From an uncultured SAR86 cluster bacterium (lineage in GTDB: Bacteria; Pseudomonadota; Gammaproteobacteria; Magnimaribacterales; D2472), in the NCBI GenBank assembly GCA_902511575.1, contig CABXFU010000007.1, positions 1 to 64,000 of the forward strand: DNA of 64,000 bases. Reading direction: 5' to 3'. Below are positions 1-64,000 of this stretch, piece by piece (the first letter of the stretch is position 1; each line of letters starts with the position of its first letter). The notes under the pieces are model-generated. The model was not told the origin of the DNA. It made no database searches and saw only the letters and a list, made by a program, of their open reading frames with translations. A program made the position numbers and the translations under genes.

Positions 1-1
1 C

Positions 2-328
2 GTAAGAGTACCAGTATTTAATGGGCACTCTGAGGCTGTATTTTTCAAAGTATCTAAGACAATCTCTCGAGAAGAAATTATTGAAACTCTTGAAAATTCT
101 CCTGGTATAAAAGTGCTTGATCACCCTCAAGACGAAGTGTATCCAACGCCTGTTGAAAATGCATCAGATACAGAGGATGTTTATGTTGGACGAATTCGCT
201 CGCAACAGTTTGATGGTGATACGTGGATTTCTATGTGGATAGTTGCTGATAATGTTTATGGTAAAGGCGCTGCATTAAATGCAGTTCAGATATGCGAAGA
301 ACTTCTTAGTATTAATTCGTTGAAATGA
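2..328 (+). CDS. asd: Aspartate-semialdehyde dehydrogenase, C-terminal part
   Basis: The reading frame is open from base 2, so this is the 3' end of a gene that starts outside the window. It would reduce aspartyl phosphate to aspartate semialdehyde for lysine, threonine and methionine synthesis. The visible 108 residues carry the family's C-terminal signatures: the VPVFNGHSEAV segment, YPTPV, VGRIR, and the closing ADN-GKGAALNAVQ stretch that precedes the terminal helix. The stop overlaps the next start as ATGA (325-328), so it is probably translationally coupled to the fimV-like gene. The asd-fimV-truA order is that of Pseudomonas and relatives. Identification is firm; only the N-terminus is missing. 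Confidence 0.9.
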   Translation, partial: VRVPVFNGHSEAVFFKVSKTISREEIIETLENSPGIKVLDHPQDEVYPTPVENASDTEDVYVGRIRSQQFDGDTWISMWIVADNVYGKGAALNAVQICEELLSINSLK

Positions 329-1686
329 AAAAGCATCTTCTCTTATTAGCTCTTTTGAGTCATAGCCTCTATGCAAGCACAATCATAGGAAGTCCTGTTG
401 TAGAAATTAATTCAGAAGGATTATATTTAGTGCAGATTAAGATCAGCTCAACAAGCAATCTAGAAGAAGATGATATTTCTATTACTAACTTCAAATCAAA
501 TGATGAGCTTTCTGATTTTAAGTTTGAATTTAGAATTTTTGAAAATCTACAGGATTACAAACGTCTAACCTTGGCCATACCTAATAACTATTTAGAAGAC
601 TATATTTCTTTTCGACTAAATATTAAAAAAGAATTAAAAAAAGATATATTTATATTTCTTCCACAAAATAACGTTGCTCCTAAGGCAAAATTACAAGTTT
701 CTTTTAAACTTCCAGCAAAGAAAATTTATGGCGAGCCGCAACGATATGATTTAGAAAAAATACTATCTGAAGAGATTGATTATCAAGACCCTGAGCCTGA
801 TAACTCTAAGGCTTTCTCTCTTGCTAAGCCTAACAATGATAATAGTAATGATGCTGAGGATCCCAAGAGCATACAAAGCAGCGAGGTTGAGACAATATGG
901 AGTGTTTCAAAATCCGTCAGTCAAAATTATGATGCTTCGATATATCAAATAATGTGGGGCTTTTACCTTGAGAATCCGGGTGCATTCATTGATGAGGACA
1001 TTAATAGAGTAAGAGGGGATATTGATCTTGCATTGCCTTCTCAAGAATTAGTCGCTTCTACTTCAGAGGTTACTGCAAAAGAGTCGATTGCCTTCATGGA
1101 CATAAAAAATAAACAGATTCAAAGGTCTGCGATCAAGCCAATTCTTAAATTAACTGCGCCTGAAGAAACTTATCTTAATTTCGATAGCAATGAAGATTCT
1201 ATTGGGAGCTCAACTCTCAAATTAAAACCTAATCCCGGCAAGATAATAGATAATTCTGAATTAAAAGCTTCAGAAATAGTCTCAAAGAATACCTCAATCA
1301 TCGAGATACAGTCTGAGACTGATTTTTCTACAACATCAAATATTTCAAAAAATTCTAAAGGTTTTGATCTCAAAGATCTATTTTGGGTTGGCGTCTTGTC
1401 CTTACTTTTAGGTTTTGCAATTGCTTACATGCTCATCCGATCAAGCAAGAGACCGGCATTTACAAGAGCCGCCGTAGAAGAGGATTTACAAGATGATAAT
1501 AATACCTTTCAAACCAATTTGAGTATTTCTAATGATATTGAAACTCAAGAATTAGACTTAGTTAGAACTTATATTGAAATGGATGACTGGGATAACGCAG
1601 AAAAAATCTTAGATAAATTGATAGCTAACTCAACAAATGAAGCAATTATTCTTGATGCCCGCTCGCTATTAAAAGAAAAGAATTAA
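325..1686 (+). CDS. fimV: FimV-like inner-membrane protein
   Basis: 453 aa. Residues 1-17 form a signal peptide ending near LYAST. A FimV/HubP-type N-terminal beta region follows (residues about 18-135), then a low-complexity acidic linker, one membrane segment at about 352-372 (WVGVLSLLLGFAIAYMLI), and a short C-terminal TPR-like FimV domain (LVRTYIEMDDWDNAEKILD) at about 411-450. FimV/HubP proteins are polar landmarks that bind peptidoglycan and organise pili, chemotaxis and flagella. At 453 aa it is about half the size of the Pseudomonas protein, and I see no clear LysM domain, so it is a reduced form. Position between asd and truA supports the name more than overall sequence does. Confidence 0.8.
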   Translation: MKKHLLLLALLSHSLYASTIIGSPVVEINSEGLYLVQIKISSTSNLEEDDISITNFKSNDELSDFKFEFRIFENLQDYKRLTLAIPNNYLEDYISFRLNIKKELKKDIFIFLPQNNVAPKAKLQVSFKLPAKKIYGEPQRYDLEKILSEEIDYQDPEPDNSKAFSLAKPNNDNSNDAEDPKSIQSSEVETIWSVSKSVSQNYDASIYQIMWGFYLENPGAFIDEDINRVRGDIDLALPSQELVASTSEVTAKESIAFMDIKNKQIQRSAIKPILKLTAPEETYLNFDSNEDSIGSSTLKLKPNPGKIIDNSELKASEIVSKNTSIIEIQSETDFSTTSNISKNSKGFDLKDLFWVGVLSLLLGFAIAYMLIRSSKRPAFTRAAVEEDLQDDNNTFQTNLSISNDIETQELDLVRTYIEMDDWDNAEKILDKLIANSTNEAIILDARSLLKEKN

Positions 1687-1689
1687 ATT

Positions 1690-2484
1690 GTGAGGTTTGT
1701 AGGCATTTGTCAGTACGATGGTTCTAATTATTCTGGATTTCAATCTCAAAAGAATGCATCATCTATTCAAGACCATCTTGAACTAGCTATTTCATCAATT
1801 GGAGGTCTAGAAGAGCGAATTAATTACGCTGGTAGAACTGATGCTGGAGTCCATGCCACAGGGCAGATTTTTGATTTTTTACCAAAAGATCAAAGAGAAA
1901 TTACTCAATGGCTCCAAGGTCTTAACTCGAAATTACCAAATGATATTTCTATTTCCTCTATTCAAAAAGCACCAGATGACTTTCATTCAAGATTTGATGC
2001 TACTAATCGATCTTACACTTATGTAATTTATACAGGTAAAACTCAACCAATTTTTTTAAGAGATTATATTTATTGGGAAAAACAAGAAATTGATATCAAA
2101 ATTATGCGAGCTGAGGCCGCTCATTTAATTGGAAAACATAATTTTAATTCGTTTAGGGGGTCAAAATGTACTGCAAAAAATCCAGTTCGCATATTACACA
2201 GTATTGATATCGAACAAAGGGAGAACTTTATTATTATAAGTCTGTGTGCAAATGCATATTTGTATAATATGGTTAGAATTATTGTTGGCACATTACTAGA
2301 CATTTCCAAAGGCTCTGGAAAAGATATGAAGACTACTTTAAATGCTCAAGATCGAAAGATTGCTGGGAAGACCGCACAAGCTCAAGGACTCTTTTTTACT
2401 GGTGCTGAATATAAAAAGATAAATTTAGATTTAAAAGATGATGCTACCAATCCTTTAAGTTTTTTAATTGGTTCAAGAGAATGA
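1690..2484 (+). CDS. truA: tRNA pseudouridine(38-40) synthase TruA
   Basis: 264 aa, GTG start at 1690, 3 nt after the fimV stop. TruA isomerises uridines 38-40 in the tRNA anticodon stem. The catalytic Asp is D51 in the AGRTDAGVHA motif; the QSQ segment near residue 18 and the C-terminal YNMVRIIVGTLLDI segment are also typical. Length matches the family (about 265-270). It contains an uninterrupted T7 run at 2051-2057 that keeps frame, a useful contrast with the frameshifted runs in lpxH and purL. It overlaps trpF by ATGA. Confidence 0.95.
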   Translation: MRFVGICQYDGSNYSGFQSQKNASSIQDHLELAISSIGGLEERINYAGRTDAGVHATGQIFDFLPKDQREITQWLQGLNSKLPNDISISSIQKAPDDFHSRFDATNRSYTYVIYTGKTQPIFLRDYIYWEKQEIDIKIMRAEAAHLIGKHNFNSFRGSKCTAKNPVRILHSIDIEQRENFIIISLCANAYLYNMVRIIVGTLLDISKGSGKDMKTTLNAQDRKIAGKTAQAQGLFFTGAEYKKINLDLKDDATNPLSFLIGSRE

Positions 2485-3089
2485 AATTAAAAATTTGTGG
2501 AATAAGTGACATAGATATTTTGAAATATGCATGTGAATTAGGTGTTGATTTTGTTGGATTCATAATGGCCAATGCCAGTCCTAGAAAAATTTCTAATGAT
2601 TTTCTAGACTCTTTAGAAAATTTTAACTTTATGGAAACATCACCTGTTTTTGTTTTTGTAAATCCAACAGTTGATGAGGTTAAGAAAATTACCGCAAAAA
2701 TTAAAAATCCAATTTTGCAATTTCATGGCGATGAAGAAGAAATTTTTTGCCAACAATTCAATCAACCATTTTGGAAAACTATTAGAGTTAAAAACTCTCA
2801 ATCTCTTGAGGCTATAAATGATTTTCCTTCTGCTGACGCTTTGTTGCTAGAAACATTTTCTGATGATGCTTATGGAGGTACAGGTAAAGTATTTGATTGG
2901 AGTTTGTTGGAAAATATCAAACTTCAAAGTAAATTTATACTAGCTGGTGGGATTAACATTAAGAACCTTAACGATGCTATCTCTCTAAATCCGTGGTGTA
3001 TTGATGTGAACTCTGGGGTAGAATCATCACTCGCACTTAAAGATAAAACTCTGATGGATCAGATTATAAAAAGTTTTAACAATGGATAA
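2481..3089 (+). CDS. trpF: Phosphoribosylanthranilate isomerase TrpF
   Basis: 202 aa TIM-barrel enzyme that rearranges phosphoribosylanthranilate to CdRP, the third step of tryptophan synthesis. It begins MKLKICGI, with the catalytic Cys in KICG at residue 6, and has the barrel motifs [14 protein letters not shown] and the phosphate-binding LAGGIN segment. The start overlaps truA by ATGA and the end overlaps trpB by 8 nt, so the trp genes are coupled to truA. Confidence 0.94.
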
Positions 3090-4287
3090 TTTAACTGATT
3101 TACCAAACTCTGATGGTTTTTTTGGAGAGTATGGTGGGAAATTTGTTCCCGAGACACTTATGCATGCTCTAAAAGAGCTGGATGAAATATATGCAAGACT
3201 AAAAAATGATCCAAAGTTTGTAGAAGAAATTGATCAAGATTTAGTCCAATTTGTGGGTAGACCCTCTCCATTATATTTTGCTAAAAGATTAACAGATCAC
3301 TATTCTGGCCCGCAAATATGGCTTAAAAGAGAGGATTTAAATCATACAGGCGCTCATAAGATTAATAATACTGTCGGGCAGATATTGCTTGCTAAGGCCA
3401 TGGGTAAGAAAAGAATTATTGCTGAAACTGGTGCCGGACAACACGGAGTCGCCACTGCAACAGTTGCAGCAAGACTTGGTCTTGAGTGTCATATTTATAT
3501 GGGTGCTGCAGATGTAGAGAGGCAGTCTCTGAACGTTTACAGAATTAAGCTTCTTGGAGCAAAAGTACATGCTGTTGATTCTGGTACTGCAACGCTTAAA
3601 GATGCTTTGAATGAAGCTATGAGAGACTGGGTAACTAACATTGAAGATACCTATTATATTATTGGCAGTGTTACAGGCCCTCATCCATATCCAATGATTG
3701 TTAGAGATTTTAATGCCATTGTTGGAAGAGAATTAAGAAAACAATCGATTGAACAGTTTATGCAATATCCAGATGCAATTGTTGCTTGTGTTGGCGGAGG
3801 ATCAAATGCAATGGGAATTTTCTACCCTTTTCTTGAAGAGCCCAATGTTGCACTGATTGGTGTTGAAGCTGCTGGTAGCGGTTTAGCGAGTGGCAAACAT
3901 GCGGCTCCCTTAAATGATGGAGAGCCAGGTATTTTGCACGGAGCAAAGAGCTATCTTATGCAAGATAAAAATGGTCAGGTGGTAGATACACATTCTATTT
4001 CAGCTGGTTTGGATTATCCTGGAGTCGGTCCTGAGCACTCAAATTTAAAAGATTCTGGAAGGGCTAATTATATTGCTGTCGATGATGTTGAAGTTTTAAG
4101 CTCATTTCATTTAGTCACAAAGCTTGAGGGCATTATGCCTGCTCTAGAGACCGCTCATGCATTTGCTGCATTGGAACATATCGCTAAAAATTATAAATCT
4201 AACCAACATATTGTAATTAATGTTTCTGGAAGAGGAGACAAAGACATTAATACAGTTGCTACTATGGATGGAATATCTCTTGACTAG
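3082..4287 (+). CDS. trpB: Tryptophan synthase beta chain
   Basis: 401 aa PLP enzyme that joins indole and serine to give tryptophan, forming the alpha2beta2 complex with TrpA. The PLP lysine is K93 in HTGAHKINN; the GAGQHG and CVGGGSNA phosphate-binding loops and SGRGDKD near the C-terminus are present. Full family length. In Pseudomonas trpBA lie elsewhere; here they sit between trpF and accD, as in Acinetobacter (from memory). Confidence 0.96.
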
Positions 4288-5068
4288 ATTGGATGAGAAG
4301 ATTTTATCTTTAAAAAAGGTTTCTAAAAAAGCATTTGTTGCATATTTAGTAGCCGGGGACCCAGACTTAGATTCGACCCTAGAACTTATGCATGGATTTG
4401 TTGATGCGGGAGTAGATATTCTTGAGATTGGCGTTCCTTTTTCTGATCCTATTGCTGAGGGACCAATTATTCAAGCAGCTCATGATAGGGCTTTAAAAAA
4501 TAATACTTCGCTTAATAGTATTTTTCATCTTGTTGAGAGCTTTAGAGAGAAAAATACTGACACTCCAATTATTCTGATGGGTTATATGAATACTTTTCTA
4601 GCTAATGCAGAAGATTTAAAAGAAGCTCATCAATCTGGAACTGATGCAGTTTTAATTGTTGATATTCCTGGTGAGAGCAATCTTGAGGATCTCGGAATTA
4701 AAAATAAAAATCTTGCCTCAATATCATTGATAGCTCCAACCACTAGTGAGGATAGGGTTAGTAAAATATGTAACAGTAGCTCAGGTTTCATATATTACGT
4801 TACCCTTCGAGGCGTAACAGGATCGTCTCATCTAAATATCAACGAAGCAGAAAGTAATATTAATCACATTAGGTCGCAAACTTCACTTCCAGTATTTGCT
4901 GGGTTTGGAATCAAGACACCTGATGATGCTTTTAATTTAAGCAAAATCTCAGACGGGATTGTTATTGGGTCGAGTTTAGTTCAGATGATTCACGAGCAAT
5001 CAGACCAAAAAGAATTTAAAAATATATATAATTATCTTCATGAAATGGCTGAAGCAATAAGCAGATGA
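4268..5068 (+). CDS. trpA: Tryptophan synthase alpha chain
   Basis: TIM-barrel enzyme that cleaves indole-3-glycerol phosphate to indole, which is channelled to TrpB. Motifs: AYLVAGDPD, the catalytic Glu in [16 protein letters not shown], the catalytic Asp in LIVDIPGE, and the loop [10 protein letters not shown]. The start is ambiguous: ATG at 4268 (266 aa) or TTG at 4280 (262 aa, giving MTRLDEKI, which resembles the family N-terminus better). Either overlaps the end of trpB. The stop overlaps accD by ATGA. Confidence 0.93.
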
Positions 5069-5925
5069 ATTGGCTCACAAGATTAATTCCATCTATTGGC
5101 TCAAATCGAGATTCAGAGTCTTCCAAGAGCAAAGTGCCTGACGGACTTTGGAATAATTGCCCAGCATGCGATGCTATTTTATATCAACCTGAGTTAGAAA
5201 AATCGCTTTTTGTTTGTCCTAAATGTGATCATCATCTTCGTATCGGCGCTAGAACAAGAATGTCTATTTTCTTTGATGGAGGTAGTTTTCATGAGCTAGC
5301 AACCAAAATTACTACCAAAGACGTTCTAAAATTTAAAGATACTAAGTCTTATAGCCAGCGTATCAAAGAAGCTGTTTCCAGTACTGGTGAGGAGGAAGCA
5401 ATTGTTATTGGGAAAGGTAAGCTTGAGGGAGCGGAAATTGTTGTGGCAGCTTTTGAATTTCGCTACATGGGAGGATCTATGGGTGGAGCGGTTGGAACAA
5501 AATTTGTTCAAGGGGTCGATGCAGCAATAGCGAGCAAAACTCCATTGATATGTTTTTCTACGAGTGGAGGAGCGAGAATGCAAGAGTCTATGGTTTCTTT
5601 AATGCAAATGGCAAAAACATCAGCAGCATTAGAGAAACTTAAAGAAGCAAAATTACCTTATATTTCAATAATGATTGATCCTATTTATGGCGGTGTTTCA
5701 GCTAGCATAGCAATGCTTGGAGATATAAATATAGCTGAACCAAAAGCATTAGTTGGATTTGCAGGCAGAAGAGTTATTGAGCAGACGGTGAGAGTAGATT
5801 TACCTGAAGATTTTCAAAAATCAGAATTTTTATTAGAGCATGGAGCAATTGATATGATAGTTCATAGAAAAGATTTAAGAGCCAAGGTGTCAAGCATTTT
5901 ATCTAAATTACATCCTGGGCAATGA
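5065..5925 (+). CDS. accD: Acetyl-CoA carboxylase carboxyltransferase subunit beta
   Basis: 286 aa. Together with AccA it transfers carboxyl from biotin to acetyl-CoA to make malonyl-CoA, the first step of fatty-acid synthesis. An N-terminal zinc ribbon has C32, C35, C51 and C54; the carboxyltransferase domain shows FRYMGGSMG, STSGGARMQES and YGGVSAS. Length is typical. In related gammaproteobacteria folC follows directly; here the SPOR-domain gene follows instead with an ATGA overlap. Confidence 0.96.
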   Translation: MNWLTRLIPSIGSNRDSESSKSKVPDGLWNNCPACDAILYQPELEKSLFVCPKCDHHLRIGARTRMSIFFDGGSFHELATKITTKDVLKFKDTKSYSQRIKEAVSSTGEEEAIVIGKGKLEGAEIVVAAFEFRYMGGSMGGAVGTKFVQGVDAAIASKTPLICFSTSGGARMQESMVSLMQMAKTSAALEKLKEAKLPYISIMIDPIYGGVSASIAMLGDINIAEPKALVGFAGRRVIEQTVRVDLPEDFQKSEFLLEHGAIDMIVHRKDLRAKVSSILSKLHPGQ

Positions 5926-6410
5926 ATACCAATCGAATACTTGGAATTTTTATCGCAGTTACTTTATTGACTTGGATTCTTATTTTTGCACTTTCCCCTC
6001 AGCCTAAATATCAGCAAACGACCAATATAAATATTCCTAGGCTTCCAGAACCTTTGGTGGATGATAACAGCCTAAAAAACATAGAGTTTAAAGAAGTTAA
6101 AAATGATTTCCCAGCAATCGATACAAAAGATACTCTTCCATCAGCAAAAGATAGATTGAATAACATCGATTTTAATTTATATGTTTATAAAGCTGGTGCC
6201 TTTGGATCTCCATCAACTGTTTCTAATTTAGTTCAATCATTTAATGACGCAGGTTTCCCAGCTTTTACTGCGCCAAATAAATCAAATCAAAACCTTACCA
6301 ATGTTTTAGTAGGGCCTTTTGCTAGCAAGAAAGATATCAAAGATAATCAAAACACTCTCAATCAAATTGCCGGTATAGAAGTCGGCGAGGTAATGGCTTG
6401 GAATCCTTAG
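5922..6410 (+). CDS. SPOR-domain protein (DedD-like)
   Basis: 162 aa. One N-terminal membrane anchor (residues about 7-25), a linker, and a C-terminal SPOR domain (about 86-160: YVYKAGAFGS ... VLVGPFASKKD). SPOR domains bind denuded septal peptidoglycan, and in this locus DedD is a cell-division protein. Position between accD and cvpA is the DedD position in E. coli and Pseudomonas. Sequence identity outside the SPOR domain is low, so I leave the symbol blank. Confidence 0.82.
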   Translation: MNTNRILGIFIAVTLLTWILIFALSPQPKYQQTTNINIPRLPEPLVDDNSLKNIEFKEVKNDFPAIDTKDTLPSAKDRLNNIDFNLYVYKAGAFGSPSTVSNLVQSFNDAGFPAFTAPNKSNQNLTNVLVGPFASKKDIKDNQNTLNQIAGIEVGEVMAWNP

Positions 6411-6937
6411 CCTTATCGCATTTTGACTATATTGTTATTGGGATAATTGCACTTTCTGGTTTAATTGCATTTTTTCGAGGCTTTGTTCAAGAAACTTTAT
6501 CTCTTTTATTGTGGATTATTGCCTTTGCAGCAGCGATGTTTTTAAACGCATATCTAGATCCTTATTTTATAAATTATATAGATAGCCCTGAGATCAGAAG
6601 AATTCTTACAATCATAACCGTATTTGTTGGAATTATATTTTTAGGAGGATTGCTAATTAAATTACTTCGAGGTCTAGTTCATTGGTCAGGCATGGGAGGT
6701 TTGGATAGACTTTTAGGAGTATTGTTTGGATTTCTTAGGGGTATGCTTTTAATTGTGGTGATTTATTTAGTTCTTCCGAGCGATTTTAAGCAATCTCCCT
6801 TTATTACAGATTCAAAGAGTTCAACATATTTAAAAAAATATGCGCCAATGGCTGAAAAATTTTTTAAAAGTATGATCTCAGATAAAAATTCAGTTATGCT
6901 TAAGTCAAACATCAGCACAATTTACGAGACAACATAA
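6398..6937 (+). CDS. cvpA: CvpA family membrane protein
   Basis: 179 aa, four predicted membrane segments (about 9-28, 33-52, 65-85, 100-122) and the family pattern of a glycine/arginine-rich first loop (FFRGFVQETLSLLLWIIAF). CvpA is needed for colicin V production and envelope homeostasis in E. coli; its molecular role is unclear. I use the TTG start at 6398, which overlaps the SPOR gene by 13 nt. The stop overlaps purF as TAATG. Confidence 0.85.
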   Translation: MESLALSHFDYIVIGIIALSGLIAFFRGFVQETLSLLLWIIAFAAAMFLNAYLDPYFINYIDSPEIRRILTIITVFVGIIFLGGLLIKLLRGLVHWSGMGGLDRLLGVLFGFLRGMLLIVVIYLVLPSDFKQSPFITDSKSSTYLKKYAPMAEKFFKSMISDKNSVMLKSNISTIYETT

Positions 6938-8418
6938 TGTGTGGAATAGTAGGCATATATTCTGAAACTCATGTAGCTAGTTCAATCTATGATTCTCTAT
7001 TAATGCTTCAACATAGAGGCCAAGATGCTGCAGGGATGGTCGTTTGTGATGAAACTGGCAGACTAAATAGTCGTAAGTCTATGGGCTATGTTCGTGATAC
7101 TTTTCAACAGCGGCATATGAATAAATTACTCGGTAATTATGGAATCGGCCATGTTCGTTATCCAACTGCTGGCGGTGCTGGTAAAGAATTTGCTCAGCCA
7201 ATGTACGTTAATTCTCCATATGGTATCAGCCTTGCGCATAATGGAAACTTAACCAATTCTAAAGTTCTTGCTCGCGAATTATTCCATGCTGAAATGCGTC
7301 ATCTTAATACCGATTCAGATTCAGAGGTCTTGCTTAACATTTTTGCTCATGAGCTTGGAAAGCAAAGAGCTATTCTTCCATCTAAAAAACATTTTTTTAA
7401 AGCGGTCAGAAAAACTCACATTAGATGTCAAGGAGCCTATGCAGTTGTCGCTATGATTACTGGCTTTGGATTGCTTGCCTTTAGAGATCCCCGAGGAATA
7501 CGTCCTTTAGTGATTGGTGTTAAAGATGGCCCAACGAAGAAAGAATATATTATTGCCTCTGAAAATGCTTCTTTCTCTGCCCTAGGTTTTAAAACATTGA
7601 GGGATGTATACCCTGGAGAAGCTGTCTATATAGATGTTGATGGAAATTTACATAGTAATCAATGCTCTGATAATGCAGAGTCAACCCCTTGCATCTTTGA
7701 ATACGTTTATTTAGCAAGGCCTGATTCTACTTTAGATGAAATTTCAGTTTATAAAGCTAGAATGAGAATGGGGCAGAAGTTAGCAAAAAAAATCCTTAAA
7801 CTAAACCCCGATCATGATATTGATGTGGTAATACCAATACCTGATAGCTCTACAACAGCAGCATTGCAGCTTGCAGCAGCATTAAAACTCCCATACAGAC
7901 AGGGCTTTGTGAAAAATAGGTATGTTGGAAGAACTTTTATTATGCCTAATCAAGAAGAAAGAAAAAAATCAGTTCGACGAAAGTTAAATATATTAGACCT
8001 TGAGTTTAAAGGGAAAAATGTTTTATTAGTTGATGATTCTATAGTTAGGGGCACAACAAGCAAGAGAATTATTGAAATGGCCAAAGAAGCAGGCGCAAAT
8101 AAAGTTTACTTCTCATCTGCAGCTCCGCCAGTTAAATTTCAAAATCTTTACGGTATTGATATGGCAGCAACGAATGAGCTAATAGCTTCCGGAAGAAGTG
8201 ATGAAGAAGTTGCAAAAGAGATTGGAGCTGATTGGCTAATATATCAAGATCTAGATGATTTAATTGCTTCTACTCAGGAAGGGAATCCAACAATTAAAAA
8301 TTTTGAAATGTCGATTTTTGATGGAAAATATCCCACTTCAATAAGCTCAGACTATCTAGAGGATCTTGAATCCTCTAGGAAGGATGATCAAAAGGTTACA
8401 AGAGAAAAATCTAACTAA
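6937..8418 (+). CDS. purF: Amidophosphoribosyltransferase
   Basis: 493 aa. It commits PRPP to purine synthesis using glutamine. The start is certain because MCGIVG places the nucleophile Cys at residue 2. Class II glutaminase features ([22 protein letters not shown]) fill the N-terminal half; the PRPP-binding loop [13 protein letters not shown] lies at residues 362-374. An A8 run in codons for LAKKIL (about 7785-7792) is in frame. It ends tail to tail with acnB, overlapping 4 nt; no hairpin terminator is visible there. Confidence 0.97.
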
Positions 8419-10994
8419 GCACTTACAATATTAACTGCCGGAATGTCAGCTGCATTTGCACTGTCAACATACTGATCTATTTCATTGAAATTTAAATAGC
8501 GATAGATATCATCAGCAAGTGGGTTAATTTCTTCCATAAAATTTAAGTACTCTTCTGGTGAAGGAAGTTTACCCAATACAGAAGCAATTGCAGCAAGCTC
8601 TGCTGAAGCTAAAAACACATCAGCTCCATCACCCAGTCTATTTGGAAAGTTTCTAGTAGAGGTTGAAACAACAGTAGAGTTTGCCAGCACTCTTGCCTGA
8701 TTGCCCATGCAAAGAGAGCACCCAGGTACTTCTGTTCTTGCACCAGATGTCCCAAAGACATTATAAATGCCTTCTTCCATTAATTGCTTCTCATCCATCT
8801 TAGTGGGGGGGACTACCCATAGTCTAGCTTTTGTACCATTGTATTTTTTAAGCAGATGACCGGCAGCCCTAAAGTGACCGATGTTTGTCATACAGGATCC
8901 AATGAATACTTCATCAATATCTGTCTCAGCGACTGCTGATAATGGCTTAATGTCATCAGGGTCATTTGGACACGCAAGAAGGGGCTCTGTAATTTCATTA
9001 AGGTCGATCTCAATTATTTCAGCGTATTCTGCATTTTCATCTGGCTCAAGTAATTCAGGGTTTGCAATCCATTCTTCCATTGCTTGAGCTCTTCTCTCCA
9101 ACGTTTTAGAATCACCATATCCACTGCCAATCATCCATCGCAACATTACAATATTTGATTGAAGATACTCTATGATTGGTTCTTTGCTTAGTCGAACTGT
9201 GCACCCTGAGGCAGATCTTTCGGCAGATGCATCAGATAATTCAAATGCTTGCTCTACCTTTAGGTCTGGCAAGCCTTCAATTTCAAGACAACGTCCAGAA
9301 AATATATTTTTCTTACCTTCTTTTGCTACGGTTAAAAGACCTTTTTGAATTGCAGCATATGGAATTGCATTCACCAAATCTCTTAAGGTAATTCCAGGTT
9401 GCATTTTTCCCTTAAACCTAACAAGAACTGATTCAGGCATGTCTAGCGGCATAACTCCTAGGGCTGCAGCAAAAGCAACCAAGCCTGATCCAGCTGGAAA
9501 ACTTATACCAAGTGGAAAGCGAGTATGGCTATCTCCACCAGTTCCCACTCCATCTGGAAGTAACATTCTATTTAACCAAGAATGAATAATTCCATCACCA
9601 GGTTTTAGTGATACTCCGCCTCGATTCATAATAAAGTCTGGTAATGTGTGTTGCGTATCAATGTCTACAGGTTTTGGGTATGCAGCTGTATGACAAAAGG
9701 ATTGCATCACAAGATCTGCTGAAAATCCTAAGCAAGCTAATTCTTTTAATTCGTCTCTGGTCATTGGTCCGGTTGTATCCTGAGATCCTACTGTTGTCAT
9801 TCTTGGTTCACAATATGTTCCTGGTCTCACCCCTTTAATACCACAAGCTTTACCAACCATTTTTTGTGCAAGTGTGAAGCCTTTGTCTGAAGAATCCTCA
9901 GCATCAGGCCTAGTGAAGATGTCAGTTGGCTCTAAACCTAGAGCGTCTCTTGTTTTATCTGTTAGTTGCCTTCCAATGATCAAGGGAATGCGACCATTTG
10001 CTCTAACTTCATCTAAAAGAACAGGTGTCTTAAGCTCAAACGTTGATAATACTTCACCGCTATCTGCATCTAAGATTTTGCCATTGTAAGGCTCAAAAAT
10101 AATTTCTTGCCCCATATTTAATTTAGAAACATCACATTCAACTGGGAATGCTCCAGAATCTTCCAATGTATTAAAAAAGATAGGCGCAATCTTGCCACCA
10201 AAACAAAAACCTCCTTCTTTTTTATTGGGAATACACGGTATGTCATCGCCCATATGCCAAAGTACTGAGTTTGTTGCTGATTTTCTGGATGAGCCAGTTC
10301 CCACAACATCTCCAACAAAAACCAATGGATTACCTTTTTTCTTTAACTCCTCGACTGTTTCAAGCGGTTTGTCTAAACCTTCCCTAGGCATCTTAAACAT
10401 CGCCAATGCATGCAATGGTATGTCTGGTCTAGACCAAGCATCAGTTGCTGGAGATAAGTCATCTGTATTAATTTCGCCGGGCACTTTATAGACCGTTAAT
10501 TTAATTTGCTCTGCAATTTCATTTTTTTCTTTAAACCACAAGCCTTCAGCCCAAGCATCTATAACAGTTTTTGCATTTTTGTTAGTGTCTGAAAGAGCTA
10601 GCACTTCATTAAATGCATCAAAGATCAACAGGGTTTTGCTTAAAGCAGCTGCCGCTACCTCACCTAATTCATTATCTTCTAAACATTTGATTAAAGGCTG
10701 AATATTATAGCCACCAAGCATTGTTCCCAAAATCATTACAGCTTCTTTTTTTGAGATGTAAGGACTGCTTGTTTCGTCTGTTGTTATATCTGCTAAAAAT
10801 CCAGCTTTAACATATGCTGCTTGATCTACTCCCGCAGGTATTCTTTCATTTAAGAGCTCTAGTAGTAGTTCTGATTCCTGATGCTCTGATTTAAGCAATT
10901 CAACTAAATCTGATGTTTGTTGAGCTGAAAGAGGTAGAGGTGGTATACCTTGTTCTTTCCTTTCTTCACAATGTTTTTTGTAATCTTGAAGCAT
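8415..10994 (-). CDS. acnB: Bifunctional aconitate hydratase 2 / 2-methylisocitrate dehydratase
   Basis: 859 aa, normal AcnB length (E. coli 865). It interconverts citrate and isocitrate in the TCA cycle and can act in the methylcitrate cycle on propionyl-CoA products. The 4Fe-4S ligands are in [10 protein letters not shown] and in [10 protein letters not shown]. The N-terminal HEAT-like region (residues 1-160) and swivel domain are intact. A good ribosome site (GGGAGA) lies 5 nt before ATG at 10994. Methylcitrate activity would matter for propionyl-CoA from the steroid operon downstream, but that link is inference. Confidence 0.97.
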
Positions 10995-11098
10995 AATTTT
11001 CTCCCTGGACCGTCATTTTACTGTGGTATCTCTAAATCCCCAAGCCCATTCTTTATTTCCTTGTATTTCATAGGATGAAATAATGTATTATCCAGTCT

Positions 11099-11533
11099 AT
11101 GAAGAAAAACAAAGCCTCTACACCATGTCTTGGAATATGCTCAACGACATATGGTGACAATGTATGCAAGGGCTGCAAGCGATTTGTCCATGAGGTGATT
11201 GATTGGAATAAATATGCTGTTTCTGAAAAGGAGTTAGTGAATTCTCGACTTGAAAATTTTAAGCTCACCGTTTTAAAGGATAGATTCTCTGTTACAAATG
11301 CCGAGCTGTTTGCAACTCGACTCAATGAACAAGGAATAAACTTTAATGATTCCTTGGATCCAATGACCTGGATCTTCGATCTTCTTCGAGCTGCTGGCTC
11401 ACAAGAATTAGATTTGCATCAATTTGGAATTGCTTGTCATGTAAATATTAATCTTGCTGAGCTTAAAGACCAGATTTACTCAGAGTTTTTAGAACTTTCT
11501 GAGGCGCACTATGAAAGGTATTTTTCTACTTAG
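11099..11533 (+). CDS. DUF1289 family protein
   Basis: 144 aa, function unknown. The first 45 residues match the DUF1289 pattern: TPCLGICS, then CKGCKRF, then a Trp in IDWNKY. The cysteine pairs suggest a small metal or Fe-S site. The remaining 100 residues are helical and not recognised. It is transcribed divergently from acnB and ends 8 nt inside the 3' end of umuC. ATG at 11099. Confidence 0.7.
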   Translation: MKKNKASTPCLGICSTTYGDNVCKGCKRFVHEVIDWNKYAVSEKELVNSRLENFKLTVLKDRFSVTNAELFATRLNEQGINFNDSLDPMTWIFDLLRAAGSQELDLHQFGIACHVNINLAELKDQIYSEFLELSEAHYERYFST

Positions 11534-12794
11534 TCGTTGGTAATTCCCACAAATTCGTTGTGTATTTAGGTGAGACCATTTCTTTTTGTATGGGTGATAA
11601 ACCTCCAGGGTATTGCGATGCATAGTAAATTTGCGTTTGAATACTGTTGAGTCCATCTATCGTTTGCATTAAATTTGTATCTTGTTTTAAGTGCTGTTGA
11701 TCTGTTGCTGCAAAAAGAGATCTCTGAATAAAGGCTGGATGTGAAAACTGACTCAGTAATATTCCTGCTTTTGCATAAGGATAACCGTCTTTAAAAATTG
11801 TATTTAATACTTTGTTTGCACCCATTAGAATGCTCCTTGTATCATCTATCGGGCAGGGGAGCTGAAAGCTCTCAAATCCACGATATTGTTGTTGTTTATT
11901 AAATCTACTGGTTGAAATAAATACTGACACTTGAGAACATTTTTGTTGCTCCTGTCTAAGTTTTTCTCCTGCCCGAACTGCAAAGTTGCTAATTAATGGT
12001 TTTAGTGCACTTAAGTTTTCAATTCTGCTCCTAAAACTTCGACTTACAACAATTTGTTTTTTTGGCTCAGAATGATCGTCTATTTGAATGCATGATTCCC
12101 CTCTTAATTCTCTAACTGTGCGCTCTAAAACAACGCTAAACTTTTTTCTAATAAACCTAATGTCCATTTGCACCAATTCATAAGCTGAATATACGCCTAA
12201 TTGATTCAGTTGCCTGGCGAGGTTATGACCAACCCCCCAAATCTCTCTAATAGGCAATGTTTTAAGAATGTGAGAGATATCTTTTTGATTGCTTAGGCAA
12301 CAGACTCCTGTGCCACCATTTGCATTCTTTGCAATATGACTTGCAACCTTGGTAAGAGTTTTAGTTGGTGCAATTCCAATTCGTACAGGTATACCGACCC
12401 ATTGCCGTATAGTATTGCGACAATAAACACCAAACTCATGTGCTTGATTTATATTTTGTATATGTTGCAAATCTAAAAATGCTTCATCGATGCTATAAAT
12501 CTCGATTCTTTTTACCATACCATCAAGAATATTCATTACTCTTTTCGATAGATCACCGTACAGCGGGAAGTTTGATGAAAATACTTTACCCCCCTGAGCC
12601 AAATACTTTTTTTTCACTTGAAACCAAGGAACGCCCATTTTTATACCCATGGCTTTTGCTTCTTTGCTTCTGGCAATCACACATCCATCATTATTAGACA
12701 GCACTACAATAGGCGTTTTTTTTAAATCTGGTCGAAACACTCTCTCGCATGAGGCATAGAAGTTATCACAATCCACTAACGCTAAAAGCTTCAT
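11526..12794 (-). CDS. umuC: DNA polymerase V catalytic subunit UmuC
   Basis: 422 aa, the same length as E. coli UmuC. A Y-family polymerase for error-prone bypass of DNA lesions, active as UmuD'2C. Catalytic acidic residues are in LVDCDNFYASCE (near residue 8) and YSIDEAFLD (near residue 102). A likely sliding-clamp motif, QRSLF, sits near residue 350, where E. coli has QLNLF. Its ATG overlaps the umuD stop (12791-12794). Full SOS mutagenesis genes are unusual for strongly streamlined marine bacteria. Confidence 0.95.
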   Translation of the reverse strand: MKLLALVDCDNFYASCERVFRPDLKKTPIVVLSNNDGCVIARSKEAKAMGIKMGVPWFQVKKKYLAQGGKVFSSNFPLYGDLSKRVMNILDGMVKRIEIYSIDEAFLDLQHIQNINQAHEFGVYCRNTIRQWVGIPVRIGIAPTKTLTKVASHIAKNANGGTGVCCLSNQKDISHILKTLPIREIWGVGHNLARQLNQLGVYSAYELVQMDIRFIRKKFSVVLERTVRELRGESCIQIDDHSEPKKQIVVSRSFRSRIENLSALKPLISNFAVRAGEKLRQEQQKCSQVSVFISTSRFNKQQQYRGFESFQLPCPIDDTRSILMGANKVLNTIFKDGYPYAKAGILLSQFSHPAFIQRSLFAATDQQHLKQDTNLMQTIDGLNSIQTQIYYASQYPGGLSPIQKEMVSPKYTTNLWELPTTK

Positions 12795-13222
12795 TCAAAC
12801 TTATTAATGGCTGCAGTCACTGTTCCCATAATATCTAGGTCTTGACCATGCTGGATGTAGATTGGCTCGTATTTTGAATTCTCTGGCAGCAAGCACAGTC
12901 GAGGCTTAAGGTGTAATCGTTTGCATACAAAGTCTCCGTCTAGAGAGGCAACTACAATGCTGCCATGCTTTGGTTTAAGACTTCGATCAACTATTAGGAT
13001 GGCTTGATCTGCAATATTTGCATCTAACATTGAGTCCCCGGATACTCTTACCAAGAAAGTCGCGGCCCCATTCTTGATAAGGTATTGATTAAGATCAATA
13101 GGGCTTTCAAGGTAATCATTGGCAGGGCTTGGAAAGCCTACAGATACTGGCTCTACAAAAAATTTTGTAAAAGTGGCAGGCAAATCATTTGCCGATAGTG
13201 AACCGAGATAATTAATAGTCAT
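12791..13222 (-). CDS. umuD: UmuD, self-cleaving polymerase V subunit
   Basis: 143 aa, LexA/signal-peptidase fold. The Ser-Lys dyad is S64 (SGDSMLD) and K101 (FVCKRL). The expected self-cleavage site aligns at V28-G29, just before FPSPANDYLE. E. coli has Cys-Gly there and most relatives have Ala-Gly or Cys-Gly, so Val-Gly is unusual. A perfect LexA box sits 11 nt upstream of the ATG, so umuDC should be part of the SOS regulon. Confidence 0.94.
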   Translation of the reverse strand: MTINYLGSLSANDLPATFTKFFVEPVSVGFPSPANDYLESPIDLNQYLIKNGAATFLVRVSGDSMLDANIADQAILIVDRSLKPKHGSIVVASLDGDFVCKRLHLKPRLCLLPENSKYEPIYIQHGQDLDIMGTVTAAINKFE

Positions 13223-13233
13223 GGGATTTAAAA

Positions 13234-13253
13234 TACTGTATATTTATACAGTA
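13234..13253 (-). promoter_or_regulatory. LexA (SOS) box upstream of umuDC
   Basis: TACTGTATATTTATACAGTA, a near-perfect 20-bp palindrome containing CTGT-N8-ACAG, the gammaproteobacterial LexA consensus. It lies 11 nt before the umuD start. Because it is so close to the ATG, LexA would block both promoter and start-site access; no separate Shine-Dalgarno is evident between box and start. Confidence 0.93.
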
Positions 13254-13276
13254 TTATTTACTAACAAACAATAGTT

Positions 13277-13988
13277 TTACAGAGTAAATTCTTTTAATTC
13301 TTGCTGCTGTTCATCAAGCATCAGATACCAGCCAGTTTTATGCCAGTCACCTAAAACAATTCGAGTGCCAGGATTTATGTGGTGAGTATTAGGCCTATGG
13401 GTATGACCATGAATTAGTAAATCAATGCGGTGTTCTGCAAAAAAATCTTGGATGGCAGTTGGAGTGACATCCATAATAGCAATATCCTTATTAGTATTAT
13501 TTTTTTGACTAGCATCACGCATGTTTGATGCGATATTGAGACGATCATTTAAAGGTTTTTGTAGAAATTCTTGCTGCCATTCTTCTGACCTAACCTCTTT
13601 TTTAAATTTCATATATTCAAGATCTTCTATGCAAAAACTATCCCCATGCGATAGAGCAATTTTTTGATCAAAGAAGTTCAAAAAGAATGGGTCTGGAAGA
13701 AGGGTGAGATTGGATTGCTCTGCAAATTTTTGACCACATAAGAAATCTCTATTGCCATGAATAAAAAATATTTCTAGTCCACTGCGAGTGGCATGATTTA
13801 TTTTTTGCATCACGCTAGTGGCAAGCTCGGAGTTATCATCATCTCCAACCCATGCCTCAAAAAGATCACCTAATATGTATAGATGGGATAGTTCTTGTGC
13901 GGCAGTTTTTAAAAATTTAAAAAAAGCCCTCTGTTACAGAGGGCGTATTTTCAGATAAATGAAGATCAGATATGAATCCTAACTTCAT
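13277..13988 (-). CDS. lpxH: UDP-2,3-diacylglucosamine pyrophosphatase LpxH, frame broken by one base at a T7 run
   Basis: Lipid A synthesis enzyme that hydrolyses UDP-diacylglucosamine to lipid X. The gene starts at ATG 13988, overlapping the cyclophilin stop (ATGA), and reads MKLGFISDLHL with metal ligands D8 and H10. After residue 23 an in-frame TAA follows a run of seven T (plus-strand A7, 13919-13925). Removing one T joins it to the downstream frame and gives 236 aa with D41, N79, H114, H195 and H197 at the same numbers as in E. coli LpxH. Without a shift, only an inactive 178-aa internal ORF (13277-13813), lacking D8, H10 and D41, could be made. Either a sequencing error, a real mutation, or slippage. 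Confidence 0.85.
13919..13944 (-). other. Hairpin plus T7 run inside lpxH (terminator-like or slippage element)
   Basis: On the coding strand a perfect 8-bp stem, GCCCTCTG-TAA-CAGAGGGC (13944-13926), abuts seven T (13925-13919). By form it is an intrinsic terminator, but it lies at codons 15-23 of lpxH and the stem encodes the conserved N-terminal peptide PSVTEG. The one-base frame error occurs exactly in the T7. A hairpin next to a U7 tract is also the layout of transcriptional slippage sites, so attenuation, slippage or coincidence are all open. Confidence 0.7.
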
Positions 13989-14605
13989 TCACTCACTGTA
14001 ACTGAATTAATCACTGTTGGTTCAAGAGGGGCATCAGCATAGCCGCCAACAGTAGAGGTTGTGCTGAGAGCTATTTGATCCACAACATCCATGCCATCAA
14101 TCACTGAACCAAAAACTGCATAGCCCCAGCCTTGAGAGGTTTCAGCTGTATGATTGAGAAAGTCGTTATCTTTATGATTTATAAAAAATTGACCAGTAGC
14201 AGAATGAGGGTCCATGGTTCGGGCCATCGCAATAGAACCACGATCATTCTTCAATCCATTATTGGCCTCATTTTGGATTGGATCTGTGTTTGTTGGTTTG
14301 GGAGTCATATTTTCATCTAGACCGCCACCTTGCACCATAAATCCGTCAATGATTCTGTGAAAAATTGTGCCTGAATAATAGCCATCTTCAGCCAGTTTTA
14401 AAAAGTTTGCCACAGTTATGGGCGCGTTATCAGCATCAAGTTCTAAATGGATGTCTCCGGCTGAAGTAGAAATAGTAACAAGTGACATTTGATCCTCCTC
14501 TGGATGATATTCAGTCTGATCTTTTTGATCAATGGGTGACAGGAAGAAGATTGATGCAACTGAGGTTACAATAATTATTAAGACAGCAATTTGTATTTTT
14601 GACAT
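13985..14605 (-). CDS. Peptidyl-prolyl cis-trans isomerase, cyclophilin type
   Basis: 206 aa. An N-terminal hydrophobic segment (residues about 5-22) acts as signal peptide or membrane anchor, so the enzyme is probably periplasmic. A cyclophilin domain follows (about 42-204) with FHRIIDGFMVQGG, GSIAMAR, ATGQFFIN and VFGSVIDGMDVVD. In E. coli cytoplasmic ppiB precedes lpxH and is divergent from cysS; the same layout here suggests this is the ppiB-locus gene with an export signal added. Confidence 0.92.
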   Translation of the reverse strand: MSKIQIAVLIIIVTSVASIFFLSPIDQKDQTEYHPEEDQMSLVTISTSAGDIHLELDADNAPITVANFLKLAEDGYYSGTIFHRIIDGFMVQGGGLDENMTPKPTNTDPIQNEANNGLKNDRGSIAMARTMDPHSATGQFFINHKDNDFLNHTAETSQGWGYAVFGSVIDGMDVVDQIALSTTSTVGGYADAPLEPTVINSVTVSE

Positions 14606-14666
14606 TAATAAAACCTACATTCCAATTAAGTTCTTTATAATAAGTGATTCACATATCAAATAATAG

Positions 14667-16037
14667 ATGACAATTAAGTTTTATAACTCCTTAACTAATC
14701 AGAAGGAAGATTTTGTACCCATACGCGAGGGCGAGGTCGGGGTGTATGTCTGTGGAATGACGGTTTACGATAATTGCCATTTAGGTCATGCAAGAGCGAT
14801 GATGGCTTTTGATATTCTTGCTCGCTATCTTCGATATCAAAACTACAAGGTTAATTTCATTCGCAATATCACTGATATAGATGACAAAATTATCGAAAGA
14901 GCTAATGAGAATAAAGAAACAATAGATGCTCTTACGGATCGCACGATTGCGAGTATGCAGGAAGATTTTTCTAAGCTTGGATTAGAGATTCCTACAAATG
15001 AGCCTCGTGCAACAGATCATATTGAGGGCATGATTGCAATGATTAGTACGCTAATTGATAAGGGGCATGCGTATCACTCTGAAGGTGGAGATGTTTTTTT
15101 TGCTGTGCGCACATTTCCTGAGTATGGAAAACTGTCAAACAAAAATATCGATGATTTGAATCCAGGCTCAAGAATTGAAGAGGATGACTCTAAAAAAGAT
15201 CCATTGGATTTTGTGCTATGGAAAAGCGCTAAACCAAATGAACCATCATGGGACTCTCCTTGGGGTCTTGGAAGGCCTGGATGGCATATTGAATGTTCGG
15301 TAATGTCATTAGAAAATTTAGGAAAGCATTTTGACATACATGGCGGAGGTCCAGATTTATTATTCCCTCATCATGAGAATGAAATTGCCCAATCTGAATG
15401 TGCTTCTGATCATAAATTTGCAAATTATTGGATGCATTCAGGATTGCTAAAAATTAATGGTGAAAAGATGTCAAAGTCTTTGGGTAATTTTGCAATGCTA
15501 AAAGATTTATTTGCCTCCTATCATCCAGAAGTCATCAGGTATTATTTAATCTCTAGCCACTATAGAAGTTCTCTAAATTTTGACAACGAATCTCTCGATC
15601 AAGCGCGATCAGCTTTAACAAGACTGTATCAGGCTATATCGGTTGCGCCATCACAAGAGTCAGATTTGCATGACGATAGTGTTAAAGAATTTATACACTC
15701 AATGAATGATGATTTGAATACTCCAGAAGCATTAAGCACTCTCTTTGGATTGGCAAAATTAATTAATAGCAGTCAAGATGCGCAAGATCAGAGTATGTAT
15801 GCATCAACAATGAGAGAATTGGGCAAAGTTTTAGGGCTTCTTAATGATAGCTCTGAAGCTTTTCTTCAATATGGTGCTAAGTTAACTGATGAAGAGATTA
15901 GTAAGAAAATAGATGAAAGAAATCAAGCAAGAGATAATAAGGATTTTCAAAAAGCTGATCAGATAAGAGATGAGCTAGCAGCTCAAGGTATTTTGCTTGA
16001 TGACTCTAGCGATGGAACTAGTTGGAAGAAATCTTAA
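14667..16037 (+). CDS. cysS: Cysteinyl-tRNA synthetase
   Basis: 456 aa class I synthetase charging tRNA-Cys. Zinc-binding C29 (YVCGMTVYD), the HIGH-type motif HLGH at residues 38-41, the GWHIECS zinc/substrate motif, and KMSKS (EKMSKSLGN) are all present. The C-terminal anticodon-binding region is complete (KADQIRDEL). Divergent from the cyclophilin gene; convergent with the following SDR, overlapping 4 nt. Confidence 0.97.
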   Translation: MTIKFYNSLTNQKEDFVPIREGEVGVYVCGMTVYDNCHLGHARAMMAFDILARYLRYQNYKVNFIRNITDIDDKIIERANENKETIDALTDRTIASMQEDFSKLGLEIPTNEPRATDHIEGMIAMISTLIDKGHAYHSEGGDVFFAVRTFPEYGKLSNKNIDDLNPGSRIEEDDSKKDPLDFVLWKSAKPNEPSWDSPWGLGRPGWHIECSVMSLENLGKHFDIHGGGPDLLFPHHENEIAQSECASDHKFANYWMHSGLLKINGEKMSKSLGNFAMLKDLFASYHPEVIRYYLISSHYRSSLNFDNESLDQARSALTRLYQAISVAPSQESDLHDDSVKEFIHSMNDDLNTPEALSTLFGLAKLINSSQDAQDQSMYASTMRELGKVLGLLNDSSEAFLQYGAKLTDEEISKKIDERNQARDNKDFQKADQIRDELAAQGILLDDSSDGTSWKKS

Positions 16038-16903
16038 TCATCTTCTTGTAAGTCCTCAATAACAGATTCGATACCAGTTGAGCCCATATTCATTCCAACC
16101 ACTCTTTCGATTCCCATTTTTGAATAGTGCTCAGCCGCATCTACCATCAATCCTGAATTGTCGAGAGTAAGGCCGCCATCAACGCAAAGATTAATTCCAG
16201 TAATAAATCTTGATTCATCTGATGCAAGAAATAATGCTGTGTATGCAATATCAATTGGCATACCAAAATCTTTAATGGGTTGCTCAAGCTTGCTGTCTTC
16301 AATTGCTGTTGCCAGCAGAGGTGTGTTTATTGTTCCTGGTGAAATAGCATTTACTCTTATTTTAAATTCACCAAGCTCAATAGCAGCATTTTTGCAAAAA
16401 TTTATGACTCCAGCTTTTGCAGCAGAATAAGCAAGCGGACCAGATCCACCTCCCATGCCTGCAATTGATGCTGTATTAATAATAGAGCCTCCAGATATAT
16501 TTTTTTTCATGACTCTAGCAGCGTATTTTGTACCCAGAAAGACAGACTTTAGAAGTATTTGAAATGACTTATCCCATTCATCTCCATTAACGTGCGTAAT
16601 GGGGCCGACTGCGCCACCAATCCCTGCATTATTAAATAGAATATTTAAACCACCAAAATGATCAACTGCAAGGTTGATCATGCTTTCGATATCATTTTCT
16701 GATGAAACATCGACAACAGATATGCACGCATTAGAATCTAGTTTTTTTTGCTTAATGATTTCAAAAGTTTCTTCAAGGGTCTCATTGTTGATATCAGCTA
16801 AAACAACCTTAGCGCCATGCTCCAAAAACAATAGCGCAGTTTCTTTGCCAATGCCGCTTCCAGCGCCGGTTACAATTGCAACCTGATCTTGTAATCTTTT
16901 CAT
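16034..16903 (-). CDS. Short-chain dehydrogenase/reductase
   Basis: 289 aa classical SDR. NAD(P)-binding TGAGSGIG (residues 12-19), NNAG, the catalytic Ser in NTASIAG, and YSAAK are present; ADI after beta-2 favours NAD(H). After the usual SDR end (CVDGGLTL) it carries an extra 40-residue acidic tail. Substrate unknown. Members of this subfamily are often annotated as cyclohexanol or steroid dehydrogenases, but nothing in this neighbourhood points to a pathway. Confidence 0.85.
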   Translation of the reverse strand: MKRLQDQVAIVTGAGSGIGKETALLFLEHGAKVVLADINNETLEETFEIIKQKKLDSNACISVVDVSSENDIESMINLAVDHFGGLNILFNNAGIGGAVGPITHVNGDEWDKSFQILLKSVFLGTKYAARVMKKNISGGSIINTASIAGMGGGSGPLAYSAAKAGVINFCKNAAIELGEFKIRVNAISPGTINTPLLATAIEDSKLEQPIKDFGMPIDIAYTALFLASDESRFITGINLCVDGGLTLDNSGLMVDAAEHYSKMGIERVVGMNMGSTGIESVIEDLQEDD

Positions 16904-17010
16904 TTAATAATTATTACTGAAAGCGTATCAAAATAAAAATAAAGTTAAGCCAAAAAGACATCATGCATGAGTTTAACAAATAGATTAAAATTGAGGATTG
17001 GCTAAAAGAA

Positions 17011-17085
17011 TGGCTCCCTGACGTGGGATCGAACCACGGACCAATTGATTAACAGTCAACTGCTCTACCGCTGAGCTATCAGGGA
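17011..17085 (-). tRNA. tRNA-Asn (GTT), CCA encoded
   Basis: On the minus strand the 75-nt cloverleaf runs from TCCCTGA to TCAGGGA plus GCCA. Acceptor stem 7 bp perfect; D arm with AGCGGTA; anticodon loop CTGTTAA, giving anticodon GUU; TTCGATC T-loop; CCA is encoded. The 16904-17010 and 17086-17131 flanks hold no gene that I can see. Confidence 0.97.
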
Positions 17086-17131
17086 ACAAGTTGAGAATTA
17101 TAAATTAAAATTCATAAAGTAAAACAAGATA

Positions 17132-19141
17132 ATGACAAAAAATTTAACCGTTACATCTCCGTTTGAACCTGCTGGCAGTCAGCCAACAGCAATAAAAACT
17201 CTTGTAAATGGTTTAAATGATGGATTGCTTCATCAAGTATTGCTTGGTGTAACAGGATCAGGAAAGACTTATACCATGGCTAAAATTATTGAATCAACCC
17301 AAAGACCTGCTGTGGTTATGGCTCCAAATAAAACATTAGCTGCACAATTATATGGAGAACTCAAAGATTTTTTCCCAAAAAATTCTGTTGAGTATTTCGT
17401 TTCTTATTATGATTACTACCAGCCTGAAGCGTATGTGCCCACATCAGATACATATATAGCCAAAGATGCATCCGTGAACGAACACATTGAACAAATGCGT
17501 CTATCTGCCACCAAGGCCTTGCTTGAAAGAAATGACACCATTGTTGTTGCTACTGTGTCAGCCATATATGGTTTGGGCGCTCCTGAATCTTATCTAAATA
17601 TGATTTTGCATCTAGGCAGAGGAGATATAATTGATCAAAGAAGCATTCTGCGTCGCTTATCTTCAATGCAGTACACGCGAAATGATATTGATTTTAGGCG
17701 CGCGACTTTCAGGGTGCGTGGAGATGTAATTGATATATATCCTGCTGATTCCGAGCGTGACGCACTAAGAATTGAATTATTTGGAGATGAGGTAGAACGT
17801 TTGCTTTGGATAGACCCATTAACAGGCGAAGTCATGCACGAAATACCTCGGGCAACGATTTATCCAAAAACTCATTATGTAACACCTAAAGAAACCGTTC
17901 TGGATTGTTTAAAAACAGTTCGTGAAGAATTGAAAGATAGAATTAAGTACTTGAAAGATAATGATAAGTTGGTTGAGGCGCAAAGGTTGCAGGAGAGAAC
18001 AACTTACGACCTAGAAATGATGCAGGAACTTGGATATTGCCAAGGGATAGAAAATTATTCTCGTTATCTTTCAGGGCGAAATCCAGGAGAACCACCTCCA
18101 TGCCTTTTTGATTACTTGCCTAAAAATGCAATAGTTTTTATGGATGAGTCTCATGTTTCAGTCCCTCAAATTGGAGGGATGTATAAGGGAGATCGATCTC
18201 GCAAAGAAACGCTTGTAGATTATGGGTTTAGATTACCGTCAGCTTTAGATAATCGCCCATTAAGATTTGAAGAATGGGAGGATGTTACTCCTCAAAAAAT
18301 ATACGTATCTGCAACTCCTGGCAAGTATGAGATGGAGCATTCCGATAATATGGCTGAGTTATTAGTTAGACCAACTGGACTGATCGACCCAGAAATTGAA
18401 ATTAGACCTGCAACTTCTCAAATTGATGATGTTATTGGTGAATGCAATGAAAGGGCAGCTTTAAAAGAAAGAGTATTAATAACAACTTTAACAAAACGTA
18501 TGGCTGAGGATTTAACTGACTATTTAGAAGAAAATGGAATAAGAACTCGCTATATGCATTCTGATGTGGATACAGTAGAGAGAACAGAGATTATTCGAGA
18601 TTTAAGGCTAGGCCATTTTGATGTTTTAGTTGGAATTAATTTATTAAGAGAGGGTTTAGATATACCCGAAGTCAGCTTGGTCGCCATACTAGATGCTGAT
18701 AAAGAAGGATTTTTAAGATCAGAAGTTACTCTTATTCAAACCGTTGGTAGAGCAGCAAGAAATATTCGAGGCAAGGCTATCATGTATGCAGACAAGGTTA
18801 CTGGTTCTATGCAAAGAGCCATGGATGAGATGTCTCGTAGAAGAGAAATTCAAGTTCAATTCAATAAAGATAACAACATTACCCCTAAATCAATTGTAAA
18901 AGATATTAAAGATGTGATGGAAGGGGCTAGAGTTACCAAACAAGCTAAGAAAACCAAACCCCAGTATTTTGAAAAAGAACTACCTTTTAAAATTAAAAGT
19001 GAATCACCTGACGCGATTTCTAACTCAATTAAAAAATTAGAAGAACAAATGTATATTTATGCGAAAGAAACTGAGTATGAAAAAGCTGCATATTGCAGAG
19101 ATCAAATCAAAAATCTAAAGTGGCAGCTTCTAAACTCTTGA
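17132..19141 (+). CDS. uvrB: Excinuclease ABC subunit B
   Basis: 669 aa helicase-like subunit of nucleotide excision repair, which verifies damage after UvrA and recruits UvrC. Walker A GVTGSGKT at residues 39-46, the damage-probing beta-hairpin [12 protein letters not shown], the DESHVS Walker B, the helicase motif QTVGRAARN, and the C-terminal UVR motif ([19 protein letters not shown]) that contacts UvrC. Full length. Confidence 0.97.
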
Positions 19142-19142
19142 T

Positions 19143-19862
19143 TTAGCCATCACTGCAATTTTGAGACAATAAAAGATAGTAATAATCTCTTACCCTTTCA
19201 ACAAAATCAACGGTTTGTTGACCTCTAGAATAGTTTTCCGAATCCATAGAGGTTTTTAAATTTAGTAAATATCCCTCCAAATCTAACCAAGTTACTTCAA
19301 TAGCTTTTTTATCTATTGCATCAATTGCATTTCTTATATTTGTAGTGCCTAAGTTGTAGGAAGCTAGTACAAAAGCAATCTTGTCACCTGAAGAGGTTCC
19401 ATAGTTGGTACTTAATTTAAGATCAGAAATATATTGCGCCCCACCATAAATACTTTGAATTGGATCCAAGCGATTCGTAACACCCACCGATGCTGCTGTG
19501 GGGAGAGTTAACATCATCATGCCCTTAACTTGAGTTGCTGATCGAGCTTTTGGATTCCATTGTGATTCCTGAAAAGCAACTGCAGCAAGAAGCTCCCATT
19601 CAATATCAAATGTTTGAGCAGCTTCAATAAAATCATCTTTATATTTTAAGAATCTTGATTCTTTTAGCTCATCAAATTTCGTCTTTTCAAAATCACTGAG
19701 CCTTGAAAAGGAATATAATTTTTCATTGATAACGTTGCAATAGACAGATAAAGGCGTGCTAACAGGATCCTTAGTACACCCATAAAGGCCAAAAATCAGG
19801 ATGAAAATAATTGAGTTTTTTGCAAGGAATTGCATAGTTTTTATTTTTTTAATTTTAAACAT
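19143..19862 (-). CDS. MltF-type lytic transglycosylase lacking the binding domain
   Basis: 239 aa. A lipoprotein signal peptide ends at GLYGC (lipid Cys at residue 29), then one SLT domain cleaving peptidoglycan glycan strands: catalytic Glu E99 in AFQESQWNP, GMMMLT, YGGAQYI and ASYNLG. These motifs and the position divergent from purL match E. coli MltF. But MltF normally has an extra roughly 230-residue solute-binding-like domain before the SLT domain; here only about 45 residues separate lipobox from catalytic domain. Anchored in the outer membrane by inference. Confidence 0.85.
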   Translation of the reverse strand: MFKIKKIKTMQFLAKNSIIFILIFGLYGCTKDPVSTPLSVYCNVINEKLYSFSRLSDFEKTKFDELKESRFLKYKDDFIEAAQTFDIEWELLAAVAFQESQWNPKARSATQVKGMMMLTLPTAASVGVTNRLDPIQSIYGGAQYISDLKLSTNYGTSSGDKIAFVLASYNLGTTNIRNAIDAIDKKAIEVTWLDLEGYLLNLKTSMDSENYSRGQQTVDFVERVRDYYYLLLSQNCSDG

Positions 19863-19901
19863 CCTTATAATTAATTATTACAATATTTTACTAGAGAGCT
19901 A

Positions 19902-22900
19902 GTGTCAAAAAATCTTAATTTGCTGCTTCAAGGTCCCTCTACTTTTTCGCCGTCAAAAATTTCATCTCTCAGATCTGTTTTTAATTCAACTAATGATTGC
20001 TCAATTGAAGAGTTGGCAAGCTATGAATATTACTCTGTAGATTTAAATCAAGATTTTTTTGATCAGGCAAAATTATTTAAGTTATTAAATTGTAGGGAAT
20101 CAAAAAATTTACCTAATTTTTTTATTGGCCCGAGATCTGGAACTATTAGCCCATGGGCTTCTAAAACAAGTGAAATAATTACTAATGTTGGCATTCAAGG
20201 CGTTAACAGAATTGAAAAGTATGTAGGCTATTTTTTTGATAATCACATTTCCGTGGCTAATTTGAACTTGTTAAGTTTATTTGATCGCATGACCCAAGAA
20301 GTTTTTATCAGTCCAATCGACATCCCTTCAATTGGCTCATCGCCTAAAAGAAAACCTCTAATACAAATTGATATTACAAAAGGTGCAAAAGACTCCTTAA
20401 TTGCAGCAAATCAAGACTTGGGATTGGCATTGTCTAGGGATGAAATAAATTACTTAGATAATTTCTACTCATCAACCTCTCGAAATCCTACCGACGCTGA
20501 ATTAATGATGTTTGCTCAAGCTAATTCTGAGCATTGTAGACACAAAATATTTAATGCTGCTTGGATAATAAATTCGATTTCTCAAGAGGAATCTTTATTT
20601 GATCTTATTAAAAAAACAAGCAAAGGAGATAAATCAGATTTGATTTCAGCTTACAAAGATAATGCTGCTGTTATTTCAGGGGCTGAGGTGATGACGCTGA
20701 ATAGAAATTTAAAAAATTACTATAGTTTTTCTTCTGAAAAAAATTAATTCAACTTTAAAAGTTGAAACTCACAATCATCCTACAGCTATTTCTCCTTTTC
20801 CAGGAGCTGCAACCGGTTCTGGTGGAGAAATAAGAGATGAGGGTGCAACAGGCTCTGGTGCAAAGCCTAAAATGGGATTAGTTGGTTTTAATGTCTCCAA
20901 TCTTAGATTAGAGGATTTTCCTCGTGCATGGGAACAAACTCCGCACATACCCTCAAGAATTGCCTCTCCTCTGCAAATTATGATTGAGGGGCCTATTGGT
21001 GCTGCAGCATTTAATAATGAGTTTGGACGACCCAGCACTGTTGGTTACTTCAGAGTTTTTGAGCAACCCTTTAATAATAATCAAACTTATGGATACCATA
21101 AACCAATTATGTTAGCTGGAGGAATTGGTGAGATAAAAGATAGAAATAGCATCAAAAATCCAATAGAGGCTGGTGATTTGGTTGTTGTTCTGGGTGGTCC
21201 GTCAATGCTTATAGGATTAGGTGGTGGGGCGGCTTCATCCATGTCCTCTGGTGAAAGCGATGAAGATCTTGACTTTGCTTCTGTGCAAAGAGAAAACGCT
21301 GAAATGGAGAGAAGATGCCAGGAGGTAATTAATCAATGCACCTTTGAATCACCAAATCTCATCGAATTTATTCACGATGTTGGAGCAGGAGGTCTTTCAA
21401 ATGCAATTCCTGAATTAGCCAAAGACTGCAATTTAGGTGTTGCTATTGACTTAAGCTTGATACCTGTTGCTGACCCAAGCCTTTCTCCCATGGAGGTTTG
21501 GTCAAACGAATCTCAAGAGCGTTATGTTTTAGCAATCAAAAAATCAAACAAAGTGATTTTTGAAAATATATGTCGAAGAGAACGATGTCCAGTTGCATTT
21601 GTGGGTGAAACCACTTCATCGGATGCAGTAGAACTTTATGATTCTGAAAGAGATGAATACCCTGTTAAAGTTCCATTATCAATGCTGTTTGGCGACTTGC
21701 CTATTTCTAACATAGAGATTAATCAATCAACACCTAAGCAAATAATTGATTCTACTAATTATGATTTAGATTTATCTGAAGCAATTCAGAGAGTGCTTTC
21801 TCATCCCTCGGTAGCTTCAAAATCCTTTTTAATTACTATTGGAGATAGGACTGTTGGTGGATTGGTTGCTCGTGATCAACTGGTAGGAAGATATCAAGTA
21901 CCTACTTCAAACTATGCGATGTCCACTAAATCATTTCTTAGTAATGAAGGAGATGTTTTGTCAATTGGAGAAAAGCCAACATTGGCACTTAAAAATCCAG
22001 CAGCATCCATGAGGATGGCTTTAGCTGAGGCATTAATGAACTTAATCTCTGCCCCAATTAAGAATTTAGATCTAGTTAGGCTTTCTGCAAATTGGATGGC
22101 AGCCTGCGGAGACGAAGAAGAGAATTATGCCTTAAGGCAGGGAGTTGAAGCTCTGTCAAATATTTGTATTGAGCTAGGAATAGCTATACCAGTAGGCAAG
22201 GATTCTTTGTCCATGAGAACTAAGTGGAATGAAGATGATCAAGAGCTTCAAGTAAAGAGCCCTTTGTCAGGTGTCATTACTGCTATGGCTCCAGTTGAAG
22301 ACGTATCATTGGCCATAACAACTGAATTTAAAGAACACGGTTCGAAAGATCTATATCATTTATTTTTGAATGATCAATCTAGATTAGGCGGCTCTATTTT
22401 TGAGGAAGTCACCTCTTCAAGCATTCAAAAGGTCCCAGATATTGACAATGTTAAATCATTTAAAAATTTGTTTAATTCAATTCAGGAGTTAATAGAACGA
22501 GGCTGGATCGTTGCCTTGCACGATATTTCTGACGGAGGATTATTTACTGCTGCTGCAGAATTATCATTTACTAATAAAATTGGAATGGAGATTTTCATTC
22601 CAGAAAATTTTCAAAATGAATGCAAGATGCAATATCTTTTTGCTGAGGAAGCAGGCGCTGTTATTCAATTTCATAACGAGTTTGAAGATCAAGCAATAGA
22701 TTTTCTAAAACAAACAAAAATTGAATATCGAAAGTGTGCTACGCAAAAATCTGATGCACAGATTTCAATTTCCTTAAATGATAAAATTGAATTTTCCGAT
22801 TCAGTAGTAAATTTAGAAAAGGCCTGGAATGAAACCTCCTTCTCAATCAAATCTACCAGGGATAATCCAAATAGCGCAAAAGCAGAGTACGATCTCATAG

Positions 22901-23751
22901 AAAGATTTGATGATCAAGGCTTGGTTGCAAAAGATAATTTTAAATTTTCAGCTCAATTACCCGCTTTTAATAAAAATTTAAAGCCAAAAGTAGCAATTTT
23001 TAGAGAGCAGGGAGTTAATGGTCAAAATGAAATGGCAGCAGCATTTATGTTAGCAGGGTTTGATGCATTTGATGTTCATATGCAAGACCTGCTTGATGAT
23101 CCTAGCTTGCTTTCAAAATTTCAGGGCATGGCAGCTTGCGGGGGTTTTTCTTATGGCGACGTGCTCGGAGCTGGAGGGGGTTGGTCATCAAGTATTATTT
23201 ATAATAATGCTGTTAGGGATTCATTTGAGCAGTTTTTCAATCGAGATGAAACATTCACTTTTGGTGTCTGTAACGGTTGCCAAATGCTATCTAATATAAA
23301 AGATTTAATTCCAGGTGCAGAGAATTGGCCAGAGTTTTTATGGAATGAATCTGATCAATTTGAGGCACGATTATCTCAAGTTACTATAGCTCGATCTAAT
23401 TCTGTTTTGTTGACAGGGATGGATGGATGGCAAATCCCTGTTGCTGTTGCTCATGGGGAGGGCAGAGCTTCCTTTGAAGGAGATGCATTAAAAAATCTTT
23501 CAAAGCAGAATCAGATAGCGGTTCAGTTCACTGACCATAAAGGCAATGTCGCATCTACCTATCCACTGAATCCAAATGGATCTCCTGAGGGCATCACTGG
23601 CCTAACCTCTAAAGATGGAAGAGCAACAATTATGATGCCGCATCCAGAAAGAGTGTTCAGATCTCAGCAACTATCTTGGAAATCATCAAATTGGAAGGAG
23701 TATTCACCTTGGATGCAAATCTTTTTAAATGCCTATAAGTTCAGCCAATAA
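19902..23751 (+). CDS. purL: Phosphoribosylformylglycinamidine synthase PurL, frame broken by one base at an A7 run
   Basis: Large single-chain FGAM synthase of purine synthesis. GTG start at 19902. The frame stops at 20747 after seven A (20737-20743); deleting one A joins SSEK to INSTLKVETHNHPTA and restores a 1282-aa protein (E. coli 1295). The junction aligns without gap to the E. coli KVETHNHPTAISP region. Downstream are PGAATGSGGEIRDEG, SVQRxNxEMERRCQEVI, and a C-terminal glutaminase domain with Cys in FGVCNGCQML and HGEGR. An internal 959-aa ORF (20872-23751) alone would lack the ATP and substrate site parts. Sequencing error, mutation or slippage. Confidence 0.9.
20737..20743 (+). other. 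A7 run at the purL frame break
   Basis: Seven consecutive A between TTCTG and TTAATTC. Frame before: TCT GAA AAA AAT TAA. With six A: GAA AAA ATT AAT TCA ACT, continuing into the conserved KVETHNHP. purL also has T7 runs at about 20053, 20114 and 20230 that are in frame, so the run length itself does not always break genes here. Confidence 0.8.
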
Positions 23752-23766
23752 ATGTAATTTTTTGAA

Positions 23767-24303
23767 TTACCAGAGCTTTAGAGCTTCCTCTCTGAATGGG
23801 AACTTGCCAGAAATAACATCTTCAAAATAATATTCTAATGTCTTTGTTACTGTTGGAAATGCAATTTCATCCCAAGGGATTTCATCCTTCTTAAATAGCT
23901 TTACTTCAGAGCTTTCTGAGGTGGGACCAAATTCTTCATCACCTAAATCAGCTAAATAAAAAAAATGCACCTGACTGATATGAGTCAAACTAAATGCAGT
24001 ATAGGGCGAAATAATTTGTGGTGAAGCTTGAGTTTCTTCTTTGGTTTCTCTCAGCGCTCCTTCTTGGAGCGTCTCTGCATTTTCCATAAACCCTGCAGGC
24101 AATGTCCATCGACCGAAGCGAGGCTCTATATTTCTTTTGCACAAAAGGACATGCTCATCTTTGATGCATATAGTGCCAACAATAAGATTTGGATTGGTAT
24201 AAAAAATTGAATCACAGGCAGAACAAATATACCGCTTTAAATTGTCATCAGCTGGAACTTTAAACTCAATTTGATCGCTTCCGCATTTTGAACAATATCT
24301 CAA
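23767..24303 (-). CDS. Nudix hydrolase with N-terminal zinc ribbon
   Basis: 178 aa. Residues 1-40 form a zinc ribbon (CSKCG ... CSACD), then a Nudix domain with the box G-FMENAETLQEGALRETKEE (about 71-92). The architecture is that of NudC-like/ADP-ribose pyrophosphatase-type proteins with a Nudix_N_2 ribbon. Substrate not predictable; NADH or ADP-ribose are possible. It is convergent with purL. Start at ATG 24303. Confidence 0.88.
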   Translation of the reverse strand: MRYCSKCGSDQIEFKVPADDNLKRYICSACDSIFYTNPNLIVGTICIKDEHVLLCKRNIEPRFGRWTLPAGFMENAETLQEGALRETKEETQASPQIISPYTAFSLTHISQVHFFYLADLGDEEFGPTSESSEVKLFKKDEIPWDEIAFPTVTKTLEYYFEDVISGKFPFREEALKLW

Positions 24304-24354
24304 AAGTGCTCCTTTCTTAGAGAATAAAATGTCGTAAGAAGTTAAACTTACGCA

Positions 24355-24933
24355 ATGATTGAAGACATCAAGTATAAACTAAATTTGCTTAATTCTGAAA
24401 AGCCAAGTGGTCGACCTCAAGCTTCAGTTTTAATAGCTATTTTAAATTATGGTAAATACATCGAATCTCCGGAATTAATTTATACTCAGCGGTCTAGTCA
24501 TCTTTCAACTCATTCGGGTGAAGTAAGTTTTCCTGGGGGAAAAGCAGATGAAATAGACTTAAGTCTTTTTGGAACAGCCTTAAGAGAATCCAATGAAGAG
24601 ATAAGTCTTAACAGTAAAGATGTTACTGAATTAGGCAAATTAAATTATCTAATCTCTCGTCACAAAATAGAGGTCAATCCATTTATAGCAACGGTTGATC
24701 GCCCTCAAGTTTTAGCACCTAATGAAGAGATACAAGAGATTTTTACCGTACCATTAGATTTTTTACTTGATCCAGCAAACATTCAAAGAGAGGTCATTGA
24801 AAGACAAGGTGGTGTATGGCAGGTCCCATCTTGGAATATCAAAAATCAAAAGATATGGGGATTAACTGCCATGATTACAGTAAACTTTTTAAATGTATGT
24901 TTTGATGCGAATATAGAGATACTGGAGGGTTAA
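24355..24933 (+). CDS. CoA pyrophosphatase-type Nudix hydrolase (NudL-like)
   Basis: 192 aa. The N-terminal pattern with HSGEVSFPGGK (residues about 52-62) upstream of the Nudix helix (LRESNEEISL) is the NudL/CoAse signature (UPF0035 motif LLTKR-like before it is TQRSSHLSTHSGEVSFPGG). It would hydrolyse CoA to phosphopantetheine and 3',5'-ADP. First gene of a tight run with the next three genes and alaS. Confidence 0.85.
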   Translation: MIEDIKYKLNLLNSEKPSGRPQASVLIAILNYGKYIESPELIYTQRSSHLSTHSGEVSFPGGKADEIDLSLFGTALRESNEEISLNSKDVTELGKLNYLISRHKIEVNPFIATVDRPQVLAPNEEIQEIFTVPLDFLLDPANIQREVIERQGGVWQVPSWNIKNQKIWGLTAMITVNFLNVCFDANIEILEG

Positions 24934-24939
24934 TAGTCC

Positions 24940-25455
24940 ATGATCATAGATATCAATAATAAAAGTTTAAAGACCGAGAATGATGATTTTTGGATTGCCC
25001 CAGATGCAACTGTGATTGGAGATGTGCAAATGGCCAGAGATACAAGCATATGGTTTCATTGCACTGTCAGAGGAGACAATGAACCAATTATTTTAGGGGA
25101 AGGAACAAACATTCAAGATAACTCAGTGATTCATACAGATCCAGGATTTCCATGCAATATTGGTAAATTTGTCACAGTTGGTCATATGGCTATGCTTCAC
25201 GGATGTGAAATAGGAGATGGCTCACTTATTGGCATAGGCTCAGTTATTTTAAATGGAGCTAAAATAGGAAAAAATTGCATTATCGGAGCAAAAGCATTGA
25301 TTACAGAAGGCATGGTGGTGCCTGATGGTTCAATGGTATTGGGTATTCCTGCAAAGATTAAAAAAGAGCTTACTCTTGAAGAGCAAGCAATCCCATCTTT
25401 AAATGCACATCATTATATTGAAAATTACAAAAGGTATAAGGCTGAGCTAGGTTAA
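24940..25455 (+). CDS. Gamma-carbonic-anhydrase-like hexapeptide-repeat protein (YrdA family)
   Basis: 171 aa left-handed beta-helix protein. Hexapeptide repeats run from about residue 15 to 140 (IGDVQMARDTSIWFHCTVRGDN; IGKFVTVGHMAMLHGCEIGDGSLIGIGSVI). Zn-type histidines are in DNSVIHTD and VGHMAMLHG. Family members may be carbonic anhydrases, but many bacterial YrdA proteins show no such activity, so function is open. Six nt after the Nudix gene. Confidence 0.88.
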   Translation: MIIDINNKSLKTENDDFWIAPDATVIGDVQMARDTSIWFHCTVRGDNEPIILGEGTNIQDNSVIHTDPGFPCNIGKFVTVGHMAMLHGCEIGDGSLIGIGSVILNGAKIGKNCIIGAKALITEGMVVPDGSMVLGIPAKIKKELTLEEQAIPSLNAHHYIENYKRYKAELG

Positions 25456-25459
25456 TCTC

Positions 25460-26179
25460 ATGTCAGGAAGAGTAGTAAATTATCATGACGACTCAATAGA
25501 GTGTGAAGGCTATCTTTCACTCCCTGAATCTCCAAAATCTGTGCCATTGGTTTTGGTTGCTCATACATGGAAAGGTAGATCTGAGTTTGAAGATCAAAAA
25601 GTGATATCAATTAATAGTTTAGGATATGCTGCCATGTCGATTGATATTTTTGGCAGTGGTGTTAATGGAAGTAGTGTTGAAGAGAATCAGGCATTAATTG
25701 AACCTTTTGTAAAAGATAGGCAGATATTTCGACAACGTCTTATTAGTGCAGTTGAGTTTGGCAAAACTATTGAAGGTGTTGATGCATCAAAAATAGCATT
25801 GATTGGATTTTGTTTTGGTGGCCTTGCGGCTATAGAGCTTGCTCGCTCAGGCTATGAACTTTCAGGATGTGTCAGTTTTCATGGCCTTTTAAATCAATCC
25901 GATGAGCCGTTTCAAAAAGTGAATACTAAATTATTGGTTTTGCATGGAGACAAAGATCCCATGGTTTCTTCTGAGCAAATATTGGCTTTGCAGGATGAAA
26001 TGACAGAATCTGATGCTGATTGGCAATTTATTAGTTATGGCAATACTTACCATGCTTTTACCAATCCGGCAGCTAACGATATTGAAATGGGAACAGTTTA
26101 TAATCATGATAGTGATATAAGATCCTGGACTGCTATGTCTAATTTTTTAGAGGAAGTTTTTAGCAATGTTAACAAGTGA
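25460..26179 (+). CDS. Dienelactone hydrolase family protein
   Basis: 239 aa alpha/beta hydrolase. The nucleophile is Cys in GFCFGG (near residue 118), Asp in HGDKDPM, His in YGNTYHAF, the Cys-Asp-His triad of the DLH family. True dienelactone hydrolases act in chlorocatechol breakdown, but many homologues are uncharacterised housekeeping hydrolases; no catechol genes are next to it. Overlaps alaS by 14 nt. Confidence 0.87.
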   Translation: MSGRVVNYHDDSIECEGYLSLPESPKSVPLVLVAHTWKGRSEFEDQKVISINSLGYAAMSIDIFGSGVNGSSVEENQALIEPFVKDRQIFRQRLISAVEFGKTIEGVDASKIALIGFCFGGLAAIELARSGYELSGCVSFHGLLNQSDEPFQKVNTKLLVLHGDKDPMVSSEQILALQDEMTESDADWQFISYGNTYHAFTNPAANDIEMGTVYNHDSDIRSWTAMSNFLEEVFSNVNK

Positions 26180-28736
26180 ACTAAGAGCTAAGTTTTTAGA
26201 CTACTTTAGTAAAAATGACCATGAAGTGGTTGATTCTAGTCCATTAATTCCGGCAAATGACGATACACTTTTATTCACTAATGCTGGGATGGTTCAATTT
26301 AAAGATGTATTTCTAGGGTCAGAAAAGCGCCCATACAAGAGAGCCACCACAACTCAAAGATGTATACGAGCTGGGGGAAAACACAACGATTTAGAAAATG
26401 TAGGTTACACCCTTAGGCATCATACCTTTTTTGAAATGTTAGGTAACTTTAGTTTTGGTGATTATTTTAAGGAAGAAGCAATTAAGCTTGCTTGGAACTT
26501 TTTAACCAATGAGCTAAATCTGGACAAAGAAAGGTTATGGATTTCTGTATTTAGGGAAGATGATGAAGCAGCAGAAATTTGGTCGTCAATAATTGGTATT
26601 AATCCTGAGAGAATCGTTCGATTAGATGAAGAAGATAATTTTTGGTCAATGGGTGATACAGGCCCATGTGGACCTTGCTCAGAAATTTACTATGATCACG
26701 GTGAACAATATGAAGGAACTCCACCTGGATCACCAGGTGATGAGGGAGATAGATTTGTAGAAATTTGGAATCTAGTTTTTATGCAGTTTAACAGGGATGC
26801 TAAAGGTGAATTAACACCACTGCCGAAGCCTTCCGTTGATACTGGTATGGGATTGGAGAGGGTTGCTGCTGTGATGCAGGGCGTGAATTCAAATTATGAA
26901 ACGGATCTTTTCCGTAATCTTATTAAGGCCTCTGAGAGGGTAATTAAATCTCCTGGCGAGGCATCGCATAAAGTAATTGCAGACCATATTAGAAGTGTTA
27001 GCTTTTTAATTGCTGATGGTATAACTCCGTCGAATGAAGGCAGGGGATATGTCCTTAGAAGGATCATGCGAAGAGGTATCCGACATGGGTATAAGCTTGG
27101 AGCTAAAGAGCCATTTTTGTATTCGTTGGTGGAATCATTAGTAAAAGAGATGGAGTCTGCATTTCCTATGCTTGCCTCCAATCAAAAACAAATTGAAGAA
27201 ATCATTCATAACGAAGAGAAAAAATTTCTTGAAACTCTAGATAAAGGAATTGAAATATTAGAAAAAGAAATTTCTAACATCGATTCAAAGGTTATTCCTG
27301 GGGATGTTGTGTTCAAACTTCATGATACATTTGGGTTCCCATTTGATCTAACTGCGGATATTGCCCGTGAACAAGATTTAAAGTTGGATGAAGCAGGTTT
27401 TAACAAATGCATGGAAGAGCAAGTAAAAAATTCAAAATCAGCCAGTAAGTTTAAAGGCACTCAATTAGATTTATCATCAATTGATGAAACCAAATTTCTA
27501 GGCTATGACAGATTAAATGCTGAGGGTAAGATCTTGGGTTTATGGAATGATGATCTGCAAGTAGATTCTGCAACTGCTGATAAAGAGTATTTTCTTGCAT
27601 TAGATCAAACTCCTTTTTATGCAGAATCGGGTGGACAGGTCGGAGATCAAGGTAAATTCTCTTGTTCTAGCGGAAGTGGACAGATATTAGATTGTATTAA
27701 ACAAGGAAAAATCTTTCTTCATACAATTAAAATTGATGAGGGTGCAGTTAAATTGGGTGACAAATTAAAACTTGCAGTTGAGCCTGATAAGAGAGCTTCT
27801 GCAGCCTCTAATCATTCTGCAACTCACTTAATGCATGCTGCCTTGAAACACGTTCTCGGGAGTCATGTTGAACAAAAGGGGTCACTAGTTGATGCATCTA
27901 AGCTACGTTTCGATTTTTCACATCCCAAAGCAGTAACAAAAGATGAGATTAAACAAATAGAATTACTAGTTAATCAACATACCCTAAACAATGCTGAAGT
28001 AAAAACTGAATTAATGAAGCTTGATGATGCAATCGCATCTGGTGCTGAGGCAATGTTTGGAGAAAAATACGATGATGAGGTTAGAGTTTTATCAATGAGC
28101 GATGGTTTCTCGGTAGAGCTTTGCGGCGGAACCCACGTTACCAGGACTGGGGATATTGGTATGTTTGTGATTCTAAGTGAATCCAGTGTTTCGTCGGGAG
28201 TTCGAAGGATCGAGGCAGTTACTGGTGCTAAGGCAGTAGAACTAGCACTCGAGATACGATCTCAACTTCAAGCTGTTCAAGGAATATTAAATGTTGGAGC
28301 TGCTCAAGTTAGCTCTAAAGTCGAGGACTTAGTTAAAGAAAACAAATCCCTAAAAAAAGGGAGTAAAACTAATGGTAGATCTTCAGTAGATTTGAAAGAG
28401 ATAATCCATAAAATCAACAACTTTGATTTAGTTTTAATAGAGGCAGATACCCAAAATATCCAAGATTTAAGACAGCTGGTTGATAGTTCAAAAAAAGATC
28501 AATCACAAAGATGTGTTTTAATCCTGAGCCACCAAGACTCCAAAGTTGTCATGGTTTGTGGGGTAACTGATGATATTCAAGAATCGCTTAGTGCCAATGA
28601 TGTTATTCAAGCAATCGCCAAGGCCTCTGATGGAAAAGGCGGTGGTCGAAAAGATTTTGCGCAAGGAGCCGGTGAAGCTGATAATTTTGAAGAATTTGTT
28701 AAATCTATTCCTGATATCGTACAATCCATCGCTTAA
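26166..28736 (+). CDS. alaS: Alanyl-tRNA synthetase
   Basis: 856 aa. Class II catalytic core (TLLFTNAGMVQFKDVFLG; GDTGPCGPCSEI), the editing domain with zinc ligands in HSATHLMHAAL and CGGTHV, and the C-terminal oligomerisation/glycine-rich end (SDGKGGGRKDFAQGAG). Near family length (E. coli 876). ATG at 26166 inside the end of the previous gene. The alaS-lysC order is as in Pseudomonas. Confidence 0.97.
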   Translation: MLTSELRAKFLDYFSKNDHEVVDSSPLIPANDDTLLFTNAGMVQFKDVFLGSEKRPYKRATTTQRCIRAGGKHNDLENVGYTLRHHTFFEMLGNFSFGDYFKEEAIKLAWNFLTNELNLDKERLWISVFREDDEAAEIWSSIIGINPERIVRLDEEDNFWSMGDTGPCGPCSEIYYDHGEQYEGTPPGSPGDEGDRFVEIWNLVFMQFNRDAKGELTPLPKPSVDTGMGLERVAAVMQGVNSNYETDLFRNLIKASERVIKSPGEASHKVIADHIRSVSFLIADGITPSNEGRGYVLRRIMRRGIRHGYKLGAKEPFLYSLVESLVKEMESAFPMLASNQKQIEEIIHNEEKKFLETLDKGIEILEKEISNIDSKVIPGDVVFKLHDTFGFPFDLTADIAREQDLKLDEAGFNKCMEEQVKNSKSASKFKGTQLDLSSIDETKFLGYDRLNAEGKILGLWNDDLQVDSATADKEYFLALDQTPFYAESGGQVGDQGKFSCSSGSGQILDCIKQGKIFLHTIKIDEGAVKLGDKLKLAVEPDKRASAASNHSATHLMHAALKHVLGSHVEQKGSLVDASKLRFDFSHPKAVTKDEIKQIELLVNQHTLNNAEVKTELMKLDDAIASGAEAMFGEKYDDEVRVLSMSDGFSVELCGGTHVTRTGDIGMFVILSESSVSSGVRRIEAVTGAKAVELALEIRSQLQAVQGILNVGAAQVSSKVEDLVKENKSLKKGSKTNGRSSVDLKEIIHKINNFDLVLIEADTQNIQDLRQLVDSSKKDQSQRCVLILSHQDSKVVMVCGVTDDIQESLSANDVIQAIAKASDGKGGGRKDFAQGAGEADNFEEFVKSIPDIVQSIA

Positions 28737-28746
28737 TCTTTAAGCG
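28730..28746 (+). other. Small hairpin across the alaS stop, just before lysC
   Basis: CGCTTAA-TCT-TTAAGCG, a perfect 7-bp stem with 3-nt loop covering the alaS TAA and ending 3 nt before the lysC ATG at 28750. No T-run follows, so it is not a standard terminator; it could tune coupling or lysC initiation, since no good Shine-Dalgarno is visible there. Could be chance in AT-rich DNA. Confidence 0.4.
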
Positions 28747-28749
28747 TTA

Positions 28750-29964
28750 ATGATGGAAACAATAGTATTAAAATTTGGCGGTACCTCAGTTGGGTCGACT
28801 GACAGAATATCCGCTGTTGCTGAATTAATAAAAGCTGCATGCAAGGAAGCTTCACCAGTTGTTGTAGTTTCTGCGATGAGCGGAGAAACGAATCGCCTAA
28901 TTGATTTAGCTAAATCCTTTGGGACTGAACCTAATAAAAGAGAGTTTGATGCATTGGTTTCAACTGGCGAGCAGGTTAGCGCCTCCTTGGTTTCAATTGC
29001 CTTGAATCAATTAGGCTTAAAAGCTAAATCTCTGTCAGCAGCTCAATTTGGTATGAAGACCACTTCTAATTTTTCGCGAGCAAAAATTCTTGATCTTGAT
29101 AAGGACGTTATTTTCAAAACCATCAAAGACGGTTATATCCCAATTATTACTGGATTTCAGGGCGTCAATAATGATGGTGATACCACTACCATGGGAAGAG
29201 GTGGAAGTGATACCACTGCAGTCGCAATAGCTGCTTCCATTAAATCTAAACGCTGTGATATTTATACTGATGTTGATGGTATCTATACAACAGACCCTAG
29301 AATTGTTCCAAATGCCAAAAAACTTGATTCAATCAGCATGGAGGAAATGTTGGAACTCTCAGGTCAGGGTGCTAAAGTTATGCAAATACGTGCGGTTGAG
29401 TTTGCAAACAAATATAAGGTTTTAGTAAGAGTTTTATCAAGTTTTGAACCAGGCTCTGGAACGTTTATTTTACAGGAGGAAGAGGGAATGGAAGATGCTG
29501 TTATTACGGGTATAGCCTCTCAAAAAGATCAAACAAAATTTACTTTGCATGGAGTCGGAGATACTCCCGGAATTGCTTCTGGTATTTTGAGTCCAGTCAG
29601 TGATGCAGGCATTGAAGTTGATGTTATTGTTCAAAACGTAAGTGTGTCTGGAAAAACAGATTTCACGTTTACAGTTGGAAATGCTGATAGAGTTGAGGTT
29701 GAGTCAGTTTTAACAAAAAAAATGCAGGGTATTTCATATGATGAGTTAATTATTGATGAAGGCATCGGTAAAGTATCTTTGGTAGGCGTTGGCATGCGCT
29801 CCCATGCGGGGATTGCTAGCACAGCATTCAATGCATTGGCAGATGCTGGTATAAATATTCAAATGATCAGCACATCAGAAATTAAAATTACAATTGTTAT
29901 TTCAGGCGACCAACTTGAAGAAGCAGTTAAAACTTTGCATGCAGCATTTAATTTAGGAGATTAA
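28750..29964 (+). CDS. lysC: Aspartate kinase
   Basis: 404 aa. It phosphorylates aspartate, the first step of the lysine/threonine/methionine pathway. KFGGTSVG at the N-terminus, the STGEQVSASL substrate motif, GRGGSDTTAVA, and two C-terminal ACT domains (from about residue 263) for feedback control. Monofunctional LysC like that of Pseudomonas. ATG at 28750 or 28753. In Pseudomonas csrA/rsmA follows; here a dihydroorotase gene follows with a TAATG overlap. Confidence 0.96.
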   Translation: MMETIVLKFGGTSVGSTDRISAVAELIKAACKEASPVVVVSAMSGETNRLIDLAKSFGTEPNKREFDALVSTGEQVSASLVSIALNQLGLKAKSLSAAQFGMKTTSNFSRAKILDLDKDVIFKTIKDGYIPIITGFQGVNNDGDTTTMGRGGSDTTAVAIAASIKSKRCDIYTDVDGIYTTDPRIVPNAKKLDSISMEEMLELSGQGAKVMQIRAVEFANKYKVLVRVLSSFEPGSGTFILQEEEGMEDAVITGIASQKDQTKFTLHGVGDTPGIASGILSPVSDAGIEVDVIVQNVSVSGKTDFTFTVGNADRVEVESVLTKKMQGISYDELIIDEGIGKVSLVGVGMRSHAGIASTAFNALADAGINIQMISTSEIKITIVISGDQLEEAVKTLHAAFNLGD

Positions 29965-31298
29965 TGTACGACTTAATATTAAAAAATGGGACCCTTATTA
30001 ATGAGGGGCAAATTTTTGAATCAGATATTGCAATAAAAGGAGATAGAATTGAGAAAATTGCATCTTCGATAGATGCAGAATCCAAAAGCACGGTTGACCT
30101 CAAAGGAAAATATGTAATCCCAGGATTAATAGATGACCAAGTGCACTTCAGAGAGCCCGGTTTAACGCATAAAGGTGAGATTGCAACAGAATCAACAGCT
30201 GGCCTTGCTGGGGGCGTTACAAGTTACTTTGAGATGCCCAATGTGAATCCAACCACTACAACAAATGAGAATTTAACAAAAAAATTTCAGCTAGCCAGTA
30301 CAAAATCTGTTTCAAATTATTCATTTCATCTTGGAGCAAGTAATACAAACATTGAAGAAATTAAAAAAGCAGATATTCATCAAGCCGCAGGACTAAAAGT
30401 TTTTATGGGCGCCTCAACTGGCCACATGTTGGTTGATGATTTGGATGCATTAGATGATATTTTTCATCACTCTCCATTGATAGTTGTAACTCACTGTGAA
30501 GATCAAAAAACAGTTGAAAGAAATGAGCAATTATTCCAAGAGAAGTATGGTGAAGGAGTCTCTCCTGAGCATCATCATTTGATTCGGGATGTTGAAAGTT
30601 GTTATATCTCTAGCTCTTTGGCAGTTAGCTTAGCTAAAAAATATGATGCCGATCTCCATGTGTTTCATTTAACGACTGAAAAAGAAATGGAGTTATTTTC
30701 TGCTGGTGAGGCAGATCAAAAAAAGATTACAGCAGAAGTTTGTGTTCATCACATGTATTTTAATGACTCATATTATGCAGAGCTTGGTAACCAAATTAAG
30801 TGTAATCCATCCATTAAAAAAGAATCAGATCGTCAGGCTCTAATCAAAGCTCTTTTAGAAAATAAAATTGATATCATTGCCACCGATCATGCTCCTCATA
30901 CTTGGGAGGAAAAAAGCAGAGCCTATACTGAAGCGCCAGCAGGCTTACCATTAGTTCAACACGGTCTCCAGATTCTAATGGATCTTTATCATCAGGATGT
31001 TTTATCTCTTGAGACCATAGTTGAAAAAACAAGCCACAACATAGCCAAAAGATTTCAAGTAAAAGACAGGGGCTATATTAGAGAGGGATATTATGCTGAT
31101 TTAGCAATCCTAGATCATGAAAAGCCCTATGAAGTTTCCAAAGAAAATATTTTATATAAGTGCGGATGGTCGCCATTTGAAGGACACAGTTTCAAATCCT
31201 CTATATTTATGACAATTGTTAATGGCAATATTGCTTTTCAAGATGGAATGGTAAGCAAGAATCTGCCTTTTGGCATGCAAATAGAATTTGATAGATAG
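29964..31298 (+). CDS. Dihydroorotase (class I type, variant metal motif)
   Basis: 444 aa amidohydrolase; ring closure of carbamoyl aspartate to dihydroorotate in pyrimidine synthesis. The usual D-x-H-x-H metal motif reads D57-D-Q59-V-H61, followed by FREPG, so the first His is Gln. The remaining ligands look intact: the bridging Lys in LKVFMGAS, His in VTHCED, His in VFHLTTE, Asp in IATDHAPH. From memory the DDQVHFREPGLTHKG form is characteristic of Bacteroidota dihydroorotases, so transfer from that phylum is possible. Paralogous functions (allantoinase, hydantoinase) less likely. Confidence 0.85.
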   Translation: MYDLILKNGTLINEGQIFESDIAIKGDRIEKIASSIDAESKSTVDLKGKYVIPGLIDDQVHFREPGLTHKGEIATESTAGLAGGVTSYFEMPNVNPTTTTNENLTKKFQLASTKSVSNYSFHLGASNTNIEEIKKADIHQAAGLKVFMGASTGHMLVDDLDALDDIFHHSPLIVVTHCEDQKTVERNEQLFQEKYGEGVSPEHHHLIRDVESCYISSSLAVSLAKKYDADLHVFHLTTEKEMELFSAGEADQKKITAEVCVHHMYFNDSYYAELGNQIKCNPSIKKESDRQALIKALLENKIDIIATDHAPHTWEEKSRAYTEAPAGLPLVQHGLQILMDLYHQDVLSLETIVEKTSHNIAKRFQVKDRGYIREGYYADLAILDHEKPYEVSKENILYKCGWSPFEGHSFKSSIFMTIVNGNIAFQDGMVSKNLPFGMQIEFDR

Positions 31299-31344
31299 TA
31301 TTATTTTATTCTTTTAAAGCGTTATAATTCCTGTCCAAAAAATC

Positions 31345-31434
31345 GGAGAGTTGGCTGAGTGGTCGAAAGCGCCTCCCTGCTAAGGAGGTATACGGGCAAC
31401 TGTATCGAGGGTTCGAATCCCTCACTCTCCGCCA
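31345..31434 (+). tRNA. tRNA-Ser (GCT), CCA encoded
   Basis: 90 nt, GGAGAGT ... ACTCTCC-GCCA. Anticodon loop CCTGCTAAG gives GCU; a long variable arm (TATACGGGCAACTGTATC) and the GTTCGAATC T-loop identify serine tRNA. An imperfect short palindrome (AACTTT-T-AAAGTT, 31444-31456) downstream may end the transcript. A block of unfamiliar genes begins directly downstream. Confidence 0.97.
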
Positions 31435-31448
31435 GTTTCTATGAACTT

Positions 31449-31598
31449 TTAAAGTTTTGAAATTTTTCTTAGGTCCATAATGCGTTCTCTGTAATTTCTT
31501 GCTTGACCAATAGGAGTGTCGTCTCTTATAGGCTCTCCTTCCTCATCATCACCAATAAATGCATCATAGGCTTTAAGTATTTCTTTCTTCTCAGACAT
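31449..31598 (-). CDS. Small hydrophilic protein, unknown
   Basis: About 49 aa from ATG 31598 (the frame is open from 31643, overlapping the previous gene). Charged, helical, no Cys or membrane segment (MSEKKEILKAYDAF, then an acidic stretch, then YRERIMDLRKISKL). It lies 10 nt after the 289-aa gene and would be last in the island transcript. Not recognised; could be a spurious ORF. Confidence 0.45.
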   Translation of the reverse strand: MSEKKEILKAYDAFIGDDEEGEPIRDDTPIGQARNYRERIMDLRKISKL

Positions 31599-31608
31599 AT
31601 TGACTTTC

Positions 31609-32478
31609 TTATTGGTTAAGCCTTTTAATAATTTGGAAGCCAATCATTCTAGTATGCTTTTTCTTAAAGTCGTCTTCTGTAAATCCTAAATTATGCTCAT
31701 TATTTATTTCTCTTAAAATGGCTTTTGAGGACTTGCAAATCATGTTTTCTTCATCAAAAATTCTAATATGTCCTTTGGAATATCTTTTTATCAAATATTG
31801 CCCACTTGAGACCTCAGTTGATGCTTTGTGAGTTTCTGGATTTTTGGGATCATCAATGGGAGCATTTGATAGCTCCAGTAAATTTGATGACTTTTCGATT
31901 GACTCTTGAGTGGCTTTAAATAAATTCACTCCCACCCTATCATCCGAAACTCCTAGATCTACCCTACATTCATTAGCAAATGTTGCGAGAAACTCCATAA
32001 TTTTTTTTCTGCTATCTTCATCAATTACAACCACGTCAGATTTTTCCTGCTTGTTAAAAACATCATTAATTGAATCATAGACTTTTTGAAATGCTGCTAT
32101 CACGGTCTCGTTACCTATAGCTATAAGTTTTAACATCACAAAGGGCAGTTTTTGCATCTCATCCTCTTTAGAGATTTTCCCATCTTCAAGCATTAATTGA
32201 ATGCTTTCAAAGATATCCCAATAGATTTTCATCTTTTCTTCAAAAACTTTCTCTCCTCTTTTGCTTTCTTGCTCTATCTCTGTTTGCTTATTTAATAGGT
32301 ACATCGTAAGAATAATTACAAAAATTGCACCAAAGGATGAACCAATTACAGCTCCTGGTACCCCACCTCCAATTAGTTTATATAAAGGTGTAAATCCCAC
32401 ATAAACAGCAATGGCAATAACTGCTAATGCAATTAAAGTATTTATTCCCTTTTTTCTAGTTTCATCCAATTTACTCAT
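31609..32478 (-). CDS. Membrane protein with a C-terminal module shared with its neighbour
   Basis: 289 aa, not recognised. Two membrane segments (about 12-34 and 39-62: a GGGVPGAVIGSSFGAIF stretch between), then a charged helical region (65-215), then a C-terminal module of about 65 residues (about 225-289: GQYLIKRYSKGHIRIFDEE ... ILREINNEHNLG ... IKRLNQ). The same module ends the 395-aa protein encoded just upstream (YKIISYKGGNIRIYKDG ... VLRAVDNEYGLE ... LKKLN). Start ATG 32478, 1 nt after the upstream stop, so they are likely co-translated. The helical middle faces the cytoplasm if the N-terminus does. Confidence 0.7.
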   Translation of the reverse strand: MSKLDETRKKGINTLIALAVIAIAVYVGFTPLYKLIGGGVPGAVIGSSFGAIFVIILTMYLLNKQTEIEQESKRGEKVFEEKMKIYWDIFESIQLMLEDGKISKEDEMQKLPFVMLKLIAIGNETVIAAFQKVYDSINDVFNKQEKSDVVVIDEDSRKKIMEFLATFANECRVDLGVSDDRVGVNLFKATQESIEKSSNLLELSNAPIDDPKNPETHKASTEVSSGQYLIKRYSKGHIRIFDEENMICKSSKAILREINNEHNLGFTEDDFKKKHTRMIGFQIIKRLNQ

Positions 32479-32479
32479 C

Positions 32480-33667
32480 TTATTCTCCTATGTTTATCCC
32501 ATTTAATTTTTTTAAAACAGCTTTCCCTGCTTTTTGGGTCTGGGTCCATGCCTTATCCTCTAACTCTAACCCATATTCATTATCGACTGCTCTAAGAACT
32601 TCTTTTGAGTTACTTTCTGCATCCTTACTCCCATCTTTATATATTCTTATGTTTCCTCCCTTGTAGCTAATAATTTTATATTTACCGGTAGTGATTCTTA
32701 CATTTGCTACTTGCTTAATATCCTCGTCTGGAAGTGCGCCATTATGCTCCATCGGTTCATTCGAGAATAGTTTAGATCGCTCCCAAACTTTATCAATCAG
32801 TCTTTTATATAAGTCCGCTATGTGTTTAGGGTCTTGGCTTTTATGAAAAACCATATAGTACTTATAGTCACTAGCTGAGCCTGATTCACATATAGAGTCT
32901 TCATCAAACTCAAGTTCATTTAATATAATTTTTGCAAGCGAAATATTGTTATCTGAACCTCTGTGTTTTAGAAAGCTAAATCCAATTTTGCGTAATCCAG
33001 GACTGGTTTCAATATGCATCCCGTTTCCTGAGGCCTTATCAAATGGAGGTGGTGGAGTTATTGGCTTTATTCGATGCGTTTTTTTTGTCATATACAAAAG
33101 CAGCCCTATGTCTTTGGCTGCAGAAATTACTTCTTTCCCAACTTTCATAACATCAATTGCTGGACCTACATCTCTTCGATTTGCTCCAGTGTAGTTAATG
33201 GAGTAGGACCCATTTTTTTGTGCCTCTTCTTTTGATACCCTGATATGCTCTTGTTCTTTTGCACATAATTGAGTCATGGTTTGATTTTCTAAATCTTCTA
33301 AAATATGTTTTGTAAAAAACGGCGAGCCTTTTCCATACACTTCACCATAATGGTGAATAACAAGAGAAGACCCAAAATAGTTTGGATCACATTTAGTATC
33401 TAAGCCAACATAAATATAATTTTTGTCTCCAACACTAAATTCAGTTTTATAAATTTGAGCAGTTTCATATGACCACTCAATAGCCCATCGATGACCATTA
33501 ATATCATAGTCTTTAAGTTTTTTATTTATCTGAAAAGAATGCTCAACACTCAGATCTTCAGATTTTGAATATGTCACTTTCCAATTCTTTGTTTTACCAA
33601 TCTGCTTAACTCTTATGAGTTTGAAACCCCGCGGAGGATCAACCAATGGAGTACTTATATTATTCAA
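32480..33667 (-). CDS. Unknown modular protein
   Basis: 395 aa, not recognised. N-terminal module (about 10-67: PPRGFKLIRVKQIG, NWKVTYSKSED, a Trp-rich HRWAIEW) is repeated in the 83-aa protein upstream (PPPGYVIKGMQQMG, TWKISYSKSNN, DKWDISW). The middle has a proline loop (ITPPPPF, about 204-210) and no membrane segment that I trust. The C-terminal module (about 328-390) is shared with the 289-aa membrane protein. So this protein links the other two by shared parts. No catalytic motif seen. Confidence 0.7.
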   Translation of the reverse strand: MNNISTPLVDPPRGFKLIRVKQIGKTKNWKVTYSKSEDLSVEHSFQINKKLKDYDINGHRWAIEWSYETAQIYKTEFSVGDKNYIYVGLDTKCDPNYFGSSLVIHHYGEVYGKGSPFFTKHILEDLENQTMTQLCAKEQEHIRVSKEEAQKNGSYSINYTGANRRDVGPAIDVMKVGKEVISAAKDIGLLLYMTKKTHRIKPITPPPPFDKASGNGMHIETSPGLRKIGFSFLKHRGSDNNISLAKIILNELEFDEDSICESGSASDYKYYMVFHKSQDPKHIADLYKRLIDKVWERSKLFSNEPMEHNGALPDEDIKQVANVRITTGKYKIISYKGGNIRIYKDGSKDAESNSKEVLRAVDNEYGLELEDKAWTQTQKAGKAVLKKLNGINIGE

Positions 33668-33700
33668 TGTAGGTATGTTTATTTTAATCTTCCAATAAGG

Positions 33701-33952
33701 CTAAGGCCAACTTATATCCCACTTATCTGCGCCCATGGTATAGCCTGTAGTGCTGCTATTAATTTTAAAATAACTTGTTACATTCATGTTGTTAGATTTT
33801 GAGTAGCTTATTTTCCAAGTACTCCCCAAACCCATTTGTTGCATGCCTTTAATTACGTATCCAGGCGGAGGTATAACTATGGGCCGGTTGTATACGTTTT
33901 GATATGTTTTAAGCCCAAGGGCAGCTCCGAAGATATTTTTGAATAATCCCAT
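33701..33952 (-). CDS. Small protein sharing the N-terminal module of the 395-aa neighbour
   Basis: 83 aa. A short hydrophobic N-terminus (MGLFKNIFGAALGL) precedes the roughly 55-residue module described for the 395-aa gene (PPPGY ... WKISYSKSNNMNV ... KWDISW). It ends right after the module, as if the module is a free-standing domain or the gene is a truncated duplicate. Function unknown. Confidence 0.6.
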   Translation of the reverse strand: MGLFKNIFGAALGLKTYQNVYNRPIVIPPPGYVIKGMQQMGLGSTWKISYSKSNNMNVTSYFKINSSTTGYTMGADKWDISWP

Positions 33953-33978
33953 AGTTAGAACCTATAATTTATTAGTAA

Positions 33979-34296
33979 TTATCTTGCAAAAAACCACCAC
34001 ACCATTGCAGTAGAAGGACCTTGCGCTGAAGTTCCTATTGATTTAGCCGCGTCAGATAATTTAATTTGTGTTCTTCCGCCTGAAGAACTTCCTAGTCTAA
34101 TATTTTTACCATCCTTGATATTGCAAAGGGCTTTTCCACCTGAAGAACTTCCCTCTCTTATTTCATTATTTCTTTTAATATTTCCCAAGGCTTTTCCACC
34201 TGAAGAACTTCCCTCTCTAAGCTCATCAGAGCGCTTCATATTTGCAACAACTCTACTACCATTTTTAACATTAGTCCCATCAAACCTTATTCCCAT
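33979..34296 (-). CDS. Repeat protein with 20-residue tandem repeats
   Basis: 105 aa. Three tight 20-residue repeats (consensus xNIKRNNEIREGSSSGGKAL) preceded by a diverged copy (FDGTNVKNGSRVVAN), then a C-terminal stretch ending MVWWFFAR. The regular Gly/Ser turns and alternating pattern suggest a beta-solenoid or beta-flower fold of small repeat proteins; that is inference. ATG 34296. It would be first in the island transcript and is divergent from the 168-aa gene. Confidence 0.65.
   Translation of the reverse strand: MGIRFDGTNVKNGSRVVANMKRSDELREGSSSGGKALGNIKRNNEIREGSSSGGKALCNIKDGKNIRLGSSSGGRTQIKLSDAAKSIGTSAQGPSTAMVWWFFAR
34071..34260 (-). repeat. 60-bp tandem repeat inside the repeat-protein gene
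   Basis: The segment CCACCTGAAGAACTTCCCTC recurs with exact 60-bp spacing (near 34076 diverged as CCGCCTGAAGAACTTCCTAG, 34136, 34196). Two copies are nearly identical over about 30 bp and a fourth is diverged, so expansion by replication slippage or unequal exchange looks recent. Confidence 0.85.
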
Positions 34297-34368
34297 TTTT
34301 AAAACCCTTTTAATATTAACTTCAAATAGGTTACTATTTTTAGTTCAATACTAGCAAGGATTTTTTAT

Positions 34369-34875
34369 ATGGCTTATAGAACAGAAGATTATTATTTAAT
34401 AGATGATGCGGAACTGAGAGATGATTTTGATGCCCTCTATCAGAAAGCTTCAGAGGAGCACGGTATTGATTTCTTGTTTCCGCTAGATAAAGTCAAGTCC
34501 ATGTTACCTGGAGAATTAACTGCCTATAGCACTTATGGTAGTTATCACAAATTTTTATTTATTCTGTATAAAATAATTGGTGCATATTCTGCAGAAATTA
34601 CCTTTTCACCAGACCAAGATGCAATTGGTTATTCCCAAACAACTGAAATATATTTTGCTGTAAACGATAGTGGTAAAGCAACATTTAGTTTGTACAATGG
34701 CATAATTCCAGATGAAATGACTGCCGAGGGTGAGCTAATTACAGAGGATTCAGAAGAATACGCACCTTATCGAGAAGCTGTGGAGCAGGGTTTAATAATG
34801 TTTGCAGGTGATAAAAATTTAGAAATGGATTTATCAAGTATAAGCATGGAAGAATTTGTGAATAAGCTTGAATAA
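34369..34875 (+). CDS. Hypothetical acidic protein
   Basis: 168 aa, strongly acidic, no membrane segment or signal peptide, no family that I recognise. It reads as a mixed alpha/beta soluble protein (central ITFSPDQDAIGYSQTTEIYF and ATFSLYNGIIP strands, C-terminal helix SISMEEFVNKLE). ATG 34369. Divergent from the modular island, so the two may share the 72-bp promoter gap 34297-34368. Confidence 0.6.
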   Translation: MAYRTEDYYLIDDAELRDDFDALYQKASEEHGIDFLFPLDKVKSMLPGELTAYSTYGSYHKFLFILYKIIGAYSAEITFSPDQDAIGYSQTTEIYFAVNDSGKATFSLYNGIIPDEMTAEGELITEDSEEYAPYREAVEQGLIMFAGDKNLEMDLSSISMEEFVNKLE

Positions 34876-34943
34876 GGAAGCGTTGAAGGTGAGTAAAATT
34901 AATTTAAATACTATTTAATTACATACGAATTTGAGGCTGATGA

Positions 34944-35480
34944 TTAAAAAATAAATTTTTCCATTCGAATCATTGGAACTGTTTTGCCAGAATTAGTCTT
35001 ATAAAGAACATCTTCAATTGACTTATATCCTTTGGCTTCATAAAGAAGCTTGCCTGATTGAGTAGCCATAAGCTCACATTTCTTAAATCCAAGATTTTTT
35101 GCAGCTTCTTCACCCAAATTCATAACCAATGAACCAACACCCATTCTGATCCAATCAGGATGGGTATACATAGCTCTTATGCGGGCAGAATCTTTTTTAG
35201 GATTCAGGAATTGATCATCTCGATTAGGCGTATGATTGCCGCCAAACAAAGTTTCTCTATTGCTCCATCCGCCGCACCCAATCAGTACGTCTTTGCTGAA
35301 GATCATGAAATATGTTTCATCTTTAATAAGCTGATCATCTAAACCCATGCTATCAAAAGAGGCCTCTAATTGATCTTTCGTGAGAAGGGGCCCTAGGAGC
35401 TGATTAATCGAGAGCGTCATTAATTGTTCAATGGCTGGAATATCATCCAGAGTTGCGATTCTGTGAGTAAACTCATTCAT
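34944..35480 (-). CDS. GNAT family N-acetyltransferase
   Basis: 178 aa. GNAT fold: N-terminal RIATLDDIPAIEQLM, acetyl-CoA-binding loop of motif A in PDWIRMGVGSLVMN (about 113-126), and the C-terminal YEAKGYKSIED strand. Acetylates an unknown amine. Divergent from the helicase gene. Confidence 0.85.
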   Translation of the reverse strand: MNEFTHRIATLDDIPAIEQLMTLSINQLLGPLLTKDQLEASFDSMGLDDQLIKDETYFMIFSKDVLIGCGGWSNRETLFGGNHTPNRDDQFLNPKKDSARIRAMYTHPDWIRMGVGSLVMNLGEEAAKNLGFKKCELMATQSGKLLYEAKGYKSIEDVLYKTNSGKTVPMIRMEKFIF

Positions 35481-35558
35481 ATTTTTTTATTTTAATCTCC
35501 ATGATTATTATAGTAACTGCTAAAATCTTTTTATTAATTTCTCCTATCTTTAAATTAT

Positions 35559-36866
35559 ATGAGCCCATCAAATTCAGAAAATCCTGCGTCTGCGTTTGAT
35601 GACACTCTTGAGGATGTTTTGGAGCTACTGGAAGAGGATGCTCAGCATTTTATCTATCTAACAGGTGCAGCAGGCACCGGCAAAACAACATTGATTGAGC
35701 GTGTTAAGGATGAGTGCTTGTTAAAAAAAATGGTAGTAGCTCCAACTGGGGTTGCAGCATTAAATATTGGAGGTAGTACGATCAATTCAGCATTTAGAAT
35801 TGGTTTTGATACCTTTCCAGTTATCCAAGAATCAAAAGACCCACGCTTTAAAAAATTATTAAAGAATCTAGAGCTGCTCATTATCGATGAAATTTCTATG
35901 GTTCGAGCACCAATGCTTGATGCAATTTCTGAAACCCTTCAAATACATCGCAATTCATCCAAGCCCTTTGGCGGTATACATGTGCTGGCATGTGGTGATT
36001 TGTTTCAGTTGCCGCCAGTGGTAAAAGAGAATGAAGAGACTGCAATTTTTGAAAGATATCAATCAGTCTATTTTTTTAGTGCAGATAATTTCCAAGCGAT
36101 TGATAACCCTTCATTTTTTGAGTTGGTGAGCTCTTTCAGGCAGCAGGATGACAAAGAATTTTATAACTTGCTTAATAATGTTCGTCTTGGACAAAACCTA
36201 GAGGAGTCTATTAAGACAATTAATCAGACTTGTCATAATCCGGAGTTTGATACTGAGTCATCCCTCATTATTACCTCAAGAAAATATCGAGCAGAACAAA
36301 TAAATGAAGAGATGTTGAATTTAATAGATGGACCCGCAACAGCCGCAAAATCAAAAGAGCAAGGCGAGTTAAATGAAAATGATCTGCCTGCTCCAAGAGA
36401 GCTCCGTGTAAAAGAGGATGCCAAAGTTATGTTTATCAAAAACGATCCTGATGGCAGATGGGTCAATGGAACCATTGGGGTGGTGATTGATTGTTCAGAT
36501 AAAAACAAGAAAGTTATTAAGGTTAAAGTTGGGAAAGAAGTATTCAAGGTTAAAAGGGAAGAATGGAATAAAGTCAGATATGTCTATGATGAATTTAATG
36601 ATGAGATGGAAGAAGAGATTGTCTCTTCTTTTAAGCAATTTCCTCTTAAATTAGGTTGGGCGGTTACTATTCACAAGGCTCAAGGTTTAACTCTTGAAAG
36701 TTGCTCTGTAGACCTTGGAGATGGAGCTTTTGCTACCGGTCAAGCATATGTAGCTCTAAGTAGATGTAAAACCTTAGACTCTTTAAACTTATATAGAGAA
36801 CTCAAAGTAAGAGATGCTTTGGTTGATCCAGATATTCAAGATTTTCATGCAGAACACTTTGGATAG
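35559..36866 (+). CDS. PIF1/RecD-like ATP-dependent DNA helicase
   Basis: 435 aa superfamily 1 helicase. Walker A LTGAAGTGKTTL (about 34-45), DEISMV Walker B (about 109-114), the Q-rich CGDLFQLPPV motif, and the C-terminal IHKAQGLTLES and YVALSRCK motifs diagnostic of PIF1/RecD2-type enzymes. 5'-3' polarity and G-quadruplex or fork roles are typical for the family. Such genes are scattered among bacteria. Confidence 0.9.
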   Translation: MSPSNSENPASAFDDTLEDVLELLEEDAQHFIYLTGAAGTGKTTLIERVKDECLLKKMVVAPTGVAALNIGGSTINSAFRIGFDTFPVIQESKDPRFKKLLKNLELLIIDEISMVRAPMLDAISETLQIHRNSSKPFGGIHVLACGDLFQLPPVVKENEETAIFERYQSVYFFSADNFQAIDNPSFFELVSSFRQQDDKEFYNLLNNVRLGQNLEESIKTINQTCHNPEFDTESSLIITSRKYRAEQINEEMLNLIDGPATAAKSKEQGELNENDLPAPRELRVKEDAKVMFIKNDPDGRWVNGTIGVVIDCSDKNKKVIKVKVGKEVFKVKREEWNKVRYVYDEFNDEMEEEIVSSFKQFPLKLGWAVTIHKAQGLTLESCSVDLGDGAFATGQAYVALSRCKTLDSLNLYRELKVRDALVDPDIQDFHAEHFG

Positions 36867-36901
36867 CTCTACAATAGAATTTTACTTTTCTCATTGAGTG
36901 C

Positions 36902-38272
36902 ATGGAAAATCTTATATCTCATATTTCTGAATTAATAATTAGATTTTCCGATTTTGTTTGGGAGTGGAATGCTCCGTTCTTGGTTGGAGCAGGAATATAC
37001 TTTCTTATTTTCTCTAAACTTACTCCTTTTAAATATATCCGTCATGCCTTTGATTTAATTAGAGGCAAGCATACAAAACAAGAAGACATTGGAGAAGTTA
37101 CTCATTTTCAAGCTTTAACTACTGCATTATCCGGCACCATTGGACTGGGCAATATTTCTGGTGTTGCTCTCGCCATTGGTTATGGCGGCCCAGGAGTAAT
37201 TTTTTGGATGTGGGTCACGGCAATTGTTGGTATAGCAACCAAATTTTTTACTTGCACTTTATCTGTCATGTATCGAGATGTAGATGAGGATGGCACGGTT
37301 CGCAGTGGACCTATGTACATTATTAAAAATGCACTCCCCAAGTCTATGATGCCATTGGCATATTTTTTTGCAGCCGCTGGTTTAATTGGTGCTTTGCCAG
37401 GATTTCAGAGCAATCAAATGGTTCAAATGCTTGAGACCTTACCAATCTTTGAGTTCAAATATTTTAATTTAATGGCTGGAATAATTTTAGCTGCGATCAC
37501 AGGAGCAGTAATTTTTGGTGGTTTGGTTAGAATAGCTAAGGTTTCGCAATGGCTTGTCCCTTTTATGAGCATCTTATATTTTGGCTCTATCATGATTGCG
37601 CTAATATTCAATGTTGATGCGGTCATTCCTGCATTTCAGATTATTATCAAAGATGCTTTTACAGGCTCTGCAGTAGCTGGAGGAAGTGTGATAGCTGTGA
37701 TTATTATGGGCGTTAAAAGAAGCGCGCATTCTAATGAAGCAGGCATAGGAACAGAGTCACTAGTTCATGGTGCCGCGAAGACTTCAAATCCAGTCAAACA
37801 AGGCTTAGTTGCTATGCTTGGACCTATTTTTGATACTTTGATAATGTGCACATCTACTGCATTGTTAATTATTATTTCAGGTGTTTGGTTAAATATAGGC
37901 TCAGGTGTTGAGGGCGTTAAATTAACCGCAGAAGCATTTAGTGTTCTTCTTGGCCCAGTTGGGTATGCAATTTTACTGATTTGTGTGGTCAGTTTTGGAG
38001 CTAGCACCATCTTTACTTACTCATTTTATGGGTCTGCCTGCGCTCAATTTTTATTTGGTAAAAAAGGAGTAAAGGTTTATCAGTGGGTTATTATTTTCTT
38101 TGTGGTCGTCTTCGCAGTAATACCCGTGAAGACCGCCATTGCCGTTATTGACCTTTCATTTGCTTTTATGGCAATACCAACATTAATTTCATCAGTTTGG
38201 TTGGCACCGAAGGTTATTGAAAAGGCAAAAGATTATTTTGCAAGTTTGGAGTCTGAGACTTCTTCTGTTTAA
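36902..38272 (+). CDS. Sodium:alanine/glycine symporter (AGCS family)
   Basis: 456 aa inner-membrane protein with about 11 membrane segments. AGCS motifs: TALSGTIGLGNISGVALAI, GGPGVIFWMW and KRSAHSNEAGIGTE. Imports alanine, glycine or similar amino acids with Na+. GTG start at 36902 is possible upstream of the ATG; ATG 36902 is used here. Convergent with the CrtI-like gene, 2 nt apart. Confidence 0.93.
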   Translation: MENLISHISELIIRFSDFVWEWNAPFLVGAGIYFLIFSKLTPFKYIRHAFDLIRGKHTKQEDIGEVTHFQALTTALSGTIGLGNISGVALAIGYGGPGVIFWMWVTAIVGIATKFFTCTLSVMYRDVDEDGTVRSGPMYIIKNALPKSMMPLAYFFAAAGLIGALPGFQSNQMVQMLETLPIFEFKYFNLMAGIILAAITGAVIFGGLVRIAKVSQWLVPFMSILYFGSIMIALIFNVDAVIPAFQIIIKDAFTGSAVAGGSVIAVIIMGVKRSAHSNEAGIGTESLVHGAAKTSNPVKQGLVAMLGPIFDTLIMCTSTALLIIISGVWLNIGSGVEGVKLTAEAFSVLLGPVGYAILLICVVSFGASTIFTYSFYGSACAQFLFGKKGVKVYQWVIIFFVVVFAVIPVKTAIAVIDLSFAFMAIPTLISSVWLAPKVIEKAKDYFASLESETSSV

Positions 38273-38274
38273 GT

Positions 38275-39870
38275 TTATCTGTCTTTTAGAATTTCTCTAG
38301 CTGCATTTTTTCCAGGTAGGCCAGTTACTCCGCCGCCAGGATGAGTACCTGAGCCACACATATACAATGATTTTAGCGGCCCTCTATAGTTTCCATAATT
38401 CATTAAGGGTCTTGCAGCCCACATTTGATCAAGAGACATTTGCCCATGCATAATATCTCCGCCAATTAATCCAAATTTTTTCTCTAAGTCCAATGGTGAC
38501 AAAATCATCATTCCTAAAATTGATTCTCTAAAATTAGGAGCATGCTTTGTAACGGTTTCAATAATTGTATCGGCAGCAGCCAATCGATGATCATGCCACG
38601 AGGCTCCATCAGGTAAAGTAGGAGAGAATTGCTGGCAGAATAAGGATGCAACATGCTTGCCCTCTGGAGCTAGAGTCCTATCCATGGTTGAGGGAATTAA
38701 CATTTCTACAATTGGTGCAGAAGACCAGCCGCGCGACTTAGCATCGATATAAGCTTTGTCCATGTAATCTAGTGTAGGAGCTATGACAATACCACTTTGA
38801 TGATGTTCAGCTATTTCTTTGCCAGGTAGAGCGGAAAAATCTGGCAATTCAGAAAGAGCAACATTCATCCTGAAAGTTCCAGACCCGCATTTATATCCAT
38901 CCATGCTGCGATTAAATTCTGGATCTAATTCACTTTCAGAGATTAATTTTTTATATAGAAGCTTTGGATTGAGATTTGAAATTATTTTTTTAGCTTTTAT
39001 GGAGCTTCCATCATCTAATTGAATTCCAATAGCGGCACCATTCTCAATAATTACTTTATTGACTGATGCACTAGTAAAAATTTCAACTCCATTCTCCTTG
39101 CATGCTTTTTCCATGGCTTGAGTTATTGCACCCATGCCGCCAATTGCATGTCCCCAGGCACCTTTTTCTCCATCAATCTCACCAAACACATGGTGCAGCA
39201 ATACATATGCTGAACCAGGTGTATCTGGACTAGCATAATTTCCAACTATTGAATCAAAACCAAACGCAGCTTTTATGTGCTCATTTTCAAACCATGAATC
39301 AAGAAAAGATCGCGCACTTTTTGTAAAAAGATCATAAACATCTCTGTGGACTTGATTGCCTTTGGTCGCTATTGGCCAAAGTTGTAAAGCAGCATTTAAT
39401 GCAGCTTTAATGCCTTGCTTTGGGTTTGGCGGTGTTTTTATTGAAAGATCTCTTAGAACATCAGCTACTGCTTCAATGCGATCGTAGTATTCAGGCAATC
39501 TAGCGGCATCTTTTTCAGAAAATCTTTTAAATTCTTCCTGTGTTCTCTCTAGCCCACCTCCTAGTTTTAAATAAGTTGTTTGGTCTATTGGTAAAAAATT
39601 TGAAATAGGACGTTTTACAACTTTTAAACCATATTCCTTGAGCTTCATGTCTTTAATAATTTCAGGATTTAATAAGCTAACCGTATAACTTGCTACTGAA
39701 TTTCTGAATCCAGGATGAAACTCCTCAGTAACTGCTGCACCTCCTACAATTGCTCGTTTTTCATAGACATGCACTTTTAAACCCTTTTTTGCCAAATAAT
39801 AGGCACAGACTAAACCGTTATGGCCGCCGCCAATAATGATTGCATCAATTGAATTTTGAGAATTAGGCAT
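38275..39870 (-). CDS. FAD-dependent oxidoreductase, phytoene-desaturase/PYROXD2-like
   Basis: 531 aa. N-terminal Rossmann FAD motif IIIGGGHNGLVCAYYLAKKG, then VGGAAVTEE; C-terminal FAD signature MCGSGTHPGGGVTGLPG. It belongs with the CrtI-like NAD(P)/FAD proteins that include PYROXD2 and is unlikely to be a carotenoid desaturase, as no crt genes are nearby. Substrate unknown. Confidence 0.88.
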   Translation of the reverse strand: MPNSQNSIDAIIIGGGHNGLVCAYYLAKKGLKVHVYEKRAIVGGAAVTEEFHPGFRNSVASYTVSLLNPEIIKDMKLKEYGLKVVKRPISNFLPIDQTTYLKLGGGLERTQEEFKRFSEKDAARLPEYYDRIEAVADVLRDLSIKTPPNPKQGIKAALNAALQLWPIATKGNQVHRDVYDLFTKSARSFLDSWFENEHIKAAFGFDSIVGNYASPDTPGSAYVLLHHVFGEIDGEKGAWGHAIGGMGAITQAMEKACKENGVEIFTSASVNKVIIENGAAIGIQLDDGSSIKAKKIISNLNPKLLYKKLISESELDPEFNRSMDGYKCGSGTFRMNVALSELPDFSALPGKEIAEHHQSGIVIAPTLDYMDKAYIDAKSRGWSSAPIVEMLIPSTMDRTLAPEGKHVASLFCQQFSPTLPDGASWHDHRLAAADTIIETVTKHAPNFRESILGMMILSPLDLEKKFGLIGGDIMHGQMSLDQMWAARPLMNYGNYRGPLKSLYMCGSGTHPGGGVTGLPGKNAAREILKDR

Positions 39871-39956
39871 AGCTCTATTATACCTTTCTATGAATATTAC
39901 AAATAATTAATGTATATTTAATTAATAGATACATTTTTTTTTGAGGTAAAAATAAA

Positions 39957-40772
39957 ATGAAAACAAAATTTAAATTAGCTTTGCTATGTGTACCTTTTTT
40001 ATTTGTTATTTCATGTTCTGATTCAAATGAGGTACAGGAATCAAAAATCACATGGGATGCTACAAATTACACCTTGTATAACGAGTTTATGCAGTGTTCA
40101 GCTGGAGAAGACTACAATCAAGAAGCTCTTGATGACATGATTGAATCTTGGAGAGGGCTTGGATTGTCTGAATCCTTGCTAGGTGGCTGGGGTTATGTAT
40201 CAGTATCTCCAGAGGAAAGTTCATTCAATAATTATTGGGAATTAAGTTGGTCTTCAAAAGAAGAGGCTGATGCAGCTTGGGCCGAATGGGTCGCAAACGA
40301 AGATGCTATTGCTTGGAGTGAGCAATCATCGTCAATACTTCAGTGCGATGGTGAGAACAGAGATGGGTATGAATTTACTTTTCCATATGATCCATATGCT
40401 TTTGGTGAATCTCCTGAAGATGGCTCTTTTGCAGCGGCATTTAGTCCATGCACATTAAATGAAGGTATGGGTCAGGATGATTTAAATAAGGCAATCATTG
40501 GCTATAATTCTTGGTTGGATGGAATTGATCAATCGCAAGTAAGTGGTTTTTATGCATATGGAATATATATTCCTGCGGATAAGACTGCAGAAGAAGATTT
40601 TTGGTTTGGGAACTTTCATGAAAACCTTGAAACTATGAATGCGGGTAGTGAGCTTTGGGAAGCTACAGGCGGAGATGCAAAAGCTACATTAGAGTCAGTG
40701 ACCACATGTGGAGTGCCTGAGGTTTCAAATGGTCAAGTATTTCTTGATCCATCTAAGCCAGATTTTTCTTAG
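39957..40772 (+). CDS. Lipoprotein with two copies of one domain
   Basis: 271 aa. Signal peptide with lipobox FVISC (lipid Cys at 20). Two repeats of about 105 residues follow (about 44-145 and 157-258): each starts FxxCxxxE-hydrophobic helix, has a Trp-rich middle (NNYWELSWSS / EDFWFGNFHEN) and ends with a second Cys (LQCDGE / TTCGVP), which suggests one disulfide per repeat. The repeated domain resembles the dimeric alpha/beta-barrel style of small ligand-binding proteins, but I do not recognise it. Surface or periplasmic by inference. A strong terminator follows. Confidence 0.75.
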   Translation: MKTKFKLALLCVPFLFVISCSDSNEVQESKITWDATNYTLYNEFMQCSAGEDYNQEALDDMIESWRGLGLSESLLGGWGYVSVSPEESSFNNYWELSWSSKEEADAAWAEWVANEDAIAWSEQSSSILQCDGENRDGYEFTFPYDPYAFGESPEDGSFAAAFSPCTLNEGMGQDDLNKAIIGYNSWLDGIDQSQVSGFYAYGIYIPADKTAEEDFWFGNFHENLETMNAGSELWEATGGDAKATLESVTTCGVPEVSNGQVFLDPSKPDFS

Positions 40773-40789
40773 TTTTAATTTAACAAAAA

Positions 40790-40814
40790 GAGCTGCAAGT
40801 GCAGCTCTTTTTTT
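40790..40814 (+). terminator. Rho-independent terminator, bidirectional
   Basis: Perfect 8-bp stem GAGCTGCA-AG-TGCAGCTC followed by T7 and preceded by A5, so it can end the lipoprotein transcript (+) and the hflX transcript (-). The hflX stop lies in the T-run. Confidence 0.93.
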
Positions 40815-42111
40815 ATGGAGAGAGAGGTTTTAAATTTTTAAAAATTTCAATTTCTTCAAATTGCTCAAGCATGCTTTGTGAAATTGAAACCAATGATTGA
40901 TGCTGACCATTTGAATCCATCTTTTCCTCTAAAATACAACCAGAATCAAATAGCCTTGAGCGAACTGATGCTTGAATAGGGGAGAATTGAACCCATCCGC
41001 ATAATAACCCTCCAAATAGACTTTCAGAAATTACATTTTTTAATTCTTCAAGTCCCTCACCAGTTTCACTAGACATTTTAATTTCAGCATGCTGATTATT
41101 TGTTGGCCATATCTCTTCACTTTTTATCAAATCAATTTTATTTAAGGCTCTAATTTGAGGCATAGAGCTGACTCCCAATTCATCAAGTATTAAATCAACT
41201 TCTTTTATTTTATGATCCCTATTCAAATCTGCAGCATCAATGACATGAATTAAAAGATCAGCAGAGGCCAAATCATCAAGCGTTGCTTTGAAGGACTCGA
41301 CTAATTTAGTTGGAAGATTAGATATAAATCCTACCGTGTCAGAGAACAGGACTGTTTCAAGCGTTTTGAATTTAAAGTCAGCTCTTCTGGTGGTTGTATC
41401 CAAAGTAGCAAATAATTTATCTTCAGCTTGCAGGCCACCTTTTGTTAGCATGTTAAATAGCGAGGTTTTGCCAGCATTTGTATAACCCACCAAAGCTACT
41501 AATTTATTGCTACCTTTTCTTCTCGAGTACCTGTTTAAATTTTTTTGATTATGCTGCTTGTCTAATTTTTTTTTGAGTTGTTTGATTCTATTGCCAATTA
41601 ATCTTCGATCGGTTTCAAGCTGAGTTTCTCCTGGACCCCTTAATCCAATACCACCTTTCTGTCTCTCAAGATGGCTCCAACCTCTGACTAATCGAGTAGA
41701 TAGGAAGCTGAGTTGAGCAAGCTCAACTTGAAGTTTTCCAATATCACTCTGCGCTCTTGCAGCAAAAATATCTAAGATCAAACCAGTTCTATCGAGCACC
41801 CTTGCACATAATAACTTTTCTAAATTTCTTTCCTGTGAAGGGGAAAGCTCACAATCCAAAACAACTAATTTGATATTTTCAGATTCAACAATATCCTTCA
41901 GCTCATCAGCTTTTCCTTTGGTAAGAAAATGACTTGCAGATACAAAATTTTGTTTTGAGAAAATATGATGTTCAACTTTTAGTCCAGAGGATCTAGCAAG
42001 TTCAATAAATTCACTAGAATTAAATTGCTCGAGATTATCTTGATTTGTTCTTAGTAAATCAATTGAAACAATTATTGCTCTTAGATCAGCTGGGGCAGAA
42101 GTTTTTTCCAA
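40813..42111 (-). CDS. hflX: GTPase HflX
   Basis: 432 aa. N-terminal HflX domain, the glycine-rich linker RKGGIGLRGPGETQLETDRR, and a G domain with ALVGYTNAGKTSLFN (G1), DTVGF (G3) and NKID (G4). HflX splits stalled or heat-stressed 70S ribosomes. The usual hfq-hflX-hflKC neighbours are absent here. 15 nt downstream of the DUF1330 gene, so possibly co-transcribed. Confidence 0.95.
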   Translation of the reverse strand: MEKTSAPADLRAIIVSIDLLRTNQDNLEQFNSSEFIELARSSGLKVEHHIFSKQNFVSASHFLTKGKADELKDIVESENIKLVVLDCELSPSQERNLEKLLCARVLDRTGLILDIFAARAQSDIGKLQVELAQLSFLSTRLVRGWSHLERQKGGIGLRGPGETQLETDRRLIGNRIKQLKKKLDKQHNQKNLNRYSRRKGSNKLVALVGYTNAGKTSLFNMLTKGGLQAEDKLFATLDTTTRRADFKFKTLETVLFSDTVGFISNLPTKLVESFKATLDDLASADLLIHVIDAADLNRDHKIKEVDLILDELGVSSMPQIRALNKIDLIKSEEIWPTNNQHAEIKMSSETGEGLEELKNVISESLFGGLLCGWVQFSPIQASVRSRLFDSGCILEEKMDSNGQHQSLVSISQSMLEQFEEIEIFKNLKPLSP

Positions 42112-42126
42112 ATTGAGATAGTTAAG

Positions 42127-42435
42127 TTATCGTTTGAGCACTTTTGTGAAAGTAATGGAATGTGTGCTGGTTCCATCTCGTCTAAATTTTGATAATTCTT
42201 GATATTCAGGATCATTGAACCAATTAGAAGCATCTTGTTCAGTGCTAAATCCAAATAATATTACCCGACCTTTGAGAGGTGAGTCTCCTTCCATGTGCTT
42301 TGGAGAATCATCAAAGGTGATGAATGAGCCATTATGCTTCTTTAAAATAGGAAAAAAACCTTTTTCATATTTTCTGTACTCATCAGCATTTGTTACTTCA
42401 AGATTTGCTATTGCAATAATTTCAAGTTCTGTCAT
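42127..42435 (-). CDS. DUF1330 family protein
   Basis: 102 aa dimeric alpha/beta-barrel protein (ferredoxin-like fold): EIIAIANLEVTNADEYRKY, FDDSPKHMEGD, VILFGFSTEQDASNWFNDPEYQEL. Function unknown for the family; it resembles small monooxygenase-fold or ligand-binding proteins. Confidence 0.8.
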   Translation of the reverse strand: MTELEIIAIANLEVTNADEYRKYEKGFFPILKKHNGSFITFDDSPKHMEGDSPLKGRVILFGFSTEQDASNWFNDPEYQELSKFRRDGTSTHSITFTKVLKR

Positions 42436-42551
42436 TTATTTTCCATTTAAAAAATTTAATTGTACGAAATATCAATACAAAAACATAACTTTTAATTTGC
42501 AAATTCCTTTCTATTTATACACAATCCGTTCTTTTAATTATCAAATAAAAT

Positions 42552-43025
42552 ATGAAAGATTTATTTCCATATGAAGGTAAAACCGTAACAGTTACTAAAG
42601 ATATGTGTGATTTCAATGGTCATATGAATGTCAATTTTATAAAAGAAGTTTTTGAACAAGCATGGGATTTTGCCAATGAGGAGTTTGGCTTAAATGAAGA
42701 ATATTTAAAAAGCGGATTTTCTAGTTTTACACTAGAAGATAATTACAGATTTCAAAAAGAATTCCTTTTAGGAGATAAGATTTTCCCAGCGTTTAGACTA
42801 TTTAATGTGAATGAAAAGCTGTACCACATGATTGGAGCCTTATTTGATAAGGATGGAGTTATTTCTGCCATGTATGAAACAGTGGAAGGCCACATTGATA
42901 TGAAGATAAGAAAAATTGCACCAATGGACTCAGAAAGGCTTGCTAGGGTTGTAGCAATTAAGAAAGCTCATGATTCAACTGGTGTTGTGCCCTATGAAAT
43001 ACGGCTTAAAATTAGAGACTTATAA
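42552..43025 (+). CDS. Hotdog-fold acyl-CoA thioesterase-like protein
   Basis: 157 aa with the 4HBT-type motif MCDFNGHMNVNFI near residues 19-31, where the Asp/Asn and His/Met region forms the active site of YbgC-like thioesterases. First gene of a short + strand run with an SDR and a TM2 gene. Substrate unknown; the steroid operon further down makes CoA thioesters but there is a gap and an opposing gene between them. Confidence 0.75.
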   Translation: MKDLFPYEGKTVTVTKDMCDFNGHMNVNFIKEVFEQAWDFANEEFGLNEEYLKSGFSSFTLEDNYRFQKEFLLGDKIFPAFRLFNVNEKLYHMIGALFDKDGVISAMYETVEGHIDMKIRKIAPMDSERLARVVAIKKAHDSTGVVPYEIRLKIRDL

Positions 43026-43045
43026 ACTAAAGATCAGGAGAATTT

Positions 43046-43843
43046 ATGAATAATAAATATTCACTTATCACTGGAGGAACCGCTGGAATAGGCCTTGATA
43101 TAGCCAAGGAGCTTGCTAAGCGAGGCCATAATATTCTTCTGACTGCAAGACGAGAAGAAAGGTTGAAAGAAATATCTGCCTCTATCAAAGAAGAATTCAA
43201 TGTTGACTGTAATTACATTGCTGCTGACCTAGCTGATGCTTCAGCCCCAGAAATGATTTATAACTTTTGCTCTAAAAATAACTATATCGTTGAAATTTTG
43301 GTAAATAATGCTGGCTATAGCATCAATAAAAAATTCCATAAAACTAGTGAAGACGAGGAAGAAAAATTTTTAAGAGTATTGGGTATAGCAGTAGTTGCCC
43401 TTACTAAAAAATTTATTCCAAGTATGTTAGAACAAAATCATGGAAAAATAATGATGGTTTCTTCCCTTGCTTCATTTGCGCCACCTTCATCTGGGTGGGG
43501 CGCCCTTTATGGGCCTGTAAAGACTTTTGTAAATAGATTTGGAGATGCCATAAATATTAATTATCGTTCTCAAGGAATTACTGCTACCAATGTATGTCCA
43601 GGATTCACAGTTACGGAATTTCACACAGCTAGCGGGATGCAAGATGCCATGGATAAGGTGCCTGCTTTTATGAAAAAAGATTCAAAAACTGTTGCTATTG
43701 GAGCTGTGCAAGCAATGCTGAAAGGAAAGAGTGTTTGGGTTCCAGGAGCATTAAATAAACTATTGGCATTTCTTTGCAATATATTGCCAACCAGCATAGT
43801 TATAAAGATGAGCTCAAGCTTAGCTGGGGGTCGCTATGAATGA
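43046..43843 (+). CDS. Short-chain dehydrogenase (DltE/YqjQ-like)
   Basis: 265 aa. TGGTAGIG (residues 9-16), TARRE after beta-2 (favours NADP), NNAG, catalytic Ser in MMVSSLAS, Tyr/Lys in YGPVK. A good Shine-Dalgarno (AGGAG) precedes ATG 43046. Substrate unknown. The C-terminal LLAFLCNILP hydrophobic segment suggests membrane association, as in several lipid-active SDRs. Confidence 0.85.
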   Translation: MNNKYSLITGGTAGIGLDIAKELAKRGHNILLTARREERLKEISASIKEEFNVDCNYIAADLADASAPEMIYNFCSKNNYIVEILVNNAGYSINKKFHKTSEDEEEKFLRVLGIAVVALTKKFIPSMLEQNHGKIMMVSSLASFAPPSSGWGALYGPVKTFVNRFGDAININYRSQGITATNVCPGFTVTEFHTASGMQDAMDKVPAFMKKDSKTVAIGAVQAMLKGKSVWVPGALNKLLAFLCNILPTSIVIKMSSSLAGGRYE

Positions 43844-44072
43844 GACTATAAATATTTCAGAAAAAAGGATTCTTCCAACATTTTTATTATTTATTGTCTT
43901 ATCTTGGCCTTTTGGAGCGCATAGATTTTTTTTGAGACGTTATGCATCAGCTATTCTATTTATTATCACAATAGGCGGTTGTGGTATTTGGTGGATAATA
44001 GATTTCATTTTAATAGTTACTGGCTCCATGAAAGATGACGAAGGCAAGCCAGTGAAACTCTGGGTAGATTAG
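43836..44072 (+). CDS. TM2-domain membrane protein
   Basis: 78 aa, two membrane segments. TM2 signature: FGAHRFFLRRYASAILFIITIGGCGIWWIIDFI. Role unknown in bacteria. Overlaps the SDR end by 8 nt and is convergent with the MBL hydrolase, overlapping 4 nt. Confidence 0.85.
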   Translation: MNETINISEKRILPTFLLFIVLSWPFGAHRFFLRRYASAILFIITIGGCGIWWIIDFILIVTGSMKDDEGKPVKLWVD

Positions 44073-44725
44073 GCTTGATTTAGTATTGAATCAGCAACAA
44101 AAGCATTATCTTTTCTTTCTTGTCCAAATGTGGATACAGGTCCGTGACCAGAAATAAATAAAATCTCCTCCCCAAGAGGCCAAAGTTTTTTAGTTATGGA
44201 GTCTAATAAATCTTGATGATTGCCTCTGGGTAAATCAGTTCTGCCAATTGACCCACGAAATAAAACATCTCCAACTGCGGCTAGCTTTGATTCAGGATGA
44301 TAAAAAACAATATGTCCTGGTGTATGCCCTGGACAAAAAATAACCTTCAAAGTTTCATCGCCCAATTCCACCTCATCACCATCTTCAAGCCATCTGTCTG
44401 GAGTACAATTTTGAGCTTGCATACCAAACATCTTTCCTTGAGATTCAAGCGACTCAAGCAGAAATAAATCTTCGCGATGAGGCCCCTCAATTTTTAAGGA
44501 AAGAATCTTGGCTAGCTCTGAGGCGGCACCAGCATGATCAGCATGACCATGAGTTAGGAAAATCTTTTCAGGAATTAAATCATTGTCTTTTGCTGCTGCT
44601 AAAAGAATATCTATGTCACCACCAGGATCAATAAAAGCGCATTTTTTTGATTCTTCGCAATATAGAATAGGTGCATTTTGTTGAAACGGCGTAACAGGAT
44701 GAATCAAAGCTTTAATTAATGACAT
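44069..44725 (-). CDS. Metallo-beta-lactamase-fold hydrolase (glyoxalase II-like)
   Basis: 218 aa. THGHADHAG zinc motif, FCPGHTPGH second motif, and FISGHGP third. Typical of the YcbL/GloB-like group, which may hydrolyse S-lactoylglutathione or related thioesters. Reads away from the steroid operon; the gap 44726-44883 between them is the likely divergent promoter region. Confidence 0.88.
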   Translation of the reverse strand: MSLIKALIHPVTPFQQNAPILYCEESKKCAFIDPGGDIDILLAAAKDNDLIPEKIFLTHGHADHAGAASELAKILSLKIEGPHREDLFLLESLESQGKMFGMQAQNCTPDRWLEDGDEVELGDETLKVIFCPGHTPGHIVFYHPESKLAAVGDVLFRGSIGRTDLPRGNHQDLLDSITKKLWPLGEEILFISGHGPVSTFGQERKDNAFVADSILNQA

Positions 44726-44883
44726 ATATGTATTTTATAGAATTTCTTCTTGAGAATGGATACTTTTATAGTTTTCATGATAGTTCGTAATTAATAGATG
44801 AATAATTATGTATAAATAAATTGAATGATAGAATTAATAATGAAAACATAAGATATTGATATATTTTTTATCATGGGAGTAAT
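44726..44883. promoter_or_regulatory. Divergent intergenic region before the steroid operon
   Basis: 158 bp, very AT-rich, no ORF or RNA gene seen. It should carry the promoter of the hsaC-led operon. Possible -10-like TATAAA and repeats of AATTA/TAATT are present, but AT-rich DNA gives these by chance; I cannot point to a convincing -35/-10 pair or operator. GGGAG sits 5 nt before the hsaC ATG. Confidence 0.4.
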
Positions 44884-45786
44884 ATGAAAATTCAATCTTT
44901 AAGTTATCTGCTTGTAGAAACAACCAACCTTCATGAATGGGTTGATTACGCAAAAGATGTTGTTGGTTTGATGAAAAATGATTCTCTAAGTGATGAGCAT
45001 AATCTTTATCTTAGAATGGATGAAAGATCTTTTAGGTTTCATATTACAACCGGCGATTCGCAGAAGTATCTTGCTGCTGGTTTTTCATTATCTGACAAAG
45101 CTGCTTTTGATGAAGCCAAAAGCGAGTTAGACCAAGCGAATATTGATTACGAAGATTTGGGTGATGAAATAGCAAAATTAAGATGTGTTGAGGAATGTAT
45201 TGGACTTAATGATCCGGCAGGCAATAGGCTTGAACTTTCTCATGGAAGTAAAAACTCATCTGAGCCATTTCTATCAACGCAGGATATAAAAGGCTTCATT
45301 ACCAAGGGACTTGGTTTTGGTCATGTCGTTTTTGCAGCACCTGATTTGGAGCCTGCGCATAGATTTTATATAGATATCTTAGGCTTTGGAGATTCTGATT
45401 ATATGAATTTCCCAATGGGGCCAGCTCCTGATGCCCCTGAGGTAAAATTAAATTTTATGCACTGTGATAACCCCAGACATCACACAGTTGCTCTATATGA
45501 ATCTCCCATCCCGCCATCAGGTCTAATACACACCATGGTAGAGGTAAACGATATTGATGAGGTTGGTTATGGTCTTGATAGAGCTATGCAGAACAATATC
45601 CATATTTCTTCTTCGCTGGGTAGGCATTCTAACGATATGATGGTTTCATTTTATATGCAGACTCCTGCAGGTTTTGATTTGGAATTTGGCTATGACGGAT
45701 GGCAGGTTGACTGGGATAATTTTGAGATGCAAAAGAGCAAGATTCCTAGCTTTTGGGGCCATGCCTTTTCACCGCCTGAAAATTAG
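44884..45786 (+). CDS. hsaC: Extradiol dioxygenase, HsaC/TesB type
   Basis: 300 aa, two-domain type I extradiol dioxygenase. The Fe(II) ligands are H147 (GFGHVVFAA), H216 (GLIHTMVEV) and E267 (DLEFGYDG), matching H145/H215/E266 in mycobacterial HsaC (from memory). HsaC opens the catecholic ring A of 3,4-DHSA. BphC-type enzymes of biphenyl pathways look similar; the ipd and hsa neighbours decide for a steroid substrate. First gene of the operon; stop 2 nt before ipdA. Confidence 0.85.
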   Translation: MKIQSLSYLLVETTNLHEWVDYAKDVVGLMKNDSLSDEHNLYLRMDERSFRFHITTGDSQKYLAAGFSLSDKAAFDEAKSELDQANIDYEDLGDEIAKLRCVEECIGLNDPAGNRLELSHGSKNSSEPFLSTQDIKGFITKGLGFGHVVFAAPDLEPAHRFYIDILGFGDSDYMNFPMGPAPDAPEVKLNFMHCDNPRHHTVALYESPIPPSGLIHTMVEVNDIDEVGYGLDRAMQNNIHISSSLGRHSNDMMVSFYMQTPAGFDLEFGYDGWQVDWDNFEMQKSKIPSFWGHAFSPPEN

Positions 45787-45788
45787 AA

Positions 45789-46658
45789 ATGGATAAAATA
45801 GTTTCATATCAAGATGTAATTGATCAACTGTCTGATGGAATGACAATTGGAGTTGGTGGATGGGGTGCTCGCAGAAAACCAATGTCTTTAATTAGAGAGA
45901 TATGCCGATCAGATATCAAGGATTTAACTGTTGTTAGCTATGGGGGCCCTGATGTTGGCTTATTGTGTGCTCACAAAAAAATTAAAAAATTAATTTTTGG
46001 TTTTGTTTCATTGGATATGATTCCGCTGGAATCTCATTTTCGCCAAGCTCGTCAAAAGAATGAAATTGATGTTATGGAGCTAGATGAAGGAATGGTGCAG
46101 TGGGGTTTAAGAGCAGCTGCAATGAACTTGCCATTTCTGCCAACCCGGGTTGGCTTAGGCACAGATGTTTTGACCCATAATCTAGAATTAGAATATGTTA
46201 CTTCTCCTTATTCTGATGCCGAAAAACTTGTTGCAATGCCAGCACTTAACCTTGATATTGCATTAATTCATGTAAATAAATCTGATGAAAAGGGTAATAC
46301 TCAGATAGTTGGGCCTGACCCATTCTTTGATGAGCTCTTTGCAAGAGCTGCTTGTAAAACTTTTATCTCATCAGAAGAGGTTGTATCTACCCAAGAATTA
46401 GGGGGCAAAGATGGAGCTATATTCAATAGGTTTGAAAGAAGTTTAGTCACAGGAGTCCTGCATGCACCTTGCGGCGCACATCCAACATCTTGTGCACCAA
46501 GCTATGGTTTTGATATTAAGCATCTAAAAGAATATTCAGAAGCAGCAAAATCATTTGATGAATATAGTGCGAAATATTTAAACAAGACTCATCAAGAGTA
46601 TATTGACTCCGTTGGTGGTGCAGAAACAATTCTCAACATACCTTTACCTCAGTTTTAA
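45789..46658 (+). CDS. ipdA: IpdA, alpha subunit of COCHEA-CoA hydrolase
   Basis: 289 aa, CoA-transferase-like fold. In mycobacteria IpdAB is not a transferase but a ring-opening hydrolase that cleaves the last steroid ring. Sequence tracks mycobacterial IpdA closely: MTIGVGGWGARRKPM, TVVSYGGPDVGLLC, LDEGM (residues 98-102, containing the Glu that I would align with the catalytic Glu), and GAHPTSCAPSYG. Followed at 1 nt by ipdB, as in all ipdAB loci. Confidence 0.92.
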   Translation: MDKIVSYQDVIDQLSDGMTIGVGGWGARRKPMSLIREICRSDIKDLTVVSYGGPDVGLLCAHKKIKKLIFGFVSLDMIPLESHFRQARQKNEIDVMELDEGMVQWGLRAAAMNLPFLPTRVGLGTDVLTHNLELEYVTSPYSDAEKLVAMPALNLDIALIHVNKSDEKGNTQIVGPDPFFDELFARAACKTFISSEEVVSTQELGGKDGAIFNRFERSLVTGVLHAPCGAHPTSCAPSYGFDIKHLKEYSEAAKSFDEYSAKYLNKTHQEYIDSVGGAETILNIPLPQF

Positions 46659-46659
46659 A

Positions 46660-47415
46660 ATGTCAGAATCTATTTCATTAGCAGAAATTTGTATTAGCTC
46701 ATCTTCTAAAGCATGGAAGGGTGAAGGAGAAATCCTTGCCACAGGCATAGGTTTGATCCCAAGGATTGCAGCAGGTTTAGCTAAACTTACTCACAATCCA
46801 GATTTAATGATGACAGATGGCGAAACTTATTTAATTTCACAGCCTGCCCCTATGGGCAAAAGAGATACTTCCAATGATCAGGTTGAGGGGTATATGAGTT
46901 ACAGTCGTGTATTTGAAAATCTTTGGGGAGGCAAAAGACATGCCATGGTCACACCAACACAAATAGACTCCTTTGGGCAAACAAATATAAGTGCTATTGG
47001 TGATTACGATTCTCCAAAAGTTCAGCTTCTTGGCGTCAGGGGCTTTCCAGGAAACTTTATTAATCATAAAAATTCTATCTTCATCCCTAATCATTCTGTA
47101 AAAACTTTTGTAAAAGGCGAGGTGGATATGGTCTCTGGAATGGGATATCAAAATAAAGACTTATCTAATGGGAAGTTTGAAATTAAGCTTGTGGTAACTA
47201 ATCTTGGTGTTTTTGATTTTAATGGAGAAAATAATAATCTTCAGTTACTTAGCCTTCATCCGGGCGTGAGCATTGATAATGTTATTGAAAATACCGGTTT
47301 TGATGTAATTATTAAATCAGATGAGGTTACACAAATGCCTACCAGTGACGAACTTGCTTGTATAAGAGAAGTCCTTGATCCTCAGGGTATTCGCAACTCA
47401 ATTTTTGGAGAATAA
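46660..47415 (+). CDS. ipdB: IpdB, beta subunit of COCHEA-CoA hydrolase
   Basis: 251 aa from ATG 46660 (an upstream in-frame start at 46603 would overlap ipdA by 56 nt and is unlikely). Matches IpdB: LMMTDGETYLIS, GYMSYSRVFENLWGGKRHA, VRGFPGNFINH, VSGMGY, LGVFDF, LSLHPGVS. With IpdA it converts COCHEA-CoA to 6-methyl-3,7-dioxodecanedioyl-CoA. Length equals the mycobacterial protein. Confidence 0.92.
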   Translation: MSESISLAEICISSSSKAWKGEGEILATGIGLIPRIAAGLAKLTHNPDLMMTDGETYLISQPAPMGKRDTSNDQVEGYMSYSRVFENLWGGKRHAMVTPTQIDSFGQTNISAIGDYDSPKVQLLGVRGFPGNFINHKNSIFIPNHSVKTFVKGEVDMVSGMGYQNKDLSNGKFEIKLVVTNLGVFDFNGENNNLQLLSLHPGVSIDNVIENTGFDVIIKSDEVTQMPTSDELACIREVLDPQGIRNSIFGE

Positions 47416-47419
47416 CAAT

Positions 47420-48328
47420 ATGGCTAGAAGTAAACCTACAATTACATACAAAAAGAAAGATGAAATTGCCATAATTTCTATGAACAGGCCTGAATACAAT
47501 AATGCGCAAAATGGCAAAATGACTTATGACTTAGATAAGGCATTTAAAAGAGCTGTTGATGATGATGGAGTCAAGGTTATTGTTTTGAAGGGAAATGGAA
47601 AGCATTTTTCTGCAGGCCATGATATTGGAACGCCTGGGAGGGATGTTGATGTTGAGTATGATCGAAAGTCTATGTGGTATGACCATACTAACAAGCCTGG
47701 TGGAGAGTTTTGGTATGTTAGGGAGCAAGAAGTTTATCTAAACATGTGCAGACGCTGGAGAGATATGCCAAAACCAACAATTGCTATGGTTCATGGTGCT
47801 TGTGTTGCAGGTGGGTGCATGTTGGCGTGGGTATGCGATCTCATTATTGCTTCTGAGGATGCTTTCTTTGCAGATCCTGTAGTGCGAATGGGGATTCCAG
47901 GAGTGGAGTATTTTGCTCATCCTTATGAATTAAATCCAAGAATTGCAAAAGAATTTTTATTTCTTGGAGAGCGAATGTCTGCATCAAGAGCATATGAAAT
48001 GGGCATGGTTAATAAGGTTGTTCCTGTTGAGAATCTTGAATCAACTGTAATGGAGATGGCAACAAAAATATCTGTAATGCCAAGATTGGGATTAACTCTT
48101 ACTAAGCAAGCAATCAATCATGTTGAGGATCTTCAAGGTAAACGCAATGGTATGGAGGCTGCATTTGCATGGCATCATTTTTCTCATGCTCATAATGATT
48201 TAACCACTGGCAACGTTTTATCAGGCTTTGATGCCAAGAAAATGGCAAAATCGCAGCGCACTAAAACTAAAAAAAGTACTCCAAAAAAAACAGCTAAGAA
48301 GCCTTCTGCAAAAAAGAATAAAAAATAG
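47420..48328 (+). CDS. Enoyl-CoA hydratase/isomerase with a histone-like lysine tail
   Basis: 302 aa from ATG 47420 (GGAG 10 nt upstream). Crotonase fold: MNRPEYNNAQN, GKHFSAGHDIG oxyanion loop, VHGACVAGGCMLAW, and DPVVRMGIPGVEY. It probably acts on a steroid-derived enoyl-CoA (related to mycobacterial EchA-type genes in steroid clusters), but the exact step is unknown. The last about 30 residues (from KKMAKSQRTKTKKS) are almost only Lys, Thr, Ser, Pro and Ala, like histone H1/AlgP tails, which is odd for this enzyme. The same frame continues after a single TAG into the ipdC homologue. Confidence 0.88.
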   Translation: MARSKPTITYKKKDEIAIISMNRPEYNNAQNGKMTYDLDKAFKRAVDDDGVKVIVLKGNGKHFSAGHDIGTPGRDVDVEYDRKSMWYDHTNKPGGEFWYVREQEVYLNMCRRWRDMPKPTIAMVHGACVAGGCMLAWVCDLIIASEDAFFADPVVRMGIPGVEYFAHPYELNPRIAKEFLFLGERMSASRAYEMGMVNKVVPVENLESTVMEMATKISVMPRLGLTLTKQAINHVEDLQGKRNGMEAAFAWHHFSHAHNDLTTGNVLSGFDAKKMAKSQRTKTKKSTPKKTAKKPSAKKNKK

Positions 48329-48337
48329 AAGAGAAAG

Positions 48338-49396
48338 ATTATTAATAAGTTAACAGACATTCTTGGTTGTGATTACCCAATCATTCAAACAGCAATGGGT
48401 TGGGTAGCTATGCCCCAATTAGTTGCTGCAACCTCAAATGCTGGTGCTTTTGGTTTCTTGGCCTTGGCAACAGCTGGGCCTCAGGAAGCAATTGAAATGA
48501 TAGATGAAACAATGAGCCTGACTGACAAGCCCTTTGGCGTAAATTTTCATATGTTTCAACCAGGAGCTGATGAGATTGTTCAAGCGGTTTTGGATAAAAA
48601 AATTAAAGCAGTGAGCTACTCAAGATCTCCAACTCCAGATTATATAAAAGCCTTCAAACAACAAGGGATTATCTGTATACCAACCGTTGGCGCTCTTAAA
48701 CATGCAATTAAAGCAGAGCAGCTAGGTGCTGATGCTCTTGTGATACAAGGTTCAGAAGGCGGTGGTCATACCGGATCGACACCCACAACCTTATTGCTAA
48801 GTTCTGTTCTTGATAGTGTGAATATTCCAGTAGTTGCTGCGGGTGGGTTTCGCGATGGTTCTGGCTTGGCTGCTTCTCTTGCATGGGGTGCTTGCGGGAT
48901 AGCCATGGGAACTCGCTTTATGATGACGCAAGAAAGTCCTGTTCCGAGTAAAACTAAGGAAGCTTATATTTCAGCAGAGGTTGACGAAATTAAAATAACA
49001 AAAAAATTTGATGGGTTATCTCATCGACTAATTTTTAATAAATACATAGAAAAAATAGATCGCTCAAATCCTATCTCATTATTTTTAATGTCAGTTACTT
49101 CTGCATGGAAATATAAGCAAATTACTAAAGCATCTTTTGGTGATCTGTTTAAGTCTTTTTTTGCAATGCTTAAGGGAGATGATTTAACTATTTCACAATC
49201 AATTATGTCCGCTAATAGTCCAGCAATTATTCAAAAGGCAATGGTGGAGGGCTCTCCTAATGAGGGTGCTATGCCATCTGGTCAAGTGGCTGGAATCATA
49301 ACCAATCTTCCCTCATGCAAAGAGCTTATCGATGAGATCATGAGAGGATTTAATATCGCAGCTGCTAATTTTAAAAAGATTGAGGAAAAATCATGA
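48338..49396 (+). CDS. ipdC: IpdC-like flavin-dependent oxidoreductase (NMO family), no standard start codon
   Basis: About 352 aa; nitronate-monooxygenase/2-nitropropane-dioxygenase fold. Homology begins upstream of the first ATG (48395): codons from 48338 encode IINKLTDILGCDYPIIQTAMGWV, the classic N-terminus. No ATG, GTG or TTG lies between the echA stop (TAG 48326-48328) and this block, so I place the start at ATT 48338 or 48341, preceded by GAAGAGAAAG. Other motifs: GVNFHMFQPG, VIQGSEGGGHTG, VAAGGFRDG, GTRFMMTQE. In mycobacteria IpdC acts on ring C/D CoA intermediates before EchA20. Overlaps echA20 by 4 nt. Confidence 0.8.
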   Translation: MINKLTDILGCDYPIIQTAMGWVAMPQLVAATSNAGAFGFLALATAGPQEAIEMIDETMSLTDKPFGVNFHMFQPGADEIVQAVLDKKIKAVSYSRSPTPDYIKAFKQQGIICIPTVGALKHAIKAEQLGADALVIQGSEGGGHTGSTPTTLLLSSVLDSVNIPVVAAGGFRDGSGLAASLAWGACGIAMGTRFMMTQESPVPSKTKEAYISAEVDEIKITKKFDGLSHRLIFNKYIEKIDRSNPISLFLMSVTSAWKYKQITKASFGDLFKSFFAMLKGDDLTISQSIMSANSPAIIQKAMVEGSPNEGAMPSGQVAGIITNLPSCKELIDEIMRGFNIAAANFKKIEEKS

Positions 49397-50154
49397 GTGT
49401 TGAAACTTTCATAAATGACAACGTTGCTGAAATCATTTTAGATTGTCCGCCTGTTAATGCATTAACTTCAACTGAATGGTTAGACTTGGCAATAAATATT
49501 GACAATCTTGCTCATAACAATGATGTCAGAGTTATTTTAATATCAGCCAAGGGTAAAGGTTTTTGTGCTGGAGCAGATATTAAAGAGCTGCAAGAGGATC
49601 CAACAAAAATAACTGCGGTTAATGATGGTTGTTGGAAAACTGCAAGAGCGATTCATGTTTCAAATGTTCCTGTAATCTCAGCATGTCATGGATTCATACT
49701 TGGAGGAGGTATTTTGCTTGCAGGAGCTTCTGACATTGTTTTGACGACTGAAGATTCCTATTTTGGGCTGCCTGAAATTGATAGAGGTGCGCTGGGCGGA
49801 GGAGCTCATTTAAGCAGACTTTTTCCACTTCAGGCTGTCAGAAAAATGATGTTTACTGGAAAACCCATTTCTGCTCAACGAGCATATGAATACGGCTCTA
49901 TTGAATCTTTGCATCCAGATTTAGAGTCAGTCCGTGAAGCAGCGCTTGTTATTGCACATGACATAGCATCAAAGAGCCCCATAGCAATGAATTTAGCTAA
50001 AAAAGCTTTAAATGAAATTGAAAATGGTAATGTTGATGAGCATTATAAGTCAGAGCAAACTTTTACTTTAGAGCTATATAAATCAAGAGACTCCCAAGAA
50101 GCTAGAGATGCATTTGTTGAAAAAAGAGATGCAGATTTCGAAGATGAAGATTAA
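49393..50154 (+). CDS. echA20: EchA20, ring D-opening crotonase
   Basis: 253 aa. Agrees with mycobacterial EchA20 along its length: DCPPVNALTSTEWLDLA, GKGFCAGADIKELQ, HGFILGGGILLAGASD, GLPEIDRGALGGGAHLSRLFP, and the C-terminal EQTFTLEL. EchA20 hydrolytically opens ring D of HIEC-CoA to give COCHEA-CoA, the IpdAB substrate. ATGA overlap with ipdC; overlaps fadE by 11 nt. Confidence 0.9.
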   Translation: MSVETFINDNVAEIILDCPPVNALTSTEWLDLAINIDNLAHNNDVRVILISAKGKGFCAGADIKELQEDPTKITAVNDGCWKTARAIHVSNVPVISACHGFILGGGILLAGASDIVLTTEDSYFGLPEIDRGALGGGAHLSRLFPLQAVRKMMFTGKPISAQRAYEYGSIESLHPDLESVREAALVIAHDIASKSPIAMNLAKKALNEIENGNVDEHYKSEQTFTLELYKSRDSQEARDAFVEKRDADFEDED

Positions 50155-51295
50155 TTTTACAAATGAGCAACATGCTTTCCGAGATGAGGTGCGAACTTGG
50201 TTGGCGAGTAATGTTCCGCAACGACCTCTTCTATCATTGGACACCAAAGAGGGCTTTGAGCAACATAGACAATGGGAGAGAACCCTGAATAAAGGGAATT
50301 GGTCAATGGTTACTTGGCCAAAAGAATATGGAGGTAGGGGTTTAGACTTAATTCAATGGTTGATATTTGAAGAGGAGTATTATCGAGCCGAAGCCCCAAC
50401 AAGAGTTAATCAAAACGGAGTTTTTTTGCTTGGCCCAACTTTAATGGAATTTGGAACCCACGAGCAGAAATCTAAATTTTTAAATGCTATGGCCACTGGA
50501 GATCATATTTGGGCTCAGGGTTGGTCAGAGCCGGGTGCTGGAAGTGATATGGCAGCTATCAGAACAACAGCGGTTTTAGAGGGCGACCATTATAAAATAA
50601 ATGGGCAAAAAACTTGGTCATCAAGAGCATCATATGCCGATTGGACTTTTGGTTTATTTAGAACCGATTTGAACTCTGAAAGACATAGAGGCTTGTCATT
50701 TATTTTAGTTCCATTGAATCTTCCCGGAATTACTGTAAGACCCATACCTCAGCTGGATGGTGAGCCAGGATTTGCTGAAATATATTTTGATGACGTTGAA
50801 GTGCCCATAGAAAACCTTCTTGGAGGTGATGGTGAAGGTTGGAAAATTGCTATGGCAACTGCAGGATTTGAGAGAGGCCTGATGCTAAGAAGCCCTGCTC
50901 GTTTTCAACAAACAGCTGCAAAATTGCTAAAGCTTTATCTTGCTAAACAAGATCAATGTTCTCCAATGATCCAAGCGAAGGTTGTTGAGGCATGGGCCCA
51001 ATCAGAGTCTTATACTTTAAGTATTTACCATACTGCATCAAAAATGCTTGCTGGAGGCTCTATTGGCTCAGAATCAAGTTTAGGTAAGATTTTTTGGTCT
51101 GAGCTCGATCATATGATGCATCAAACAGCTTTGAAAATCTTGGGAGCTAGCGCCGAGCTATCTCAAGAATCTCGAGATGATGCAGCAAAATGGATTAAAG
51201 GCTTCATGTTTTCTTATGCAGGGCCAATTTATGCTGGTACAAATGAGATTCAAAAGAATATTATTGCCGAGAGGTTATTAGGACTTCCTAGATAG
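50144..51295 (+). CDS. Acyl-CoA dehydrogenase, large subunit of an alpha2beta2 type pair
   Basis: 383 aa from ATG 50144 (MKINFTNEQHAF; longer upstream starts lie inside echA20). FAD/substrate motifs AQGWSEPGAGSDMAAIRTTA and YAGTNEIQKNIIAERLLG. Next to a shorter, diverged acyl-CoA dehydrogenase, as in the heterotetrameric FadE pairs (FadE26/27, FadE28/29, FadE31/32-33) of steroid degraders. The ring C/D gene context favours a FadE31/32/33-type role in oxidising methyl-branched dicarboxyl CoA products; side-chain oxidation is the alternative. Confidence 0.88.
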   Translation: MKINFTNEQHAFRDEVRTWLASNVPQRPLLSLDTKEGFEQHRQWERTLNKGNWSMVTWPKEYGGRGLDLIQWLIFEEEYYRAEAPTRVNQNGVFLLGPTLMEFGTHEQKSKFLNAMATGDHIWAQGWSEPGAGSDMAAIRTTAVLEGDHYKINGQKTWSSRASYADWTFGLFRTDLNSERHRGLSFILVPLNLPGITVRPIPQLDGEPGFAEIYFDDVEVPIENLLGGDGEGWKIAMATAGFERGLMLRSPARFQQTAAKLLKLYLAKQDQCSPMIQAKVVEAWAQSESYTLSIYHTASKMLAGGSIGSESSLGKIFWSELDHMMHQTALKILGASAELSQESRDDAAKWIKGFMFSYAGPIYAGTNEIQKNIIAERLLGLPR

Positions 51296-51298
51296 AAG

Positions 51299-52336
51299 AT
51301 GAATTTTATTTTTACAGAAGATCAAATTCAATTTAAGGATGCTATTAAGTCGTTTTTAACAGATGAATGCACTCCCAAATCTATTAGAGAGGGATGGGAA
51401 GCAAAGCAATCTTTCAATTCAGATAGATGGCAGAGTTTACTTGAGTTAGGTGTGTTGAATTCAAATCTGCCTGAAGATAAGGGAGGCTTGGGTATGGATC
51501 AAGTGACTTTAGCATTGATGGTTGAAGAGATGGGTTATGCTGGTTTACCAGAACCAGTTGCTGAGCAAACCTTTCTAATCAATGATTTGATGCCCTTGCT
51601 TCCAAGCAGTATTAGTCAGGCTATTGAAGAAAATTATGATGCTGGCGCTAAATATATTTCAATTGCTCATCCGTTGGCTCCCAACCCATTATTTATAAAT
51701 AACTCAGCAGGACTTATTTTATTTGATAGCTCAGAATGTAAGTTCATCGCAAAAGATGATATGGATTTTGAGATTATTTCTTCCAATGATCCATCTCGAG
51801 AGATATTCAAGATCAATTCAATGAAGTCAACAATCTCTTCACCTGAGAATTTTGAGGAATTAAATTCTGCAGTTTCTGCAAGAGGAGCATTGATGACAGC
51901 AGCTTTATTGATTGGGTTAGCGCAAAAGATGCTAGATTTAAGCTCAGTTTATGTTGGAGATAGAACTCAATTTGGGAAGCCGATTGGATCATTTCAAGCC
52001 GTTAAACATATGTTGGCTGATGTTGCTGTTAGGATTGAGTTTGCAAAGCCTGCTGTTTATAGGGCAGCTTATTCTTTATCTGAAAATAATCCTAAATCAG
52101 CTTTGCATTGTGCACATGCAAAGTTCATGTGCGCTCAAGCTGCAGAATTAGCATGTAAAAATAGCCTTCAAGCTCACGGAGCGATGGGCTATACATGGGA
52201 GATGGATCTGCATATATATATGAGAAAGGCCTGGTCGATGATGGCTTGCTGGGGTAATGAAGACAAGCAACAGGATATAATTTTTAAGACACTTACTTCA
52301 TCAAGCGAAGAGCTTGGTGTTTTATATACTTTTTAA
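51299..52336 (+). CDS. Acyl-CoA dehydrogenase, small subunit of the pair
   Basis: 345 aa, shorter and more diverged. N-terminal helix bundle with LPEDKGGLGMDQVTLALMVEEMG, central region lacking a clear FAD-loop GSD motif, C-terminal helices DRTQFGKPIGSFQAVKHMLADV and QAHGAMGYTWE. Lack of the usual Thr/Ser-rich flavin segment and of the GTNEIQ end is typical of the beta partner in alpha2beta2 enzymes, where the FAD site is shared with the alpha subunit. Starts 3 nt after the large subunit. Confidence 0.86.
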   Translation: MNFIFTEDQIQFKDAIKSFLTDECTPKSIREGWEAKQSFNSDRWQSLLELGVLNSNLPEDKGGLGMDQVTLALMVEEMGYAGLPEPVAEQTFLINDLMPLLPSSISQAIEENYDAGAKYISIAHPLAPNPLFINNSAGLILFDSSECKFIAKDDMDFEIISSNDPSREIFKINSMKSTISSPENFEELNSAVSARGALMTAALLIGLAQKMLDLSSVYVGDRTQFGKPIGSFQAVKHMLADVAVRIEFAKPAVYRAAYSLSENNPKSALHCAHAKFMCAQAAELACKNSLQAHGAMGYTWEMDLHIYMRKAWSMMACWGNEDKQQDIIFKTLTSSSEELGVLYTF

Positions 52337-52349
52337 GGAGATATTTAAT

Positions 52350-53504
52350 ATGCAAGATGCATTTATAGTTAGCGCGCTAAGAACTCCTGTAGGTAAGAAA
52401 AAAGGTACTCTATCTAATATGCACCCGGCAGACTTAGGAGCCGTTGTTTTATCTGCTACCTTTGATCAGATTGATCTAGATCCTGCATTAGTAGAGGATG
52501 TAATTTTTGGTTGTGTAGACACAGTCGGACCTCAAGCTGGTGATATTGCACGGACTTGTTGGCTGGCTGCAGGTTTACCAGAGCATGTTCCAGGCACAAC
52601 CGTTGATCGCCAATGCGGCTCGTCACAACAAGCGGTTCATTTTGCTGCTCAAGCTATTATGTCAGGTACTTCTGATGTAGTTATTGCAGGAGGTGTTCAA
52701 AATATGAACCTGATTCCTATATCTTATGCAATGATTGCTGGACAAGCATTAGGTTTTGCAGATCCATTCTCTGGTTCTAAAGGCTGGCTTAATCGATATG
52801 GCAATAAGGAAGTCAGTCAGTTTAATTCTGCCCAAATGATTGCAGAAAAATGGGATATTTCTAGATCAGAGATGGAAAGTTTCGCCTACCAAAGTCATCA
52901 AAAAGCTATGAATGCGATTAACAAAGGTTTGTTTAAAGATGAAATTGTATCAGTGGGAGAGTTTAGTATTGATGAGACTCCACGGGCAGAAACTTCATTG
53001 GAAAAAATGGCTTCTTTGAATCCTCTGATTGAAGGGCATGATATTACAGCAGCAATTTCCTCACAAAATGCTGATGCATCTGCAGCTCTTTTAATAGTTT
53101 CAGAAAAAATTCTTAAGGAGCATAACTTAACTCCTTTAGCTCGCATAGCTCACATTAGCGTAAGAGCAGATGATCCAATTTGGATGCTTACCGCGCCCAT
53201 GCCTGCAACTGAGTATGCAGTTAAAAAATCAGGTATCAAATTAGATGATATTGGCCTAGTTGAGATAAATGAAGCATTTGCATCCGTTGCAATGGCTTGG
53301 CAGAAAGAAATGGAATATCCAATAAATCAAATAAATGTAAACGGAGGGGCAATAGCTCTTGGGCATCCTCTTGGAGCAACTGGTGCAAGATTGATGACCA
53401 CCATGATTCATAATATGAAAAGAGATAACATCAAATACGGTTTGCAAACCATGTGTGAGGGCGGAGGTCAGGCAAATGTTACTATTTTAGAGAATTGCTC
53501 ATGA
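52350..53504 (+). CDS. fadA6: Thiolase, FadA6-like
   Basis: 384 aa from ATG 52350 (GGAG 8 nt before it). Catalytic Cys C89 in VDRQCGSSQQ, His in GGAIALGHPLGATGAR, second Cys in CEGGGQANVT. In the ipd pathway FadA6 thiolyses 6-methyl-3,7-dioxodecanedioyl-CoA to MOODA-CoA plus acetyl-CoA. Thiolases are alike; the name rests on the ipdABCF-echA20 context. ATGA overlap with ipdF. Confidence 0.86.
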   Translation: MQDAFIVSALRTPVGKKKGTLSNMHPADLGAVVLSATFDQIDLDPALVEDVIFGCVDTVGPQAGDIARTCWLAAGLPEHVPGTTVDRQCGSSQQAVHFAAQAIMSGTSDVVIAGGVQNMNLIPISYAMIAGQALGFADPFSGSKGWLNRYGNKEVSQFNSAQMIAEKWDISRSEMESFAYQSHQKAMNAINKGLFKDEIVSVGEFSIDETPRAETSLEKMASLNPLIEGHDITAAISSQNADASAALLIVSEKILKEHNLTPLARIAHISVRADDPIWMLTAPMPATEYAVKKSGIKLDDIGLVEINEAFASVAMAWQKEMEYPINQINVNGGAIALGHPLGATGARLMTTMIHNMKRDNIKYGLQTMCEGGGQANVTILENCS

Positions 53505-54283
53505 ACAATCTAATGAATCCAAAATACCCTGAGGGAAGAAACCTTTTTCAAGATAAGAATATCTTAATAACTGCTGCTGCAGGGTCTGGAATTGGTTTTT
53601 CAACTGCGAAGCGATTTCTTGAGGAAGGGGCAAATATCTTTATTTCTGATGTTCATCAAGGCAGGTTAGATGAAGCAATAGATGGTTTGCGCAAATTGGA
53701 TATGGGTGAAGTAAATGGATGTCTTTGCAATGTTACTAAAGATGAAGAAATAGATACAATGTTTAAAAAAGCTATTTCTTGCTACTCAAATTTAAATGGT
53801 GTGATTAATAATGCAGGACTTGGTGGAGAGTCTGCATTAGAAGATATGACCAATGATGCTTGGGATCTAGTAATGGACGTAACACTCAATGGCGCTATGA
53901 AAATCATGAGAGCCGCAATTCCAGTTCTTAAAGACACCCAGGGAGTCATTGTTAACAATGCATCAGTGCTCGGCTGGAGAGCACAAGCAGGTCAATCTCA
54001 TTATGCTGCTGCAAAGGCTGGAGTCATGGCTTTAACAAGATGTGTTGCATTGGAGACTGTAGATTATGGAATCAGAATTAATGCAGTAGCCCCAAGCCTT
54101 GCAATGAATCCCCACTTATCCAAAACTAGTTCAGATGAATTAATAGCTGAATTAGAATCCAAAGAAGCCTTTGGAAGAGGGGCTGAGCCCTGGGAGATAG
54201 CAAACATTATTTTATTCCTTGCCTCAGACCTTTCTTCATACATGACAGGTGAGGTTATCTCCGCGTCATCTCAAAGATCATAG
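53501..54283 (+). CDS. ipdF: IpdF, 5-hydroxy-HIC-CoA dehydrogenase type SDR
   Basis: 260 aa from ATG 53501. The middle and C-terminus are close to mycobacterial IpdF: ITAAAGSGIGFSTAKR, NNAGLGGESALEDM, NNASVLGWRAQAGQSHYAAA, KAGVMALTRC, INAVAPSLA, EAFGRGAEPWEIA and SSYMTGEVIS. It oxidises the ring hydroxyl of the HIP-CoA intermediate (5-OH-HIC-CoA) to the ketone. This shared long signature is one of the strongest identifiers of the ring C/D pathway here. Confidence 0.92.
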   Translation: MNNLMNPKYPEGRNLFQDKNILITAAAGSGIGFSTAKRFLEEGANIFISDVHQGRLDEAIDGLRKLDMGEVNGCLCNVTKDEEIDTMFKKAISCYSNLNGVINNAGLGGESALEDMTNDAWDLVMDVTLNGAMKIMRAAIPVLKDTQGVIVNNASVLGWRAQAGQSHYAAAKAGVMALTRCVALETVDYGIRINAVAPSLAMNPHLSKTSSDELIAELESKEAFGRGAEPWEIANIILFLASDLSSYMTGEVISASSQRS

Positions 54284-54976
54284 ATGGAAAAACTTGCCTA
54301 TCAACTTTGGAAAAAAGATGATGATAGTCTAGAAACTTTTAAAGAAACGCTTCTTAACAATCTAAGTCAAGATATTGGTCAGTTAGCTTCAGAATTACAG
54401 ATTAATATTGCTGATGCTGATGTTGCGCCAGCAAATAATTTGGCGCAATCAAACTATCCTCCTGCACCAAATGCAGTGATATTCATCAAAGTAAAAAGTT
54501 ACTTTTCAGCAGGCACACTTGAAAGTTACTTAGAAAAAATTACAACCAAAATTTATGGCTTTGTGGTGAGCGAATCAGTTATTTTAGACAACTCAGAAAA
54601 AAGCCCTTTAGGCATAAGATCAGAAGGCTTCTCCCAAGTTGTATTTTTAGAAAAACCAGCAACAATGTCTACTTTTGACTGGTTCGATCATTGGACCAAC
54701 TACCACACAGAAATTGCAATTCAAACTCAATCTAATTTTATTTATGTGCAAAATACTGTTGTTAGACCGCTGCAGAAAGCATCTCCTTCCTTTATTGCGA
54801 TTATCGAGGAGTGCTTTCCATTAGAGGCTATGACAGATCCAGAAGTTTTTTACAACGCTAAAAATAATCCAGAGCAATTTGCAAAACATGCTCAGATCAT
54901 GATGGATAGTTGTGAGAAATTTATAGATTTTAAAAAGATTGAGGTAATTCCTACAAGTCGGTATAGAATAATTTAA
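54284..54976 (+). CDS. EthD-domain protein, unknown role in the steroid operon
   Basis: 230 aa. The C-terminal half has the EthD-like dimeric alpha/beta-barrel pattern (MSTFDWFDHWTNYHTEIAI, then YVQNTVVRPL), and the N-terminal half (KLAYQLWKKDDDSLETFKE ... VIFIKVKSYFSA) looks like a second, diverged copy. Starts directly after the ipdF stop. EthD proteins occur in bacterial oxygenase and steroid clusters without known activity; an accessory for the P450 or oxygenase is possible. Confidence 0.72.
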   Translation: MEKLAYQLWKKDDDSLETFKETLLNNLSQDIGQLASELQINIADADVAPANNLAQSNYPPAPNAVIFIKVKSYFSAGTLESYLEKITTKIYGFVVSESVILDNSEKSPLGIRSEGFSQVVFLEKPATMSTFDWFDHWTNYHTEIAIQTQSNFIYVQNTVVRPLQKASPSFIAIIEECFPLEAMTDPEVFYNAKNNPEQFAKHAQIMMDSCEKFIDFKKIEVIPTSRYRII

Positions 54977-55008
54977 GGTTATAGAGAATTTAAGAGAGAG
55001 GGAAGAAT

Positions 55009-55782
55009 ATGAATGATTTAAAAGTTGCATTGGTTACCGGGGCTGCAAGTGGCATGGGTAGAATTTCTTCTAAAAGGTTGGCCTCTGATGGTGTGCATGT
55101 TGCAGCTGTGGATGTAAATGAAGAAGGATTGAATGAGCTCAAGCAGGAATCAAATAATATCTCTATTTTTCCATGCGATTTATCTGATTCAAATGCAGTC
55201 AAGACTATGGTTCAAAAGGTTCAATCAGAAGTGGGCTCAATTGATAGAGTTACCCAAGCAGGTGCTGTAATGCCAATGGCCAGAATTCAAGACTTAGACT
55301 CAACATCTATAAATAATTTAATGAGAATTAATTATGAGGGTACTGTTAACATTGTTAGCAACGTTTTGCCATCAATGCTTGAAAAAAATACTGGGCAAAT
55401 AATACTTTTTGGTTCAATTGCAGGAATGTGCCCTCTTGAAAACATGTCAGCTTATTGCGCTTCCAAAGCAGCCGTAAATATTTTTGGTGAAATCTTGGCT
55501 AAAGAGGTAAAAGATACAAATATTAGAGTTATGGTAGTTTGTCCAGCTCAAACTGATACCCCTTTGATGAGATTTGTTGATGAGACTGATGCGCCTGATG
55601 CAATTAATACTGCGGTGAAAAAAGGCATGCTTTGCGATCCTGAGGAAGTGGTTGATCAAATCGAAAAAGACTTACTGACTGATAAAATTATTTGTTATCC
55701 ATCTAAAGAAGCTGTATACGCTACAAGGATAAGAAGATTTTTTCCTAATTATTGGTGGAAATTAGTTGCAAAAAACTCATAA
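55009..55782 (+). CDS. Short-chain dehydrogenase, possible hydroxysteroid dehydrogenase
   Basis: 257 aa. TGAASGMG (10-17), AVDVNEEG (NAD-type Asp), the NNAG motif is changed to TQAG, catalytic Ser in ILFGSIAG, YCASK. The C-terminus ends FFPNYWWKLVAKNS, hydrophobic and basic. In this operon a 3-, 7-, 12- or 17-hydroxysteroid dehydrogenase role is reasonable but the sequence does not decide. GGAAG before ATG 55009. Confidence 0.82.
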   Translation: MNDLKVALVTGAASGMGRISSKRLASDGVHVAAVDVNEEGLNELKQESNNISIFPCDLSDSNAVKTMVQKVQSEVGSIDRVTQAGAVMPMARIQDLDSTSINNLMRINYEGTVNIVSNVLPSMLEKNTGQIILFGSIAGMCPLENMSAYCASKAAVNIFGEILAKEVKDTNIRVMVVCPAQTDTPLMRFVDETDAPDAINTAVKKGMLCDPEEVVDQIEKDLLTDKIICYPSKEAVYATRIRRFFPNYWWKLVAKNS

Positions 55783-55793
55783 TAAATAAGACC

Positions 55794-57143
55794 ATGCAAT
55801 ATATAGAACAATTAGGCCCAGATAATAGGGATCTTTCCATGTTTCCAGGAGAGTATGGATTACCTTATCTAGGTAAGACTGTTGAAATTGTTAAGGATAC
55901 TCTTGGTTATTGTAACTATCACTATGAAAAATATGGACCTATTTCACGTTTAGATATGGTTCGCAATCAAAGGGTGTTGATGTGCCTTGGGCCTGAGTTT
56001 AATGAAGCTGCTTTATTTGATCCAAAGGGTAATTTTAGTGCCGCTGGTGGTTACGGTAGCTCATTGGGAACCTTATATCCTGAGGGTATGTTGGTTCGTG
56101 ATGATAAAAAACATAAAAGAACTCGAAGAGCTTCTCAACCAGCATTTAAGAATGATGCATTGAAGACATATGTTGAAATGATGAACCCTATTCAAGAGAG
56201 ACGCATCCAAGATTTACCTGTTAATGAAGAGTTTATTTTTTATGACAATATTCAGAAAACATTAATGGATGTAGCGGCCAAAGTTTTTCTAGGTCTAGAT
56301 GAACGTAGCCCTGAAGCACAAAAACTCAATGATACTTTTGAAAGAATCAACAAGGGTTTAATTACACCTTTTCCTTATGATCTTCCTTTTTCACCTTTTA
56401 GGAAATCACTGGCTGCTAGGCAAGAGTTAAGAAACTTTCTAACTTCAAATATTCCCTTAAGAAGAGGTACTGATAGAAAAGATATGTTTTCAAGGTATTG
56501 CAATGCTCTAGATGAGGATGGTGAATATCTAGAAGATGTCGACATTGATGGGCACATTGCATTCTTGTTATTTGCTGCATTTGATACCACAACCAGTGCT
56601 CTAACTAATATTCTTTATTACTTGGGAAAAAATCCTGGCTGGCAAGAAAAAGTTAGAAATGAATTATTTGAAGTTAAAAATGAGATGCCAACGTTTGATG
56701 ATATGGCCGAAATGACGTTAACCGAATATGTCTTCCAAGAAACCTTGAGATTTTATCCTTCTGTAATGATCCTGAATAGAAGAACCACCAGAGATGTGAC
56801 TGTTGCTGGATATGATATCCCAGCAAATACCGTCATAATGCTGAGTCCTCCTTTTACGCACAGAATGGAAGAGTGGTGGTCCAACCCTCATGAATTTGAT
56901 CCTATGAGATTTTCTCCAGAAAGAGCTGAGCATAAAAAACATGGTTTTAGCTATATACCTTTCGGCGGCGGAGCGCATAAGTGTATTGGAATGCATTTTG
57001 CCATGATGAATGCAAAATTATATTTATTTAGGCTGCTTAAAAATTACAAAGTTACTCTAAGAGATAACTACAATCCAAAATTTATGCATGTGCATTTACC
57101 AAGACCAATTGACGGTCTGCCAATTACTTTAACCAGAATATAA
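55794..57143 (+). CDS. Cytochrome P450
   Basis: 449 aa from ATG 55794 (an upstream in-frame start lies within the SDR). I-helix FAAFDTTTSALTN, ExxR in FQETLRFYP, heme-binding FGGGAHKCIG with Cys C397. The FGGGxHKCIG form and TTTS helix put it nearer the CYP51/CYP26/CYP120-like P450s than the actinobacterial CYP125/142 type. Inside the operon it could hydroxylate the steroid skeleton or side chain. No ferredoxin or reductase gene is adjacent. Confidence 0.9.
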   Translation: MQYIEQLGPDNRDLSMFPGEYGLPYLGKTVEIVKDTLGYCNYHYEKYGPISRLDMVRNQRVLMCLGPEFNEAALFDPKGNFSAAGGYGSSLGTLYPEGMLVRDDKKHKRTRRASQPAFKNDALKTYVEMMNPIQERRIQDLPVNEEFIFYDNIQKTLMDVAAKVFLGLDERSPEAQKLNDTFERINKGLITPFPYDLPFSPFRKSLAARQELRNFLTSNIPLRRGTDRKDMFSRYCNALDEDGEYLEDVDIDGHIAFLLFAAFDTTTSALTNILYYLGKNPGWQEKVRNELFEVKNEMPTFDDMAEMTLTEYVFQETLRFYPSVMILNRRTTRDVTVAGYDIPANTVIMLSPPFTHRMEEWWSNPHEFDPMRFSPERAEHKKHGFSYIPFGGGAHKCIGMHFAMMNAKLYLFRLLKNYKVTLRDNYNPKFMHVHLPRPIDGLPITLTRI

Positions 57144-57147
57144 TTCG

Positions 57148-57957
57148 ATGATTCCTCAAGGCTCCTATATTGATGTCGAGGACGGCTTTAAGTTTCATTA
57201 TTATGATGAGGGAGATGGAGATGTGGTGGTTTTGTTGCATGGAAGTGGAACAGGCGCTTCAGGACATACCAACTTTAAAAATAATTTTTTTGCATTAAAG
57301 GAATCTGGATTTAGGGTAATTTTACCAGATCTCCCTGGATATGGTTTTTCAAGCAAACCAGAGGATGAAATATACTCACTAGATTATTTTAATACTAAAA
57401 TCCTTCAACTCCTTGATGCCTTGAAGATTCAGTCCTTTTCAATTATTGGGAATAGTCTTGGTGGGGCATTAGCTTTGGGCCTAGCTCTTAGCCATTCTGA
57501 AAGAGTGCAAAAATTAATTTTGATGGCTCCTGGTGGAGTTGAAGATCAAGAAACTTATAACAAAATGCCAGGCATACAAAAGCTTCTTACAGATTTTTTA
57601 GGAGGTGAGATGAGTCAAGAGAAAATAGAAGGCTTGCTGTCTCTTTTTCCTTATGATCCCTCAATTATCACTGAAGAAATGGTAGCCGATAGAATGGAAA
57701 TTCTTCCCTTAATGAATTCTCAAGTTTTAGCTTCTATGACAATTCCCAATATGGAGAAAGATCTTTCAAAAATCAATCATCCCATTCTTGCTTTTTGGGG
57801 TATTAGTGATCAATTTATTCCTGTCTCAGGTTCAATGAAAATTGGAGAAAGCTGTCCAAATGCTCAGATTATGCTTTTTAGTCAATGCGGGCATTGGGTT
57901 ATGATTGAGAAAGAACAAATCTTTAATGAGGCCTGCATTAATTTTTTATCAGTCTAG
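57148..57957 (+). CDS. hsaD: HsaD/TesD-type C-C bond hydrolase
   Basis: 269 aa alpha/beta hydrolase of the meta-cleavage-product group: oxyanion loop LLHGSGTGASG, nucleophile S103 in GNSLGG, D221 in WGISDQFIP, H249 in CGHWVMIE. It would hydrolyse 4,9-DSHA (HsaC product) to HIP-type acid (DOHNAA) and 2-hydroxyhexa-2,4-dienoate. MhpC/BphD act on other substrates; context favours HsaD. Confidence 0.87.
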   Translation: MIPQGSYIDVEDGFKFHYYDEGDGDVVVLLHGSGTGASGHTNFKNNFFALKESGFRVILPDLPGYGFSSKPEDEIYSLDYFNTKILQLLDALKIQSFSIIGNSLGGALALGLALSHSERVQKLILMAPGGVEDQETYNKMPGIQKLLTDFLGGEMSQEKIEGLLSLFPYDPSIITEEMVADRMEILPLMNSQVLASMTIPNMEKDLSKINHPILAFWGISDQFIPVSGSMKIGESCPNAQIMLFSQCGHWVMIEKEQIFNEACINFLSV

Positions 57958-57960
57958 CTT

Positions 57961-58746
57961 ATGAATTTAAATACCATCAATGAGATAGCATCAGAACTTT
58001 TCTTGGCTTTAAAAAATCAAGAAACAATTTTGCCGCTTTCTGATAAATATGAAGAAATCGACATAAACGATGCCTATCAAATTTCACGTAAATTTCTCTC
58101 ATTGAGAGAAGATCAAGGTGAAAAGGTTATTGGAAAGAAAATTGGAGTTACAAGCTCAGTTGTTCAAGAAATGCTGGGAGTCAACCAACCAGATTTTGGT
58201 TTTTTAACAGATAACATGCATGTTAAAAATAAATCCAATTTTTTAATAGAAGATTCCTTGATTCAACCTAGGGCAGAGGCTGAAATTGCTTTTGTTTTAA
58301 AAGAAGATATTCAAGGACCTGGAATAACAAAAGAAGATGTCATTTTAGCAACTGAAAAAATTGTTCCATGTTTTGAAATTGTTGACTCAAGAATTCATGA
58401 TTGGAAAATTAAAATTCAAGACACCATTGCTGATAATGCATCTTGTGGAATTTTTGTTTTAGGAGAAGGTTCCTCTTCTCCTGAAAAGTTTTCAATGGAT
58501 GAGCTGGAGGTAGTTGTTTATAAAAACGGAAAATTTTTGTCTTCTGGTTTTGGTTCTGCTGTGCAAGGTCATCCAGCAGAAGCAGTTGCATGGTTAGCTA
58601 ACACTTTAGGTGAATATGATATTCCATTGCTCAAGGGTGAGTTTATTTTATCTGGATCGCTAGTTCCTCTTGAGCCAGCAATAGCTGGTGATAGTTTTTC
58701 TTTGGAGCTTAAGGGAGTCGGAACCTGCGAAATTAATTTTATCTAA
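57961..58746 (+). CDS. hsaE: 2-hydroxyhexa-2,4-dienoate hydratase, HsaE/TesE type
   Basis: 261 aa, FAH-superfamily hydratase (MhpD-like). [20 protein letters not shown], the metal-site segment [21 protein letters not shown], and the closing hydrophobic [16 protein letters not shown]. Adds water to the C6 dienoate from HsaD to make 4-hydroxy-2-oxohexanoate. Between hsaD and hsaG, in the order of mycobacterial and proteobacterial clusters. Confidence 0.87.
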
Positions 58747-58748
58747 TT

Positions 58749-59672
58749 ATGAGTAAAGTTAAATGTGCAATTATTGGATCTGGGAATATTGGTACAGATC
58801 TTATGTTAAAAATTATTAAAACCTCTCAATCCTTATCTTTAAATGGAGTAATTGGAATTGATCCTGAGTCTGAGGGTCTAGCAATGGCAAAATCTCATAA
58901 TATCCCAATTTCAACTTCTGGTTTGCAAGGTTTTATGGAAATGGATGAGTATCAAGATACTGAAATATTTTTTGATGCAACGTCTGCTGGCGCACATAAA
59001 AATCATCATGATTTAATTATTAATGATGGCAAACAGATGATAGATCTTACTCCAGCAGCACTAGGCCCTTATTGCGTTCCAGTTGTTAATTTAACTGAGC
59101 ATTTAAAAGAAAAGAATGTGAACATGGTTACATGCGGGGGCCAAGCTACTATCCCAATGGTTGCAGCAGTTAATCAAGTTTCTAGTGTTAAGTACGCTGA
59201 AATAGTTGCATCTGTTTCTTCGCGATCTGCTGGCCCAGGAACAAGAGCTAATATTGATGAATTTACTCAAACAACCAAGCTTGGGCTTGAAAAAGTTGGA
59301 GGAGCAGACAGAGCCAAAGCTATCATTGTGCTTAATCCTGCTGAGCCTCCTTTGTTGATGCGAAATACTGTTTTTACTTTATGTGATCCAGTTGATCAGC
59401 AGTTAGTTAAAGAGAGTGTTGAAGCCATGGTAGAGCGTGTTCAATCATATGTTCCGGGCTATCGTTTAAAGCAAGAAGTGCAATTTGAAAGATTTGGGTC
59501 TAATAATCCATGCTCAATTCCCGGCTATGGTGAGTTTGAAGGTCTAAAGGCATCAATTTTTCTTGAGGTTGAGGGTGCTGGACATTATTTACCAACCTAT
59601 GCTGGAAATTTAGATATCATGACTTCTGCTGCCATGGGAACAGCACAAGAATTAATTAAACTTAATTCATGA
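58749..59672 (+). CDS. hsaG: Acetaldehyde/propanal dehydrogenase (acylating), HsaG/TesF type
   Basis: 307 aa. N-terminal Rossmann motif [12 protein letters not shown], catalytic C129 in TCGGQATIP, and the NAD-dependent MhpF/DmpF family C-terminus. It oxidises propanal (from HsaF) to propionyl-CoA. ATGA overlap with hsaF; the two proteins form a channelling complex in known systems. Confidence 0.91.
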
Positions 59673-60685
59673 ATAAGCTATATATACAAGATGTCACACT
59701 CAGGGATGGAATGCATGCTATCCGGCATCAGTATGGTTTAGATCATGTGATTGAGATTGCGAAGGCATTAGATGAAGCAAAAGTTGATGCTATTGAGGTA
59801 GCTCATGGAGATGGCCTATCCGGATCTTCTTTTAATTATGGCTTTGGAGCACATACAGACCAAGAATGGATTGGAGCAGTCGCAGAGAAATTGAATCATG
59901 CAAAGTTGACCACTCTTATTTTGCCTGGAATTGCTGTAAAAGAAGATCTGAAATGGGCGTGGGATCTAGGCGTAAGATCTGTTCGAGTTGCAACTCATTG
60001 CACTGAGGCAGATGTATCAAAGCAGCACATAGAGTTTGCAAGAGAATTAGGAATGGATACTATTGGGTTTTTGATGATGTCACACATGAGTGCACCATCG
60101 AACCTAGCAGAGCAAGCTAAGCTAATGGAGTCCTATGGAGCTGAATGTGTATATGTAGTTGATTCTGGTGGCGCACTTAGCATGGAGGATGTTGCAGATA
60201 GATTCAAAGCTTTCAAAGATACTTTAGATTCCCAGACTCAAACAGGTATGCATGCTCATCATAATTTATCTTTGGGAGTTGCTAACTCTATTGTTGCTGT
60301 TGAAAATGGGGCAAATCGAGTTGATGCTAGTCTTGCAGGAATGGGGGCTGGAGCAGGAAATGCGCCTCTTGAAGTTTTCATTGGTGCAATTGACAGGTTG
60401 GGTTGGACTCATGGTACAGATTTATTCAAATTAATGGATGCTGCTGAAGAGCTTGTTCGCCCTTTGCAAGACAGACCAGTAAGAGTAGATAGAGAAACAT
60501 TAACATTGGGTTATGCGGGAGTGTATTCTTCATTTTTAAGGCATGCTGAATCAGCTGCTGAAACCTATAATCTTGATACCAGAGAAATTTTAGTTGAATT
60601 GGGAAAAAGGAAGATGGTAGGTGGTCAAGAAGATATGATTGTTGATGTAGCCCTTGATCTACTGAAAAAGAAATCTCAATCATGA
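59669..60685 (+). CDS. hsaF: 4-hydroxy-2-oxohexanoate/valerate aldolase, HsaF/TesG type
   Basis: 338 aa TIM-barrel aldolase of the DmpG/MhpE family. [12 protein letters not shown] (R12, D13, H16), metal-site HAHHN near residue 195, AGNAPLEVF and the communication domain at the C-terminus. Cleaves 4-hydroxy-2-oxohexanoate to pyruvate and propanal. ATGA overlaps at both ends. Confidence 0.92.
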
Positions 60686-61554
60686 ACATTGGCATGACCC
60701 TTCCGGTCATGGAGCCTGATCTATCTAGGAAAGATTTAGAGAATTGGACTTTGCGCATTGATGCTGGTCCTTGGTCACACATTGCCTTGGGAGAAAGAAT
60801 TTTATTTCCTAACCCGGAATTTATCTCTACTTTAAGTGCGGTAGCTGCATGGACTAAGCGTGTAGAAATTATTGCAACCATCTCTGTATTAACAATGCAT
60901 AATCCAATTCTAAGCGCAAAACAGTTCGCAACCATTGATATGATTTCAGAGGGTAGGTTTACCCTTGGTGTTGGCGTTGGTGGCAGAGAAGAAGACTATA
61001 AATCTATAGGCTCAGACTGGTCTAATAGAAGATGGGCCACACTTTCAAAGAATGTTAAAACTATGCAATCTGTATGGTCAAAGGAACTTCACCCCAATCT
61101 CGGTCCAACAACTTTTTCTAACGGTGGTCCAAAAATATTAGCAGGCGCAGTAGGCCCTAAAGCCATGAAAATGTCTGCTAATTTTGCTGAGGGTTTAGCT
61201 GGATTTTCATTTAATGCAGATATTGAAGAAATTAAAGATTCATTTTATAGAGTGAATGAGGCATTTAAGAAAAACAACAAAACCCCTAGATTGGTAACAA
61301 GTTTTTGGTTTGGGTTGGGCGAATCTGCACGTTCAGATATTCAAATCCACCTTGAAAGATATTTAAGTTGGATGGGAGATGATCTTGCTAAGGATTTAGC
61401 AAAAACGGCAGGCTTTTCTGGCAATCAAGCTGATTTAAAGGAATTTCTTTCATTAATTAAAGCAGCTGGTGCAACAGACGTGCTGTTGGTTCCTACCTCA
61501 AAGAATATTGAACAATTAATCTTAGCAGAAGAAGTAATTGCTCAATTTAGCTGA
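60682..61554 (+). CDS. Luciferase-like (LLM) flavin/F420 oxidoreductase
   Basis: 290 aa LLM-class TIM barrel: [13 protein letters not shown], the barrel core [20 protein letters not shown] and the [16 protein letters not shown] motif. Mycobacterial steroid clusters also contain an LLM gene of unknown role (Rv3520c, from memory). FMN or F420 use is not decided by sequence; F420 is unusual in most marine gammaproteobacteria. Last gene of the first operon block; 114 bp gap follows. Confidence 0.85.
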
Positions 61555-61614
61555 AAAGTAACGATTTTTTCACATCAATTGACAAATGAAATCCATCTGT
61601 TACTCGTTGATTAT

Positions 61615-61645
61615 TTGACGTATTTATATAATAGTAATTATTACT
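61615..61645 (+). promoter_or_regulatory. Likely promoter/operator before the split oxygenase genes
   Basis: A TATAAT at 61627-61632 is followed directly by a perfect palindrome AGTAAT-T-ATTACT (61633-61645). TTGACG (61615-61620) is too close to be its -35; TTGATT at 61607-61612 leaves 14 bp. The palindrome sits where a start-site operator would be. This is the largest gap in the steroid region, so a separate promoter here is reasonable. Regulators downstream are Lrp/AsnC types. Confidence 0.5.
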
Positions 61646-61668
61646 GATAAAAATATAGGGAGAATATT

Positions 61669-62106
61669 TTGACTGATCAAGAGCTAGTAGCCCCTGAGCT
61701 TCCTGAGCAAAAAGATCCTGCAATTAGTGGTTTAGAGACTGGTTGGTATAAGGTTGCTAATAGTGAAGCCATTGCTTCAAAGCAAGCAATTCAAATCAAT
61801 GACTTCCCAACTCAGATTGTAGTTTGGAGAGGAGAAGACTTGGTTTTAAGAGGCTTAGATTTATATTGTAAACACATGGGAGCTTCTTTAGCCTGTGGTG
61901 AGGTTGATGAGAACAGCATCAGATGCCCATTCCATGCTTGGCGTTGGGCAGGAGATGGGCAATGTGATCAGATCCCATATGCAAAAAAAATCCCTACCAA
62001 GGCGGTAACTCGCTCATGGGAAGTAAGCGAAGATGATGGAATGGTATATGTTTGGTTTGATAAAGATCAAAAACCGGCAGATCCAAATGGAAAAAAGTTT
62101 AATTAA
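61669..62106 (+). CDS. Stand-alone KshA-type Rieske [2Fe-2S] protein
   Basis: 145 aa, TTG start at 61669 with AGGGAGA upstream. Residues 21-135 are a complete Rieske domain: ligands C67 and H69 (YCKHMG), C86 and H89 (CPFHAWRW), 16 residues apart. The GQCDQIPYAKKIP and MVYVWFDKD segments copy the KshA Rieske domain closely, more than any plant-type or generic Rieske ferredoxin. There is no catalytic domain; the protein ends where KshA would continue. Next gene starts 15 nt later with its own AGGAGA ribosome site. It may deliver electrons to the catalytic partner, taking the place of the missing internal cluster. Confidence 0.88.
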   Translation: MTDQELVAPELPEQKDPAISGLETGWYKVANSEAIASKQAIQINDFPTQIVVWRGEDLVLRGLDLYCKHMGASLACGEVDENSIRCPFHAWRWAGDGQCDQIPYAKKIPTKAVTRSWEVSEDDGMVYVWFDKDQKPADPNGKKFN

Positions 62107-62121
62107 AAATAGGAGACAGCA

Positions 62122-62967
62122 ATGAATGATTTACCAGATAGGTTTCCAAGAGGGTGGTTTGTTTTAGGCCATCAGAGAGATTTCCCAGTTGGAGAAACAA
62201 AAACCATTTTTGGATTCAATAGCAAAATATCAATTTTAAGAAATGAGGATAGCTCAGTCTTGGTGGATGTTGGCGGAGATGCCTCTTGGCCAGTTTTGGA
62301 GTTAAACCAGATGGTTATGGTATGGCATGACATTGAGAAGCAATCTCCCGATTTTACTCCAGACAAGATAGAAGAATGTTATTCAGATGATTGGTCAGAT
62401 TATGGAATGGCAAGTTTCTTGGTTAAAAATAACTGCAGAGAACTAATTGATAACATGGCTGATAAAGGGCATTTTGGTCCGGTTCATCAAGCTCCATTCG
62501 AGGGGTTTTGGAATGAAGCAAAAGATCATACATATACACAAGAGATGACAGCAGATAGTCCTATCTTAGGCAGAGACTTATTTTCTCAAGCAAGATATGA
62601 AGGTCCTGCATACATGACGACTTATATGAGCGCTGTCCATGATGGAGCAAAAGTTGAAAGTAGACTTTTGGTAAGCCATATACCTTTAACCCTAACTTCT
62701 TTTGTCATTAATTTTGGAGTTATGGTCAAAAAAGTACCTGGTATGTCTGCTGAAGATGAAGCTGCTTTTATCCAAGGTTACGTTGACGCTAATAATTTTG
62801 CTTTTGGACAAGATGTAGCTATTTGGGAGAATAAAATTTATATTCCTGATCCAGTAGTTTGTGATGGCGACGGGCCTTTGCATAAACTTAGAAAATGGTA
62901 CGGACAATTTCTAGTTAATAGAGCGGATATTCCTTCAGGTTTAGATCTGGAAAAAAGAGAATTTTAA
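62122..62967 (+). CDS. kshA: KshA-type oxygenase catalytic protein without Rieske ligands
   Basis: 281 aa. Non-heme Fe site: H117 and H122 (ADKGHFGPVH), third ligand D231 (GQDVAIWENK), bridging Asp D114. The NCRELIDN lead-in and DGDGPLHKLRKWYGQF end match 3-ketosteroid 9alpha-hydroxylase (KshA, about 380 aa). Residues 8-50 keep the first strands of a Rieske domain (RFPRGWFVLGHQRDFPVG) and about 56-70 keep its last strand (VLELNQMVMVWHD), but the loops with both CxH and CxxH are gone. It can bind no [2Fe-2S] cluster and so needs an outside Rieske donor, plausibly the gene before it. No reductase (KshB) in the window. Confidence 0.85.
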   Translation: MNDLPDRFPRGWFVLGHQRDFPVGETKTIFGFNSKISILRNEDSSVLVDVGGDASWPVLELNQMVMVWHDIEKQSPDFTPDKIEECYSDDWSDYGMASFLVKNNCRELIDNMADKGHFGPVHQAPFEGFWNEAKDHTYTQEMTADSPILGRDLFSQARYEGPAYMTTYMSAVHDGAKVESRLLVSHIPLTLTSFVINFGVMVKKVPGMSAEDEAAFIQGYVDANNFAFGQDVAIWENKIYIPDPVVCDGDGPLHKLRKWYGQFLVNRADIPSGLDLEKREF

Positions 62968-62990
62968 TTTCCACAGTAATTTATTAAAAA

Positions 62991-63458
62991 GTGAAGCCTT
63001 CACTCGATGACCTTGATCATAAGATTCTTCAAATTCTTGAGGAAGATGGGCGCGCACCAGCAAAATTTATTGCAGAAAAGCTATCCGTCAATGAAGTCAC
63101 TGTTAGCAAACGGCTTACAAAAATTATTGAAGGAGGTTTTTGTAAAATCATTGCGATAGCTGATTTTGAAAAATGTGGTTATGAGTATTTACTTCCAATC
63201 GGCATAAGAGTTCAAGGTGACAAATTGGAGGAGGTTGCAGAAATTCTCTCTCAGCAAAAAGAAGTATTTAGTGTCAATGTGGTGAGTGGTATTCAGGACA
63301 TAGAGATTCTATGCGCTACACAAAGCCTGAGTGAAACAAAAATATTTTTAGATGAAACCTTGCCATCTATCGTAGGCATCAAAAGTATTGCTCCTGCAAT
63401 TGCGTCAAACGTATATAAATTTGAAACGGATTGGACTCCTTTTGCAAATGAAGCTTGA
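62991..63458 (+). CDS. Lrp/AsnC family regulator 1
   Basis: 155 aa, GTG start. N-terminal winged helix (LDHKILQILEEDGRAPAKFIAEKL ... TVSKRLTKI) and C-terminal RAM/AsnC effector domain from about residue 70. The effector site may bind a CoA or steroid intermediate instead of an amino acid, given the context. Overlaps regulator 2 by 11 nt. Confidence 0.9.
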   Translation: MKPSLDDLDHKILQILEEDGRAPAKFIAEKLSVNEVTVSKRLTKIIEGGFCKIIAIADFEKCGYEYLLPIGIRVQGDKLEEVAEILSQQKEVFSVNVVSGIQDIEILCATQSLSETKIFLDETLPSIVGIKSIAPAIASNVYKFETDWTPFANEA

Positions 63459-63903
63459 TCAAACTGATAAAAAAATTATTCAACTACTTGGCGCTGATGC
63501 AAGGATGTCAAACAATCAAATGGCTAAAGTAATTGGAGTAACTGAAGGCACTGTTCGGAATAGAATCCAAAAACTTATACACAATAAGGTAATAAAAATC
63601 TCTGTTATCAATAATATAAATCGTATGGAGAACCCATCGCTTGCTTTCGTTGGGTTGGATGTTGAAACTCGGGCCAAAGATTCTGTTGCTAAAGCTCTAT
63701 CAAAAATGAAGGAAGTTCGGTTTGTTTCAACTCTAATGGGTCGTCATGATCTTATGGTATTCATTCTAGCTGAGGATGTTACTAAGCTTTCTAAAGTTTT
63801 ATATGAAGAAATTTCTTCCTTGCCTGGTGTAAGGTTTTCAGAATCATCTATTGGGCTGAAGTATTACAAGTATGATTATCGATGGGCCAGGATATTAGAT
63901 TGA
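63448..63903 (+). CDS. Lrp/AsnC family regulator 2
   Basis: 151 aa from ATG 63448. Winged helix (TDKKIIQLLGADARMSNNQMAKVIG, TEGTVRNRIQKLI) and effector domain. Diverged from regulator 1 (about the same length, clearly distinct sequence), so the two may form heteromers. Known steroid operons use TetR-type KstR or KstR2; Lrp pairs would be a different control. Confidence 0.9.
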   Translation: MKLDQTDKKIIQLLGADARMSNNQMAKVIGVTEGTVRNRIQKLIHNKVIKISVINNINRMENPSLAFVGLDVETRAKDSVAKALSKMKEVRFVSTLMGRHDLMVFILAEDVTKLSKVLYEEISSLPGVRFSESSIGLKYYKYDYRWARILD

Positions 63904-64000
63904 AAGCATTAAATACATTAACTATTCCCGAGCTAATTAAATCTCAGGCTGAGAATTTTTCTTCTAAGCCTGCGCTAATTTCTGAGCAAGAAACATTATC
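63900..64000 (+). CDS. Acyl-CoA synthetase N-terminus, partial
   Basis: The frame opens at TTG 63900, overlapping the previous stop (TTGA), and reads LKALNTLTIPELIKSQAENF, then SSKPALISEQETL to the window edge. IPELI..QAENF..KPALI is the standard N-terminus of AMP-forming acyl-CoA ligases. A FadD3-like HIP-CoA ligase would complete the ring C/D pathway, but only 33 codons are visible. Confidence 0.65.
   Translation, partial: MKALNTLTIPELIKSQAENFSSKPALISEQETL

Follow-up and report, generated by a model that had tools for sequence, protein, structure and literature searches.

The split oxygenase locus

Through analysis of the window, i.e. the whole 64,000-nucleotide stretch from a SAR86 genome of 1.39 Mb with a completeness of 83%, two adjacent genes encoding the separate parts of a KshA-type Rieske oxygenase have been identified. 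The pair follows genes resembling hsaE, hsaG and hsaF, and hsaC-, hsaD-, ipdAB- and ipdC-like genes belong to the same cluster; the hsa/ipd names are those of established steroid-degradation biology. The features of the locus are as follows:

44884..45786, forward strand: HsaC-like extradiol dioxygenase (NCBIfam HsaC, E 6e-77, under the model's cut-off)
57148..60685, forward strand: HsaD-like hydrolase, HsaE-like hydratase, HsaG-like acetaldehyde dehydrogenase and HsaF-like aldolase (Pfam)
60682..61554, forward strand: luciferase-like monooxygenase, between hsaF and ORF1 (PF00296)
61657..61662, forward strand: Shine-Dalgarno sequence of ORF1, AGGGAG, 6 nt upstream of the TTG start (sequence)
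61669..62106, forward strand: ORF1, free-standing KshA-like Rieske [2Fe-2S] protein, 145 aa, TTG start (PF00355)
61867..61935, forward strand: ORF1 Rieske ligand codons C67, H69, C86 and H89 (alignment to Mtb KshA)
62111..62115, forward strand: Shine-Dalgarno sequence of ORF2, AGGAG (sequence)
62122..62967, forward strand: ORF2, Rieske-less KshA-type catalytic protein, 281 aa, ATG start (PF19298, KshA_C)
62122..62331, forward strand: gutted Rieske domain of ORF2, residues 1-70 (KshA alignment; six predicted strands)
62461..62463, forward strand: ORF2 D114, electron-bridging Asp, equivalent to KshA D178 (alignment; invariant)
62470..62472, forward strand: ORF2 H117, Fe ligand, equivalent to KshA H181 (alignment; invariant)
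62485..62487, forward strand: ORF2 H122, Fe ligand, equivalent to KshA H186 (alignment; invariant)
62812..62814, forward strand: ORF2 D231, Fe ligand, equivalent to KshA D304 (alignment; invariant)

A P450 gene (55752-57143) is situated inside the steroid cluster, as is the luciferase-like monooxygenase gene. Two adjacent Lrp/AsnC-type regulators (62991-63903) lie downstream of ORF2 in the window genome; at three other loci (L102, L109 and L110) an AMP-binding CoA ligase directly follows ORF2 and these regulators are missing. The order of the upstream meta-cleavage genes is similar in SAR86 of family f2, where the pair is still found beside hsaF and the luciferase-like monooxygenase is absent from that position.

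The original prediction described ORF1 as a full KshA-like Rieske domain with no catalytic domain, and both the Pfam match (PF00355, E 8.6e-20; Rieske domain only) and the ligand alignment agree. Its residues C67, H69, C86 and H89 correspond to the identically numbered cluster ligands of Mtb KshA and are invariant across 26 pairs; the KshA-like surroundings of the cluster (HMG, CPFHxWxW) are kept as well. The nearest PDB relatives are the Rieske domains of KshA (E 7e-29; 94-104 bits), while models of ferredoxin subunits score at most 27 bits. The possibility that ORF1 is an ordinary ferredoxin was rejected by similarity and by a tree, the sequences of which included no ferredoxins.

ORF2 possesses the characteristic features of the KshA catalytic part: (i) residues 67-263 fill the KshA_C profile (E 3.5e-57); (ii) its nearest solved relatives are KshA catalytic domains (E 3e-44); (iii) D114, H117, H122 and D231 align with D178, H181, H186 and D304 of Mtb KshA; (iv) the KshA C-terminal segment is conserved. 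The four residues had been proposed as the Fe site, and all are indeed conserved, but D114 is the electron-bridging aspartate and not a ligand. At the N-terminus, ORF2 has DRFPRGWFVLG, the motif with which KshA starts, and about 50 residues match the beginning of KshA with a z of about 11-13 against shuffled sequences (0 of 500 scored as high). The cluster-binding segment (about 64-119 in KshA) is absent from the alignment, with the strands on both flanks kept. In the AlphaFold2 model of the whole protein (pLDDT 86) the remnant domain forms six strands (pLDDT about 83-95), and Foldseek superposes the model, remnant included, on KshA structures with a TM of 0.86-0.90 by query length. Alignment and model thus bear out the earlier view that the base strands were retained and the cluster loops deleted.

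Conservation of the gene pair

The search for the pair in related genomes, which the original prediction had proposed, recovered 26 distinct ORF1/ORF2 pairs in SAR86, all with both frames intact. ORF1 is located directly upstream of ORF2 in the SAR86 ORF2 loci having enough upstream sequence. The pair spans five genera of two families, f1 (g1, g8 and g10) and f2 (g11 and g22), and its sources include single-cell genomes and a complete chromosome (CP097973, genome G032). Between the families, ORF1 is 41% and ORF2 55% identical. The distance between the genes varies from -17 to +22 bp, indicating that the reading frames have been maintained while the spacing drifted. Both genes are under purifying selection, with dN/dS of 0.05-0.28 for ORF1 and 0.02-0.13 for ORF2, the highest values coming from the f2 comparison. 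Outside SAR86, KshA_C matches were surveyed in evenly sampled genomes (369 from the class, 398 from the phylum), and every match sits in a full-length frame of at least 347 aa.

Two adjacent frames, in the same reading frame in the window, have the look of a single kshA broken by a frameshift, a pseudogenizing mutation or an assembly error. This explanation is refuted by the number, sources and varied spacing of the intact pairs, by the low dN/dS and by the base strands being duplicated, and we regard its probability as practically nil. As had been argued from the separate Shine-Dalgarno sequences, AGGGAG and AGGAG, which are both in place, a simple stop mutation does not account for the locus. 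Seemingly joined frames of 424 aa in two genomes (G039 and G120) are not fusions, as several stops lie inside the joined stretch, and ORF1 of loci L022 and L051 terminates at a separate stop codon 21 bp upstream of ORF2. A split Rieske/catalytic gene architecture that is genuine and conserved within SAR86 is therefore strongly supported.

Ancestry of the two proteins

Both parts descend from KshA. In the unrooted catalytic tree, ORF2 falls within a group of 26 that includes the KshA proteins of the PDB (support 100/100), and in the unrooted Rieske tree 24 other oxygenases are separated from KshA and ORF1 (100/99). The split proteins form one group within the KshA part of each tree (99/90 catalytic, 97/91 Rieske), and in both trees this group stands apart from the KshA_C-family oxygenases of about 330 aa.

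A plain fission of kshA was rejected, because the Rieske base strands occur in both products. The original proposal of a whole-gene duplication with reciprocal loss is favoured over fission on the same ground; a whole or a partial duplication would fit, and we infer that one of these, followed by complementary loss, produced the pair. This event would predate the divergence of families f1 and f2, unless the pair spread between them by transfer.

Proposed mechanism and electron supply

The most coherent reading is that ORF1 and ORF2 together constitute one Rieske oxygenase, a KshA-type hydroxylase that receives its cluster in trans, and we consider this likely. ORF2 would bind the steroid and O2 at the KshA-type mononuclear iron and probably still assembles as a trimer like KshA, with the hollowed Rieske domain serving only as a structural base. 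ORF1, carrying the [2Fe-2S] cluster, would be reduced by a ferredoxin or reductase other than KshB. Since ORF2 has kept the receiving side at D114 and ORF1 the cluster, the most straightforward interpretation is that ORF1 would dock near D114, in the place normally taken by the Rieske domain of the neighbouring subunit, and would hand electrons one by one to the iron of ORF2. In KshA, electrons leave the Rieske cluster of one subunit and reach the neighbouring subunit's iron via Asp178 (PMC4064121); in CntA, a structurally studied relative, the distance is 44 Å within the chain and 12 Å across the interface (PMC7948474). NdmC is likewise thought to be supplied by NdmD, which has an extra Rieske cluster as the electron source (PMC4408171). 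A single-chain model of ORF1 and ORF2 read through both stops (each taken as Q) gave a pTM of 0.74; its overall superposition on KshA is poor (rmsd 17-20 Å) and the KshA domain arrangement is not reproduced.

The partner reductase of KshA, KshB, combines FAD with a plant-type [2Fe-2S] cluster. A profile search with PF00970 (FAD_binding_6) found no KshB-like reductase in nine pair-bearing SAR86 genomes, the complete G032 among them. The sole match in each is one frame of 411-413 aa, which from its sequence and its neighbours in G032 is read as NqrF. Several KshA_C-family oxygenases are present in these nine genomes. In the complete genome G032 the candidate donors are a single Reductase_C flavoprotein and a ferredoxin domain encoded within the isc cluster; the flavoprotein gene (L163/L164) adjoins an SDR resembling a steroid side-chain enzyme. 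Given that no KshB-like reductase was found, a chain from NAD(P)H through a flavoprotein and a ferredoxin to ORF1 and then ORF2 appears likely.

A second KshA_C-family oxygenase is encoded at another locus (in the window genome G000:C6:49281-50234, L003, beside a thymidine-kinase-like gene; elsewhere L132 and L165-L172). In nine SAR86 genomes it has lost Rieske ligands with the iron site intact: the first Rieske His is missing (CGY or CAF replaces CxH), often together with further ligands. A normal Rieske domain is present in its counterparts from 14 further genomes, the majority of them ORF1-bearing as well, and these intact copies look to be at the same locus as the dead ones. Residues 1-105 of the dead copies form one clade (100/100), whereas in the catalytic half dead and intact copies intermingle; identity between the two kinds is 32-46% over residues 49-105 and 84-95% thereafter. 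This pattern looks like segmental exchange of the cluster-binding region. The complete G032 chromosome encodes Rieske domains in ORF1, in two full-length oxygenases (one ligand-dead) and in a 196-aa protein read as bc1. ORF1 is thus its sole free-standing oxygenase-type Rieske protein, and three oxygenase iron sites stand against two Rieske clusters of oxygenase type, that of ORF1 included.

These observations bear on two other accounts of where the electrons of ORF2 come from and where those of ORF1 go. The surplus of iron sites over clusters in G032 suggests that ORF1 may be a shared, exchangeable carrier feeding several Rieske-less or Rieske-dead oxygenases, namely ORF2 and the ligand-dead form of the second oxygenase, whose cluster-binding region would have been replaced while its catalytic site stayed intact. 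On the other hand, ORF1 is always beside ORF2, nothing seen ties it to the second oxygenase, and the latter keeps a normal Rieske domain in the 14 genomes mentioned; we therefore hold such sharing to be unlikely. It does qualify the obligate pairing claimed by the original prediction, since ORF1 might also serve the second oxygenase. Alternatively, ORF2 could borrow electrons from full-length KshA within mixed trimers, leaving ORF1 as a separate ferredoxin. Mixed trimers of Rieske oxygenases are conceivable and some genomes do encode full-length KshA, but the complete G032 and most pair-bearing genomes have none, and ORF1 both adjoins ORF2 and resembles KshA rather than ferredoxins, which makes this account very improbable. 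Supply of the cluster to ORF2 by ORF1 remains the preferred reading.

Substrate and other KshA-family genes

The reaction is most likely a 3-ketosteroid hydroxylation, at the 9alpha position to judge by the family. The canonical KshA clade is represented by the split pair alone in most pair-bearing genomes, among them the complete G032. Because most of the genomes lack a full-length KshA yet have other genes of KstD-like and, mostly, of HsaA-like type, the split enzyme is the leading candidate for the role of core 3-ketosteroid 9alpha-hydroxylase in these SAR86. Six split-bearing genomes also encode a full-length-type KshA beside hsaA- and/or kstD-like genes, one of these copies being cut by a contig end. 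The accessory hsaA-kshA-kstD module with full-length KshA is found at L103-L107 (G014, G006, G034, G002 and G008) and is missing from most split-bearing genomes. KshA_C-family oxygenases of about 330 aa occur in nearly all SAR86 genomes. Genes for such oxygenases are located near or next to kstD-like genes.

The pair might be a working split oxygenase that acts at another position, or on another steroid or terpenoid. Besides the six genomes with a second, full-length-type KshA, this alternative may draw on the P450 and luciferase-like monooxygenase of the same cluster and on the substrate contacts: of eight residues proposed for Mtb KshA, ORF2 keeps five and differs at three. The same three positions differ also in the full-length KshA of SAR86. 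Another hydroxylation is conceivable especially because the oxygenases of about 330 aa are encoded near or next to kstD-like genes, and the 9alpha-hydroxylase could instead be one of the other KshA_C-family oxygenases that these genomes encode. Against this stand the absence of any other canonical-clade KshA from most split-bearing genomes, G032 included, and the hsa/ipd-like character of the cluster, and we judge a function other than 9alpha-hydroxylation somewhat unlikely. Of the two-protein steroid oxygenase originally predicted, the split architecture and the conservation of the pair are thus upheld, and the 9alpha reaction is retained as the probable one.

Comparison with known systems

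SAR86 are among the most abundant surface-ocean bacteria. In normal Rieske oxygenases the cluster and the iron share one chain and electrons cross between subunits, so that the transfer step is not separately titratable. With the two centres on separate proteins, as predicted in SAR86, docking, affinity and one-electron steps would become directly measurable. For annotation, surveys that look for KshA as a single chain may overlook or mislabel the core steroid hydroxylase of these bacteria. Papers of 2016 (PMC4810484) and 2024 (PMC11582366) describe steroid genes in SAR86, and the parts of these papers covered here make no mention of a split KshA. The 2024 survey reports kshA from a single family, and there from just a part of the genomes; the word "Rieske" is nowhere in its text (PMC11582366). 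The open-access literature searched yielded no split KshA, and as other split Rieske oxygenases it gave only NdmCDE.

In three-component systems, the Rieske ferredoxin delivers electrons to an oxygenase with a Rieske cluster of its own. ORF1 is small and stand-alone like the ferredoxins HcaC and AndAb, with weak HMM similarity to them; in contrast to these, it is far closer to KshA and would replace the cluster of the oxygenase. Compared to KshA (2ZYL, 4QDC and 4QDF), the SAR86 pair shares the Rieske ligands, the bridging Asp, the Fe ligands, the fold, the C-terminal segment and the steroid gene context. However, KshA carries an intact Rieske domain on its single chain and works with KshB, whereas the SAR86 enzyme consists of two chains, has a gutted Rieske domain on ORF2 and comes from genomes in which the search described above found no KshB-like reductase. 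The full-length KshA of SAR86 (hsaA-kshA-kstD) belongs to the same clade by its catalytic domain (40-43% identity); its differences are a Rieske domain built into the same single chain, another operon and a patchy distribution in SAR86.

The closest precedent is the 7-methylxanthine demethylase NdmC/NdmD/NdmE of caffeine demethylation, in which the catalytic subunit is clusterless and the cluster resides on another protein (PMC4408171). Judged by sequence, cluster and catalytic iron are likewise on different polypeptides in SAR86. In NdmCDE the Rieske domain is fused to a reductase and a GST-like protein is needed; the SAR86 system instead has a small separate Rieske protein encoded directly upstream, and ORF2 keeps a remnant base domain. 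The split KshA-type oxygenase appears to be a new form of a principle already known from NdmCDE, the Rieske cluster provided in trans.
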